Shown: piece after piece, positions 1 through 46,584 of the stretch
How the letters are laid out: each line of letters opens with the position of its first letter
How positions within the stretch are numbered: position 1 is the first letter of the stretch
Source of the DNA: a virus
DNA length: 46,584 nt
IMG/VR virus record: IMGVR_UViG_3300034018_000582
Location: 1-46,584 of that record
Reading direction: 5' to 3' (one strand)
Notes under the pieces: model-generated
Seen by the model: only the letters and a program-made list of their open reading frames with translations
Told to the model about the DNA's origin: nothing
The model's database searches: none
Made by a program: the position numbers and the translations under genes

Positions 1-31
1 TATCGTCATCATTTTCGATCCATGCTCTCAT
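1..31 (-). CDS. start of an unknown gene, cut by the window edge
   Basis: Only the first ten codons are visible (MRAWIENDDD), running off the left edge. The ATG overlaps the thyX stop codon in an ATGA arrangement, which is typical of translational coupling and is the main reason to call it. It would be the third gene of a minus-strand operon. Nothing can be said of its function. Confidence 0.5.
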   Translation of the reverse strand, partial: MRAWIENDDD

Positions 32-729
32 GATACCAGACTCAATGAATAGGGAAATGCTTCTTCTGCGAGCGACTTCATTGCAAGAGCATAATCTGTT
101 ATTTCTTTCTGTGCGTCGTGGGCTAATCTCTGCTGAAGGAAGTGCATAACTCCATGAAGTGATGTTGTCCACCTGTATCGCACATACATGCCATATGCAG
201 GAAGGAACAATCTAGCCTGTTCTGCACATACACCAAGTTCCAGGGCGTTGTTGTATTCTACTTCTGCGGCCTCAATCATGTTGAATAATCTCATCGTGAG
301 TTCTATCCCTAGACCGTAATTAATTGGCTCTCCTGATCCCTGCTTAGAGTTCTCAGGGGCACTTCTCCAGTCTTCCGCCGTGGGGATATAGAATGCGGGT
401 TCCTCTGTGATGTATCTGCGTGACGACTCATTCCATCCGTTCTGATCGTCTACGAATGTGGAGGCAACTGCATACTTCCAATGTTGTCGTGCTACCATAA
501 GTGGCGCGTAAATTTCAAAAGAAAGAACGCAATGTCTGAAAGGTGATGTATGTTCTTCTTTCCAAAGGAAGTCAATTAGTTTCTTATCTTTACTTTTCAA
601 AAGACCAGTCATATCTAATTCACTTCTTTTATCAAAGGAAACTCTAGCAGCATTAGCAACTTCTAAATCATTTCCCATAGTTGAAACTAGACCTACATAG
701 CCTAGATTCAAAACATCAATCTTCTTCAT
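28..729 (-). CDS. thyX: flavin-dependent thymidylate synthase ThyX
   Basis: Makes dTMP from dUMP using FAD, NADPH and methylene-tetrahydrofolate, in the host cytoplasm, to feed phage DNA synthesis. The 233 residues fit the family. Visible signatures are HTSPFRH at residues 60-66, an extended version of the ThyX motif from R81 to Y106 (R-Q-H-W ... W-N-E-S-S-R-R-Y), and a C-terminal QARLFLP...HFLQQR...AQKEI block (171-210). The motif is longer than the classical RHRxxSxNExSxRY because of an insertion, a form I recall from actinobacteriophage ThyX proteins. The start codon lies inside the upstream gene (14-base overlap) and the stop overlaps the next ATG, so it is the middle gene of a minus-strand operon. 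Its function pairs with the ribonucleotide reductase at 2155. Confidence 0.93.
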   Translation of the reverse strand: MKKIDVLNLGYVGLVSTMGNDLEVANAARVSFDKRSELDMTGLLKSKDKKLIDFLWKEEHTSPFRHCVLSFEIYAPLMVARQHWKYAVASTFVDDQNGWNESSRRYITEEPAFYIPTAEDWRSAPENSKQGSGEPINYGLGIELTMRLFNMIEAAEVEYNNALELGVCAEQARLFLPAYGMYVRYRWTTSLHGVMHFLQQRLAHDAQKEITDYALAMKSLAEEAFPYSLSLVS

Positions 730-958
730 TAACTTCCAATTCTTCTAAAACAAACTCAATATTGCTATATAACTCTAATCCTGGATATAGTTTAAAGTTA
801 CAATCAATGCAGTACAAGTATATAATATCGTTACCTTTATCATCTATCTGAAGATTGGGCACAAGAATCGGATGTTCTGAATCAATCTCGCAAAGAATCG
901 GGATAGTTATATTCTTTAATGAATATTGGTAATATTTACTAAATACTCTATATTCCAT
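716..958 (-). CDS. small conserved-looking phage protein, unknown function
   Basis: An 80-residue protein with a single CxxC (Y-C-I-D-C) near residue 50 and a lone Cys near 23, which hints at a small metal-binding or disulfide fold but is not enough to name one. The C-terminus is acidic (EELEVNEED). The start is supported by an AAAGAG Shine-Dalgarno sequence six bases upstream and an extended -10 element about 40 bases upstream. It overlaps thyX by 14 bases, so the two are surely cotranscribed. I do not recognise the family. Confidence 0.6.
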   Translation of the reverse strand: MEYRVFSKYYQYSLKNITIPILCEIDSEHPILVPNLQIDDKGNDIIYLYCIDCNFKLYPGLELYSNIEFVLEELEVNEED

Positions 959-995
959 ATTATTCTCTTTCTTATATATTGCAATTGTACATATG

Positions 996-1004
996 ATCTT
1001 AGCA
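996..1004 (-). promoter_or_regulatory. extended -10 promoter for the minus-strand thyX operon
   Basis: Reads TGCTAAGAT on the minus strand (TGn followed by a TAAGAT -10 box), with no convincing -35. Initiation about seven bases downstream would leave a leader of roughly 30 bases carrying the AAAGAG ribosome-binding site of the gene at 958. Confidence 0.45.
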
Positions 1005-1057
1005 TATGACGAATATTCTTATGTGATTCCCGCCACATGGACTCATTAAGTGTGCAA

Positions 1058-1066
1058 TGCTATACT
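1058..1066 (+). promoter_or_regulatory. extended -10 promoter, leaderless, for the glycosyltransferase
   Basis: TGCTATACT, then exactly six bases (ttcgat), then ATG at 1073. A start site six or seven bases past the -10 box would fall on the start codon, giving a leaderless mRNA. It also shows that an in-frame ATG at 1037, upstream of the promoter, is not the real start. Confidence 0.6.
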
Positions 1067-1072
1067 TTCGAT

Positions 1073-2095
1073 ATGCAAATCTCTTTCAGCGGGGCGGCGG
1101 AAGATCTCCCAAACATTCCAGAAGATTCTAAAGACATAGTTGGTTATAGCAACGCTATGTCAAATATTTTTAAAACTTTAAATTCTTCAGGGTTTGAATG
1201 TAATATTATAGATTCTTCAGCACCTGTTGCTATAGGAATGGGCTATCCATCAGACTATAAGTTTTATCCAGGTCAGTATCGAATTGGATATACTGCATGG
1301 GAATCCACCAAACTTAAACCTGAGTGGTTTGATATTATGAGTAATTGTCATGAAATTTGGGCCACATCGTCTTGGACCGCAAGAGTCTTTAAAAAACAAC
1401 TAGGAAGAGATGATGTTCATGTTTATCCTCACGGAATAACACATGACTGGACGCCAAAAGAAAGGAACTCATACGATGTTTTTAGATTTTTGCATATTGG
1501 AGAGCCACAGATAAGAAAAAACGGACAACTAGTGGTCGATGCGTTTGTGGAGTTATTTGGAAACGATCCAAGTTATCAACTTGTTATGAAGTGTGGCGGA
1601 ATAAATACAACTAGAGTGTACGCTCCAGATGGATCGATACTTGGTGGACCTGATGCTAAATATTCAAATATCAGAATACTTACAGAGTCACTAACTCATA
1701 AGCAAATGATAGAGTTGTACCATCTATGTAATGTCATGGTGTATCCAAGTGCAGGGGAGGGCTTTGGCTTTATCCCCCTGCAAGCATTAGCGACGGGAAT
1801 GCCAACAATATCTACATGGCAATGGGCAGAGTATAAAGATTTTATAACTATAAAACTTAAATCATCTCTATCTGAATCCATACATGAAGTTATCCATCCC
1901 GGCCTTACATATAATGTTGAAAAGGAAGAACTTAAAAAAGCAATGTTAGAAAGTGTTGAGAACTACAGATCATTGCATAAAGATGCATTAAATAATGTTG
2001 AAATTATTCATGAAAAATTCGATTGGGACAATGTGAGTAAGCCAACAATACATAGGCTTAAAAATATTTTTAAAAGTCGTGGTTTTAGAACGTGA
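1073..2095 (+). CDS. GT-B fold glycosyltransferase (family 4-like)
   Basis: Predicted to move a sugar from a nucleotide-sugar donor to an unknown acceptor: phage DNA, a virion protein or the host surface. The 340-residue chain has the two-lobed GT-B layout. The N-terminal half has the GYTAWES...EIWATSSW pattern often seen in phage and bacterial relatives. The C-terminal half has the donor-site segment GEGFGFIPLQALATG, with E229. In the usual E-x7-E signature a second Glu would sit at 237, but here it is Gln, so the donor-site contact may be altered. I chose ATG 1073 over ATG 1037 because an extended -10 box lies six bases before 1073 and neither start has a Shine-Dalgarno sequence. Gene order does not reveal the acceptor; two more glycosyltransferases lie at 16439-17808. 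Confidence 0.82.
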   Translation: MQISFSGAAEDLPNIPEDSKDIVGYSNAMSNIFKTLNSSGFECNIIDSSAPVAIGMGYPSDYKFYPGQYRIGYTAWESTKLKPEWFDIMSNCHEIWATSSWTARVFKKQLGRDDVHVYPHGITHDWTPKERNSYDVFRFLHIGEPQIRKNGQLVVDAFVELFGNDPSYQLVMKCGGINTTRVYAPDGSILGGPDAKYSNIRILTESLTHKQMIELYHLCNVMVYPSAGEGFGFIPLQALATGMPTISTWQWAEYKDFITIKLKSSLSESIHEVIHPGLTYNVEKEELKKAMLESVENYRSLHKDALNNVEIIHEKFDWDNVSKPTIHRLKNIFKSRGFRT

Positions 2096-2098
2096 CAA

Positions 2099-2107
2099 TG
2101 ATACTAT
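2099..2107 (+). promoter_or_regulatory. extended -10 promoter for the ribonucleotide reductase gene
   Basis: TGATACTAT just after the glycosyltransferase stop. Initiation near 2114 would give a leader of about 40 bases ending in a good AAGGAG ribosome-binding site before ATG 2155, so this is a leadered transcript. Confidence 0.5.
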
Positions 2108-2154
2108 AGTAATTATCTAATTTTATTTCCCAGATATGGGACCAAGGAGAAAAC

Positions 2155-4086
2155 ATGTCACAAGGTATTGATAACCACTATGAAAACTTTATCGCTCTAA
2201 GCCGTTATGCTAGATGGCTTTCTGAAGATAACCGCCGCGAAACCTGGGGTGAAACTGTAGATAGATATTTCACCTTTATGAGAATGCATCTTAGAGAAGA
2301 GTGCGGATATGAACCCTCAGAGGATCTTGTTTCAGAAATAAGAGAGGCAGTTTTTAATAGAAATATCATGCCTTCGATGAGAGCAATCATGACTTCTGGA
2401 GCAGCACTAGAAAGAGATAATGTAGCAGGATATAACTGTTCATTCCTTCCAGTAGATAGCCTAAGATCTTTTGACGAGGCTATGTATATTCTTATGTGCG
2501 GAACAGGAGTAGGATTCTCTGTAGAGAGTGTCTATGTAGAAAAACTACCTACCATTAACGAACACTTTGAATCTAGCAATACAACTATTGTCGTTGAAGA
2601 TTCTAAGGCTGGATGGGCAAAAGCACTTAGAGAACTCCTTGCTCTCTTGTGGCAGGGACAAGTTCCTACATGGGATGTTTCTAAGGTAAGGCCAGCAGGA
2701 GCAAGACTTAAGACTTTCGGAGGTCGCGCATCTGGACCAGAACCCCTAGTTCAACTTTTTGACTTCTGTGTAAATATTATTAAGGGTGCAGCAGGAAGAA
2801 AGTTAAGGCCATTAGAGGCACACGATATTATGTGTAAAATTGGAGAAGTGGTAGTAGTAGGTGGCGTTCGTAGGTCTGCTATGATTTCACTTTCCGACCT
2901 TAACGATCATGATATGGCCCGTGCAAAGCATGGTGCATGGTGGGAATATAATTCACAACGCGCACTTTCTAATAACTCTGTCGCATACTCTGGTCGTCCA
3001 AGCATGTCTGATTTTATGTCGGAATGGAAGAATCTTTATGAAAGCAAGTCTGGAGAAAGAGGAATCTATAATGTTGCCGCCGCTCAAGGGCAGGCAGCAA
3101 AGTACGGTCGTAGAGATCCAGAAATTAGATACGGAACAAACCCATGTTCTGAAATCATTCTACGTCCATATCAGTTCTGCAATCTTTCAGAAGTCGTAGT
3201 GCGAGAAGACGACACAGAAAAAACTCTTATGCGTAAAGTAGAACTAGCCACTATCCTCGGAACTTGGCAATCTACGCTTACTAACTTTAAGTACTTAAGA
3301 AAAATCTGGAAGGATAATACAGAGGAAGAAAGACTCCTTGGCGTATCTATTACTGGACAGTTTGGTAATAAATTAATGTCTGGTCAAGAAGGATTAGTAA
3401 AACTTAGTAATATTCTAAACAATTTGAGATTACATGCTGTAAAGGTTAATGAAGAAGAGGCCAAGGTTCTTGGAATCAATCCATCTGCTGCTATTACATG
3501 TGTTAAGCCTTCTGGAACAGTTTCTCAGTTAACTGGTGTATCTTCTGGAATGCATCCATGGCATAATGATTATTACATTAGAACTGTGCGCGGAGATAAA
3601 AAAGATCCACTCACTAAATTCCTTGTTGATTCTGGTGTGCCAGCAGAAGATGACGTTATGAAGCCAAATGATACAACAGTATTTTCATTCCCAATCAAAG
3701 CACCCAAAGATGCGGTTCTGCGTAATGATCTTACAGCAGTAGAACATCTGGATATTTGGCTAACTTATCAGCGTGCATGGTGTGAACATAAGCCATCAAT
3801 TACTGTTTCTGTTAAAGAAGATGAGTGGATGGATGTTGGAGCATGGGTCTGGAATAATTTTGATGAAGTTTCTGGAATTTCATTCTTGCCATATTCAGAT
3901 CATACTTACAAGCAGGCACCATACCAAGATGCCACAAAAGAAGAGTACGAGGAACTTCTTGCTAAGATGCCAAAGGATATCCGCTGGTCTGACATGGTAT
4001 TTTATGAAACAGAAGATGGCACTAAGGGTTCTCAAGAACTTGCGTGTAGCGCAGATACAGGCTGCGAAGTTGTAGATATTACATGA
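2155..4086 (+). CDS. nrdJ: adenosylcobalamin-dependent (class II) ribonucleoside-triphosphate reductase
   Basis: Reduces ribonucleotides to deoxyribonucleotides with a B12-derived radical, so it needs no oxygen and no separate radical-generating subunit. At 643 residues it is close to, but shorter than, the monomeric Lactobacillus-type enzyme (about 740). Expected residues are present: C95 (YNCSF) and C342 (FCNLSE) as the redox pair, NPCSE at 329-333 holding the thiyl Cys331 and Glu333, and a C-terminal Cys pair (C631, C637) that reloads the active site. The spacing of that last pair is one residue longer than I recall for the Lactobacillus enzyme. The PSGTVSQLTGVSSGMHPWH segment is also typical. 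An AAGGAG ribosome-binding site fixes the start. Together with thyX it supports phage nucleotide supply. It depends on host cobalamin. Confidence 0.93.
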   Translation: MSQGIDNHYENFIALSRYARWLSEDNRRETWGETVDRYFTFMRMHLREECGYEPSEDLVSEIREAVFNRNIMPSMRAIMTSGAALERDNVAGYNCSFLPVDSLRSFDEAMYILMCGTGVGFSVESVYVEKLPTINEHFESSNTTIVVEDSKAGWAKALRELLALLWQGQVPTWDVSKVRPAGARLKTFGGRASGPEPLVQLFDFCVNIIKGAAGRKLRPLEAHDIMCKIGEVVVVGGVRRSAMISLSDLNDHDMARAKHGAWWEYNSQRALSNNSVAYSGRPSMSDFMSEWKNLYESKSGERGIYNVAAAQGQAAKYGRRDPEIRYGTNPCSEIILRPYQFCNLSEVVVREDDTEKTLMRKVELATILGTWQSTLTNFKYLRKIWKDNTEEERLLGVSITGQFGNKLMSGQEGLVKLSNILNNLRLHAVKVNEEEAKVLGINPSAAITCVKPSGTVSQLTGVSSGMHPWHNDYYIRTVRGDKKDPLTKFLVDSGVPAEDDVMKPNDTTVFSFPIKAPKDAVLRNDLTAVEHLDIWLTYQRAWCEHKPSITVSVKEDEWMDVGAWVWNNFDEVSGISFLPYSDHTYKQAPYQDATKEEYEELLAKMPKDIRWSDMVFYETEDGTKGSQELACSADTGCEVVDIT

Positions 4087-4092
4087 TATACT
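4084..4092 (+). promoter_or_regulatory. extended -10 promoter for the lysis genes
   Basis: TGATATACT, overlapping the reductase stop codon. Initiation near 4099 would place the 5' end at about the GGAGG of the holin-like gene. The same nine bases recur at 19143-19151. Confidence 0.45.
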
Positions 4093-4107
4093 TAATTGGA
4101 GGTAAAA

Positions 4108-4338
4108 ATGTGGAATTGGATTAATAATACAGACCTTGGAAGAGCAGTTCGCTCCTACGTTGTTTCTTTTGTTACCGTGGTTCTTGGTCTTTTCATTGCA
4201 GATGGAGCAGATATTTTTGCAGTATCTGCTACAGATTTAAAGGCATGGGTAGCAGCAGGACTTGCTGCAGTATTACCAGTAGTTGTGACCGCTCTTAATA
4301 AGAGCGATCCTCGTTATGGATTAAAGAACGATGAGTAA
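4108..4338 (+). CDS. small two-helix membrane protein, probable holin
   Basis: A 76-residue protein with two predicted transmembrane helices, about residues 19-35 (YVVSFVTVVLGLFIA) and 47-66 (LKAWVAAGLAAVLPVVVTAL), joined by a short polar loop, and a charged C-terminus. Size, topology and position just before the endolysin fit a holin, which makes holes in the inner membrane and times lysis. Similar small membrane proteins sit beside lysins in many actinobacteriophages. The start is ATG 4108, preceded by a strong TTGGAGG five bases upstream; an in-frame TTG at 4096 is part of that ribosome-binding site. Holin function is inferred from context, since holin sequences are not conserved. Confidence 0.65.
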   Translation: MWNWINNTDLGRAVRSYVVSFVTVVLGLFIADGADIFAVSATDLKAWVAAGLAAVLPVVVTALNKSDPRYGLKNDE

Positions 4339-4468
4339 TTACGATGATGGCGGTGCAGTAGATCTTGCAGATATGTATACAGATCACCCACCAGCCGACT
4401 TTGTTCCAGAAGAAGATCCTATTGACCCATCACTAATTGTAGATAAGGATGATGATGCAAATGGTTAA
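4331..4468 (+). CDS. very small acidic protein between holin and endolysin
   Basis: A 45-codon open frame starting MSNYDDGGAVDL and ending DKDDDANG. It is rich in Asp and Glu with almost no basic residues. Its ATG overlaps the holin-like stop codon (ATGAGTAA), and its end overlaps the endolysin start by about 14-20 bases, so the three are translationally linked. It has no transmembrane segment, so it is not an obvious antiholin. It might be a lysis regulator or a virion-associated acidic peptide. I do not recognise it. The overlaps on both sides are the main support for it being real. Confidence 0.55.
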   Translation: MSNYDDGGAVDLADMYTDHPPADFVPEEDPIDPSLIVDKDDDANG

Positions 4469-5348
4469 GCAGCCTACAGCACAAGAAATTCAAAAGGCAT
4501 TGCTAGAGCATGGAGTAGACGCCAAGTTTTATAAAGGATGGGATAAGAAGGGCAATGCCTGGTCAAATGGTATGCAGGCTTGTGTAGTCCATCATACATC
4601 TACTGCTAGCGCCCGTGAAGGCAACGGCGCACCATCACTATATTGGGCAGTAACAGCATATGCTCCAATGGCAGTAGCAAACCAATTAGTTGGTAAAGAC
4701 AAATCAACAAATTGGTATCTTAGCGCTGGAGCCACTTATCATAGTGGTGACGGTGGTCCATGGTCAGCAGTAGGTATTGGTGTTGGCAACGTACTTCATT
4801 GGAGAGCCTGGGGAATTGAAATTGATGATCCAGGTCAGGGAAAGACAATTAATTCCTACCAAATAGAACAAGTTGCTAGAACACTTGCAGCGCTATGGGA
4901 TCTTAATGAATGGCCTGAAGATGGATCTCGTATTATTACGCATGGCGACTGGACCGATTCAGGACCGTACCTTGGCGAAAAAAATTATGGTCCATTCAGA
5001 TATCGTAAAAACGATACACTTAGACAATATTATGATCAAAACTTCTGGAGAACAGAAGCACGCAAGTATCGTATCAAGAATAAGCAATGGGATGAAACAA
5101 TTCCATCCCGCGCAGCAGCAGATAGAGCAATAGTTGCTAATGCAGCAAATAAGGCTACCTGGCGCGTTGCTTGTAGAATGTACGATCTTGGTGTGTTAAG
5201 ATACGCTCCAGAAAAGGTTGGAGTTCAGAAGTTTCCAGAAAAAGATTTGAAGAGATACCAAAGATCTCTTAATCTTCCTAGAGAACTTAGAACTGGAAAG
5301 CCAAATGCCGAAACGTGGATTGCATTATTCGGCAAAGATAAGCCTTAA
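4455..5348 (+). CDS. endolysin: N-acetylmuramoyl-L-alanine amidase (Amidase_2/PGRP type)
   Basis: Cuts the amide bond between MurNAc and the peptide stem of peptidoglycan to release progeny. With M1 at 4455 the chain is 297 residues. The N-terminal two thirds is an Amidase_2 domain: VVHHTST (H46/H47, first zinc ligand), YHSGDGG (about 95), WGIEIDD (119-125) and ITHGDWTD (H163, second zinc ligand, with D168 a possible third). The last 70 residues, with KRYQRSLNLP and TWIALFG, look like a small helical peptidoglycan-binding domain. There is no signal peptide, so export relies on the holin. Four in-frame ATGs (4449, 4452, 4455, 4461) compete; 4455 is best placed, six bases after AAGG. A strong terminator follows, so this ends the operon. 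Confidence 0.88.
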   Translation: MQMVKQPTAQEIQKALLEHGVDAKFYKGWDKKGNAWSNGMQACVVHHTSTASAREGNGAPSLYWAVTAYAPMAVANQLVGKDKSTNWYLSAGATYHSGDGGPWSAVGIGVGNVLHWRAWGIEIDDPGQGKTINSYQIEQVARTLAALWDLNEWPEDGSRIITHGDWTDSGPYLGEKNYGPFRYRKNDTLRQYYDQNFWRTEARKYRIKNKQWDETIPSRAAADRAIVANAANKATWRVACRMYDLGVLRYAPEKVGVQKFPEKDLKRYQRSLNLPRELRTGKPNAETWIALFGKDKP

Positions 5349-5368
5349 TCGCCCCGCCACCCACGCAG

Positions 5369-5400
5369 AAGGCCCGTCGTTCCGCCACGACGGGCTTTCT
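5369..5400 (+). terminator. rho-independent terminator after the lysis genes
   Basis: A GC-rich stem (GGCCCGTCGT paired with ACGACGGGCT, extended by flanking A-T and G-U pairs) closes a six-base loop and runs into TTTCT. It lies between the endolysin stop and the next promoter, so it insulates the lysis operon from the tail-fibre operon. Confidence 0.88.
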
Positions 5401-5417
5401 GTATTAGGCTTGATAGA

Positions 5418-5426
5418 TGCTATAAT
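5418..5426 (+). promoter_or_regulatory. extended -10 promoter opening the tail-fibre region
   Basis: TGCTATAAT directly after the terminator. The transcript would start near 5433 and carry AAGAGGTG before ATG 5452. Terminator followed by promoter marks a clear operon boundary. Confidence 0.65.
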
Positions 5427-5451
5427 TTTAACTAAGAGGTGTCTTTATTTA

Positions 5452-5799
5452 ATGGAAGAAACTAATTTTAAGGTTGTTCAGGGAGATACTTTTACCATTA
5501 AGGTTATGTATAAAAATCCAAATGGTACTGCTGTAGATCTAACAGACTATACAGTAAAAATGGATGTGAGAGACAAGCCTGGTGGTAAAATTTTATGTGG
5601 TTCTGCGACTGAAGAAAACGGCGGAGTTAATATCGATGGTCCAAATGGAGAAATAGATATTGAATTTAGTTCTTCACAAACTAAAAAATTTACCATTCCA
5701 ACTGCTGCCTATCAGATATTATTAATTAATAATGATGATGGAAAAAAAACTACACTAACTCAAGGATACTTTAAGGTATCAGCGGCGGTTGTGAAATGA
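5452..5799 (+). CDS. baseplate/tail protein with BppU-N-like beta domain
   Basis: A 115-residue protein. FKVVQGDTFTIKV...DLTDYTVKMDVRDKPGG...IDIEFSSSQTKKF...AAYQILL matches the Ig-like N-terminal domain of BppU-type upper baseplate proteins, which attach receptor-binding parts to the tail tip. The open frame extends upstream to 5305, but that stretch contains the terminator and the promoter, so ATG 5452, preceded by AAGAGGTG, is the start. The stop overlaps the next ATG (ATGA), so it is translated together with the fibre gene at 5796. The domain call rests on pattern recognition. Confidence 0.7.
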   Translation: MEETNFKVVQGDTFTIKVMYKNPNGTAVDLTDYTVKMDVRDKPGGKILCGSATEENGGVNIDGPNGEIDIEFSSSQTKKFTIPTAAYQILLINNDDGKKTTLTQGYFKVSAAVVK

Positions 5800-6203
5800 C
5801 AGAAAACAATGTAACTGTAGAAAGAATAGAAAACGTTGTTGAGATTAATAATCTTGGAATTCAAGGTCCACGCGGTAAAGGAGTTCTTCATGGCTCTGGG
5901 GTGCCAACAAATTCTTTAGGTACTGATGGTGAATTCTATATAGACACATCAGTAAATAGAATGTATGGTCCAAAAACAAATGGACAATGGACAACATCAG
6001 TAAACTTAGGTGGAACATATACACATGTACAAGATGTTCCATCAAGCAATTGGGTGATAAATCATAATTTAGAATATTTCCCAAGTGTAGAAATTGTAAA
6101 TTCAGCAGGAACAGCAGTTATTGGAGACTATCAATATGTTAATGCCAATACAGTAATTGCTAATTTTACAAATCCTTTCGCTGGAAAGGCATATTTATCA
6201 TGA
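5796..6203 (+). CDS. tail fibre protein with short collagen-like segment
   Basis: A 135-residue protein. An N-terminal beta region is followed by GIQGPRGKG, a short collagen-like triplet run, and GTDGEFYIDTSVNRMYGPK, a segment common in phage tail fibres. The C-terminal half (VINHNLEYFPSVEIVNSAG ... FAGKAYLS) resembles small domains that end short tail-tip proteins. It starts by ATGA overlap with the preceding baseplate gene and is followed 16 bases later by another fibre gene. Likely a minor tip component. The collagen-like part is interesting because prolyl-hydroxylase-like enzymes are encoded downstream. Confidence 0.65.
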   Translation: MTENNVTVERIENVVEINNLGIQGPRGKGVLHGSGVPTNSLGTDGEFYIDTSVNRMYGPKTNGQWTTSVNLGGTYTHVQDVPSSNWVINHNLEYFPSVEIVNSAGTAVIGDYQYVNANTVIANFTNPFAGKAYLS

Positions 6204-6218
6204 GAGGTGGAATAAATA

Positions 6219-7271
6219 ATGGCTAAGAGATTCTTAGTTAGTTTAGACCTCGGCACCAATGAATTGCAGAATGCCGTAATTCAGAATTTGCCTGCGGCTT
6301 CTGAGCCTTCTGGCGTAAAGGGTCGGGTCTATTTTGATTCAACTAATAACAAGTTGAAAGTTTATGATGGTACTGCATGGCAGCCACTAGCAATTGGGGC
6401 AAATGCAGCATCAACAGTTACATTGGAAGGCGACGTAACTGGTACTGCTAATGTTTCTAACGGAACAATTACCATTAGCACAACAATTGCTTCTAACTCT
6501 GTAGCATTAGGTACTGATACTACAGGAAATTATGTAAATGACATTACTGCTGGTACTGGTGTTACTGTAACACATACTCCAGCAGAAGGATCAAGCCCAA
6601 CTGTAGCAATTGGTCAGGCAGTAGGAACAACAGATTCAGTATCTTTTGCAGGATTAACTCTTTCTAGTGATGCTGCTGTTAACGGTGGCGATGTTACAAC
6701 AACAGCCACTACTGCTTCATTGTTTAATGCAAATGCCACCACATTAAATATCGGTGGAGCCGCAACAACCATATCAATTGGTGCAAATAGTGGAACTACA
6801 ACAGTAAACAATAGTCTTACTGTTACTGGAGATCTTACTGTAGAGGGTACAACAACCACTCTTAATACCGCCACTCTTGAAGTAGAAGACAACCTTGTTC
6901 TTCTAAACAAGGGTGTTACTGGATCTCCTTCTCTAGATGCGGGACTTGAGATAGAGCGTGGAACATCAGCAAATGTTAGTATCCTATGGAATGAAACATC
7001 AGATCTATGGACATTAACTAATGATGGAACTAACTATCATTCAGTAGCAAGAAAGCATGTTGCTGATATTGCTGGTGATACTGCTACTACAGCGTTTGCA
7101 ATTACCCACAACCTAGGGACAAGAGAAGTTCAGGTTCAAGTATACGATGCTGCATCTCCATACGATACAGTTGAAGTTGATGTTGAAAGAACATCCACTT
7201 CTGTAGTAACAATTAGATTTGCAACAGCACCATCAGGTACTACCAATTACAAGGTAGTAACAGTAGGATAA
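6219..7271 (+). CDS. tail fibre protein, Thr/Ala/Gly-rich beta repeats
   Basis: A 350-residue fibre. The N-terminus MAKRFLVSLDLGTNELQNAV, followed by KGRVYFDSTNNKLKVYDGTAW, is a recurrent phage fibre head. The middle is a Thr/Ser/Ala/Gly-rich beta-repeat shaft (TVTLEGDVTGTANVSNGTI ...), and the C-terminal domain (AFAITHNLGTREVQVQVYD ... TSTSVVTIRFATAPSG) is a compact tip that resembles the end of the 5796 product. An AGAGGTGG ribosome-binding site supports the ATG. The same N-terminal motif recurs in the next gene, so the two probably attach at equivalent sites. Confidence 0.75.
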   Translation: MAKRFLVSLDLGTNELQNAVIQNLPAASEPSGVKGRVYFDSTNNKLKVYDGTAWQPLAIGANAASTVTLEGDVTGTANVSNGTITISTTIASNSVALGTDTTGNYVNDITAGTGVTVTHTPAEGSSPTVAIGQAVGTTDSVSFAGLTLSSDAAVNGGDVTTTATTASLFNANATTLNIGGAATTISIGANSGTTTVNNSLTVTGDLTVEGTTTTLNTATLEVEDNLVLLNKGVTGSPSLDAGLEIERGTSANVSILWNETSDLWTLTNDGTNYHSVARKHVADIAGDTATTAFAITHNLGTREVQVQVYDAASPYDTVEVDVERTSTSVVTIRFATAPSGTTNYKVVTVG

Positions 7272-7276
7272 TGATT

Positions 7277-7302
7277 TAGGTGGGGGCGAAAGCCCCCACC
7301 TA
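7277..7302 (+). other. perfect 11-bp hairpin with GAAA tetraloop between fibre genes
   Basis: TAGGTGGGGGC and GCCCCCACCTA pair perfectly around a GAAA loop, just after the stop at 7271 and before the AAAGGAG of the next gene. No U-tract follows, so it is not a standard terminator. It could stabilise or process the mRNA, or attenuate transcription. Confidence 0.7.
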
Positions 7303-7316
7303 GTCAAAGGAGAATA

Positions 7317-7685
7317 ATGGCTAAAAGATTCTTAGTACCTTTAAATCTAGCACCTTTATCATCAGATCCAGCATCTGGTTCTGAGGGTGATGCTTACTTT
7401 AATACATCTACAAATAAGGTTAGAGTGTATTATGATGGTGCATGGAATGATTTAGGTGGAGCATCTTCAGCAGATGAAATTTATTATTCATCAACCCCCC
7501 CAGCATCACCAGAACTAGGAGATATCTGGATAGACTCTGATTCTAATATAGATCCTAGATCTACATTCCTTAATGTATCGATAAGTGGTGGGGCATACAA
7601 CCAATCAGTTTTTGAATTTAACCAAGACGGGGGAACTCCAAGTACTAGCACATATTCATTACTAGTAGATGGCGGGACACCGTAA
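7317..7685 (+). CDS. short tail fibre-like protein sharing the MAKRFLV N-terminus
   Basis: A 122-residue protein. Its first 45 residues parallel the 6219 product (MAKRFLVPLNL, then EGDAYFNTSTNKVRVYYDGAW). It then has EIYYSSTPPASPELGDIWIDSD, a segment with a clear cousin in the 12014 product near its residue 660. It ends with a Ser/Thr/Gly stretch (DGGTPSTSTYSLLVDGGTP) and no large shaft, so it may be a short adaptor or a cut-down paralogue. AAAGGAG seven bases upstream supports the start. A promoter follows just before the next gene. Confidence 0.65.
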   Translation: MAKRFLVPLNLAPLSSDPASGSEGDAYFNTSTNKVRVYYDGAWNDLGGASSADEIYYSSTPPASPELGDIWIDSDSNIDPRSTFLNVSISGGAYNQSVFEFNQDGGTPSTSTYSLLVDGGTP

Positions 7686-7688
7686 TCA

Positions 7689-7697
7689 TGATATAAT
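7689..7697 (+). promoter_or_regulatory. extended -10 promoter before the 613-residue fibre gene
   Basis: TGATATAAT followed nine bases later by ATG 7707. Initiation would fall around 7704, giving a transcript with almost no leader. A GGAG at 7698-7701 looks like a ribosome-binding site but would lie mostly upstream of the start site. Confidence 0.6.
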
Positions 7698-7706
7698 GGA
7701 GTTGAA

Positions 7707-9548
7707 ATGGCTACTAAAATACAACTAAGAAGAGGTACTGCCTCACAATGGACTTCTGCTAATCCTACACTTTCATCTGGCGAGGCGGGATTTGAGACTG
7801 ACACAGGAAAACTTAAAATTGGAAATGGATCTACAGCATGGAATTCATTATCTTATGCTTCAGTAACATCATCAGATATTACTACTGAAGTAAATAGTGC
7901 TATTTCTAATTTAGTAGATTCCGCACCATCAGGACTTAATACATTAAATGAATTGGCAGCGGCTATAAATGACGATCCTAACTTTTTTACAACAGTAGCC
8001 ACAAACCTTTCTAATCACGAAAATGATACAACAAGTATTCACGGTATTTCAAATACCGCTAATCTTGTGTATACAAGTGATTCTAGACTCTCAGATGCAA
8101 GAACTCCAACTTCTCACGCATCTTCACATGGATCAGGTGGATCAGATGCAATAACAATAGCGCAATCTCAAGTTACCAATCTTTCTACTGATTTATCTGA
8201 TAAGGCTCCACTATCATCACCAAACTTGACGGGAACTCCAACAGCACCTACTGCTAATCAAGGATCAAATAGTACACAGATAGCAACTACCGCATATGTA
8301 GATACTGCTGCATCTAATGCTACTACAGCAGTACTAGGAAATGCCCCATCAAATCTCAACACTTTGGGAGAAATTGCTTCATCAATAAATAATGATGCCA
8401 CTTTTTCTACAACAGTAAATAATGCCTTAGCATTAAAAGCACCATTGGCATCACCAGAATTAACTGGTACACCTACTGCACCAACTGCAACTGCAGGAAA
8501 TAATAGCACTCAAATTGCTACAACTGCTTATGCAGATACTGCAGCAGCAAATGCAGCATCAGCATTAGTTGATTCTGCTCCGTCTACATTGAACACTTTG
8601 AATGAACTTGCTGCAGCGTTGGGAGATGATCCTAGTTATGCAACTACAATTACTACTGCATTAGGTGGAAAAGAGCCAACAATTACTTCTGGAACTACCA
8701 GTCAATACTGGCGTGGCGACAAGTCTTGGCAAACCTTAGATAAATCAGCAGTAGGCTTATCAGATGTAGAAAATACTGCTATAAGCACTTGGACAGGATC
8801 TAGTAATATAACTACAGTAGGAACTCTAACAAATCTTACAGTTACTAATACAATTACTGGAAGTATTTCTGGTAATTCTGCAACTGTAACAAACGGAGTT
8901 TATACAACAGGCTCATATGCAGATCCATCATGGATTACTTCATTATCTAAGTCTAAAGTTGGACTATCCAATGTAGAAGATACTGCTCTATCTACATGGA
9001 CAGGAAGTTCAAGCATAACCACCCTTGGAACCATTGCTTCTGGTACATGGAATGGTAGTACTATTGGTGCTACATATATAGATTCAGCAATTGCTAGATT
9101 ATCTGGACCAACATTTACTGGAACAGTAGTTCTTCCATCCACTACCTCTATTGGAGATGTATCATCAACAGAACTGGGCTATCTTGATGGAGTTACTTCT
9201 GCAATTCAGACACAATTAAATGCTAAGGCGAATATTTCTATATCTACTAATGCTCAAACTGGAACATCTTATACATTAGTATTATCTGATGCTAGTAAAT
9301 TAATAGAAATGAATAATGCTAGTGCTAATACTTTAACTATACCGACAGATTCATCTGTTGCATTCCCAGTTGGAACTAAAATTGATATTGTTCAAACTGG
9401 AGCGGGTGAAACAAGTATCGCCCCAGCATCTGGAGTTACCCTTAATTCAGATGGGAATAAGCGTAAAGTTAATGTGCAATGGGCGGGAGTGTCATTAATT
9501 AAGCGTGCAACAGATACCTGGGTTCTCATTGGATCATTAAAGGCATGA
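7707..9548 (+). CDS. long tail fibre with tandem ~70-residue repeats
   Basis: A 613-residue fibre beginning MATKIQLRRGTASQW, a classic N-terminal motif of phage fibres. Residues about 65-330 hold three related units of the form SAP-S-LNTLNELAAA-DDP-F-TTV ... KAPLASP-LTGTPTAPTA ... STQIATTAYVDTAA. Then come two SGLSDVENTA-STWTGSS-type units and PTFTGTVVLPSTTSIGDVSSTELGYLDGVTSAIQTQ, which is also found in the 12014 product. The last 100 residues form a tip domain shared with the 18124 product (SLIKRATDTWVLIGSLKA). The protein clearly belongs to a set that exchanges modules. Translation is probably leaderless or nearly so. The stop overlaps the next ATG (ATGA). Confidence 0.82.
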   Translation: MATKIQLRRGTASQWTSANPTLSSGEAGFETDTGKLKIGNGSTAWNSLSYASVTSSDITTEVNSAISNLVDSAPSGLNTLNELAAAINDDPNFFTTVATNLSNHENDTTSIHGISNTANLVYTSDSRLSDARTPTSHASSHGSGGSDAITIAQSQVTNLSTDLSDKAPLSSPNLTGTPTAPTANQGSNSTQIATTAYVDTAASNATTAVLGNAPSNLNTLGEIASSINNDATFSTTVNNALALKAPLASPELTGTPTAPTATAGNNSTQIATTAYADTAAANAASALVDSAPSTLNTLNELAAALGDDPSYATTITTALGGKEPTITSGTTSQYWRGDKSWQTLDKSAVGLSDVENTAISTWTGSSNITTVGTLTNLTVTNTITGSISGNSATVTNGVYTTGSYADPSWITSLSKSKVGLSNVEDTALSTWTGSSSITTLGTIASGTWNGSTIGATYIDSAIARLSGPTFTGTVVLPSTTSIGDVSSTELGYLDGVTSAIQTQLNAKANISISTNAQTGTSYTLVLSDASKLIEMNNASANTLTIPTDSSVAFPVGTKIDIVQTGAGETSIAPASGVTLNSDGNKRKVNVQWAGVSLIKRATDTWVLIGSLKA

Positions 9549-10519
9549 GTCTATGGCTAGGAACATTAGGTAGTCAAATTACCACACCCCCTCTCCTTGT
9601 TCAATATCTTATTGTTGCGGGAGGAGGAGGTGCTGGAGGGGCTTTAAGTACTGGCGTAGGAGGTGCTGGAGGAGCCGGAGGCTTCCGCACTTCAGTACCT
9701 GGAGATCTTAATCCACCAGATAAGTCTATGGTTTATGTTTATCCTGAGTTTAGAACGCCCGACCCACAGTTTGCCGCACTAACCAATACTCCGTACACGA
9801 TAACCGTAGGCGCTGGAGGATCAGCAGGCGCACTAAACTCTTCACAGAATGGGGCATCAGGAAGTAACAGTCGCTTTGCCAGCGTTACCATTTTTGGAGG
9901 CGGCGGCGGCGGCTTCGGCCCTACTGGTAATGGTCTTGATGGAGGTAGCGGCGGAGGCGGCGGCGGTGGCACTACTAATACTTCAGGTGGCGGAAGAGCA
10001 GAACGCCAGGGGAGTTTTGGAGGTATTGGAAGACCGACAAGTCCCTGGTCAGGACAAGCATTTTCTGGCGCAGGAGGAGGGGCTGGTGGATACGGAAATC
10101 AAAGTGATCAATTTTCCGGTAGTATACCTTATGGTGGAAACCCAATGCCTTCAAGTCTGGGCGGGTACCTTGCCGGAGGCGGCTCGGGTGGGAATAGATG
10201 GGATAGCAGAATAGATCCTGATTGGCAGCGCATTCCCGGACCTGCAAGCCCAGGAGGAGGTCTTGATATTGCTACAGGATCTGGAATTGCTGGAGTTTCT
10301 GGGGGCACAAATACTGGATACGGAGGCGGAGGATCTGGAGGACATATCTACTCTGGAGGAAATGGCGGATCTGGTATAGTACTAATATCTATTCCATCCT
10401 TCTACACAGCATCTTTTTCTGGCGGCGTTACTCAAACATCTACAATAAATGGTGATCGTAGAATATATACAATCACAGCAACTACTACTACATCAGAAAC
10501 AATTACTTTCTTAGGATAA
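9545..10519 (+). CDS. glycine-rich tail adhesin, copy 1 of a duplicated cassette
   Basis: A 324-residue protein with an N-terminal SQITTPPLLVQYLIVAGGGGAGG, many poly-glycine runs, and a C-terminus GSGIVLISIPSFYTASF ... TSETITFLG. Poly-Gly runs spaced by variable loops recall the bundled polyglycine-II helices of T4-like gp38 adhesins, whose loops contact the receptor; here that is analogy, not homology. The N-terminal 120 residues are nearly identical to the 10933 product, while residues about 130-270 differ strongly, as expected if that part faces the host. The start overlaps the fibre gene stop (ATGA). The glycine codons make this stretch more GC-rich than its surroundings and create long spurious open frames. 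Confidence 0.75.
   Translation: MSLWLGTLGSQITTPPLLVQYLIVAGGGGAGGALSTGVGGAGGAGGFRTSVPGDLNPPDKSMVYVYPEFRTPDPQFAALTNTPYTITVGAGGSAGALNSSQNGASGSNSRFASVTIFGGGGGGFGPTGNGLDGGSGGGGGGGTTNTSGGGRAERQGSFGGIGRPTSPWSGQAFSGAGGGAGGYGNQSDQFSGSIPYGGNPMPSSLGGYLAGGGSGGNRWDSRIDPDWQRIPGPASPGGGLDIATGSGIAGVSGGTNTGYGGGGSGGHIYSGGNGGSGIVLISIPSFYTASFSGGVTQTSTINGDRRIYTITATTTTSETITFLG
9596..9649 (+). repeat. 54-bp direct repeat, copy 1 (adhesin 5' end)
   Basis: Identical to 10984-11037. It encodes the N-terminal YLIVAGGGGAGGALS part of both glycine-rich adhesins. It marks the upstream end of the duplicated cassette. Confidence 0.85.
9806..9897 (+). repeat. 92-bp direct repeat, copy 1 (adhesin middle)
   Basis: Identical base for base to 11188-11279, including silent positions. 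It codes for the conserved AGGSAGALNSSQNGASG ... FASVTIFG segment. Identity at the DNA level means recent duplication or ongoing recombination between the copies. Confidence 0.88.
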
Positions 10520-10521
10520 TC

Positions 10522-10917
10522 ATGGGACATTACGCAAAAATTGAAAATGGAATCGTAACCTTTGTCACCAAAAGTCGTGATGAAGATGATAGTCGTGAAC
10601 TTGAAATATCTGCTGAAACTGGAGATATGTATCGTCGCACTTCATATAATACAAGGGGCGGGGTTTATTATGACCCTATTACAAATGAACCAAGTGATGA
10701 TCAATCCAAGGCTTTCCGCTATAACTTTGCAGCGGTTGGATACACATTCGACCCCGACTTTGGTCCAGATGGTGCTTTCATTCCACCAAAACCTCATCCA
10801 TCTTGGATATTAGATTTTGACAGGGCTTTATGGAATTCTCCAGAACCTTATCCAGAAGTTGATGGAGCATGGGTATGGAATGAACAAACTCTTTCATGGA
10901 TAGACGCTAGTATTTAG
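10522..10917 (+). CDS. small tail-associated protein of the MGHYAKIENG type
   Basis: A 131-residue protein starting MGHYAKIENGIVTFVT, with YNTRGGVYYDPITNEPS, GYTFDPDFGPDGAFIPPKPHPSW and EVDGAWVWNEQTLSW. This layout is familiar from small proteins in cyanophage and other marine phage tail regions; a role on the virion or as a fibre accessory is likely but unproven. It follows the glycine-rich adhesin by two bases, and a second, heavily truncated copy follows the second adhesin (11916-11984), so the two genes travel as a pair. It is rich in Pro, Tyr and Trp. No clear ribosome-binding site is visible; translation probably couples to the adhesin. Confidence 0.7.
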   Translation: MGHYAKIENGIVTFVTKSRDEDDSRELEISAETGDMYRRTSYNTRGGVYYDPITNEPSDDQSKAFRYNFAAVGYTFDPDFGPDGAFIPPKPHPSWILDFDRALWNSPEPYPEVDGAWVWNEQTLSWIDASI

Positions 10918-10932
10918 GGGATAATTAAAGGT

Positions 10933-11913
10933 ATGAGTTTACTAATAGGAGTATTGGGTAGTCAGATTACTGCGCCACCACTTCTTGTTCAATATCTTAT
11001 TGTTGCGGGAGGAGGAGGTGCTGGAGGGGCTTTAAGTGGAGGAACTGGAGGCGCAGGCGGCGGAGGCGGGTACCGCACTTCAGTACCTGGAGATCTTAAT
11101 CCCCCTGACCGTAGCACCGACATGCCTCAGTTTAGAACACCCGACCCGCAGTTTGCTGCACTAACTAATACTCCGTACACGATAACTGTAGGCGCTGGAG
11201 GATCAGCAGGCGCACTAAACTCTTCACAGAATGGGGCATCAGGAAGTAACAGTCGCTTTGCCAGCGTTACCATTTTTGGCGGAGGGGGTGGAGGTTTCGG
11301 TTCCACTTCCCCTGGCAATGGCCTTAGTGGAGGTAGTGGAGGCGGTGGTGGTGCTGGTGCTAACGCTGCTACTACCTCAGGTGGAGGAAGAGCAGAGCGT
11401 CAGGGCCATGCTGGAGGTAGTGGAAGATATATTGGCGGTATTGGCATTACCTCATTATCTGGCCCAGGGGGGGGTGCGGGAGGCTACGTCGGCCAATATT
11501 CAACACCAGATCGAACCCATCCGCTTGGTGCATATCCCATGAATTCAAGTCTGGGCGGCTCCTACGCCGCTGGCGGCGAAGGTGGAATTAGATGGAGTAG
11601 CGAATTGGGTTGGGATGGTTTCGCCGCTATGGGACCCGTCACCCAAGGTGGAGTCTTTGACTATGCCACAAATACTGGAACTGCTGGAACTTCTGGGGGG
11701 ATAAATACTGGTCACGGCGGAGGAGGATCTGGAGGCCATGTTCTTTCTGGAGGAAACGGGGGGTCTGGAATAGTTATAATATCCATTCCATCTTTTTATA
11801 CAGCATCTTTTTCTAATGGAGTTACTCAAACATCTACCATAAGTGGTAGCCGAAGAGTCTACACAATCACAGCAACTACAACTACATCGGAAACAATTAC
11901 TTTCTTAGGCTAA
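10933..11913 (+). CDS. glycine-rich tail adhesin, copy 2 of a duplicated cassette
   Basis: A 326-residue paralogue of the 9545 product. It shares the start (SQIT-PPLLVQYLIVAGGGG), the FRTPDPQFAALTNTPYTITVG block and the C-terminus (IPSFYTASFSNGVTQTSTI ... TSETITFLG). The central loops between glycine runs are different (GRYIGGIGITSLSGPGGG, for example), so the two copies probably present different receptor-contacting surfaces. Two long stretches are identical at the DNA level to copy 1. A virion may carry both, or the copies may act as a recombination reservoir. The ATG has only a weak AAAGG close by. Confidence 0.75.
   Translation: MSLLIGVLGSQITAPPLLVQYLIVAGGGGAGGALSGGTGGAGGGGGYRTSVPGDLNPPDRSTDMPQFRTPDPQFAALTNTPYTITVGAGGSAGALNSSQNGASGSNSRFASVTIFGGGGGGFGSTSPGNGLSGGSGGGGGAGANAATTSGGGRAERQGHAGGSGRYIGGIGITSLSGPGGGAGGYVGQYSTPDRTHPLGAYPMNSSLGGSYAAGGEGGIRWSSELGWDGFAAMGPVTQGGVFDYATNTGTAGTSGGINTGHGGGGSGGHVLSGGNGGSGIVIISIPSFYTASFSNGVTQTSTISGSRRVYTITATTTTSETITFLG
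10984..11037 (+). repeat. 54-bp direct repeat, copy 2
   Basis: Identical to 9596-9649. See that entry. Confidence 0.85.
11188..11279 (+). repeat. 92-bp direct repeat, copy 2
   Basis: Identical to 9806-9897. A recombination between the two copies would delete the 10522 gene and fuse the two adhesins in frame. Confidence 0.88.
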
Positions 11914-11915
11914 TC

Positions 11916-11984
11916 ATGAGGCATTGCACAAAAATTGAAAACGGAATTATAGTTACAGAACAAGAAGAGCAAAATAATATTTAA
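11916..11984 (+). pseudogene. 22-codon remnant of the MGHYAKIENG gene
   Basis: Begins MRHCTKIENGIIVTEQEEQN and stops after 22 codons. It sits at the same place relative to adhesin copy 2 (two bases after its stop) as the full 131-residue gene does relative to copy 1, and its first 11 codons clearly match that gene at DNA level. This indicates that the duplication included the accessory gene and that the second copy decayed or was cut short. It could still be translated as a peptide. Confidence 0.7.
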
Positions 11985-12001
11985 TTATCTAAAACCTAAG
12001 G

Positions 12002-12007
12002 TATAAT
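12002..12007 (+). promoter_or_regulatory. TATAAT -10 box, leaderless promoter for the 999-residue fibre
   Basis: TATAAT, six bases (tgatac), then ATG 12014, with no Shine-Dalgarno sequence. There is no TG extension here. The arrangement matches the site at 18112-18117 almost exactly. Confidence 0.6.
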
Positions 12008-12013
12008 TGATAC

Positions 12014-15013
12014 ATGGCCAAAGTAGCAAAAATCTGGGACGGTACAGATTGGGTAGAGTTCATATCGGCTATTCCAAATCCATATCCCGATCAAAATGGC
12101 AACGCTAATAAATATCTTACCACAGACGGGACATTTCCATATTGGGCTGATGTTGTCGCACAAGATGGAACTAATTCCTTTGCTACTATTAATACCCCGT
12201 CTGGAACAGATCCAGTAGCAGATTCTTCCTCAGATACTTTAAATATTACCGCCTCAAATGGGATGGTGGTAACTGGAGATTCTTCTACTGATACTGTAAA
12301 TTTTTCTACTAATGCTACTTCTTTAAATACCGTTGCAACTATTGTATCTAGAGATTCCAATCAGTCATTCGATATTACCGCCATTGATTTTGATACTGCA
12401 GATACTATTTCTTCTGCTGTAGGTAGATTAACCTGGGATGATGGAGAAGGAACACTAAACTTAGGCTTAAAGGGCGGGAACCTAAATCTTAGAGTAGGAC
12501 AAGAAAATACAGCCCTATGTTATAACGGAACTGGATCAACAATAACAAAAGGTTCTGTAGTTTATATTTCTGGGGCACAGGGACAAAGACCATCTATATC
12601 TCTTGCTGATGCAGATTCAGAATCAACATCAAGTAAGACATTTGGAGTGGCCGCTGAGAATATTTCAAATGACGCAGAAGGATTTGTTTGCACGTTTGGA
12701 ATTGTAGAGAATATAAATACATCTACATTTACTGCTGGTCAAGCACTATGGTTATCATCAACAGCAGGGCAATTGACAAATACAAAACCTACTCCTCCCG
12801 TGCATTCAGTATTTGTGGGGTACTGTCTAAAGTCTAATTCATCTTCTGGTCGTATTTTTATAACTCCACAAAATGGATATGAATTAGATGAACTTCATAA
12901 TGTTTTAATAAATGGTATTTCAGATAATCATATTATTTCATACGACAATGCAACATCACTATGGAAAAATCAAGCACTTGTAGATGCAATTAAAGAAGTT
13001 GATGGTACTGGATCAGGCATAGACTCTGATTTATTAGATAGTCATGAGGCTACATATTTCTTAAATACTTCTTCCGCCGCACAAACCAAGGCGGGGGATT
13101 TAACTATTACTGGAAACTTAACAGTAAGCGGCACTACAACAACTATCAATTCAACTGTTGTAACTGTAGATGATAAGAATATAGAATTAGGCGCTGTTGA
13201 TTCTCCTACTGATATTACCGCTGATGGTGGTGGAATTATACTAAAGGGAGATACTGATAAAACAGTACTTTGGTCAAATTCTATATCTTCCTGGACATTT
13301 AGTGACAGTATAAATCTAACTTCTGGATCTGTTATAAAAATAGCCGGAACCTCTGTCTTATCCGCTACACAGTATTCTGGAAATGCCGCTACTGTGACAA
13401 ATGGTTTATATTCAACTACGACTTATACTGATCCTTCATGGTTATCTACACTATCCTGGTCTAAAATAACTAATACTCCAACAACATTATTGGGTTATGG
13501 AATTATTGATGTTGAATCAACTAAAGAATATTTAGGATTAGATAATGTAGAAAATACAGCATTATCAACATGGGTCGGAAGCACAAACATAACCACATTA
13601 GGAACAATAACAAGTGGCACATGGAATGGATCAGTAATTGCAGATTCATATATTGCTTCAGCAGTAGCCCGACTTGCTGGACCTACCTTTACGGGAACAG
13701 TAGTTCTTCCAGGAACAACTTCTATTGGAGAAGTAACCTCCACAGAGATTTCCTACCTTGATGGTGTTACCTCTGCAATTCAAACACAGATTAATAATAA
13801 GTTAGATTCAACAACTGCGTCTTCTACATATGCTCCAATAAACTCACCAACATTTACTGGTACTGCTGACTTTACATCAGCAACCGTACTTGGTATAGAT
13901 GCTCTTCCATCACAAACTGGAAATGCTGGTAAATACTTAAAGACAAACGGATCATCTGCTTTATGGGAATTCTTAAATAATATATCATATTCATCATCTG
14001 CACCATCTACTCCTTCTACTGGAGATGTATGGATTGAATCAGATGTGGATGTTAATGCGTTTGACCCACATCAGTATGTAAGATGGATTAAAATATTAAC
14101 TGGATCTCAGTCTGTATTTTCTGGCGTTTCTAGCGCGGGAATTCTTTTAGAATACACTCCAGGATTTGAACAAGTATTCTTAAATGGAAGTCTATTGCTT
14201 AGAGGTACTGACTATACAGCAACAGATGGGGCAACAGTTACTCTTACAACCCCTGCAGTTTCTGGGAATAGAATTGAAATTATTGCTCTGAATGTATTTA
14301 GTATAGCCAATGTATATACAACTACAGAGGTTGATAATTTACTGGTAAGTAAGGCTGCACTCTCTTCTCCAACATTTACTGGAACTCCTGCTGCTCCTAC
14401 AGCAAGTGCTGGAACAAACACTACTCAAATAGCAACGACAGCATTCGTAAGAACTGAAGTTTCTAATTTAATTGCATCCGCACCAGCAGCCCTTGATACA
14501 CTTGATGAATTAGCAGCAGCCCTAGGGGACGACGCTAGTTTTGCTACAACAGTAACAAATAGTTTAGCGGCTAAGGCACCAATAGCATCACCAACATTTA
14601 CTGGAACGGTAACTGCGGGAACAGTAGTAGTTACTGGAATGCTTGATGTTCAAGAAATTAGAGAAGCATTAAATGATATTACACTTTCAAGTAATGTTGG
14701 AACATTAGACTGGACTACTGGAAACGTATTCTTTATTGGTACTGCACCAACTGGAAATATGACATTTAATATTACTAATGTTCCTACAGATAATGGTGAA
14801 ATTATGTCAGTCACAGTTTTTGTTACCCAAGGATCTACAGGATATATTCCTTCTACTCTTAATATTAATGGATCTTCAGCAACTATTAGATGGGTCAATG
14901 GATCAAATCCAGTACCTACCTCACAAGCCGGAAAGATAGATATTTTCTCCCTATCCCTGATTAGAAGGGCATCTTCTTGGACTGTACTTGGAAGTTCAAG
15001 TTTGAATTTCTAG
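12014..15013 (+). CDS. very long multi-domain tail fibre
   Basis: A 999-residue fibre. The N-terminus MAKVAKIWDGTDWVEFISAIP parallels that of the 18124 product (MAKPIKVWTGSEWVDVAIKTP), suggesting a shared attachment domain. Residues about 165-300 form a distinct domain (GNLNLRVGQENTALCYNGTG ... RIFITPQNGYELDELHNV). About 515-605 match the 7707 fibre (NVENTALSTWVGS ... STEISYLDGVTSAIQTQ). About 665-690 hold a SAPSTPSTGDVWIESD segment like that of the 7317 product, and about 785-850 another TFTGTPAAPTASAGTNTTQIATTAF repeat. The last 130 residues (DITLSSNVGTLDWTTGNVFFI ... GKIDIFSLSLIRRASS) resemble tips I associate with cyanophage-type fibres. It probably forms a long trimeric side fibre. Translation is predicted leaderless. 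Confidence 0.82.
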   Translation: MAKVAKIWDGTDWVEFISAIPNPYPDQNGNANKYLTTDGTFPYWADVVAQDGTNSFATINTPSGTDPVADSSSDTLNITASNGMVVTGDSSTDTVNFSTNATSLNTVATIVSRDSNQSFDITAIDFDTADTISSAVGRLTWDDGEGTLNLGLKGGNLNLRVGQENTALCYNGTGSTITKGSVVYISGAQGQRPSISLADADSESTSSKTFGVAAENISNDAEGFVCTFGIVENINTSTFTAGQALWLSSTAGQLTNTKPTPPVHSVFVGYCLKSNSSSGRIFITPQNGYELDELHNVLINGISDNHIISYDNATSLWKNQALVDAIKEVDGTGSGIDSDLLDSHEATYFLNTSSAAQTKAGDLTITGNLTVSGTTTTINSTVVTVDDKNIELGAVDSPTDITADGGGIILKGDTDKTVLWSNSISSWTFSDSINLTSGSVIKIAGTSVLSATQYSGNAATVTNGLYSTTTYTDPSWLSTLSWSKITNTPTTLLGYGIIDVESTKEYLGLDNVENTALSTWVGSTNITTLGTITSGTWNGSVIADSYIASAVARLAGPTFTGTVVLPGTTSIGEVTSTEISYLDGVTSAIQTQINNKLDSTTASSTYAPINSPTFTGTADFTSATVLGIDALPSQTGNAGKYLKTNGSSALWEFLNNISYSSSAPSTPSTGDVWIESDVDVNAFDPHQYVRWIKILTGSQSVFSGVSSAGILLEYTPGFEQVFLNGSLLLRGTDYTATDGATVTLTTPAVSGNRIEIIALNVFSIANVYTTTEVDNLLVSKAALSSPTFTGTPAAPTASAGTNTTQIATTAFVRTEVSNLIASAPAALDTLDELAAALGDDASFATTVTNSLAAKAPIASPTFTGTVTAGTVVVTGMLDVQEIREALNDITLSSNVGTLDWTTGNVFFIGTAPTGNMTFNITNVPTDNGEIMSVTVFVTQGSTGYIPSTLNINGSSATIRWVNGSNPVPTSQAGKIDIFSLSLIRRASSWTVLGSSSLNF

Positions 15014-15020
15014 GAGAATA

Positions 15021-16049
15021 ATGCCATTTATATCTACTATTAGATCAGTATACGGCCCAATTGGAAGAATGGGCCGTATTATTGGTGCTAAAGATGCTAT
15101 TACTGGTGGCACAATTAGTAGTGCTGGTGGATACAGAATTCATACTTTTACTGATGTAGGAACATCTCAATTTAACATGAGCATGGTTGCCTCTGCATTA
15201 AATATCGAATATTTAATTATTGCTGGAGGAGGCTCTGGAGGATATGAATCATCTACTTACTGGGGCGGAGGAGGCGCTGGAGGATACAGAACTGGAACAA
15301 TATCATCTAGTCCATCCAATTATTCAGTAGTTGTAGGTGCAGGAGGATATAACTATTCATCAACTAACTGGTCTAATGGACTAAATTCTTCATTTAATGG
15401 AGTAGTATCTGTAGGCGGCGGATCTTCTGGAGGTCCAGCACCATCTGGACAGGGTGGCCCAACTGGTCCAGAGGTTCTTCCACAAACTGGGGGATCTGGC
15501 TCAGGCGGGTATTTTGCAAAAACACCAGGATCTGGTACTAGTGGACAAGGATCGTCTGGTGGTACATCTACTTCTTCATCAACGAACGGCGGCGGAGGAG
15601 GAGGAGCAGGAGGTGTTGGAGCAAACGGTGTAGATCAGGCTGCTGGAGTTTTAACTAATGGATATGGCGGCATAGGCGGAGCAGGAATGTCTAGTAGTAT
15701 AAATGGATCTTCTATAACTAGGGCTTCTGGCGGAGGCGGCGGAGGAGTAAGAAACAATAGAGATGCTGCATACCCAGGTACTATTCAGTCATCCACTCCA
15801 GGAGGAGGAGGAAGGGGATTTAGTAGTAATGCTAATATTTGGCCTCCTGGTTCATATGGTGGAATTGAATATAGGGCTCTTAAAGGTACTCCAAATACTG
15901 GCGGAGGCGGCGGAGGTGGTCTATGGGATGGGTATGATTACTATACTATAAATACATCAAATTCTAATTTTGTCCCTGGCCCAACATCTACTCTAACTGG
16001 CAATGAAGGCGGATCGGGAATTATTATATTAAGATATACTTTCCCCTAG
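15021..16049 (+). CDS. glycine-rich tail tip protein
   Basis: A 342-residue protein. An N-terminal MPFISTIRSVYGPIGRMGR leads into GGYRIHTFTDVGTSQFNM, then NIEYLIIAGGGSGG and many poly-Gly runs separated by loops, ending GGSGIIILRYTFP. The GYRIHTF ... EYLIIAGGG ... GIIILRY frame is a widespread phage tail domain built round glycine-rich segments. It is related in style but not in detail to the adhesins at 9545 and 10933. The first residues (MPF-ST) also open the next gene (MPFFKTT). AGGAG six bases upstream supports the start. Likely a receptor-binding or tip protein. Confidence 0.72.
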   Translation: MPFISTIRSVYGPIGRMGRIIGAKDAITGGTISSAGGYRIHTFTDVGTSQFNMSMVASALNIEYLIIAGGGSGGYESSTYWGGGGAGGYRTGTISSSPSNYSVVVGAGGYNYSSTNWSNGLNSSFNGVVSVGGGSSGGPAPSGQGGPTGPEVLPQTGGSGSGGYFAKTPGSGTSGQGSSGGTSTSSSTNGGGGGGAGGVGANGVDQAAGVLTNGYGGIGGAGMSSSINGSSITRASGGGGGGVRNNRDAAYPGTIQSSTPGGGGRGFSSNANIWPPGSYGGIEYRALKGTPNTGGGGGGGLWDGYDYYTINTSNSNFVPGPTSTLTGNEGGSGIIILRYTFP

Positions 16050-16056
16050 GAATAAA

Positions 16057-16458
16057 ATGCCATTTTTTAAAACTACAAAAAATATATTCCATCCATGGGA
16101 GGATGAATTATTCTCAGAAAATTGGATGGATGCGAATAAAGTTTATACCCCACCCACCAAAGTTTGGGACTATAAAAGAGAATTAAAGATAGAAGATGTA
16201 GATATTTGGGAAGTTTTATATGAGCAGGGTGGGGGTATTGGTGTATATGCATCATGGAGTCCATATTCAGAATTTTATTTAATTAGAACTGGATGGGAAG
16301 AAGAATGGGCAGGGAGAGGTCTAGAAACATATTATGGAGAGAATGCTCAAAGTAAAGTAATGAAAAGATGTAAGGAATTAAAAATACCACTACAAATTAA
16401 TAAATTATGGATAGAACCAGACGACATGTGGCTATATTCTAATATAGAGGTAAATTAA
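16057..16458 (+). CDS. conserved-looking protein, unknown function
   Basis: A 133-residue, Trp- and Tyr-rich protein (FHPWEDELFSENWMD, WEVLYEQGGGIGVYASWSP, WIEPDDMWLYSN). The N-terminus MPFFKTTKN resembles that of the preceding tip protein, hinting that the two are partners or share a capping role. There is no membrane segment or catalytic motif. AGGA lies seven bases before the ATG. Its last 20 bases overlap the end of the convergent glycosyltransferase gene on the minus strand, with no terminator between them. I recall similar proteins in aquatic phages but cannot name a function. Confidence 0.6.
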   Translation: MPFFKTTKNIFHPWEDELFSENWMDANKVYTPPTKVWDYKRELKIEDVDIWEVLYEQGGGIGVYASWSPYSEFYLIRTGWEEEWAGRGLETYYGENAQSKVMKRCKELKIPLQINKLWIEPDDMWLYSNIEVN

Positions 16459-17185
16459 CAGATCCCCAATCGTTCGGCGTCCAGAATCCAAACTCTTGAA
16501 TAGAATGATCATTGTATTTATAATTTCTACCTATTGATTGTGGATTAATTGGTAAAGGCTCTCTTAAAAACATTTCATGAGAAACCCTAGTACTGCTATC
16601 AACATAAATATCATATCCAAGTTTTCTTAATAAAGAACAGACATAGAAATCTTCTGACTCATAGATATTTGCACTATTTACACCAACTCTAAAAACATCA
16701 TATGTTCTATTACCATGATCATCAATATAGAATAAATTATTTTTTTCACAATACTCTGCTATGTCTAAACAAGCCTTTCTAGAGATAGAAAAAAGGCCAA
16801 ATCCAGCAAAATCTGTTTTATATAAAAAGTTTCCACAATCCTCATAAACTCCAACTACGGCACATCTTACTCCGTATGCAGAAACTGGATACTTTAGTGG
16901 TGTTGATAGGGCTATTGCATCGTGACCTAGTTCTATAATTTTTTCTATTCCTAATCTATCAGCAGCAACATCATCGTCCTGCCAAACCATATAGTCAAAG
17001 TCTGGTACATTATTTAAAATATCTGAAAATATAGCATTACGAGCGCGGGAGACTAAACTATCTCCTGGGTATATTTTATGCATAATTCTAAATTTAGAAG
17101 AAGATAAATAATCAATAATTGATTGCATATATTGAACAGTAACTGTATTCTTATATGAAGGTGTTGCAATTACTATATTTTTCAT
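16439..17185 (-). CDS. glycosyltransferase, GT-A-like with DDD motif
   Basis: A 248-residue soluble protein. It starts MKNIVIATPSYKN, the usual first strand of GT-A enzymes, and has WQDDDVAADR with three Asp at residues 70-72, the metal and nucleotide-sugar site. A later FAGFGLFSISRKACLDIAEY segment fits an acceptor-side loop. It should add a sugar to an unknown acceptor. The start overlaps the end of the upstream glycosyltransferase by four bases, so the two act as an operon. Both are inverted relative to the fibre genes around them, which suggests a separately acquired cassette. No substrate is evident; fibre proteins or host surface glycans are the plausible targets. Confidence 0.75.
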   Translation of the reverse strand: MKNIVIATPSYKNTVTVQYMQSIIDYLSSSKFRIMHKIYPGDSLVSRARNAIFSDILNNVPDFDYMVWQDDDVAADRLGIEKIIELGHDAIALSTPLKYPVSAYGVRCAVVGVYEDCGNFLYKTDFAGFGLFSISRKACLDIAEYCEKNNLFYIDDHGNRTYDVFRVGVNSANIYESEDFYVCSLLRKLGYDIYVDSSTRVSHEMFLREPLPINPQSIGRNYKYNDHSIQEFGFWTPNDWGSVNLPLY

Positions 17186-17808
17186 AACTCTCCTCTAACT
17201 CTATTTAATAATTCTATATTATTTTTACTTGGAATTCTAGTTTGAGGATGATATAAATGATAATTATTACCCTTTAGAAATGTAATAGGGCGGTATTTTT
17301 TTTCAAATCTTAAATTAAATTCTGTATCCTCAAGCCCCCACCCATCAAAACTTTCGCTCATGCCGCCTAGATCTTCCCATGTATCCTTTTTAATGATATA
17401 GATGCCACCAGAATTTCTAATATTTAACTGATATGGCAATAGATAGGTCTTGTCATAATCGTTTATTGTTAATGGATTGATTCCATTAATAAAATTTATG
17501 GTTGCCTTTTCATTCAAATAATGGATTGAGGTAAAGGGCTTTATGATCATTCCTTCATTCAATGAATTTAAGCCTTTGATAATTAAACTTAAATTAACAA
17601 TGTTATCTGAATCAATAATAACTAAGTTAGATTTTATAGACTTAGACACACCATTGTTTCTAGCCTGAGATCTATTAAATTTTTTTCTGTCAGACCGTCC
17701 GATTATTGGAATAGACAATGATGAATAGTATTTATAGCAATACTTAAAGTTTCTTAATTGATATGGACAACCACTATCCTGCCATGGAATTATTATATCG
17801 AAGTCCAT
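17182..17808 (-). CDS. glycosyltransferase with GT7-type C-terminal motif
   Basis: A 208-residue protein. The N-terminal FDIIIPWQDSG and VIIDSDNI (D66-S67-D68) are a GT-A fold DxD site. GGMSESFDGWGLEDTEF (148-164) closely follows the FxGWGxEDxE signature of galactosyltransferase-like family 7 C-terminal domains, where the Glu-Asp pair lies at the acceptor site. It is therefore likely a retaining-fold-independent hexosyl or N-acetylhexosaminyl transferase, specificity unknown. The first gene of a two-gene minus-strand operon. It has no Shine-Dalgarno sequence but a -10 box six bases upstream, so the message is predicted leaderless. Confidence 0.76.
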   Translation of the reverse strand: MDFDIIIPWQDSGCPYQLRNFKYCYKYYSSLSIPIIGRSDRKKFNRSQARNNGVSKSIKSNLVIIDSDNIVNLSLIIKGLNSLNEGMIIKPFTSIHYLNEKATINFINGINPLTINDYDKTYLLPYQLNIRNSGGIYIIKKDTWEDLGGMSESFDGWGLEDTEFNLRFEKKYRPITFLKGNNYHLYHPQTRIPSKNNIELLNRVRGEL

Positions 17809-17814
17809 TAAAAT

Positions 17815-17824
17815 ATGATATCAT
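17815..17824. promoter_or_regulatory. palindromic bidirectional -10 element, leaderless in both directions
   Basis: ATGATATCAT is a perfect palindrome and reads TGATATCAT (extended -10) on either strand. The plus-strand hexamer is six bases from ATG 17831 and the minus-strand hexamer is six bases from ATG 17808. With only 22 bases between the two start codons there is no room for separate promoters or for ribosome-binding sites. Confidence 0.65.
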
Positions 17825-17830
17825 TGTTAT

Positions 17831-18106
17831 ATGTACATTACTTCTAAAATTGAAAAAATAGGTGCTTGCGGCGGGGTTTTTGTAAAACTATATTGGAAGT
17901 TCTCTGCCGTAGAGGGAGAAGTTGAAAAAGTACAATATTTAGAAGTAGTTATAGACGACACATTGCCAGAAGAATTTATTGTTGAGTTTGGGGACCAGGC
18001 TACTGCTGGGGGATATGAAAAAGCGTACCTATGGACCGTACCTAATATAGAAGAAATACATTCAAGGCTATTAAACGACCTAATAAACTCTCTATACAAT
18101 AGATAA
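17831..18106 (+). CDS. small protein, unknown function
   Basis: A 91-residue protein, acidic overall, with a beta-rich first half (YITSKIEKIGACGG ... FVKLYWKFSAVEGE) and a helical C-terminus (IEEIHSRLLNDLINSLYN). It has no membrane helix or known motif. Its start codon lies six bases from the shared palindromic -10 element, and its end is 17 bases before the next fibre gene. I do not recognise it. Its position among fibre genes would fit a small tail component or chaperone. Confidence 0.55.
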   Translation: MYITSKIEKIGACGGVFVKLYWKFSAVEGEVEKVQYLEVVIDDTLPEEFIVEFGDQATAGGYEKAYLWTVPNIEEIHSRLLNDLINSLYNR

Positions 18107-18111
18107 TAGGG

Positions 18112-18117
18112 TATAAT
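18112..18117 (+). promoter_or_regulatory. TATAAT -10 box, leaderless promoter for the 18124 fibre
   Basis: TATAAT, six bases (tataac), then ATG 18124, as at 12002. No ribosome-binding site is present. The two genes also share their N-terminal protein motif, so promoter and 5' end may have been copied together. Confidence 0.6.
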
Positions 18118-18123
18118 TATAAC

Positions 18124-19140
18124 ATGGCTAAACCTATAAAAGTATGGACTGGATCTGAGTGGGTAGATGTAGCAATAAAAACTCCCACAATTACAGGATA
18201 TGCCACAGAAACAGCATTGGGAGTATTATCAGATACTGTTGATGGCAAGGCTGATCTATCAGGAGACACATTTACAGGATTTGTCACATTACATGCAGAT
18301 CCAACACAATCTTTACATGCTGCCACTAAGCAATATGTTGATGCAACAGCAGAAGGTCTTCATATTCATGCATCCTGTGCTACTGCTACAACAACTAATA
18401 TTTCTAATCTTTCATCTCCTCCCGCCTCTATTGACAATGTGACGCTTACCACAAACATGAGGGTTCTTGTTAAAAATCAATCTACCGCATCTCAAAATGG
18501 TATTTATGTATTTAATGGAACAGCATTGGTTAGAGCAGAGGACTTTAATTCTGCTACAGAAATCGACGGCGGAGACTTTGTTTTCGTAACTGGAGGAACT
18601 GTTAATGATAATACAGGATGGGTACAGGTAGAAACTGTAAGTACTGTAGGCTCTGATCCAATAACATTTACCCAGTTCTCTGGTGCTGGATCAATAACTG
18701 CTGGTACAAATATTTCTATTTCTGGAACACAAGTATCTACAGTAAATGATCCAACATTCTCAGGTCTAGTTACAGCAAGTTCTGGAGTAGCATTTTCTGA
18801 CGGTACTCAGACTAAAGTAGGAGTTCCATCTATATCATCATTTATTTCTAAAACTTCTAGTTACACCCTTGACGCACTTACCTTAAGAGATAATATTATT
18901 GAAATGGATAGTACATCTGCAACCACAGTAACAATACCAACAGATACTACATTAAACTATCCAATAGGCTCAAGCATAGATGTTATTCAAATTAATACTG
19001 GAGAAGTAACAATCGCGGGAGCAGTAGGAGTTACAGTAAATTCTACCCCTGGACTTAAACTAAGAACCAGATGGTCATCATGTACTCTATTAAAAAGAGC
19101 ATCTAATACCTGGCTTGTCTATGGCGATCTTAAAGCCTAG
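18124..19140 (+). CDS. tail fibre protein
   Basis: A 338-residue fibre. The N-terminal attachment-like segment (KVWTGSEWVDVAIKTP) is shared with the 12014 product. The middle (DPTQSLHAATKQYVDATAEGLH, then NVTLTTNMRVLVKNQSTASQNGIYVFNG) is a standard phage fibre module. The C-terminal 100 residues (SYTLDALTLRDNIIEMDSTS ... LLKRASNTWLVYGDLKA) are homologous to the tip of the 7707 fibre. It therefore combines one end of one fibre with the other end of another, a clear case of module exchange. Predicted leaderless translation. It is followed by a promoter for the fibronectin protein. Confidence 0.8.
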   Translation: MAKPIKVWTGSEWVDVAIKTPTITGYATETALGVLSDTVDGKADLSGDTFTGFVTLHADPTQSLHAATKQYVDATAEGLHIHASCATATTTNISNLSSPPASIDNVTLTTNMRVLVKNQSTASQNGIYVFNGTALVRAEDFNSATEIDGGDFVFVTGGTVNDNTGWVQVETVSTVGSDPITFTQFSGAGSITAGTNISISGTQVSTVNDPTFSGLVTASSGVAFSDGTQTKVGVPSISSFISKTSSYTLDALTLRDNIIEMDSTSATTVTIPTDTTLNYPIGSSIDVIQINTGEVTIAGAVGVTVNSTPGLKLRTRWSSCTLLKRASNTWLVYGDLKA

Positions 19141-19142
19141 TA

Positions 19143-19151
19143 TGATATACT
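19143..19151 (+). promoter_or_regulatory. extended -10 promoter for the fibronectin-III tail gene and perhaps the oxygenase cluster
   Basis: TGATATACT, with initiation expected near 19158 and a TAGGAG ribosome-binding site before GTG 19176. No other clear promoter or terminator appears before 25251, so this may also drive the oxygenase genes. Confidence 0.5.
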
Positions 19152-19175
19152 GATTGTTGATATTTAGGAGACATT

Positions 19176-20435
19176 GTGGCAAAAAAGGAAATCGGAGGAA
19201 GGTCTTCACAACAGAATGACTTCCTTGAACCAGCCGCACCTATTAATGTTGTTGCTACAGATGTAGGAACAAATAGAGCATTTAATAATGGTGCCGCTAG
19301 CGTGTCTTTTGAGTTGCCTGCTAATTCTCCTCCAGCAACTTCCTACACAGTTTACTTAAATGGCAATACTTCAATAAATGCTACTGGAACATCATCTCCA
19401 ATAGTTGTTAGTGGATTAACAACCCCAAATACAACAAACGCTGCACAGTTTTATGTTATAGCAACAAATGCTGCTGGGAATTCACCACAATCATCATTAT
19501 CTACAGCAATACACACTACTGGTGTTCCAGCAACAATGTCTGCACCTACAGTATCTTCAAGTACTACTGATCAAGACGCCGTATCCTGGACTGCACCAAA
19601 TACTGGCGGTAAAACAATAATTAGATATTACTGGGAAAGTTCCGATGGTAAGTCTGGTAATACAACAAATACCTCAGTTACTGTAACTCAAGAAGGCGGA
19701 ACTTCTCAAACATATAAGGTAAGAGCAGAAAATGCAAATGGACTAGGAATCTGGTCAGCAGATTCCTCAAGTGTTACTACAACTCCATTCTTTCCCCCAT
19801 TCTTTCCTTATTTCCCACCATTTTTCCCACCGTTCTTTCCCCCATTCTTCCCATATTTTCCTCCGTTCTTCCCATACTTTCCTCCGTTTTTCCCGTTCTT
19901 CCCACCATTCTTTCCGTTCTTCCCACCATTCTTCCCAGCGTTTGGTCCTGCATTTAAAACTGCTCCAACAAATATCATAGATCAAACTACTAATATCATT
20001 TACCTAACATCAGAGTATGGATACTTAACAGATAAGTATTTGGCAAATGAAGATGCTTTATCTGCACTAGGATTCGATGAATTAAATGGACTAGATAGTG
20101 CAATTGAACTAGATTCAGAATCTATAACAAATATAATAGAACTAGAGACTAATATTAAAAATATTGAAAGTCGCCTGGATCAAATTGACATTATTAAGAT
20201 TAATGATGAATCATACATAAAGCATCATAACCTTCTAGTTGAAAAAGACGGCAGGATCTTCTTTGAGAATGTATTAAATATAGATAGTTCATTTAAGTTA
20301 TTTAACTTTGACAATAAAGAATTTATTCAAATAGAGTCTTTAGAAAAAGTAGAAAATGTAGAAACTGAGGTATACTTCATTGAATGTGATATGCCAATAG
20401 TAATACAAAGTAGCGTTGGATTTATGACAAGATAG
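19176..20435 (+). CDS. fibronectin type III tail protein with a 57-residue Phe/Pro repeat
   Basis: A 419-residue protein read from GTG, with TAGGAG six bases upstream. Residues about 22-110 and 118-203 are two fibronectin-III-like domains (PINVVATDVG ... YVIATNAAGNSPQ; MSAPTVSSSTT ... YKVRAENANGLGIWS), common on siphovirus tails for weak surface binding. Residues 204-260 are almost only Phe and Pro, with a few Tyr, in units such as PPFFP and FFPYF. The C-terminal 150 residues are acidic and Ile/Leu-rich (LETNIKNIESRLDQIDII), probably a coiled coil with a small terminal domain. It sits directly before the prolyl-hydroxylase-like cluster. The repeat is too polar at its flanks and too proline-rich for a membrane helix, and its job is unknown. 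Confidence 0.78.
   Translation: MAKKEIGGRSSQQNDFLEPAAPINVVATDVGTNRAFNNGAASVSFELPANSPPATSYTVYLNGNTSINATGTSSPIVVSGLTTPNTTNAAQFYVIATNAAGNSPQSSLSTAIHTTGVPATMSAPTVSSSTTDQDAVSWTAPNTGGKTIIRYYWESSDGKSGNTTNTSVTVTQEGGTSQTYKVRAENANGLGIWSADSSSVTTTPFFPPFFPYFPPFFPPFFPPFFPYFPPFFPYFPPFFPFFPPFFPFFPPFFPAFGPAFKTAPTNIIDQTTNIIYLTSEYGYLTDKYLANEDALSALGFDELNGLDSAIELDSESITNIIELETNIKNIESRLDQIDIIKINDESYIKHHNLLVEKDGRIFFENVLNIDSSFKLFNFDNKEFIQIESLEKVENVETEVYFIECDMPIVIQSSVGFMTR
19785..19955 (+). repeat. in-frame Phe/Pro codon repeat
   Basis: TTC/TTT and CCA/CCC/CCG codons alternate in short units for 57 codons. Synonymous codons are mixed, so the peptide pattern is kept while the DNA varies. This argues for selection on the protein rather than simple recent slippage. 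Confidence 0.85.
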
Positions 20436-20448
20436 ATTGAGAGATATT

Positions 20449-21177
20449 GTGTCTGATTGGCTTAATAAAGATAGATCAGAAACACATTTAAATAGAATTA
20501 ATCCTAGAGCATGGAAAGATAATCTAATAGTAGAAAATCCGGCTCTAGGAATTAATATTTATAAAAGTGTTTTAGATAAAGGTTTATGCGATGAAGTAAT
20601 TAATGTATTGGAAGATAACATTGGTAATGAAAAATATCAATGGTCCCAGGCACACGTTACAGAATCTGATAACCCACTATTGAATGCTAGAGATTGTTTA
20701 GATTTTAAAATAGGACATAATAATCTAGGTCCAAGAAATTCTAACAATAAAGAATTATATGATATGCATCAGAAGGTTTTCGATTCACTTTACCCTGCAT
20801 CACAAGATTATGCAAGGTACTGGGGCGTAGGTATATCATATTTCGAAGTGTTCAACTTTGTTAAATATGAGGGTGTTAATAAACATTTTAATATTCATGC
20901 AGATCATGGTCCAGCATATGTATCTACAGTATCTATGGTTTTATATGTTAATGATAATTATGAGGGCGGAGAAATTTACTTCCCTAGATTTGACTTAGAG
21001 GTAAAGCCTGAGGCGGGGGATCTTGTGATATTCCCATCAACATACATTTACGAACATGCTTCAAAACCTATAGTTTCTGGTACTAAATATGCTATAGTGA
21101 TAATGACAGACTATAACAGTCGTGGAAATCTTAGATACTATCAGTATCGTGAAGAAGATAATAAAGTTAAATATTAG
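20449..21177 (+). CDS. 2-oxoglutarate/Fe(II) oxygenase, prolyl-4-hydroxylase-like (first of five)
   Basis: Predicted to hydroxylate an unknown substrate with Fe(II), 2-oxoglutarate and oxygen. The 242-residue chain has the double-stranded beta-helix pattern: iron ligands H150-x-D152 in FNIHADHG and H203 in YEHASKP, and the family hallmark YVNDNYEGGEIYFPRF. The 2-oxoglutarate-binding position is K213 (GTKYAIV), not the Arg seen in the later three cluster members. The start is uncertain: GTG 20449 has GAGAG five bases upstream, while an in-frame TTG at 20437 has nothing. It follows the Phe/Pro tail gene by 13 bases. Its closest relative in the window is the next gene. Confidence 0.82.
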   Translation: MSDWLNKDRSETHLNRINPRAWKDNLIVENPALGINIYKSVLDKGLCDEVINVLEDNIGNEKYQWSQAHVTESDNPLLNARDCLDFKIGHNNLGPRNSNNKELYDMHQKVFDSLYPASQDYARYWGVGISYFEVFNFVKYEGVNKHFNIHADHGPAYVSTVSMVLYVNDNYEGGEIYFPRFDLEVKPEAGDLVIFPSTYIYEHASKPIVSGTKYAIVIMTDYNSRGNLRYYQYREEDNKVKY

Positions 21178-21189
21178 ATTGGTTTTTTT

Positions 21190-21894
21190 ATGATTTCTGA
21201 AGAGCAGAAAACAATAAATCAAAAAATTGAAGAGTTTTATAAGATAGATAATCAAACATGGTCATCATATGACGACCTTGGGAGTGGCATATTTGTTTAT
21301 CATGACGCTATGCCGCTTGACTGTATCTCTAGACTAGAGAATGTTTTAGAAAATGATAGGAATCAGTATTCTTATTCTGAAGCAATGGTCGGATATTCTA
21401 TGAAAATACCAGAATACAGAGACTGTCAGGATTTTAGATTTAAAAAGTCTGATATAGAAGGAGACAGGAGTTCTGCTAGCCTTGAGTTACAGGATGTTTG
21501 GCAAAGCATCTATGATAGTGCATCTCAGGCAGTTAAGCACTATGCATCCCATTTTAAAATTGGAGAACTTAGGTACTGGGAGGCTATGAACTTTGTCAGG
21601 TATGGTCCAGGACAACATTTTCAGGAACACCACGATCATGGATATTCATACAATTGTGTAGTCTCATTGGTGGGGTATCCTAATGATGATTACGAAGGTG
21701 GAGAATTATATTTTAGATTACAAAATCTTAATATAAAGCCTAAGGCTGGAGACTTGTTTATCTTTCCATCAAACTATATGTATCCTCATAGAGCCATGCC
21801 AGTAGTTTCTGGAATAAAGTACTCAGTAGTTACAATGCTTGATTACTCCGATAAGTTTCATAGACCAGAATTTTATTACGAAACGGGAACCTGA
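21190..21894 (+). CDS. 2-oxoglutarate/Fe(II) oxygenase, prolyl-4-hydroxylase-like (second of five)
   Basis: A 234-residue protein with iron ligands H147-x-D149 (QEHHDHG) and H200 (YPHRAMP), the DDYEGGELYF core and K210 as the likely 2-oxoglutarate anchor. It resembles the preceding gene product throughout (NFVKYEG versus NFVRYGPG; AGDLVIFPS versus AGDLFIFPS), so the two look like a tandem duplication that diverged, perhaps to use different sites or substrates. A run of seven T precedes the ATG and no ribosome-binding site is visible. The stop overlaps the next ATG (TGATG). Confidence 0.83.
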   Translation: MISEEQKTINQKIEEFYKIDNQTWSSYDDLGSGIFVYHDAMPLDCISRLENVLENDRNQYSYSEAMVGYSMKIPEYRDCQDFRFKKSDIEGDRSSASLELQDVWQSIYDSASQAVKHYASHFKIGELRYWEAMNFVRYGPGQHFQEHHDHGYSYNCVVSLVGYPNDDYEGGELYFRLQNLNIKPKAGDLFIFPSNYMYPHRAMPVVSGIKYSVVTMLDYSDKFHRPEFYYETGT

Positions 21895-22604
21895 TGCCCC
21901 TTGTTGCATATAAAGATATGCATACTCCATCAATCATAGAGCAAATGCCTATGCATAGAGACTGGATGGACGAGACATTTGATCGACATGCATATCAATG
22001 TTTTCCAGTATCAATGGCAAACAGACTTGGATGGTCTATATCTTTTAAAGAAGATATAACATTTATTTGGGATGGTATCAATTCTTCACAAGATGGTCAT
22101 GTTAATATAATAACTGGCGGAGATTATGTTAGCACTAGAAGAGCAAATAGAACTCTTAGTTTCGACACAGGAATTATATTCTCTCCAGAGGAGAACGTAA
22201 GCCTACTCACAATGCCTCCGCCAAATATATTTATAGATGGCATTCAATGCATGACAACAATTATTAGCACGACAGCATTGATAGGAGCATTGCCAGTAGC
22301 AATAATGATAACTAGGCCAAATATTGAAATAACTATTCCAGCAAAAACTCCTATAGCATCAGTATTTCCAATATCACTAACAGATATAAATAATACTGAA
22401 TTAATTGTAAAGAGTGGATATCCAGATTTTATGCAACAAGCCGAATGGAATAAAAAAATTCAAGATCGCGGCGCTGCCTCTCAGGAAAAAAATTCTAAAG
22501 GAGAGTGGACTCATTTTTACAGAGATGCTGTAGACCATAATGGAAACAAAATGGGTGATCATGAAGTTAAGAAAATTCTTATGAGAGTGACTTATGAAAA
22601 TTAA
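21894..22604 (+). CDS. DUF6065-family protein
   Basis: A 236-residue protein. MPMHRDWMDETFDRHAYQCFPVSMANRLGW follows the conserved pattern of the DUF6065 family (RxWMDxTxxxxAYRCLPLxxANxxGW), and a later IEITIPAKTPIASVFPI fits its second conserved region. The family has no established function that I know of. It is found in phages and bacteria, and here it lies between oxygenase genes with overlaps at both ends, implying joint expression and perhaps work on the same substrate. The last ten bases overlap the next gene. Confidence 0.72.
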   Translation: MPLVAYKDMHTPSIIEQMPMHRDWMDETFDRHAYQCFPVSMANRLGWSISFKEDITFIWDGINSSQDGHVNIITGGDYVSTRRANRTLSFDTGIIFSPEENVSLLTMPPPNIFIDGIQCMTTIISTTALIGALPVAIMITRPNIEITIPAKTPIASVFPISLTDINNTELIVKSGYPDFMQQAEWNKKIQDRGAASQEKNSKGEWTHFYRDAVDHNGNKMGDHEVKKILMRVTYEN

Positions 22605-23313
22605 GTTTTTATCTAATAGGCCATGGTCTAGTGAAAATAAAAATAGTTTCCCAGAGCCATCTTCTAAAAATATTCCAGACTGGTATGTTAAAGAAGATAG
22701 ATACGCAAAACAGCCAAATGGGGAGTATTACACAGGACCAGATGGAGGAAAGATAGTTACATGGAAGGGATGCCCTGCCATATATGACATATTAATAACT
22801 GGATATATGCTAAAGACTCCATGTGATATAGAATTTATAAACACTCCAACTGGACAAATTCATAGAATTTATGACATTAGATACCAAGATTTTATTCAGC
22901 CAAGGCTGGAAATGTCTGGATTCGATGAACCAGACGGGTACTCCAAGAGCCACTTTGCTTGGTATCCAGATTGGGCACCAGAAGTCCCTAGTGGGTATAG
23001 TGTTCTTTATTCACAGCCGTTCAATAGATTCGACTTGCCCTTCTTAAATACAACTGGTATTGTTGATAATGATGAAGTTAGTGTTCCAGGAACAGTACCT
23101 TTCTTCATTAAAGAAGGATGGGAAGGGGTGGTTCCTGCAGGAACCCCATATATTCAACTTCTTCCATTCAAAAGAGATGATTGGGAGTCTGAACACGAAC
23201 TTTTAGATGAAAAGCAGATAGTAAGAAGAAACATTAAAAACAGCAAAAAATATAGAGTACCAAACGGTGGTGTATATTTAAATGAAGTATGGCATAGAAG
23301 GAAGTATCAGTAA
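22594..23313 (+). CDS. phage protein of unknown function, related in layout to DUF6065
   Basis: A 239-residue protein. NIPDWYVKEDRYAKQPNG ... WKGCPAIYDILITGYMLKTPCDIEF, then YSQPFNRFDLPFLNTTGIVDND and VPFFIKEGWEGVVPAGTPYIQLLPFKRDDW are segments I recall from marine phage proteins of unknown role. The PAGTPYIQLLPF motif parallels PAKTPIASVFPI of the preceding gene, so the two may share a fold. It overlaps the preceding gene by 11 bases and the next by one (TAATG), locking it into the cluster. No catalytic residues can be assigned. Confidence 0.65.
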   Translation: MKIKFLSNRPWSSENKNSFPEPSSKNIPDWYVKEDRYAKQPNGEYYTGPDGGKIVTWKGCPAIYDILITGYMLKTPCDIEFINTPTGQIHRIYDIRYQDFIQPRLEMSGFDEPDGYSKSHFAWYPDWAPEVPSGYSVLYSQPFNRFDLPFLNTTGIVDNDEVSVPGTVPFFIKEGWEGVVPAGTPYIQLLPFKRDDWESEHELLDEKQIVRRNIKNSKKYRVPNGGVYLNEVWHRRKYQ

Positions 23314-23969
23314 TGTTTGAAGGAAATCCAGTATCAATAACCCCATCAGGCTTCTTTGGCAATGGAAAAGAAAATATAGTTGAACTAGAAAACTTTATGA
23401 CAAATGAAGAAGTAGAATTTCTTAATAATTTCATTAGATCTAACACTATATGGGACATAACAGAAACACATTATAATGATGAGGGTACTGTTATTTATGA
23501 TGCAGATTACTGGAAAGATAGGGTAATTACTAAGCCAAATATAGAAAAGGCTAATCCTAAAGTATCAATTATTATTAACAACATGGTTGCTAGACTTAAG
23601 CCTATCGTAGATGATTTTTTTAAGGTGGACGCAATGCCTACGAATCCTGCCATGGTTAAGTGGCTACCAGGACAACTTCAAATGCCTCATGCAGATAAGG
23701 AGTTGCACGTTGGAGAAGACGCAGGGAAGCCAAACGACTTCCCTTGGTATGACCTTGCCAGCCTATTTTATATAAATGATGACTATGAGGGTGGGGAATT
23801 GTATTTCCCACATCAAGATATTCAATTTAAACCAAAGGTAGGTGCTGCATACTTCTTCCCTGGAGATATGAATTATATTCACGGAGTTACTGAAGTTAAA
23901 TCAGGTATTAGATACACCGTCCCCTTCTTTTGGACAATTCTAGAGCATACTGGAGATTCTAGGCCATGA
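23313..23969 (+). CDS. 2-oxoglutarate/Fe(II) oxygenase, prolyl-4-hydroxylase-like (third of five)
   Basis: A 218-residue enzyme with all expected residues: H126-x-D128 (MPHADKE), H190 (YIHGVTEV) and R200 (SGIRYTVPFFW), which binds 2-oxoglutarate. The core DDYEGGELYFPHQDIQFKPK is highly typical of the viral P4H-like family. It carries Arg where the first two members have Lys, and its C-terminus (TVPFFW) matches the fourth and fifth members more closely, so it belongs to a second subgroup. The start overlaps the previous stop and its own stop overlaps the next ATG. Confidence 0.86.
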   Translation: MFEGNPVSITPSGFFGNGKENIVELENFMTNEEVEFLNNFIRSNTIWDITETHYNDEGTVIYDADYWKDRVITKPNIEKANPKVSIIINNMVARLKPIVDDFFKVDAMPTNPAMVKWLPGQLQMPHADKELHVGEDAGKPNDFPWYDLASLFYINDDYEGGELYFPHQDIQFKPKVGAAYFFPGDMNYIHGVTEVKSGIRYTVPFFWTILEHTGDSRP

Positions 23970-24694
23970 TAATAGATTCAATAAACACAGAAGATTTTGT
24001 TATCTATAAAGATGATGAAAATAAATTAGGTGAGTTGGGTATTACTCAAAACAGAATAATTGAGATACCAGATTTTGTTGATGAGAATACTGCAAAGAGT
24101 ATGATCGAATACTTTGAATATAAGGCATCAATGTGGGGACCAATTGCATTTTATGGATCATCTGGGATGGGCCTTATGCATAATGATCCAGAACTTTCGA
24201 ACTTTGGATTACCAGATGACTTCTTTTCAAAAATACAATCTAAGTTTCAGGAATCAGTAGAATTAATATTCGGTAGACCTGTAAAGGCTAATACATCACA
24301 TGCACAAAAATGGGATGTTGGAGGATTTGCCGCAGCACATTCAGACAACTCCGACTTTGAGGGCAAGCCTAATTCTTTTCAAATAAATAAATATGTTGGA
24401 ATTTTATATTTGAATGGAAATTATGGTGGGGGAGAACTTTATTTTCCAGAGCATGAGATTGAAATAAAGCCTAAGTCGTTATCATTTATTTCTTTCCCTG
24501 GCGGGGTAGAGAATATACATGGAGTTAGAGAAATAACAGAGGGAACTAGATATACAATGGTTTCATTCTGGGATTTTGCTGAATCTGAATATTCTGATGA
24601 GTTGAAGTCTGAATGGGAGCAAGAATTGCTTAGGGTGCGAGCAGAGCAAGAAGCCCAAAGAGAAGAGTGGTCAAAGGGTAATAAGTATGCGTAG
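23966..24694 (+). CDS. 2-oxoglutarate/Fe(II) oxygenase, prolyl-4-hydroxylase-like (fourth of five)
   Basis: A 242-residue enzyme with H125-x-D127 (AAHSDNSD), H185 (NIHGVREI) and R195 (GTRYTMVSFWDF). The core is NGNYGGGELYFPEHEIEIKPK. It has an N-terminal helical domain of about 100 residues and an extra charged helical tail after 205 (SEWEQELLRVRAEQEAQREEW) not found in the others, which could be a protein-protein contact. ATGA overlap with the gene before; its end overlaps the next gene by eight bases. Confidence 0.86.
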   Translation: MIIDSINTEDFVIYKDDENKLGELGITQNRIIEIPDFVDENTAKSMIEYFEYKASMWGPIAFYGSSGMGLMHNDPELSNFGLPDDFFSKIQSKFQESVELIFGRPVKANTSHAQKWDVGGFAAAHSDNSDFEGKPNSFQINKYVGILYLNGNYGGGELYFPEHEIEIKPKSLSFISFPGGVENIHGVREITEGTRYTMVSFWDFAESEYSDELKSEWEQELLRVRAEQEAQREEWSKGNKYA

Positions 24695-25262
24695 TCTAAT
24701 AAATAAGCCAGAAATATATAATGACAGTATTTATTACTACAAGGGCATACTGCAAAGACCTGAATACATAGTTAAATTAATAGAACAAAATAATTCAAAT
24801 TCAGATCTTATTAGTGACTGGGTTCCATGGCAATCCTCAGACGGAGACTACACATTTGGAAGAACAAAAAGAATAAATTTTGAACACTACCCAAATTCTT
24901 CCGATGAGTCTAAGTTCATATACGGATCTATTTTGTCCGCAATTAGATTGGCTGGTGTTTTCTATGCTAGAAATAAAAATATTAATTTAGGTAAACAGTC
25001 TCCAATTTCAATATCTAAATATGACGAGGGAAAGTTTATGGGTCCTCATACTGATGAAAAAACTGGAGCGCATATATCTGGAGTTTTATATTTAAATGAT
25101 AATTACTCTGGAGGAGAACTAGAATTTCCTAATCAAGAATTTTCAATAAAGCCTGAGGCTGGAAGCATGATTGTTTTTCCATCCATAGGTGAATACATTC
25201 ATGATCCAAAGCCTGCCTACGGCGGGGAGAGATACATTTGCCCCGTATTCTGGTATAATTAA
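24687..25262 (+). CDS. 2-oxoglutarate/Fe(II) oxygenase, prolyl-4-hydroxylase-like (fifth of five)
   Basis: The shortest member (191 residues), close to a minimal catalytic domain. Iron ligands are H121-x-D123 (GPHTDEK) and H172 (YIHDPKPA); R182 (GERYICPVFW) binds 2-oxoglutarate. The core LNDNYSGGELEFPNQEFSIKPEAG is typical. The last codons contain a TGGTATAAT extended -10 promoter that serves the following gene, so the cluster ends here in transcription terms, although no terminator is visible. Confidence 0.86.
   Translation: MRSLINKPEIYNDSIYYYKGILQRPEYIVKLIEQNNSNSDLISDWVPWQSSDGDYTFGRTKRINFEHYPNSSDESKFIYGSILSAIRLAGVFYARNKNINLGKQSPISISKYDEGKFMGPHTDEKTGAHISGVLYLNDNYSGGELEFPNQEFSIKPEAGSMIVFPSIGEYIHDPKPAYGGERYICPVFWYN
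25251..25259 (+). promoter_or_regulatory. extended -10 promoter inside the last oxygenase codons
   Basis: TGGTATAAT at the very end of the fifth oxygenase gene. Initiation near 25266 would leave a leader of about 55 bases before ATG 25320, containing the small palindrome CCTATAAATAGG and no good ribosome-binding site. Confidence 0.45.
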
Positions 25263-25319
25263 AATGTGCCAATTCCTATAAATAGGTTATGGTGAATGTA
25301 AATTTAAGTAGTTGATAAT

Positions 25320-28300
25320 ATGGCATATTCAGATATAGTGTTGTCAGACCTTCCCTTAGGCTATTGGGGAGGTCCAAGCGTATCTAGAAAAAATTTACTT
25401 ACCGCCAATCAATATTCTATAGAGTCATCTACTTCTGGATGGACTGCTTTAGACAATACATCTATATCTAGGGTAACCTCTGATTCATGGATAGGCTCCG
25501 CAAGTTTGCAAATAGATCCATCCTCTACTTCTGAGGCAGGATTTAGAATTGCTAGTGGGTCTAGAATACCCCTATCATATGGTAGGACATATACTATGGT
25601 TGCGCGGGTTAAAAATACTTCTGGTTCTAGAAAAGCACGAATAAGAATAGAATATTTTACTACTCAAAGTGGATCTACCCTATCCCAGTCAGTAACGCTA
25701 GGTCAGGTGTATGATATATCAAGTACAGAATGGACTACAATATATCATACTGAAACCCTGCCTACTGGAACATCAACGAACTACTTTGCGTCATGGGGGA
25801 TAGTTACAGATACAGGCTTGGCATCAGACCTAATATTATGCGACGGAATTCAGTTTTTTGAAGGACCGCTATATGCAATGTATGATCAACAATATCAAAA
25901 TGATGCAACCTTAAGATATATTAATTATCAAAAAAGTAAGCCAATTATCTTTAATGGTTCAGAGTCAGTAAGACTTAGCGGGGACGCGGTATTAGAAATA
26001 TCTAATCCATATAAATTATTTATTAATGGATCAGAGAGCAAAAGTGCTTCAATAGATTTCTGGTTTACTTTAGAAAAGCCTCCGTCATATAGGCATCAGT
26101 TATTAAAAATAGGCGCATTCATAAGTTGCTACATAGAGAACGACAAACTATACATAGACTATCTTGGTAGCAGAAGTTTTGTTCAGATAAATAATTGGGA
26201 CATGCAGCATTACGTTAATGTTGTTTATTCTCAAAAAACCATATTTTTATATGTAGATGAAAATTTATCGACGTTCCTGGACCTTGGATCTAATTTTCAA
26301 TTTGATAGGGTTATCGAAGAAATTACCCCAACAATAGTAGTTGGGCCAGCATCTAGATCAGTCAATCTTCTTACCAACTCCTCTTTCGAGGACTCAGAAT
26401 TTGGTTGGCAGGCCACGAATTCTTCTATTGAATACATTACCTCTGATTACTTTTCTGGATCTAAGTGTTTACAAATTACTAAGCAAGCAACATCTAATTC
26501 AGGAGTTCAATCAGTAGACTTTTACCCAGTAGTTCCTTATGAGTCATACTATCTTTCAGCGTATGTAAAAATACCTTCATCTAACGAGTCCTCCACTCTG
26601 AGGCTTGTGTGTGAGGAATATGATTCATACGAGTCTGAAAATTTGTTAAAATCAACTACTCAAAATATTGTTTTAAGCAATAATAATTGGCAAAGAGTTA
26701 GTTTAGAATTTACTCCAGACATATATACTTCAGTAGTTAGAGTTAAAATTATTCAGCCATCTTCTGGAACAAACGGGCAAAAATTCCTATGCGATGCGCT
26801 TCTGCTAGAAAAATCAAATTCTTTATCAACATGGTCAGAAAATCTAAATGATTCAGATCCAATTTTTATTTCAGACATAGGATTTTATTCATACGATATT
26901 GGAGATGAGAAAAGATTAGATAGATATTTTTATGGAATATCAGACAACCCAGACGAACTTGCTATAGAGTATGGGGCGGATAGATTTGATATTAATTATT
27001 CAAGTAGTCTTTCTGAATCAGAAATAAACATTCTTTCTTCTGAAAATATTTTAAATGCTACTCTAGATAATCTTGCTTATGATCAAACATCATTATTAAT
27101 GTCTGCCCTATCTACAGAGTCTGTAGTTATTGGAAATGATGGCGGAGAGGCAACACTAAATAAGAATGGAATAAAGTTTTCTGATTCTGCATTTCTACCA
27201 CTATCTCAGATAGGTGGGTACTTTAATCCTATATCGTCTACTATAAGATTCCAGACGACCTTTGACGATAATAGTGGAGATGGAACCGCACTATTAATAG
27301 GCGGGGTGCTGAACTGCTACGGCATTGCCTTACAAAAAAGATCTAATAAATTAAAAGTGATGCTTATAGAAGATGTGTCACAGACACCCACCGAACTACT
27401 TGAAACAGAAACGTTATCAAATGGACTTATTAATATTGCATTAAATCTAGAAAATCAAATTTTATCTGCAAAAATCGGGGAGGAAGAATTTTTATCAATA
27501 GATATACCTGTAATTACTTCTAATGCAACACTATCTATTGGTAACATTCCAGAATCATCAGATGCATATCCAGATTATATTAGAAATTTTACAATAGATG
27601 GACTAACAGACTTTGCTGACATTAATTGGATTGAAACTGGTAGATACACTCTAAGGTTAAATAATTCATTAAATATATCTCAGAAATCTACATTTAATTA
27701 TTCTACCGCCGCACTTATCCCAGCAAATAACAGTATCGTTACCTTTAATACATCTGCTCAAAACAATATAAAGATAAACAACGTAAGCGTAAAAGATATA
27801 ACATACATACCAGGGTTTAATTATTCTGATCCAGAGCCAATAAGCATAGAAGTTACGCTTATTAGCGAAAATTCTACTACAGATAGAAAGTCGGTAAACA
27901 ACCTCTATATATCTTCATACAATTCAGAGAGCCTGGTTTCATCACTATCAAGGTTTAGTTTGGACAGCAATTCATCAGAAAATATGCCATATATCATGAA
28001 TGTTATATCATCCAATGTGCTTTCTCATGATGATAATTTAGGATTAAGATTTGATAAATTAATTTCATCTGGATGCAAGGTAGTCTCCAATCAATCAAAT
28101 ACATATGAAGCAATAGAAATTGTTTTCAAGATCAACCTAGCACCTAATAATGGAGAAACGTATACAATATTCGACCTTGCGGGTAGTAGCGATATCAATC
28201 TTAAATATGATGATTCAGGATTAATTAAAAATGGAACCTACGATCTATATATTGATGGACAATTAGTATCTAATTTATCCGACATTGATATATTTTCTAG

Positions 28301-28616
28301 AGAAATCTATCACGCAATTGCTGTATTTTCTTCTTCTCTTTCTTCAGACATACACATAGGATCTAATAAAAATGTAGAAGAAAAGTTCGATGGAACTATA
28401 GGTAAATTAAATATCTATTCGGTCGCCCCAGCAGATATGACAACTTTTGTAGAAGATAAATATTTAGATTTAATTGGGAAAAACGTTAAGAGTATAAATG
28501 GTGGAACGGCATCAATAAATGATTCATCTGCCACCCAAGAGTACATAAGAGACTCCTTTGGAGAGTACTATGAAATGAAAAACTTGCCAAAGGTCAAAAT
28601 AGTTTCTGAAATATAA
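25320..28616 (+). CDS. large minor tail protein with carbohydrate-binding-like and lectin-like domains
   Basis: A 1098-residue tail protein. Residues about 25-185 and 350-510 look like two family 4/9 carbohydrate-binding modules: both open NLLT followed by a W-containing stretch and have SW-GSASLQI / YFSGSKCLQIT, RTYTMVARVK / ESYYLSAYVK and LCDGIQFFEG / LCDALLLEKS. Residues about 215-340, 615-765 and 900-1080 have laminin-G-like or concanavalin-like beta features (GSESVRLSGDAV, SASIDFWFTL; AVFSSSLSSDIHIGSNKNVEEKFDGTIGKLNIY). Such proteins sit on siphovirus tails and bind cell-wall or surface sugars. The C-terminus ends NLPKVKIVSEI, echoed at the start of the next gene product. The domain boundaries are estimates. 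Confidence 0.75.
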   Translation: MAYSDIVLSDLPLGYWGGPSVSRKNLLTANQYSIESSTSGWTALDNTSISRVTSDSWIGSASLQIDPSSTSEAGFRIASGSRIPLSYGRTYTMVARVKNTSGSRKARIRIEYFTTQSGSTLSQSVTLGQVYDISSTEWTTIYHTETLPTGTSTNYFASWGIVTDTGLASDLILCDGIQFFEGPLYAMYDQQYQNDATLRYINYQKSKPIIFNGSESVRLSGDAVLEISNPYKLFINGSESKSASIDFWFTLEKPPSYRHQLLKIGAFISCYIENDKLYIDYLGSRSFVQINNWDMQHYVNVVYSQKTIFLYVDENLSTFLDLGSNFQFDRVIEEITPTIVVGPASRSVNLLTNSSFEDSEFGWQATNSSIEYITSDYFSGSKCLQITKQATSNSGVQSVDFYPVVPYESYYLSAYVKIPSSNESSTLRLVCEEYDSYESENLLKSTTQNIVLSNNNWQRVSLEFTPDIYTSVVRVKIIQPSSGTNGQKFLCDALLLEKSNSLSTWSENLNDSDPIFISDIGFYSYDIGDEKRLDRYFYGISDNPDELAIEYGADRFDINYSSSLSESEINILSSENILNATLDNLAYDQTSLLMSALSTESVVIGNDGGEATLNKNGIKFSDSAFLPLSQIGGYFNPISSTIRFQTTFDDNSGDGTALLIGGVLNCYGIALQKRSNKLKVMLIEDVSQTPTELLETETLSNGLINIALNLENQILSAKIGEEEFLSIDIPVITSNATLSIGNIPESSDAYPDYIRNFTIDGLTDFADINWIETGRYTLRLNNSLNISQKSTFNYSTAALIPANNSIVTFNTSAQNNIKINNVSVKDITYIPGFNYSDPEPISIEVTLISENSTTDRKSVNNLYISSYNSESLVSSLSRFSLDSNSSENMPYIMNVISSNVLSHDDNLGLRFDKLISSGCKVVSNQSNTYEAIEIVFKINLAPNNGETYTIFDLAGSSDINLKYDDSGLIKNGTYDLYIDGQLVSNLSDIDIFSREIYHAIAVFSSSLSSDIHIGSNKNVEEKFDGTIGKLNIYSVAPADMTTFVEDKYLDLIGKNVKSINGGTASINDSSATQEYIRDSFGEYYEMKNLPKVKIVSEI

Positions 28617-28662
28617 AAAAATGAACCGATATGTGCCATATTTTCATATTTAGAAGGAAAAA

Positions 28663-28671
28663 TGGTACTAT
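28663..28671 (+). promoter_or_regulatory. extended -10 promoter, leaderless, opening the head operon
   Basis: TGGTACTAT, six bases (gtgtgt), then ATG 28678. An AGAAGGAAA lies upstream at 28652-28660 but would be outside the transcript from this promoter. This spacing favours ATG 28678 over the in-frame GTG 28672. Confidence 0.55.
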
Positions 28672-28677
28672 GTGTGT

Positions 28678-29007
28678 ATGCCAAAAGTAAAGATAGTTGA
28701 AGAAACTGACTACGGACTATACCTATGGGAAATGCCAGATGGAAGTATAGTCGCTGATGATGAAAAGAATTTTCTAAATATACCTGGAAAACGCGGTGAC
28801 ATGAGTAAGATTAAGATAATCACCGAAACTGTTAGATCCTTTGGTATTGAAGAGGGTAAGGCTGTATTCCTTTCTGGACACCGCAGAGTGACAGATGAAG
28901 AATATGAATATCAAAAGCAGCGCCTTGAGTGGGGATTAATCCCTGATGAACTAGATTATGGTGCCGCTAGAGATGAACTTATGAACTATAAAAAGGGACT
29001 TAGGTAA
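28678..29007 (+). CDS. small head-operon protein (DUF7302-like), unknown function
   Basis: A 109-residue protein. PKVKIVEETDYGLYLWEMPDGSIVADDEKNFLNIPG, then KRGDMSKIKIITETVRSFGIEEGKAVFLSGHRRVTDEEYEYQKQR resembles small proteins found just upstream of portal genes in many actinobacteriophages; I am fairly, not fully, sure of the family name. The function is unknown. ATG 28678 is chosen because a -10 box lies exactly six bases upstream, although GTG 28672 is in frame. The stop overlaps the portal start (TAATG). No terminase gene lies between it and the tail genes. Confidence 0.7.
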   Translation: MPKVKIVEETDYGLYLWEMPDGSIVADDEKNFLNIPGKRGDMSKIKIITETVRSFGIEEGKAVFLSGHRRVTDEEYEYQKQRLEWGLIPDELDYGAARDELMNYKKGLR

Positions 29008-30590
29008 TGCCAGCATCATATGTAGAAGACGATGATCCACAAGAAATCAACATAACTTCTTCCTCTGACTTTTTTAAATTTTCCTCGTCAAAAAGCGAAG
29101 GCATGGACCCATTCTTGCTTCCTGCTGAAGAACTTAAGGCATATAGAGGACTTTCTCCTAATTTTAAGAGAAAGACAACGAGAACAATACAAAAATATCA
29201 TCAGGGCGTTACTGGAGTAAGATCTAAGAAGATTGAAGATCCAGACGTTACTGGATACGTTATGTTTGAGGCTGTAGAGCCTCCATACAACATGGACTAT
29301 CTCGCTAAAGTTTATGAAGTTTCATCTCCCCACCATGCCGCAGTCGATGCCAAAGTTTCTAATATTGTAGGGCTTGGATACGACTTAATTGAAACTGATG
29401 AGACTAAAGACAAGATTGAAGAAATAGATGATACAGATCAAGATAAATTAAATTTTCTTAGAAGAAAAATAACTCGCGCTAAAACTCGTCTAAAGAAAGA
29501 TATAGATAATTTAAATGAAGATGAGTCTTTTACAGAAACAATGAAAAAAATTCTTACTGATTATGATGCTACAGGAAATGGCTATATGGAAGTGGGTCGT
29601 AAGGTAGATGGAACTGTAGGCTACCTTGGACATATTCCTTCAGCAAATATGAGGGTAAGAAGAAATCGTGATGGATTTATCCAGATTGTAAATAATAAAA
29701 TTGTCTTTTTCCGTAATTATGGAGATACATCTACCCCAGATCCATTAGGAAACGATCCTCGCCCCAACGAGGTACTTCATTTTAAGAAGTATACTCCTAC
29801 AAATAATTACTATGGAGTGCCGGATATTATTCCTGCCCTGCAAGCACTAGCAGGCGACGAATTTGCGTCTAAGTTCAACCTTGACTATTTTGAGAATAAG
29901 GCGGTCCCACGCTACATTATTGTAGTTAAGGGTGCAAGACTTAGCGATGATTCACAAAGAAAACTTCTAGAGTTCTTCCAAACTGGACTTAAAGGTAAGA
30001 ATCACAGATCACTTTATATTCCATTGCCAGCAGATGATGGAAACACTAAGGTAGAATTCAAAATGGAGCCAGTTGAGGCTGGTGTACAAGATTCTTCATT
30101 CAGAAACTACCGCCTTGAGAACCGTGATGAAATACTTATGGCGCACAGAGTTCCTGTGACTAAGGTGAGCATGGGTTCTGGCGTGTCTCTGGCGGCTGCA
30201 AGAGATGCAGATAAGAACTTCCGTGAACAGGTAACAAAACCCACCCAGGAATACTTTGAGAAGAAGATTAATAAAATTGTTCGTGAGTTTACAGACATGT
30301 TTTCCCTTAAATTCAATGAACTTAGTCTTACTGATGAGGATACTCAATCTAAGATTGATGAAAGATATTTGAGAATGCAAGTTATTGTTCCAAACGAAGT
30401 AAGAGCAAAGAAGGGACTCCCAGCCCTTGATGGTGGGGATACTCCAATAGTTCTTAATGCTCGCGCAGCAGCAGAACAAACTACCCAGGCTACTGGGAAT
30501 AGAAGAAGAGATCAGGAGCGTCAACAAAATCAGCCCGATATTGATGGAGAGGCAAGAAATCCACAGGGCGAAGGCAGATCTGTGCAATAA
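29007..30590 (+). CDS. phage portal protein
   Basis: Forms the dodecameric ring at one capsid vertex through which DNA enters and leaves and to which the tail attaches. At 527 residues it is of normal size. Recognisable parts are ISSPHHAAVDAK-like YEVSSPHHAAVDAKVSNIVG (about 105-120), PNEVLHFKKYTPTNNYYGVPDIIPALQAL (about 250-280), the clip/stem segment FENKAVPRYIIVVKGARLSD, and HRVPVTKVSMGSGVSLAAARDADKNFREQVTKPTQ (about 378-410), all typical of the PBSX-like portal family. The C-terminal 45 residues are Gln/Arg/Asn-rich and look disordered. The ATG overlaps the preceding stop. A promoter follows. Confidence 0.92.
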   Translation: MPASYVEDDDPQEINITSSSDFFKFSSSKSEGMDPFLLPAEELKAYRGLSPNFKRKTTRTIQKYHQGVTGVRSKKIEDPDVTGYVMFEAVEPPYNMDYLAKVYEVSSPHHAAVDAKVSNIVGLGYDLIETDETKDKIEEIDDTDQDKLNFLRRKITRAKTRLKKDIDNLNEDESFTETMKKILTDYDATGNGYMEVGRKVDGTVGYLGHIPSANMRVRRNRDGFIQIVNNKIVFFRNYGDTSTPDPLGNDPRPNEVLHFKKYTPTNNYYGVPDIIPALQALAGDEFASKFNLDYFENKAVPRYIIVVKGARLSDDSQRKLLEFFQTGLKGKNHRSLYIPLPADDGNTKVEFKMEPVEAGVQDSSFRNYRLENRDEILMAHRVPVTKVSMGSGVSLAAARDADKNFREQVTKPTQEYFEKKINKIVREFTDMFSLKFNELSLTDEDTQSKIDERYLRMQVIVPNEVRAKKGLPALDGGDTPIVLNARAAAEQTTQATGNRRRDQERQQNQPDIDGEARNPQGEGRSVQ

Positions 30591-30623
30591 TTGTGCATAA
30601 AATTTTGTATTAATCTGTCTAGT

Positions 30624-30632
30624 TGATAGAAT
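30624..30632 (+). promoter_or_regulatory. extended -10 promoter for the protease/scaffold and capsid genes
   Basis: TGATAGAAT, nine bases before ATG 30642, with no Shine-Dalgarno sequence. Initiation would leave a leader of only two or three bases. Confidence 0.5.
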
Positions 30633-30641
30633 TTATTTGAG

Positions 30642-31976
30642 ATGGAAATAACTAAATCTTATTGGCATAGTGACGGCGACCGTATAAGTCTGTCCGTACC
30701 GTTCTTCAAAGTAGATGAAGAGCGCAGAATTGTTTCTGGATTTGCTACATTAGACAATGTAGATCGACACAATGATATTGTTGATGCAGATGCTTCTATT
30801 AAGGCATTTGAGACATTTCGGGGCAACCTCCGCGAAATGCATCAGCCAATTGCTGTTGGCAAAGTCACAAACTTTAGAGAAGAGCAATTTTACGATAAGT
30901 CAACTGGACAATCATATCGTGGAGTGTTTGTAGATACATATGTCTCCAAGGGTGCCCAAGATACCTGGGAAAAGGTTCTTGACGGCACCCTATCTGGATT
31001 TTCTATCGGCGGAAATATTACAAAGGTAGATCAAGTTCAAAAAGGTGATGACATGGTTCGTGTCATTAAAGAGTATGACCTTGTAGAACTTTCGCTTGTA
31101 GATAGTCCAGCAAATCAACTCGCTAATGTATTTTCTATACAAAAAGTAGATGACCAACTAGTTGCTACAGGAATTGCTACAGAAATTAAAATGGATAATA
31201 TTTTCTGGTGCGAGACAGATCAAATAGCAGTAGCAAAAGATTCAGACTCCTCCGCCTGCCTTGTCTGTGATTCAGACATGACAAATATTGGCTGGGTAGA
31301 GTCTAACGACGTTGCTAAGAATCAAGAAATTGGTAAAGCAATAGATCGACATATTAAAAAGCATAGTCTTTCTGGATCAACTCCAGAAGAAATGCCTGAG
31401 CCAACAATAGCAAAGCAGGCAGATAATGAAACCAATATTGAAGGAGGTGCAGTAGAGAATATGGAAATTGAAAAAAGTGAAGAAGTTACAGAGATTGAAG
31501 AAACAACTGAAGAAGTTGTAGAAAAGGGAGCCGTAGTTGCAGAGGAAGCAACAGAGGCTGTTGAGGCTGTAGCAGAAGAAACCTCTCCAGAAGAGGAAGA
31601 GGTAGAAGAAGACTTAGAAAAGGCTGCAAACTCCGATGTTGAGGTTGAAGAACCCGACTTTGTTAAAATGTTGGAAGACCTCAAGACATTCTTCGGAGAA
31701 AACATCAGCAAGAGCGCAGAAGAGACTAAGGTGACTGTTGAAGAAATCACCAAGACTATCGACGCTCAAATTACAGAATTGGCTGAGAAGCACGATTCAC
31801 TCAGCAAAGCAGTTCAGGATATCAAAAGTGCCATCGACACAATCGAAAAGCGCGTGGATCTGGTTGAAAATGAAACTGCTGTTAAGAAGTCCCAAGATCT
31901 GGATGGATCAAAGGAAGAAACAACAATAAGAAAAGGTATCTGGTCTGGCTCATTCCTCGGTGTCCGTGACCTATAA
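30642..31976 (+). CDS. prohead protease fused to a scaffold-like region
   Basis: A 444-residue protein combining two functions needed for capsid assembly. Residues 1-165 are an XkdF/S78-like serine protease: IVSGFATLDNVDRHNDIVD, H67 (MHQP), S121 (SGFSIGG), then YDLVELSLVDSPAN. Residues 185-220 have three Cys (C190, C206, C209; FWCETD ... CLVCDSD), a zinc-ribbon-like element common in actinophage proteases. Residues 265-330 are very acidic, and 340-412 form a probable coiled coil (EKHDSLSKAVQDIKSAI ...), as in scaffold proteins. An internal ATG at 31461, with GGAGG 13 bases upstream, might yield a separate scaffold, but the spacing is poor. The N-terminal start lacks a ribosome-binding site and sits just after a -10 box. 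Confidence 0.85.
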   Translation: MEITKSYWHSDGDRISLSVPFFKVDEERRIVSGFATLDNVDRHNDIVDADASIKAFETFRGNLREMHQPIAVGKVTNFREEQFYDKSTGQSYRGVFVDTYVSKGAQDTWEKVLDGTLSGFSIGGNITKVDQVQKGDDMVRVIKEYDLVELSLVDSPANQLANVFSIQKVDDQLVATGIATEIKMDNIFWCETDQIAVAKDSDSSACLVCDSDMTNIGWVESNDVAKNQEIGKAIDRHIKKHSLSGSTPEEMPEPTIAKQADNETNIEGGAVENMEIEKSEEVTEIEETTEEVVEKGAVVAEEATEAVEAVAEETSPEEEEVEEDLEKAANSDVEVEEPDFVKMLEDLKTFFGENISKSAEETKVTVEEITKTIDAQITELAEKHDSLSKAVQDIKSAIDTIEKRVDLVENETAVKKSQDLDGSKEETTIRKGIWSGSFLGVRDL

Positions 31977-31985
31977 ATACAAAAA

Positions 31986-31999
31986 CTGAAAGGTAGGTG
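31986..31999 (+). promoter_or_regulatory. ribosome-binding leader of the capsid gene, shared with the major tail gene
   Basis: CTGAAAGGTAGGTG, ten bases before ATG 32010. The same 14 bases occur at 36161-36174, again ten bases before the ATG. Both genes encode the most abundant virion proteins. Confidence 0.7.
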
Positions 32000-32009
32000 A
32001 AAAGCAGAT

Positions 32010-33002
32010 ATGAGTAACGAACTTTTACAAAAAGTAATCGACACGACTGAAGTTGGTGCAGGCGGTGGTGGCCTTTTAAAGCCAGAACAATCCAATCGCT
32101 TCATTGACTACATGTTCGATGCAACAATCTTGACAAGAGTCGCACGCACAATTCGTATGCGTTCCGATACAACAGAAATTGACAAGGTTGGAGTAGGCGA
32201 GAAACTAATGGTTCTCGCTTCAGAAGGTACAAACGCAGGTCAAACAGATCGTGGTGCAACATTCACCAAGGTTTCATTGACAACAAAGAAACTACGTTTG
32301 GACTGGGAACTCTCAAGCGAATCACTTGAGGATAATATTGAAGGTGCCGATCTTGAAGATCACATTGCTCGCCTTATGGCAACACAGGCTGGTAACGATA
32401 TTGAAGATCTCGCTATCAATGGTGACACAGCACTCACATCAGACAATCTTTACAAGGCATTTAATGGCTTCCGTAAGTTAGCCCTTAATGGTGGACAGGT
32501 TGTTGATGCAGGCGGTGCAGCCATCAGCAAGGCAACATTCAATAGCGCACTCAAGGCTATGCCTCGCAAGTACAAGCAACGTCGTAACCAGTTGCGCTTC
32601 TTCACCGGAAGCAATCTGGTTCAAGACTACTTGTACAACCTCACAACAGTTGGATCTACTCCAGAAGATATCGCTTCAAGCATTCTTCGTGGAAATCCAG
32701 CCGCTCCTGAGGGCAATCCAGGTGGAGTAATTCCATTCGCTTTCGGTATTCCTGTCGTTGAGGTTCCCCTCATCGATGAGACTCGTACCGGAACTTACTC
32801 TGGAGCCACAGGGCAACATGGTGAGGTCCACTTGACATTCCCACAAAACTTCATTGTCGGCATCAAGCGTGACATTACAGTTTACCGTGAATTCAAGCCA
32901 AAGAAGGATACAATCGAATACACACTCTACATTCGTGTTGGTGTGGCAGTTGAGAATCTTGACTCTTTCGTAGTTGTCAAGAACGTCAAGGTTGCTTCCT
33001 GA
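32010..33002 (+). CDS. major capsid protein (HK97 fold)
   Basis: The shell subunit, 330 residues. The N-terminal arm (TTEVGAGGGGLLKPEQSNRFIDYMFDATILTRVARTIRM) leads into the HK97-like E-loop and P-domain (KVSLTTKKLRLDWELSSESLEDNIEG, then LARLMATQAGNDIEDLAINGD). A central FFTGSNLVQDYLYNL and C-terminal GIPVVEVPLI ... LTFPQNFIVGIKRDITVYREFKPKKDTIEYTLYIRVG complete the fold. Arginine is coded almost only by CGT/CGC here, unlike the AGA-rich neighbours, as expected for a highly expressed gene. The AAAGGTAGGTG leader and the terminator after the gene fit very strong expression. Confidence 0.93.
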   Translation: MSNELLQKVIDTTEVGAGGGGLLKPEQSNRFIDYMFDATILTRVARTIRMRSDTTEIDKVGVGEKLMVLASEGTNAGQTDRGATFTKVSLTTKKLRLDWELSSESLEDNIEGADLEDHIARLMATQAGNDIEDLAINGDTALTSDNLYKAFNGFRKLALNGGQVVDAGGAAISKATFNSALKAMPRKYKQRRNQLRFFTGSNLVQDYLYNLTTVGSTPEDIASSILRGNPAAPEGNPGGVIPFAFGIPVVEVPLIDETRTGTYSGATGQHGEVHLTFPQNFIVGIKRDITVYREFKPKKDTIEYTLYIRVGVAVENLDSFVVVKNVKVAS

Positions 33003-33028
33003 TAATAATTTAATAATTATAGTGCGGC

Positions 33029-33064
33029 AGGGAGGGGTGTAAATCCCTCCCTTTCGCCTTTTCT
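33029..33064 (+). terminator. probable terminator after the capsid gene
   Basis: AGGGAGGG pairs with CCCTCCCT around an eight-base loop, followed by a broken T-rich tract (TTTCGCCTTTTCT). It lies between the capsid gene and the next promoter, so capsid mRNA is probably partly terminated here. Confidence 0.75.
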
Positions 33065-33072
33065 GATATAAT
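33064..33072 (+). promoter_or_regulatory. extended -10 promoter for the connector genes
   Basis: TGATATAAT right behind the capsid terminator. The transcript would start near 33079 and carry ATAGGAG before ATG 33096. Confidence 0.65.
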
Positions 33073-33095
33073 TGACTATAAGAGATAGGAGAATT

Positions 33096-33479
33096 ATGTC
33101 TTTTTCTACAATGAAAGTTGGACAACTTAAAGAAGTTGCAGAGTATTTTGCCGTGGACCTAGAAAGTGCAAAGACCAAAAATGAAATTATGGCAGCACTA
33201 GAAGAAGAGGGTGTTACGTTCGAAATGTATGCTAAATTTACAGAGGCTGAAACAGAGACTATTGATGTACCAGAAAAGAAAGCAAAAAAGGTCGCATCTG
33301 GAGATACAGTTTTAGTTAAGATGGATCGTGAAAACGCTAGATTTGAAATAAATGGCTTCACCTTCACAAGAGAGCATCCTTTTGTCGCTATGTCTGAAGA
33401 AGATGCAGATTTTATCTTTTCCATAGAAGAAGGATTTAGAATGGCTACTCCGCGAGAGGTGCAGGAATACTATAACTAA
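33096..33479 (+). CDS. small head protein with SAP/HeH-like N-terminal domain
   Basis: A 127-residue protein. The first 45 residues (MKVGQLKEVAEYFAVDLESAKTKNEIMAALEEEGV) form a helix-turn-helix-like SAP/HeH pattern of a type often found just after phage capsid genes. The C-terminal part (TVLVKMDRENARFEINGFTFTREHPFVAMSEEDADFIF) is a small beta domain. The middle is Lys-rich. Possibly a head decoration or completion protein. ATG 33096, five bases after ATAGGAG, is preferred; an earlier TTG at 33072 would lie in the promoter. Confidence 0.7.
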   Translation: MSFSTMKVGQLKEVAEYFAVDLESAKTKNEIMAALEEEGVTFEMYAKFTEAETETIDVPEKKAKKVASGDTVLVKMDRENARFEINGFTFTREHPFVAMSEEDADFIFSIEEGFRMATPREVQEYYN

Positions 33480-33491
33480 GAGGTGTGTTAA

Positions 33492-34436
33492 TTGATAGAA
33501 GTATATGCTGGCAGTAGTACAAAAGTAAACGTTACAACCTATTTTAATGGAGAGCCTACTGAGCCAGTAGAAGCGCCTCAGGCTGTAGTTAAAGATGCTT
33601 CAACAAATACTATTCTTTTAGTAGACTATGCTGAACAAACTGACGATGAGTATGTTGGAGAGTATGAACTTCTTCTTCCAGCAAACGTAACCGCTACAGA
33701 AAGAATACTAAAGATAGAGTGGGAGTATCAAATTGGTGAAGAATACTTTAACTCTACTGAGTATATTTATGTAACAATACCTTATCTTACTGTTGATGAA
33801 ATAATATTAGAGTTAGGATTTTCTCCATACCCAGAAGGTGCTAACTACCAACCGTTTGAAAAGATTCATGCAGCCGCGAGAACCGCAAGAATGATAATAA
33901 ATAATTACTTGGGATTTTCTTTAACAGAGAATACAAATCCTGTAGTTGCTTATGGAACTAATGCTGATGTTCTTTCTCTTCCGCACCGTATCATAGAATT
34001 TAAAAAGTTGTATGAAAATGATCAATTAATAATTGATATCGATGAAGATATAAATAATTGGGGCGTAGAGTTAGAAATAACTGAAACAAATAATGCCCTC
34101 AGAGTCATTGCTAGTACAGCAGGAGAAGACATTCAGGAGAGCGAAAGATCTTTTATCTTAGATATAAATCCTGCAAAATTTAAAGACGGGTATAGGTATA
34201 AGGTAGAGGGTACTTTTGGCTACCAAGTTATACCATTAGAGGTAAAGCAAGCCATGCTTTTGATTGTCAATGATCTATTATGTAATGATAGTATCTGGCG
34301 TTCAAAGTATGTGAAGAAGATGAATACTGGTCAAATGTCTGTAGAATTATCTTCACTCGCTTTCGCAGGAACTGGAAATGCTATTGCAGACGCTATACTA
34401 CAAAAGTTTAAAATGATACAGTTGGTGATTATTTAG
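33492..34436 (+). CDS. head-tail connector (adaptor) protein
   Basis: A 314-residue protein with two parts. Residues 1-95 are a beta domain (VYAGSSTKVNVTTYFNGEPTEPVEAPQAVVKD ... LLLPANVTATERILKIEWEY), similar in style to the tail BppU-N domain. Residues 100-314 contain the helical adaptor-type core (LTVDEIILELGF ... AARTARMIINNYLGF ... VIPLEVKQAMLLIVNDLLCND). Its place after the capsid genes and before the tail genes fits the ring that binds beneath the portal. The start is TTG 33492 with AGAGGTG upstream. The stop overlaps the next start (TAGTG). Confidence 0.72.
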   Translation: MIEVYAGSSTKVNVTTYFNGEPTEPVEAPQAVVKDASTNTILLVDYAEQTDDEYVGEYELLLPANVTATERILKIEWEYQIGEEYFNSTEYIYVTIPYLTVDEIILELGFSPYPEGANYQPFEKIHAAARTARMIINNYLGFSLTENTNPVVAYGTNADVLSLPHRIIEFKKLYENDQLIIDIDEDINNWGVELEITETNNALRVIASTAGEDIQESERSFILDINPAKFKDGYRYKVEGTFGYQVIPLEVKQAMLLIVNDLLCNDSIWRSKYVKKMNTGQMSVELSSLAFAGTGNAIADAILQKFKMIQLVII

Positions 34437-34861
34437 TGTATGGCTGCCTTCAAAGTTCCACACTTGTAATGACAGCAGATATTTATCAACAAATATCTGA
34501 ACAAGATGAGAGTACAAACGCTATAACTAGAAGATGGGTATTGTTAAAGAATATACAATGCTCAATTGTTCCCATTAGAGAAAGTGGCGGAAGCGCAACA
34601 TCAGATAACAAAACGTTTGGTAAAGAATACATAGAAGAATTAGAAATAAAAATGTACACTCTAGAAAAATTAAGTAAAAGATGGAGAGTCTCCTCAGTAA
34701 AAAACTTTAAAAATGAAGAGTTGTATACAGAGATAGACAGAGTATCTAATCCAAGTACTATATTTGAGGTATACGCATCTCATCCAATTTTTGATATCTT
34801 TGGAAACGTCCAGTACTTTGAGAATCATCTCAAGAGGACTCAGGTGCAATCAAATGATTAA
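34436..34861 (+). CDS. head closure protein candidate
   Basis: A 141-residue protein. Segments such as DIYQQISEQDESTNAITRRWVLLKNIQCSI and KMYTLEKLSKRWRVSSVKN with a final FEVYASHPIFDIFGNVQYFENHLKR look like a small beta-barrel of the stopper or closure type that seals the head after packaging. The call leans on gene order: it is second in a run of four small genes between capsid and major tail protein, the standard connector set. GTG 34436 overlaps the previous stop; an in-frame ATG at 34469 is the alternative. Confidence 0.6.
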   Translation: MYGCLQSSTLVMTADIYQQISEQDESTNAITRRWVLLKNIQCSIVPIRESGGSATSDNKTFGKEYIEELEIKMYTLEKLSKRWRVSSVKNFKNEELYTEIDRVSNPSTIFEVYASHPIFDIFGNVQYFENHLKRTQVQSND

Positions 34862-35582
34862 TGTTAGAGTGTCCCCCGCATCTTCTCAAAGATTATATGC
34901 AGAGATAGAAAATAAAATAGAAGGCATTAAAGAATTAAAAACTGTTAAATCAAAAAATGAAATAATGTCTGCTGAGTTCTCTTTATCCGCAATAAAATTT
35001 GTTAAAAGAACAAATCTTCTAGCAAGATCAGCAAAGAAGTCTTTTCATCATGTTTATGAATGGGGAGGCGCTGGAAACGAATCTTCAAGATTATTTAGAA
35101 TAATTAAAAAACAAGAGGGGGCAGGAAATGCCTCTATATATTACAAGTTTAATAATTCTAAAAAGAATTCTCCAATTGCTCCAGCATTAACAACTCCTGG
35201 ACGTAGTGGTAGAAAGGTTACAAAAAGTGGGATATTTAAAAGAAAAGCAGAAGTCATGGAAAATGGCAAACAGGTAAGTTTTATTACTTCTAGACATATT
35301 GCCTTCAGCCCAAAGTCAGGCGGGATACTATTTGTGCCTCCAGGGAAAACAATAACAATAAGAAACCCTGGCGGCAAGGCGACAACTGGTTCTTTTGAAA
35401 AACATTTTAGAAGTTGGTGGACCATAAACTTTGGAAACTCTTTAGATGAGGCTGGAGTTTTTAATAAATTAGAAAAAAATATTGCTAGGGCTTTAAGTAA
35501 AAAGGGTGCCGATAAAAATTCCGCAAGATTAGCAATCAAGTCTACTCTAGCCCCATATCAAACTATAGGAAGTGTTATCTAG
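34854..35582 (+). CDS. neck/tail-completion protein (HK97 gp10-like)
   Basis: A 242-residue basic protein. It begins MINVRVSPASSQRLYAEIENK and contains RSAKKSFHHVYEWGG, a Lys/Ser/Gly-rich middle with many basic residues, and FEKHFRSWWTINFGNSLDEAGVF. By order and basic character it fits the gp10-like component that joins head and tail. It is longer than many family members because of an inserted basic region (residues 90-180). The frame is open upstream, but ATG 34854 overlaps the previous stop by eight bases, the normal coupling in this operon. The stop overlaps the next GTG. Confidence 0.62.
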   Translation: MINVRVSPASSQRLYAEIENKIEGIKELKTVKSKNEIMSAEFSLSAIKFVKRTNLLARSAKKSFHHVYEWGGAGNESSRLFRIIKKQEGAGNASIYYKFNNSKKNSPIAPALTTPGRSGRKVTKSGIFKRKAEVMENGKQVSFITSRHIAFSPKSGGILFVPPGKTITIRNPGGKATTGSFEKHFRSWWTINFGNSLDEAGVFNKLEKNIARALSKKGADKNSARLAIKSTLAPYQTIGSVI

Positions 35583-36091
35583 TGGTAGATTATAAGATAA
35601 ATGCTAGGTCTGTTCTGAATTCATTTTTATGGGAAGAATTAAAAAATTCAGGAATTTTAATAGAAGATCAATATCGTCCAGATAATTTTACTAAATCTGT
35701 TATTCCAATAATACCTTCACAAGAGGTTCCAGAATTTAATAATCTCATGCCAGAATTGCCATACATCATATATGATTATGAAGTTGAAGGATATGGAGAT
35801 AAATGGTGGATATGTGAAGAAAGAATGCTATACACTATTATTGCAAATCAAGTCTCTCAGGTAGCAGAAATCATAGAACTAATGATAGATTTATTTAGAA
35901 GAGTAGATGAGTCTGGTCAGGATGTACAAAAATTTAATCCTAAAGATGATAAAGTAATATTCTATACTGTGTCTTTAGAAAATGCTTCTGGCCCTGCACC
36001 AGTTGAATTAGAGGGCGGAAGAGTAGCAGGAACTGTAGAGATTTCTTACAAATATTCAAGATATTTAGATTCATCTGGTAGATTCGTCTGA
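35582..36091 (+). CDS. tail terminator-like protein
   Basis: A 169-residue acidic protein: ARSVLNSFLWEELKNSGILIEDQYRPDNF ... PYIIYDYEVEGYGDKWWICEERMLYTIIANQVSQVAEIIELMIDLFRRVD. The pattern of a helix, a YDYE-type strand and a later helix with IxDLFRR resembles tail terminators, which cap the tail tube where it meets the neck. Its position just before the major tail protein agrees. GTG start overlapping the previous stop (TAGTG). Confidence 0.65.
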   Translation: MVDYKINARSVLNSFLWEELKNSGILIEDQYRPDNFTKSVIPIIPSQEVPEFNNLMPELPYIIYDYEVEGYGDKWWICEERMLYTIIANQVSQVAEIIELMIDLFRRVDESGQDVQKFNPKDDKVIFYTVSLENASGPAPVELEGGRVAGTVEISYKYSRYLDSSGRFV

Positions 36092-36113
36092 CCTTTGAGT
36101 CTTGCCCAATTCG

Positions 36114-36122
36114 TGTTATTAT
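36114..36122 (+). promoter_or_regulatory. promoter for the major tail protein gene
   Basis: TGTTATTAT extended -10, here also with a plausible -35 (TTGAGT at 36095-36100, 16 bases upstream). A TATAAT overlaps it three bases later. It is the only promoter in the window for which I see both elements. Confidence 0.5.
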
Positions 36123-36144
36123 AATAATGAGGAATGACCAATCT

Positions 36145-36162
36145 AGATATTTAATAATATCT
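36145..36162 (+). other. 7-bp hairpin just upstream of the major tail ribosome-binding site
   Basis: AGATATT pairs with AATATCT around TAAT. It lies in the leader, directly before AAAGGTAGGTG. A 5' stem like this can protect abundant mRNA from decay. Confidence 0.55.
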
Positions 36163-36174
36163 GAAAGGTAGGTG
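36161..36174 (+). promoter_or_regulatory. ribosome-binding leader of the major tail gene, shared with the capsid gene
   Basis: CTGAAAGGTAGGTG, identical to 31986-31999 and at the same ten-base distance from the ATG. Confidence 0.7.
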
Positions 36175-36184
36175 TAAAGTATAA

Positions 36185-36871
36185 ATGGCAGGTTCAGTTA
36201 GCAACATTATCGTTGGTGCCGCTCAGGTCTTCATTTCAAAGAATGATTCAACTGTTTCAGGTGGTCAACCACAAAACATGCCAGTATTCGGCACAACTGC
36301 TTCCGCAGCAACGTACCTAGGTACTGGCTCAGGAGCAACTGACTGGAGAGATGTTGGATTCACATCTGAAGGATTCGAAATTTCATACGAACCAACTTAT
36401 GGTGAGGTTGAGGTTGATCAGTTGCTTGACTCCGCTCGTATCTTCAAGACTCAGTTGAGAGTTATGCTTCGTACTTCTATGAATGAAGGCACACTTGAAA
36501 ATGTTCGCGTAGCCTTTGGTCAATCAAATGCTACACAGTTGAATAGTGTTTACTCTTCAACATCAACAAGAGCATCAGCATCAGGATACGGCGCTCCAAC
36601 AACAGGATCAAACGTTCTTGGTCTTGCAGCAGGAGCCCTTGGTGAGAAGCCAGTCGAAAGATCATTGATCGCTGTAGGCCCAGGCCCAGCAGTCGCAGGA
36701 TCAAACACAGAGAGAGTGTACCTTGCTCGTCGCGTTCTTTCTATGGAGACTGTTTCCCACGCTCTACGCAGAAATGAATCAACTGTTTACCCAGTTACAT
36801 TCCGCTGCCTCCCAGCAGACGGATATGCAAATGCAGAGTACGGCGAGATTCTTGATAGAGTCTACTCCTAA
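36185..36871 (+). CDS. major tail protein
   Basis: Subunit of the tail tube, 228 residues. SNIIVGAAQVFISKND ... GATDWRDVGFTSEGFEISYEPTYGEVEVDQLLDSARIFKTQLRVMLRTSMNEGTLENVRVAFGQ matches the beta-sandwich major tail proteins of siphoviruses; YGEVEVDQ is a common segment. The C-terminal ESTVYPVTFRCLPAD fits the last strands. Position before the tail chaperone and tape measure is diagnostic. The ribosome-binding leader, a 5' hairpin, many CGT/CGC Arg codons and a strong terminator all fit a very abundant product. Confidence 0.9.
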   Translation: MAGSVSNIIVGAAQVFISKNDSTVSGGQPQNMPVFGTTASAATYLGTGSGATDWRDVGFTSEGFEISYEPTYGEVEVDQLLDSARIFKTQLRVMLRTSMNEGTLENVRVAFGQSNATQLNSVYSSTSTRASASGYGAPTTGSNVLGLAAGALGEKPVERSLIAVGPGPAVAGSNTERVYLARRVLSMETVSHALRRNESTVYPVTFRCLPADGYANAEYGEILDRVYS

Positions 36872-36899
36872 CCCTAATAACTAAATAGTTCTAAGGTGA

Positions 36900-36934
36900 A
36901 ACCCCGCCAATCGGCGGGGTTCATCTTTATGTTT
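36900..36934 (+). terminator. rho-independent terminator after the major tail gene
   Basis: AACCCCGCC pairs with GGCGGGGTT around AATC, followed by TCATCTTTATGTTTT. The stem is perfect; the T-tract is interrupted. Confidence 0.82.
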
Positions 36935-36947
36935 TTGCGCCTGATTT

Positions 36948-36956
36948 TGATATAAT
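36948..36956 (+). promoter_or_regulatory. extended -10 promoter for tail chaperone and tape measure genes
   Basis: TGATATAAT, immediately behind the terminator. The transcript would carry AGGAGG (36971-36976) before TTG 36981. Confidence 0.65.
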
Positions 36957-36980
36957 TTTAATAAGTTATTAGGAGGAAAA

Positions 36981-37316
36981 TTGTCAACTACTATATATGA
37001 TACTGCTGAATTAGAGTTAGAAGATGGAACTAGTGTTTTTATTAAGCCTCTTCCAATTAAGCAGTTGAAAAAGTTTATGGCAGTAATTAGAGAACTAGAT
37101 TCAGAAGAAATACAAACTGAAGAAGATGCTATGGACATTTTTGTCAAGGCGGCTATGGTTTGTTTAGAGAAGGCATATCCAGAAATAGGTCTTAATAGAG
37201 AGAAGTTTGAAGACGCTGTGAATATCCCCAACATGATGAAAATTCTAGAAATATGTGGGGGACTTAAATTGAACGACCCAAACCTACTGGGAGCGGCGCT
37301 AGTTGGGACAAACTAG
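36981..37316 (+). CDS. tail assembly chaperone, short form (gpG-like)
   Basis: A 111-residue protein read from TTG, with a full AGGAGG four bases upstream. It is helical and acidic (IKQLKKFMAVIRELDSEEIQTEEDAMDIFVKAAMVCLEKAYPE) and precedes the tape measure gene, as lambda gpG does. Such proteins coat the tape measure protein and recruit major tail protein during assembly, and are not part of the virion. Most ribosomes should stop at 37314-37316; a fraction shifts at 37277-37283 to make the long form. The family is recognised mainly by position, composition and the frameshift. Confidence 0.82.
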   Translation: MSTTIYDTAELELEDGTSVFIKPLPIKQLKKFMAVIRELDSEEIQTEEDAMDIFVKAAMVCLEKAYPEIGLNREKFEDAVNIPNMMKILEICGGLKLNDPNLLGAALVGTN

Positions 37317-37603
37317 ACCTCGCCGCTCTGGAATCTGAGGCGTTTCTGTTGGGAAACTGGAAGAGTTACGACGAACTTGAAGAAAACTTATCAATAGATG
37401 AGTTAGTTCATACTTTAAATGCCTATAGAACAAGGCAGAAAGAAGAGCATAAGTTCCTCGCAGCACTCCAAGGTGTAGATCTTTCTGATAAGGAGTCATC
37501 AAATATTACAGAGATGACTCCATCTGAAGTTGCCACACAAGGCTTTGGCGTGGGCCTAGGAATTGGTCACAATATTCAGTCTGTTGAAGAGGTGGTCGTA
37601 TGA
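36981..37603 (+). CDS. tail assembly chaperone, long form (gpG-T-like) by -1 frameshift
   Basis: Formed by 101 codons of the upstream frame up to 37283, then a -1 slip and 106 residues in the new frame (37283-37603), 207 in all. After the slip the reading continues NPTGSGASWDKLDLAALESE, then FLLGNWKSYDELEENLSIDELVHTLNAYR and FLAALQGVDL, which resembles the T part of actinophage chaperones. The -1 frame is open from 37268, so the slip must occur after that; the perfect heptamer CCCAAAC lies inside the permitted window. A TTG at 37349 has no ribosome-binding site and is not a real start. The stop overlaps the tape measure ATG. Confidence 0.83.
37277..37283 (+). other. slippery heptamer CCCAAAC for programmed -1 frameshifting
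   Basis: Reads C CCA AAC in the zero frame, the X XXY YYZ form. Slipping back one base gives CCC AAA, so both tRNAs can re-pair at their first two positions. The zero-frame stop is 30 bases downstream. I see no obvious strong hairpin directly after it. Confidence 0.78.
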
Positions 37604-40600
37604 GTAGAATAGATTTGCAGATAGTTGCTACTGGTAACTTTGCTGGCGTTGAGGGGCAACTTGCAAGACTAAAATCTCAAATAGCGGCTATCAATAGCAT
37701 GGGAATGGTTGGTAGTCCAACCCAACTTAGAAATATTCAATCGTACTCATCTGCATTTGCCAATGCTTTGAGTGCTAGCGGCATGTTCCAAACCAGGATG
37801 GTAAATCTTACTTCAGAAACAGAAAAATTTGGCAGATCTTTAGAAAGAGGAAATCTTAGACTAGGACAGTATTTTAGAGCAGGCACTCAATATGCTAGAA
37901 GACAGCAAAGCCAAATTAGATCTCTAGCCAGAGAGCAAGTAAGAATGATGAATTCTACCGCTATGAATATGGGTGGCGGCAGAGCAATGGTAGTTACCCC
38001 TAAGGGTATAGATGAAGCCATTGATAAGCAAAAAATATTAAACCAAGAACATAGAATTTTTAGACAAGTAGTTCAGGGCGGGGCTACTCAATTAATTAAC
38101 TGGGGAAAGAATACTCAATGGGCTGGTAGACAGTTGACTGTTGGCCTTACAGTACCACTCATGATATTTGGCGCGGTCGCTGGAAAGATGTTTATGGATG
38201 CAGATAAGCAACTTACTAGAATGACTAAGGTTTATGGCGATGCCACCAAGGGTATAGTAAATGATCAAGAACTTGATGCTATAAGAGGCAAAACCTTGGC
38301 GCTTGCTCAAGAACTTTCTAGCACAATGGGAATTGCCGCCTCAGAAACTTTAGGAATTGCTGCAGATATCGCCGCTACTGGTAAAGAAGGTAATGAACTA
38401 TTAGATTCAACTAGAGAAGCCATGAGACTGTCGGTACTTGGTGAAGTTGACAGGGCCGAGGCAATGAAAGCCACCTTAGCAATTCAAAGCGTATTTAAAC
38501 AAGATACTGATGGATTAACTAAATCAATTAACCTACTCAATGCTGTAGAAAACCAAACTTCAACAACGCTGAATGACTTAGTTACAGGAATTATTAAGGC
38601 TGGCCCAGTAGTTCAAGGTCTAGGTGGAAGTATCGCGGATCTTTCAAGTATGATGGTTGCTATGCGCGAGGGTGGCGTCCCCGCGTCAGAAGCAGCAAAC
38701 GCAATTAAATCTTCTCTAGGTGCATTAATTAATCCGACAAAACAAACAACAGAGTTGCTTAAGGGATTCGGAATAAACCTTACAGATATTGTTGATAGAA
38801 ACGCTGGCAATGTCATTGGAACGCTTACTGAATTACAGCAGGCTCTAGAGGGCATAGATGAATTAAGTCGTCAGAGAGCAATTGAGCAGATGTTCGGAAA
38901 ATTCCAGTTTTCAAGAATCAACGCTCTTTTAAGTAACTTAAATAAAGCGGGAAGCCAAACAGAGCAAGTTCTTAAAATTGCTGGAATGAGTACTTCTCAA
39001 TTAGCACAAACAGCAGAAATCGAATTAAAGAGACTGACTGAATCTGCGTCCATGAGATTCACCAGAGCAGTAGAAAGTCTTAAGTCTAACTTAATTCCTA
39101 TAGGTGAGACATTCGTTGAAATAGGCGCAAAGATTGTAGAATTTGCTGGAAATATCATTAAAGCATTTAATGATCTTCCAGAAGGATTAAAAACATTTAT
39201 TAAAATTGTCGGCGGAATAACTGCAATTGCTGGTCCTATTATTATGATCACAGGTGTATTCGGCAACTTCTTTGGCTACATAATTAAAACAGTAGGTGCT
39301 TTAATGGCATTGCGCCGTGGCGCACGCGGGGTGTTCGAATTTTATACAGCAGACTCTATTGCAGCCAGAGCATCCACAGAACTTCTTTCTAAGGGAATGT
39401 TTAGTCAAGTTGAGGCTACCAATACCTTAAGAGCAGCACTTGACACTCTTAATGCAGAACTTGAGCAAGTTGCTAGAAACATGAATTTAGTTGCTACTGC
39501 TTCTTCTACAGCAATGGCTAGACAAAGTGCGGCTACTGCTAGTGCAGCCGCTGCCGTTGCAGGATCTGGAGCAGCCGCCTTAGCAGCAAGAAATTCATCT
39601 GTGATCGGTATGCTTGGAATGGGTAAAAGAAGTGGTACATCATCATTTAGTGGCCCAGAATTTTCCCACCTACACCCATCGATGAATTTGCCAAAAGACA
39701 TTAGATTAGCACAAACTGTTGGTACATTAATAAACCCATCAATACCCGCACAGGCTGCCGCTAGAAATTGGCAGCAGGCGATGGGAGCCTCGTTTGCACC
39801 AACGTCATTCTATGACCCATCAAGAGGATCTAGAATTTCTCAATTAGAACAAATGACTTATGGTGCTGGAAGAGCAAGTGCTTCAAACTTAGCATATCTT
39901 AATACTATGAGAACATCTGGAGCAGAAGGACAAACAGCAGCAGCCAGATTATATCCATCAAGAAACGAATACAATGCATATGTTGCTAAATATCACGCCT
40001 CCTTGCTGAGACTTGAACAAATGGGTAAGACTCAAGTTGATAATATGACGAAAGCCATCAATAGAGAAATGGCTAAAGGAAATGTCGCTGGTGCTGAAGC
40101 AATATTAATGGGCGCACTAGATGTAAATGGAAAACAATTTAAACGCTTAGTCGATGAGCAGACGAGAAAAGTTGTGTCTGTTAATGGAACAATGGGCGAG
40201 GTTATTGCACAGGTAGGTGCAACAACAGCAGGACTTGAGCAAAGACTAAGGGCTGCAGGAATGCAAGGATTTGGTAAAACTGCAGATAATATGTTTAGAA
40301 TGGTTTCTGCTGGCGCAGGCGGCGGCACGATTCCAGATGAACAAATGGTAGATAAAAGATCTCAAAGATATATGGATGCTCTAAATAAACAAACTCAACT
40401 TACTGCTCAAAGGAATGCATGGATTCAAAAACTTACTGAAAGAGAACAAAGAATAGCAGCGGGACAAGCAAAGGATGCTGGTCAGGTAACAAAAGCAAAG
40501 CAAAAACTTGCCATTATTATGGATGAATTAACAGCAAATACTAAAGAACTCGCACTTGCTGAAAAGGGCTTGCTAAAGCCTAAAATGAATGAACTTGCTC

Positions 40601-43600
40601 AATCTATGGGTCTTACTAGGCAAGAAATGGATGCCTATCGCGGAACATTAATGACTGCAAAAGTCGGGCAACTTAAGCAAATGGAAAGTGCAAAGTTGTT
40701 AGAAATTGCTGGAGAGAAATATGCATTCCAAATAACTGCTGCTGGCAATGTTCTAAATGCAGTAAATCTAACAACTAGAAAACTTATACCAAAAGAAGAA
40801 GCGCTGGCTATGTATAGAACAAGACAACTTGCATCCGTCACAGAAGAAATCTCAACTATGAAGATGGGCTTCTTTGCAAGACGAAGACTTAATGCAGAAA
40901 TACAAGCACTCATACTTGAGCATGACAAAACAGCAGCAAGTTTTCAATTAGTGCAACAAGCAAATGGTAAATATGTTGTAGCAATTAAGAATGCTACAGA
41001 TAAAGTTTTAACAACTACAGCACAATACGGCATGGGGCAAGGCGCTAGGGGTCAAAGAGTTGCTATGGGTGCTGGAATGGCCGCAGGAATGGGCATGATG
41101 TTTATGCCTATGGATGGGTCAGGCGGCGACGCAGCAAAAATTGGCGGCGGTGCCCTACTAGGAGCATCAATGGGAAGCATGTTTGGTGCTCCAGGATTGG
41201 CAATGGGTGCTGCTATAGGTGCTGCTATACCAATACTTCAATCATATCAAAGAGAGCAGCAGGCTGTAAATAATAAATTAATTGCTTATGGTGAAGCGCT
41301 AAATGGATCGTCATTAGTATTAGATAAATTTGCTTCTGAAATAGGAAAGTTAAAGCCATCTGAAAAACTAACTGCCGCACTAGGAAACATTGTAATGCCA
41401 GAGCAAGTTGCAGAAACTGGCAAGTCAATACTAGATACAGAGGCTGGACAACAACTAAGAGAAATGTCTAAAAATCTAGGTGGAGAACAACTAAGGGTAG
41501 CCCTGTCTAATCAACTTAAACAACTTACCCTCATGGAAATATTTACTCCAGAAGAGGCAAAGGCGGTAGCCCAGACACTTGCAATTGAATTAGCAAATCC
41601 AGAACTAGGAAGATCTCTAGTTAGAGGAATTAACTCAATTTTAGATAGTGAAGGCAATTTAATTAAAGACAATGTTTCTAAGTTATTTATGGAGACTATC
41701 CCAGAAATAGACATACCAGCGTTCGGTGAAGACCAAATACAAAATTATTTGAATAGCCAACAAACATTCTTAGGGAATGCTAAAGATATGGGCGAGGCTC
41801 TTTTAGGATGGTGGCGAGGCGACTTAGCAGACGAGATACTAAATGATGTATTTGGCTTAGGTGAAGCATCTTCTATAGAAGTAAAGCAAGCAGCAACTAG
41901 ATTTGCACAAGAAAATATTGGTACATTAGCATCTTCATTAGATAAGTTGAGAGAGAGTCAAGCATTAGTTGTTAATGATTTTATGTCTGGAAATATAACT
42001 TATGAAGAATATGCTAAGAGAATGGCGACAATACAAGAACAAAATATAAAGGCTGCAGACTCTATTCTTATGCTAAAAGAGGCTGGGGCTGATGTTGGCG
42101 CTATGCTTAAAGATATTGCTGATAAATCAGGTCGTGGGGCCGACTTCACAAATATAGAAAATATAGCAAAAAGCATGTTCGAAACACTTGGAGTGGGAGA
42201 AAGACTTCTTACTCAAGTACAACTTGCAGCAGCATATGGAGACATAACTCTAGGTGAAATGCAAAATGTTGCAGATATTATTACCGATGAAGATACAAGA
42301 AAGAACTTAGAAATAGTATTTAATGTTAAGGGTGCGGAAGACAATGCAACAGAAATAATAAAACTTCTTGGAATGGGCTTAGATGCTGAATTTATTAAGA
42401 CTATTTCAATTGATTCTGTAGAAATAGGAAAACCACTTTCTGACATTTATGCCTCTTTGTCTGCAATTGCTAAACTTCCTCCACAAGTTCAAAAGTCTGT
42501 TATTGCTGATATTCAGTCAGATCCACTAAAAATGCAGAACTTTATTTCAGATTTTGAGTACGTTCAATCATTGCCAGATACAAAGAAGGGGCTTTATGCA
42601 GAAATTCAGGGAAATGAAGATCTAGTAGAACTTAGAGATAATTGGGATCAATTTATTGCCCTTCCTGACGAAGAAAGAAAAACTGCAATATTAACAACAA
42701 TTATTACTGGAAGTTACGACTTTGGCGCACCTCCAGCAATTCCTGCTCCAACTGCTCCTACAGAAATTGCTATGCCAGATGTATCCTCAATGATACCTTC
42801 CGAGTCTGGCGGCGGCGGTGGAGCAGGCTCTGATGCTGCTAATGAAGCAATAGATAAGAAGATCAAGCAACAAGATAGAATTATCAAGCAAATTCAGAAA
42901 GAGCGCGAAGAACGTCAGAAACTCCTTGACTTAGAAAAGAAGGCACTAGATTTTGCAATGCAACAACAAGATCTAGAAAGTCAAATAATGATTGCTAAGG
43001 CAGAAGGAAGAATTGCTGATGCCGCGCTCCTGCAATCCCAACTTGATGCTAATAGAGTTCAAGAGCGTGAGGATGAAAAGGAACGACTAAGACAAGAAAA
43101 TGAAGACAAGAGAATTGCTAGAGCAGAAAGAAGAAAGAAGCAACTAGAAAAGCAAAAGGAAGACTCCTCTGGCGGAGGTGGCGGTGGCGGAGGTGCTGAT
43201 GAAGCAGCAGCCAAGAAGATGGAACAAAGACTCATGTTCTTGAATAGTGAACTTCAGGGTGCCCTTCAAGGAAATGTAAAGATACTTGATGATATTAATG
43301 ATAGAGGTGCAGATGCATTCTGGAATTCAGCGCCTATTAAGAGATATATAGAAGAGGCAGTAAAGGCTGGAGTTCCACTAAAGACAGTAAGAGCAGAACT
43401 AGAAAAAATCTTTGACTATATGATTGGAGAAGGATTTAAAGAAGTACCGATTTATAATCAAATAGCCGCAGACCTAGAAGATATAGGTGTGGCTGGAGAT
43501 AGTCTTAATCAGGTACTGCCTAACGTTTTTGCAATATTACAAGATCCAAAGTTAGATAGAGATCAAAGTAAGGAAATGGTAATAGAGCAATTTAGATTAA

Positions 43601-44598
43601 TTGGAATGACTGCAGAAGAGGCTCGTAGGCGTGCCAATAAATTCTTTACAATGAAATCTTCTACTGCTACTGGAATATATGAAAATCTAGATAGTTTTAA
43701 TGAAAAGTTTGATGAAATAAAGAATAGATTTAGCGATAGAAACGGCGACTTAATTATTACAGAGTTTACAAAGGGAATTAGAGATGGTTTAACAAGAGGA
43801 CAAATATTAGATAACATCTCTAAGGCTATATATGATGCAACATACACTAATGGAATAAAGGCGGGACTGGAGCCAGGACAAGCATCAAGAGATGCTGAAG
43901 CAGTAGCAAGTTCAGTAAAGGGAATTATAAATACAGAATTTGATGGTTACTTCAAAGAAATAGAAATTAAGGGTAAGTGGGACGGTATTGTAAACGGTCA
44001 AGAAGTTCCTCCAGCGCTGCGCGGCCTCTTTGGAGATGACGGAAGGTTCTTTGGTACTGCCGATACTGCTGAAAAATTAAGCATAAATAGCAGAGTTACT
44101 GTAGAGCCAAGTGATAAACCAACTACTATTACTAACTCTGCATCTAATCCATTATGGGTAAAAAATATAGATGGTAATGAGCCATGGAGAACACCTACAG
44201 ATAGTAGATTTAGAGCAAATGGTGGATTTATTAGTGGTCCAGGTGGACCAATGGACGATCTGATTCCAGCAATGCTTTCCAATGGGGAGTATGTAATCAG
44301 AGCATCAAGCGTAGACAAATTTGGCATGGGCTTCTTTGACCTACTAAATAAGGGTGTTCTTCCAGAATTCGGTCGTGGGGGGAGTTCTAAATATCCATCT
44401 ATGGTAAGAAATATGGGAATGGGCGGAGCAGTATATTACAACAAGGGCGGATTTGTTAGTGAATCTTCAAGCAATGTAGAGTATAATATTAATGTAAACG
44501 TGGCTGGATCTAATGCTTCTGCTGATGAAATAGCAAGAGAAGTTATGTCTGCTATAGATAGAAAACAAAGAATGTCAAAGACGGTGAATAGAATATAA
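37600..44598 (+). CDS. tape measure protein
   Basis: Sets tail length and travels with DNA into the host at injection. 2332 residues; at about 0.15 nm per residue the tail should be near 350 nm. Residues about 195-490 are a TP901-type tape measure core (ASETLGIAADIAATG, then TKSINLLNAVENQT ... GIIKAGPVVQGLGGS ... MVAMREGGVPASEAANAIKSSL). Two hydrophobic stretches (about 525-570 and 1156-1212) could insert in the membrane. Residues about 1745-1850 are a highly charged coiled coil bounded by Gly-rich linkers. The C-terminal NGGFISGPGGPMDDLIPAMLSNGEYVIRASSV (about 2206-2240) is a common tape measure ending. No peptidase or lysozyme domain is visible. Starts by ATGA overlap with the chaperone. 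Confidence 0.93.
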   Translation: MSRIDLQIVATGNFAGVEGQLARLKSQIAAINSMGMVGSPTQLRNIQSYSSAFANALSASGMFQTRMVNLTSETEKFGRSLERGNLRLGQYFRAGTQYARRQQSQIRSLAREQVRMMNSTAMNMGGGRAMVVTPKGIDEAIDKQKILNQEHRIFRQVVQGGATQLINWGKNTQWAGRQLTVGLTVPLMIFGAVAGKMFMDADKQLTRMTKVYGDATKGIVNDQELDAIRGKTLALAQELSSTMGIAASETLGIAADIAATGKEGNELLDSTREAMRLSVLGEVDRAEAMKATLAIQSVFKQDTDGLTKSINLLNAVENQTSTTLNDLVTGIIKAGPVVQGLGGSIADLSSMMVAMREGGVPASEAANAIKSSLGALINPTKQTTELLKGFGINLTDIVDRNAGNVIGTLTELQQALEGIDELSRQRAIEQMFGKFQFSRINALLSNLNKAGSQTEQVLKIAGMSTSQLAQTAEIELKRLTESASMRFTRAVESLKSNLIPIGETFVEIGAKIVEFAGNIIKAFNDLPEGLKTFIKIVGGITAIAGPIIMITGVFGNFFGYIIKTVGALMALRRGARGVFEFYTADSIAARASTELLSKGMFSQVEATNTLRAALDTLNAELEQVARNMNLVATASSTAMARQSAATASAAAAVAGSGAAALAARNSSVIGMLGMGKRSGTSSFSGPEFSHLHPSMNLPKDIRLAQTVGTLINPSIPAQAAARNWQQAMGASFAPTSFYDPSRGSRISQLEQMTYGAGRASASNLAYLNTMRTSGAEGQTAAARLYPSRNEYNAYVAKYHASLLRLEQMGKTQVDNMTKAINREMAKGNVAGAEAILMGALDVNGKQFKRLVDEQTRKVVSVNGTMGEVIAQVGATTAGLEQRLRAAGMQGFGKTADNMFRMVSAGAGGGTIPDEQMVDKRSQRYMDALNKQTQLTAQRNAWIQKLTEREQRIAAGQAKDAGQVTKAKQKLAIIMDELTANTKELALAEKGLLKPKMNELAQSMGLTRQEMDAYRGTLMTAKVGQLKQMESAKLLEIAGEKYAFQITAAGNVLNAVNLTTRKLIPKEEALAMYRTRQLASVTEEISTMKMGFFARRRLNAEIQALILEHDKTAASFQLVQQANGKYVVAIKNATDKVLTTTAQYGMGQGARGQRVAMGAGMAAGMGMMFMPMDGSGGDAAKIGGGALLGASMGSMFGAPGLAMGAAIGAAIPILQSYQREQQAVNNKLIAYGEALNGSSLVLDKFASEIGKLKPSEKLTAALGNIVMPEQVAETGKSILDTEAGQQLREMSKNLGGEQLRVALSNQLKQLTLMEIFTPEEAKAVAQTLAIELANPELGRSLVRGINSILDSEGNLIKDNVSKLFMETIPEIDIPAFGEDQIQNYLNSQQTFLGNAKDMGEALLGWWRGDLADEILNDVFGLGEASSIEVKQAATRFAQENIGTLASSLDKLRESQALVVNDFMSGNITYEEYAKRMATIQEQNIKAADSILMLKEAGADVGAMLKDIADKSGRGADFTNIENIAKSMFETLGVGERLLTQVQLAAAYGDITLGEMQNVADIITDEDTRKNLEIVFNVKGAEDNATEIIKLLGMGLDAEFIKTISIDSVEIGKPLSDIYASLSAIAKLPPQVQKSVIADIQSDPLKMQNFISDFEYVQSLPDTKKGLYAEIQGNEDLVELRDNWDQFIALPDEERKTAILTTIITGSYDFGAPPAIPAPTAPTEIAMPDVSSMIPSESGGGGGAGSDAANEAIDKKIKQQDRIIKQIQKEREERQKLLDLEKKALDFAMQQQDLESQIMIAKAEGRIADAALLQSQLDANRVQEREDEKERLRQENEDKRIARAERRKKQLEKQKEDSSGGGGGGGGADEAAAKKMEQRLMFLNSELQGALQGNVKILDDINDRGADAFWNSAPIKRYIEEAVKAGVPLKTVRAELEKIFDYMIGEGFKEVPIYNQIAADLEDIGVAGDSLNQVLPNVFAILQDPKLDRDQSKEMVIEQFRLIGMTAEEARRRANKFFTMKSSTATGIYENLDSFNEKFDEIKNRFSDRNGDLIITEFTKGIRDGLTRGQILDNISKAIYDATYTNGIKAGLEPGQASRDAEAVASSVKGIINTEFDGYFKEIEIKGKWDGIVNGQEVPPALRGLFGDDGRFFGTADTAEKLSINSRVTVEPSDKPTTITNSASNPLWVKNIDGNEPWRTPTDSRFRANGGFISGPGGPMDDLIPAMLSNGEYVIRASSVDKFGMGFFDLLNKGVLPEFGRGGSSKYPSMVRNMGMGGAVYYNKGGFVSESSSNVEYNINVNVAGSNASADEIAREVMSAIDRKQRMSKTVNRI

Positions 44599-45071
44599 TG
44601 GCTCTTTTAACACCAAGTATTGTTACGCTTCAGGTAAACTCTAAGAACACCACAGAGTTTGTTCCAGGAACAGGGGAGTCAAATGGTCAATTAACTTTAT
44701 CTGATCATTCTAGATCAGCGCTCCAGACCTCCTTTGAAACCATACAATCTCCACAAAGAATGGCAGACGGAACAATGAGAAAGTACGTCATTGCTAATAA
44801 GAAAAGAATATCATGTGCATGGGACATGCTTCCAACCATTTCTTCTATGGTTGTTGATGGAAATGCTAGCGCATTAGCAATAAAAAGATTTTATGAAATA
44901 AACTATCCATATGACATGAGCATGAAACTCTACTATAAAAGAAATAATGCATCAGACTTATCATATGTAGAAACTATTAGCGTATTCTGGGAATCAATGA
45001 CATTCGATGTAGTTAAAAGATATCAAGAATTTGATTATTGGAATGTAAATGCAGAATTTGTGGAGATCTGA
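44598..45071 (+). CDS. minor tail protein after the tape measure gene
   Basis: A 157-residue protein. LTPSIVTLQVNSKNTTEFVPGTGES ... RSALQTSFETIQSPQRMADGTMRKYVIANKKRISCAWDMLP and FWESMTFDVVKRYQEFDYWNVNAEFVEI suggest a beta-sandwich. It lies where distal tail or tail-hub proteins are found in siphoviruses, but it is short for a classical Dit and lacks a motif that would settle the class. TAATG overlap with the tape measure stop and TGATG overlap with the next gene show tight coupling. Confidence 0.65.
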   Translation: MALLTPSIVTLQVNSKNTTEFVPGTGESNGQLTLSDHSRSALQTSFETIQSPQRMADGTMRKYVIANKKRISCAWDMLPTISSMVVDGNASALAIKRFYEINYPYDMSMKLYYKRNNASDLSYVETISVFWESMTFDVVKRYQEFDYWNVNAEFVEI

Positions 45072-46584
45072 TGCTTGGCGATACAACTATAAAAAATCAT
45101 GTTAAAAATAGTCAGACGCTAGATATAAAGCCGCGAGTTTTTATAGAAATAAATCATAACGATAACAACAATGCCTATTTTTGTGGAACTGGCACACAAA
45201 ATGCTACAACACTACAAAATATTTTATTAACACTATCTAATGTATCAGGAACTCCACAAGTAGTAGATGCCGGAACATCTCAAAATTATTCTGGAAGAGG
45301 AATAGAAACAGCACTTACAACTCCTAATAACAATGCTGTACTCCTCAAAACCTCACAACCATCACTAGAGCCAACAGAATATGCCTGGTATGCAGAAACA
45401 TCTACAGGACAAAACTGTGTAAAATTCAACATGTTTTTAAAGTCTGACTATGTTTATCAATTAGAAAATGGTGACACCAGTTGTCTGGAGTCGTTTGATG
45501 TTTTGATAGTTGCTGAAGGTATAGATTCTTCAAATAAAAAAGTTCTTTCTGAGACTGTATCTGAAACAGTAACCGTAGACTCTGTATCATGGAAGCCAGT
45601 ATCAATATTATTCGCTAACCCAGACCAATTTTCTACTGTAAATAAAGTTAGAATAACATTCTATATAAATGCACCAACATCTAAAAAGGCAGCCCTACTA
45701 GTTGGACAATTAACAAGATCTACAATTTCTGACTATGAGGTTTATTCTTCAAATAGACTTCCTTTAGAAAGAGTATTTGAGTCAGGAAGACCAGGAGAGT
45801 TTCTAGTAGAAATGTCTGGATCTTTAGAAAGTCCAGCCCCAACAAAACCATCCATTCAAGGAATAGCACAACAATGTACTCCAATTCATATGGCAACCTA
45901 CTGCGCCCTTGGCCCTAAGTATGAGTTAGTACAAAGAAGTGTCACGCCATATCCAGGAAATGTCTATACATACTATGTGTCTGGAACCTCTACTGAAAGT
46001 AAACAAGTCTGGGCACTATATAAAAATAAAATTAAAACAAATAAGATCGTATTAAAATTTAATACAATTTCTTACAAGCCACAAACTGTAGCAGTAAATA
46101 TTCTTACTAGTTCTGGATGGTCTTCAAGCATTGCTGGTTCCTCTACTGTTAATGCTGATGGAACTTTTATATTATATTACAATGGAACTTCATGGACAAC
46201 TAATAAATGGACTAGTACTTCATATCCAAGCATCTCAACATCTGGCAGCAACGTGGGAGATGTAGTTTTGGGATCTAATCTAGGTTATCAGGAAATATGG
46301 GGCATAAGAGTTGAAGGTGTAGCCCTGCAAGTTACTAATACAGACTTTATAGATTTACCAGGAAGATTAGAATTAATAGAAGTATCTCCTAGGCTAGATA
46401 TTGATCTAACAAATTTTGTTACTAATGTATCAACTACTGAAGAGGCTTCATCAGATTCATTATTAAATATCGGCGGGATCACATCTAATACTTACACAAT
46501 AAATTTGTATAATGATCCTATTATAAAAAATCTACACGATCCATCTGTATCTGATACATCAAATAAAGATATTAGACCAATAAG
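45071..46584 (+). CDS. minor tail protein, right end cut by the window edge
   Basis: An open frame of at least 504 codons from ATG 45071 to the end of the window, with no stop. It begins MLGDTTIKNHVKNSQTLDIK and has FIEINHNDNNNAYFCGTGT, a middle beta-rich part with VKFNMFLKSD and ADRLPLERVFESGRPGE-like SNRLPLERVFESGRPGEF, and LELIEVSPRLDIDLTNFVTNVSTTEEASSDSLLNI. The last segment resembles actinophage minor tail proteins that form the tail hub or carry receptor-binding modules. Coupled to the gene before by TGATG. Full length, and therefore any C-terminal enzymatic domain, cannot be seen. Confidence 0.7.
   Translation, partial: MLGDTTIKNHVKNSQTLDIKPRVFIEINHNDNNNAYFCGTGTQNATTLQNILLTLSNVSGTPQVVDAGTSQNYSGRGIETALTTPNNNAVLLKTSQPSLEPTEYAWYAETSTGQNCVKFNMFLKSDYVYQLENGDTSCLESFDVLIVAEGIDSSNKKVLSETVSETVTVDSVSWKPVSILFANPDQFSTVNKVRITFYINAPTSKKAALLVGQLTRSTISDYEVYSSNRLPLERVFESGRPGEFLVEMSGSLESPAPTKPSIQGIAQQCTPIHMATYCALGPKYELVQRSVTPYPGNVYTYYVSGTSTESKQVWALYKNKIKTNKIVLKFNTISYKPQTVAVNILTSSGWSSSIAGSSTVNADGTFILYYNGTSWTTNKWTSTSYPSISTSGSNVGDVVLGSNLGYQEIWGIRVEGVALQVTNTDFIDLPGRLELIEVSPRLDIDLTNFVTNVSTTEEASSDSLLNIGGITSNTYTINLYNDPIIKNLHDPSVSDTSNKDIRPI

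Follow-up and report, generated by a model that had tools for sequence, protein, structure and literature searches.

A phage gene block of five 2OG-Fe(II) oxygenases and two DUF6065-related proteins linked to a Pro/Phe-repeat protein gene: a putative prolyl hydroxylation pathway

Background

Few unexplained metabolic genes are as common in aquatic phages as those for P4H-like enzymes; their viral use "remains cryptic" (PMC9301287), and no human protein is matched more often by phage structures than EGLN3 (PMC12774648). Viral prolyl hydroxylation as such is already known, the precedent being the P4H of Chlorella virus PBCV-1 and its peptide substrates (Eriksson et al. 1999, as cited in PMC7019647 and PMC9301287). 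Like the five oxygenases described here (O1 to O5), it is a virus-encoded P4H-type 2OG oxygenase, and it was studied with peptides for viral 4-hydroxyproline, but it is a single enzyme of a eukaryotic virus, without DUF6065 partners, an array or a Phe/Pro tract. Its peptide substrates are said to be Pro-rich repeats of viral origin. Amino-acid analysis of purified PBCV-1 particles found no hydroxyproline, according to the statement that PMC7019647 makes from its ref. 162, so a virus with a P4H gene need not carry the mark on its virions.

The 2OG-Fe(II) oxygenases of cyanophages (phrog_61 and relatives; PMC12774648) share superfamily and active site with O1 to O5, but they are usually one to three scattered genes without a known substrate, whereas here the genes are arrayed in a set order next to the gene for a repeat protein. 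Collagen P4H, LH3 and bacterial P4H (PDB 3itq, 5hv0, 6fxk), which are sequence relatives of O2, also act on repetitive Pro-rich proteins, but as single enzymes with other substrate repeats and without dUTPase-fold partners. In plants several P4H paralogues act on the Pro-rich structural repeats of extensin-type hydroxyproline-rich glycoproteins (PMC4132260, PMC8012813); these belong to a eukaryotic secretory pathway and are arabinosylated, whereas the phage core module has no glycosyltransferase.

Organization of the block

The window analysed here is the whole 46,584-nucleotide stretch of IMG/VR virus record IMGVR_UViG_3300034018_000582. ORF calls place the genes for O1 to O5 and two further proteins, D1 and D2, in one tight co-directional block from 20449 to 25262 (Table 1). 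Neighbouring genes overlap by 1–11 bp, with the sole exception of a 12 bp gap between O1 and O2, so the close packing reported in the initial annotation stands. Its placement of the block between tail genes holds roughly: structural or receptor-type genes lie 5', and the 3' side is occupied by a gene for a 1098 aa CBM_4_9 protein followed by portal and head genes. O1 probably starts at the GTG codon, which gives the N-terminus MSDWLNKDRSET, resembling homologues that open M..WL.K.R.ET. A scan for promoters and terminators gave no signal above chance. Ribonucleotide reductase (RNR) and ThyX are also encoded in the window.

Table 1. Features of the oxygenase block and the adjacent repeat-protein gene
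Feature	Coordinates	Strand	Remarks
Pro/Phe-repeat protein gene	19176..20435	+	419 aa; two fn3-like domains, repeat, C-terminal domain; proposed substrate
Repeat tract inside Pro/Phe-repeat gene	19785..19934	+	PFFPPFFPYFPPFFPPFFPPFFPYF..., 50 aa, P/F/Y only
O1, 2OG-Fe(II) oxygenase	20449..21177 (GTG); 20437 (TTG) alternative start	+	Lys anchor
O2, 2OG-Fe(II) oxygenase	21190..21894	+	Lys anchor; closest solved structures: bacterial prolyl 4-hydroxylase, then LH3
D1, DUF6065 protein	21894..22604	+	PF19541 profile; predicted dUTPase-like fold
D2, phrog_7084, diverged DUF6065 relative	22594..23313	+	Predicted dUTPase-like fold
O3, 2OG-Fe(II) oxygenase	23313..23969	+	Arg anchor; member of conserved core
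O4, 2OG-Fe(II) oxygenase	23966..24694	+	Arg anchor
O5, 2OG-Fe(II) oxygenase	24687..25262	+	Arg anchor; in variable tail of array

The oxygenases and their DUF6065-related neighbours

O1 to O5 score 30.5–54 bits against Pfam 2OG-FeII_Oxy_3 (PF13640; cut-off 27), and each has the iron triad HxD...H and a basic 2OG anchor. HxD, the distal H, GGE and F are invariant in the alignment, which bears out the earlier reading of five intact 2OG-Fe(II) oxygenases, as well as the division of the anchor residue between Lys and Arg; HxD...H is kept in all 240 full-length non-redundant oxygenases. In the tree O1, O2, O3 and O4 form separate supported clades that are retained across phages, a pattern that fits a division of labour. 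Their designation as putative prolyl hydroxylases draws on sequence kinship with bacterial P4H and on the genomic association with Pro-repeats described below.

D1 matches the DUF6065 profile (PF19541) with 107.5 bits (cut-off 26.6, E 1e-30), in agreement with the initial annotation, and D2 matches phrog_7084 (E 2e-33). PF19541 does not match D2 of the window; it matches 6 of 46 D2 relatives, the best with E 7e-9. Foldseek searches of PDB and BFVD with models of D1 and D2 (pLDDT 86 and 90) give dUTPases and dCTP deaminases as best matches (PDB 3ecy, 2yzj, 6ky8). The fold predicted for both proteins is therefore that of dUTPases, with weak similarity (E about 1e-3, TM 0.4–0.6 on the target). 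Unlike dUTPases, the two proteins are embedded in a hydroxylase block, and the Pfam dUTPase profile finds no match in D1, D2 or 45 D2 relatives. In the consensus sequences a G-x-x-D-x-D segment is kept in D2, and D1 has Ser/Thr there. A literature search for DUF6065 found no paper.

A Pro/Phe-repeat gene accompanies the oxygenase genes

The decisive feature of the locus, absent from the initial annotation, is the gene directly 5' of O1, which stops before O1 and encodes a stretch of roughly 50 residues made up entirely of (PPFFPYF)n; its C-terminal domain resembles a degenerate Hint domain. Synonymous codons vary within the tract (CCA/CCG/CCT/CCC and TTC/TTT), so it is the protein sequence that is conserved. 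The repeat, PPFFPxF, has no Gly and thus lacks the Gly-X-Y pattern of collagen-type substrates. Among loci it is fused to differing N-terminal domains, and some loci have it again in another gene that follows the array. A comparison of D1 and the repeat protein with 50,697 phage records gave no match, although a low-complexity filter may mask the repeat, and in the literature FFPPFF turned up only in cyclic peptides of Amanita and in a single unrelated paper.

More than 100 contigs, from a group of uncultured bacterial viruses, carry the module, with its genes in the order Pro/Phe-repeat gene, O1, O2, D1, D2, O3 and then 0–8 further oxygenases; O1, O2 and O3 are always present, and O4, O5 and the others are variable. 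Because so many contigs carry it and dN/dS relative to locus L088 is 0.10–0.22 where computable (dS of O2 is saturated), the block is real and beyond chance. Among the dereplicated D1 loci whose upstream DNA is readable, the gene 5' of O1 has a Pro/Phe-rich tract in 36 of 36, compared with 4 of 512 other ORFs. FPPFFP codons were matched in 46 of the 48 D1/D2 contigs, and the remaining two (L108 and L117) have the variants FFPSFPFF and PFFPFFPSF. In the reverse direction, starting from loci found by an FFPPFFPPFFP codon scan alone, an oxygenase lies within 4 kb in 68 of 88 repeat loci versus 6 of 90 collagen-like repeat loci (odds ratio 48), and collagen-like repeats were rejected as a general alternative partner. 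Seventeen of 23 repeat contigs without an oxygenase in the fetched stretch have one elsewhere; the other six show none, and two of these are 37–38 kb long. Among relatives by capsid protein the repeat is present in 7 of 15 oxygenase-positive and 0 of 26 oxygenase-negative contigs. Where oxygenase-positive contigs lack FPPFFP, a gene upstream often encodes a different Pro-repeat protein, with (FFSPPA)n, (TPFGF)n or (VTPPA)n; what these loci have in common is thus Pro. The analysis establishes the gene content, the intactness of the active sites, the conservation of gene order and orthology, and the specific association with Pro-rich repeats.

Some oxygenase-D2 clusters (L324, L447–L450) pair with a Cys/Asn-rich tail protein without a Pro-repeat, and a PF11397 glycosyltransferase is present in L324, L447 and L448. 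As a regular partner this GlcNAc transferase family was rejected: it is present in 6 of 48 module contigs and is not enriched (2 of 15 oxygenase-positive and 2 of 26 oxygenase-negative capsid-protein relatives). Oxygenase number correlates weakly with repeat length (rho 0.38, n=46, uncorrected for kinship), and we do not use this as evidence.

A putative repeat-protein hydroxylation pathway

The reading that we consider fairly likely, from genomic association and sequence kinship, is a dedicated phage pathway in which O1 to O5 would hydroxylate prolines of the viral repeat protein with labour divided among them and D1 and D2 as partners. The repeat protein would be a structural protein, probably of tail-fibre or adhesin type, with the (PPFFPxF)n tract as substrate, and different paralogues may recognise different contexts (FPP, PPF, FPF) or positions. 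Once hydroxylated, the rod of almost pure Phe/Pro, which is extremely hydrophobic, would become stiffer, more soluble and rich in hydroxyproline, and in some relatives it possibly carries sugars. D1 and D2 would serve as non-nucleotide partners, either binding or presenting the repeat or aiding its assembly. We infer the residue modified, presence in the virion, the physical effect and the role of D1 and D2 from these patterns. The multi-site virion-protein hydroxylation proposed in the initial annotation is thereby supported in part and sharpened by the repeat-gene linkage, seen from both search directions. Against the pathway stand the oxygenase-D2 clusters that pair with a Cys/Asn-rich tail protein and the six repeat contigs that show no oxygenase, and the linkage could reflect joint inheritance.

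Among the alternatives, two keep a viral protein as the substrate. Phe (or Tyr/His at variable positions) might be modified rather than Pro, for example by beta-hydroxylation, which would leave the Phe-rich rod hydroxylated or open to cross-linking. In favour of this, the repeat contains as much F as P (49.7% versus 46.1%), FF pairs are conserved, and the 2OG-Fe(II) fold is able to hydroxylate many residues. However, position x varies among F, Y, H, R, S and A while Pro is constant, the Phe-free (VTPPA)n is among the variant repeats beside oxygenases, and the closest solved relatives of O2 are protein hydroxylases acting on prolyl and lysyl residues, so we regard Phe as an unlikely target. It is similarly unlikely that another virion protein (a Gly-rich or Ig-like tail protein) is the true substrate and the Pro/Phe repeat only a linked fibre module. 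Further structural genes do lie nearby, and a D2-glycosyltransferase-D2-oxygenase mini-cluster has the Cys/Asn-rich upstream protein rather than a Pro/Phe repeat, yet only the repeat tract recurs on otherwise differing neighbour proteins, on both sides of the arrays.

The targets of the oxygenases might instead be host proteins or small metabolites; this would be an auxiliary metabolic role, and the fibre gene would be no more than a neighbour. Cyanophage P4H-like genes are indeed usually located close to uvsX, RNR or ferrochelatase-type genes and away from fibre genes, but the repeat-gene link in this clade is position-specific and recovered from either search side, and one metabolite hardly explains 5–12 paralogues in conserved order; we find this reading rather improbable. 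Least probable, at a very low level, is DNA or nucleotide modification, with D1 and D2 binding nucleotides and the oxygenases hydroxylating a base as TET/JBP enzymes do. The likeness of the predicted D1 and D2 folds to nucleotide enzymes counts against a protein-modification pathway and keeps alive this alternative, which the initial annotation had also raised; D2 relatives adjoin RNR genes in haloviruses and cyanophage S-RIM4, and the RNR and ThyX genes of the window point the same way. The gene associations do not support it, however: the Pfam dUTPase profile is unmatched, the link is specific to Pro/Phe-repeat protein genes inside a structural block, and O3 matches Tet_JBP only below threshold (E 0.07).

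Association in both search directions nominates the repeat protein as a concrete substrate for aquatic-phage P4H-like genes, which makes the question of their use directly testable. If true, prolyl hydroxylation of the repeat protein would give DUF6065 its first functional context and add a hydroxylase family for Phe/Pro rods that might serve as biocatalysts or materials. More tentatively, and at somewhat less than even confidence, the module may be an undescribed multi-enzyme phage pathway in which 5–12 ordered, site-specific 2OG oxygenase paralogues and a repurposed dUTPase-fold DUF6065 pair convert an almost pure Phe/Pro fibre into a hydroxyproline-rich fibre analogous to extensin or collagen.

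Relatives of the phage

The nearest isolates by capsid are Streptomyces siphophages, and none of these is among the organisms matched with O1 or O2. Without assigning a host from its binning with a Chitinophagaceae MAG, we note that one contig from a scan of genome contigs carries the same module and is probably a phage.

The oxygenase cluster of the window

The 46.6-kb record comes from a tailed phage and includes genes for RNR, ThyX, an endolysin, the portal, the capsid and the tape measure. The capsid protein shares 66% identity with its counterpart in 130-kb Streptomyces siphophages, which makes an actinobacterial host plausible. The initial annotation had described a seven-gene cluster, and this description holds: on the plus strand, from 20449 (GTG) or 20437 (TTG) to 25262, lie five 2OG-Fe(II) oxygenases (O1 through O5) and two DUF6065-kind proteins (D1 and D2). 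Alignment confirms HxD, distal His and GGE in all five oxygenases, as well as the division of the 2OG anchor into Lys (O1, O2) and Arg (O3 through O5). D1 matches DUF6065 (PF19541, E 1e-30, Pfam profile search) and D2 is phrog_7084; because the DUF6065 profile is still matched by 6 of 46 D2 relatives, the two are probably distant paralogues. The block is real and conserved, and is best read as a predicted pathway dedicated to hydroxylating a phage repeat protein.

Coordinates of the features discussed
Feature	Location	Strand
Galactosyltransferase-like gene and neighbor	window 16439-17808	-
Repeat gene	window 19176-20435	+
Hint-like domain	window 19945-20435	+
O1	window 20449-21177	+
O2	window 21190-21894	+
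D1	window 21894-22604	+
D2	window 22594-23313	+
O3	window 23313-23969	+
O4	window 23966-24694	+
O5	window 24687-25262	+
Lone D2 relatives	L001:5857-6693, L002:5857-6741, L451:9001-9795	
Second repeat genes	L017:18757-19647, L027:8400-9365, L019:13314-13832	
Second mini-clusters	L324:4287-9817, L447:3206-8223, L448:1454-6326, L449:7970-11867, L450:11694-15641	
Cys-rich tail proteins	L324:8786-9817, L132:9521-10696	

A Pro/Phe-repeat protein accompanies the oxygenases

Directly upstream of O1, and absent from the initial annotation, is a gene ending at 20435 whose product has two fn3-like domains, a 50-residue tract and a C-terminal domain. The tract contains only Pro, Phe and Tyr and begins PFFPPFFPYFPPFFPPFFPPFFPYF; its Pro codons (12 CCA, 5 CCG, 3 CCT, 2 CCC) and Phe codons (17 TTC, 8 TTT) vary synonymously, indicating that selection acts on the peptide. 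By a simple signature, about a fifth of the repeat proteins that are distinct and complete (30 of 153) have an apparently intact Hint domain directly behind the tract, which suggests that some relatives additionally undergo self-processing; the copy in the window appears degenerate. The Hint/intein-like signature is C..DT ... THPIFV ... HNK (e.g., loci L015, L019, L023 and L025), and Pfam Hint/Intein matches to the relatives are weak. In some phages the oxygenase array is followed by another Pro/Phe-repeat gene, with entirely different N-terminal domains (Ig-like, PASTA).

Retrieval of viral contigs with D2 and D1 as separate queries gave 116 new, partly redundant loci. The genes keep a remarkably constant order (repeat gene, O1, O2, D1, D2, O3, variable tail), which in a second clade is repeat gene, O1, D2, O2, D1, O3. 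With near-duplicates and loci missing upstream DNA left out, the upstream gene carries a Pro/Phe tract at 36 of 36 loci, versus 4 of 512 other ORFs. The FPPFFP codon pattern is matched in 46 of 48 whole contigs, and FFPSFPFF-type variants are visible in the remaining two (L108, L117).

In the reverse direction, an oxygenase-blind scan of all viral contigs, which are fragments, for FFPPFFPPFFP codons gave 120 stretches. For 73 repeat ORFs the sequence extends 3 kb or more downstream, and 61 of these have a same-strand oxygenase within 4 kb. When both flanks are counted, 68 of 88 repeat loci have an oxygenase within this distance, versus 6 of 90 loci that a collagen-type Gly-Pro pattern picks out of the same collection (Fisher p 1e-23, an overstatement given partly redundant contigs and unmatched habitats). 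Among 23 contigs whose retrieved stretch was short or showed none, 17 have an oxygenase elsewhere and it is absent from six, two of them 37-38 kb long.

Capsid-related contigs give a similar picture: 15 of 41 encode an O5-type oxygenase, and the repeat is present in 7, all of them among the 15 (hypergeometric probability about 3e-4). Oxygenase-positive relatives without FPPFFP have upstream (FFSPPA/FFGPPS)n (G027), (TPFGF)n (G021) or (VTPPA)n (G025); the common element of repeats beside oxygenases is Pro, not Phe. G003 (L324) is the exception, its upstream protein being Cys-rich and without Pro repeats, and some other such contigs start within the array.

Conservation of the enzymes and a possible mechanism

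HxD...H is kept in all 240 full-length, non-redundant oxygenases, and against locus L088 dN/dS is 0.15 for the repeat gene and 0.10-0.22 for module genes where computable (O2 dS is saturated). In the oxygenase tree the Lys-type O1 and O2 (31 members each) are sister clades, and the Arg-type O3 (28) and O4 (39) are separate; local support is at least 0.99 (rounded) for joint O1+O2, O3, O4 and O1 alone. That these orthologues were long kept distinct argues for distinct jobs. The nearest solved relatives of O2 are a bacterial prolyl 4-hydroxylase and LH3, and the sole one of O5 is a PKHD-type hydroxylase.

AlphaFold models of D1 and D2 (pLDDT 86 and 90) have dUTPases and dCTP deaminases as best PDB matches, and a viral structure library agrees with the dUTPase-like match for D2; Pfam profiles find no dUTPase in D1, D2 or D2 relatives. 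By reading of the consensus, D2 retains two segments that resemble dUTPase motifs, G-x-x-D-x-D (motif 3) and PAGTP..Q (motif 4), and in D1 the acids are replaced by Ser/Thr. Haloviruses of the HF1/HF2 type and cyanophage S-RIM4 carry lone D2 relatives next to RNR genes. The family has a predicted dUTPase-like fold, and these relatives are possible candidates for uncharacterised nucleotide enzymes; from their location, the ancestor may have been a nucleotide enzyme, recruited later. D1 has no relative in annotated phage records at the sensitivity used, so no isolate is at hand.

The most likely target is the repeat prolines, putatively hydroxylated by the oxygenases during fibre synthesis. Beyond gene content, active sites and association, we infer the following steps. 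An unmodified Phe/Pro tract of 50-145 residues would be extremely hydrophobic, and 4-hydroxyproline would supply hydroxyl groups and promote an extended, rod-like shape. With FPP, PPF and FPF contexts side by side, one would expect several paralogues. A role of D1 and D2 in the repeat module is likewise presumed. Viral prolyl hydroxylation is a known theme; the multi-enzyme layout and the two unexplained dUTPase-fold partners are unusual. PBCV-1 calls for caution with the phage reading, since hydroxyproline was reportedly undetected in its particles despite its P4H (PMC7019647, citing its ref. 162).

A second arrangement, with a Cys/Asn-rich protein

The second mini-clusters consist, in order, of a Cys/Asn/Pro-rich tail protein, two D2 genes and one oxygenase; in some, a PF11397 GlcNAc transferase lies between the two D2 genes. 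PF11397 is a family that includes the Skp1 hydroxyproline GlcNAc transferase. By this arrangement, other repeat proteins can also be putative clients of D2-oxygenase pairs. Dense CxxC/PGNCN-like repeats occur in tail proteins of L324 and L132, and in L132 a PPFF tract is embedded in this protein. In the window, two minus strand genes lie inside the plus strand structural block shortly before the module, one encoding a galactosyltransferase-like protein (PF02709).
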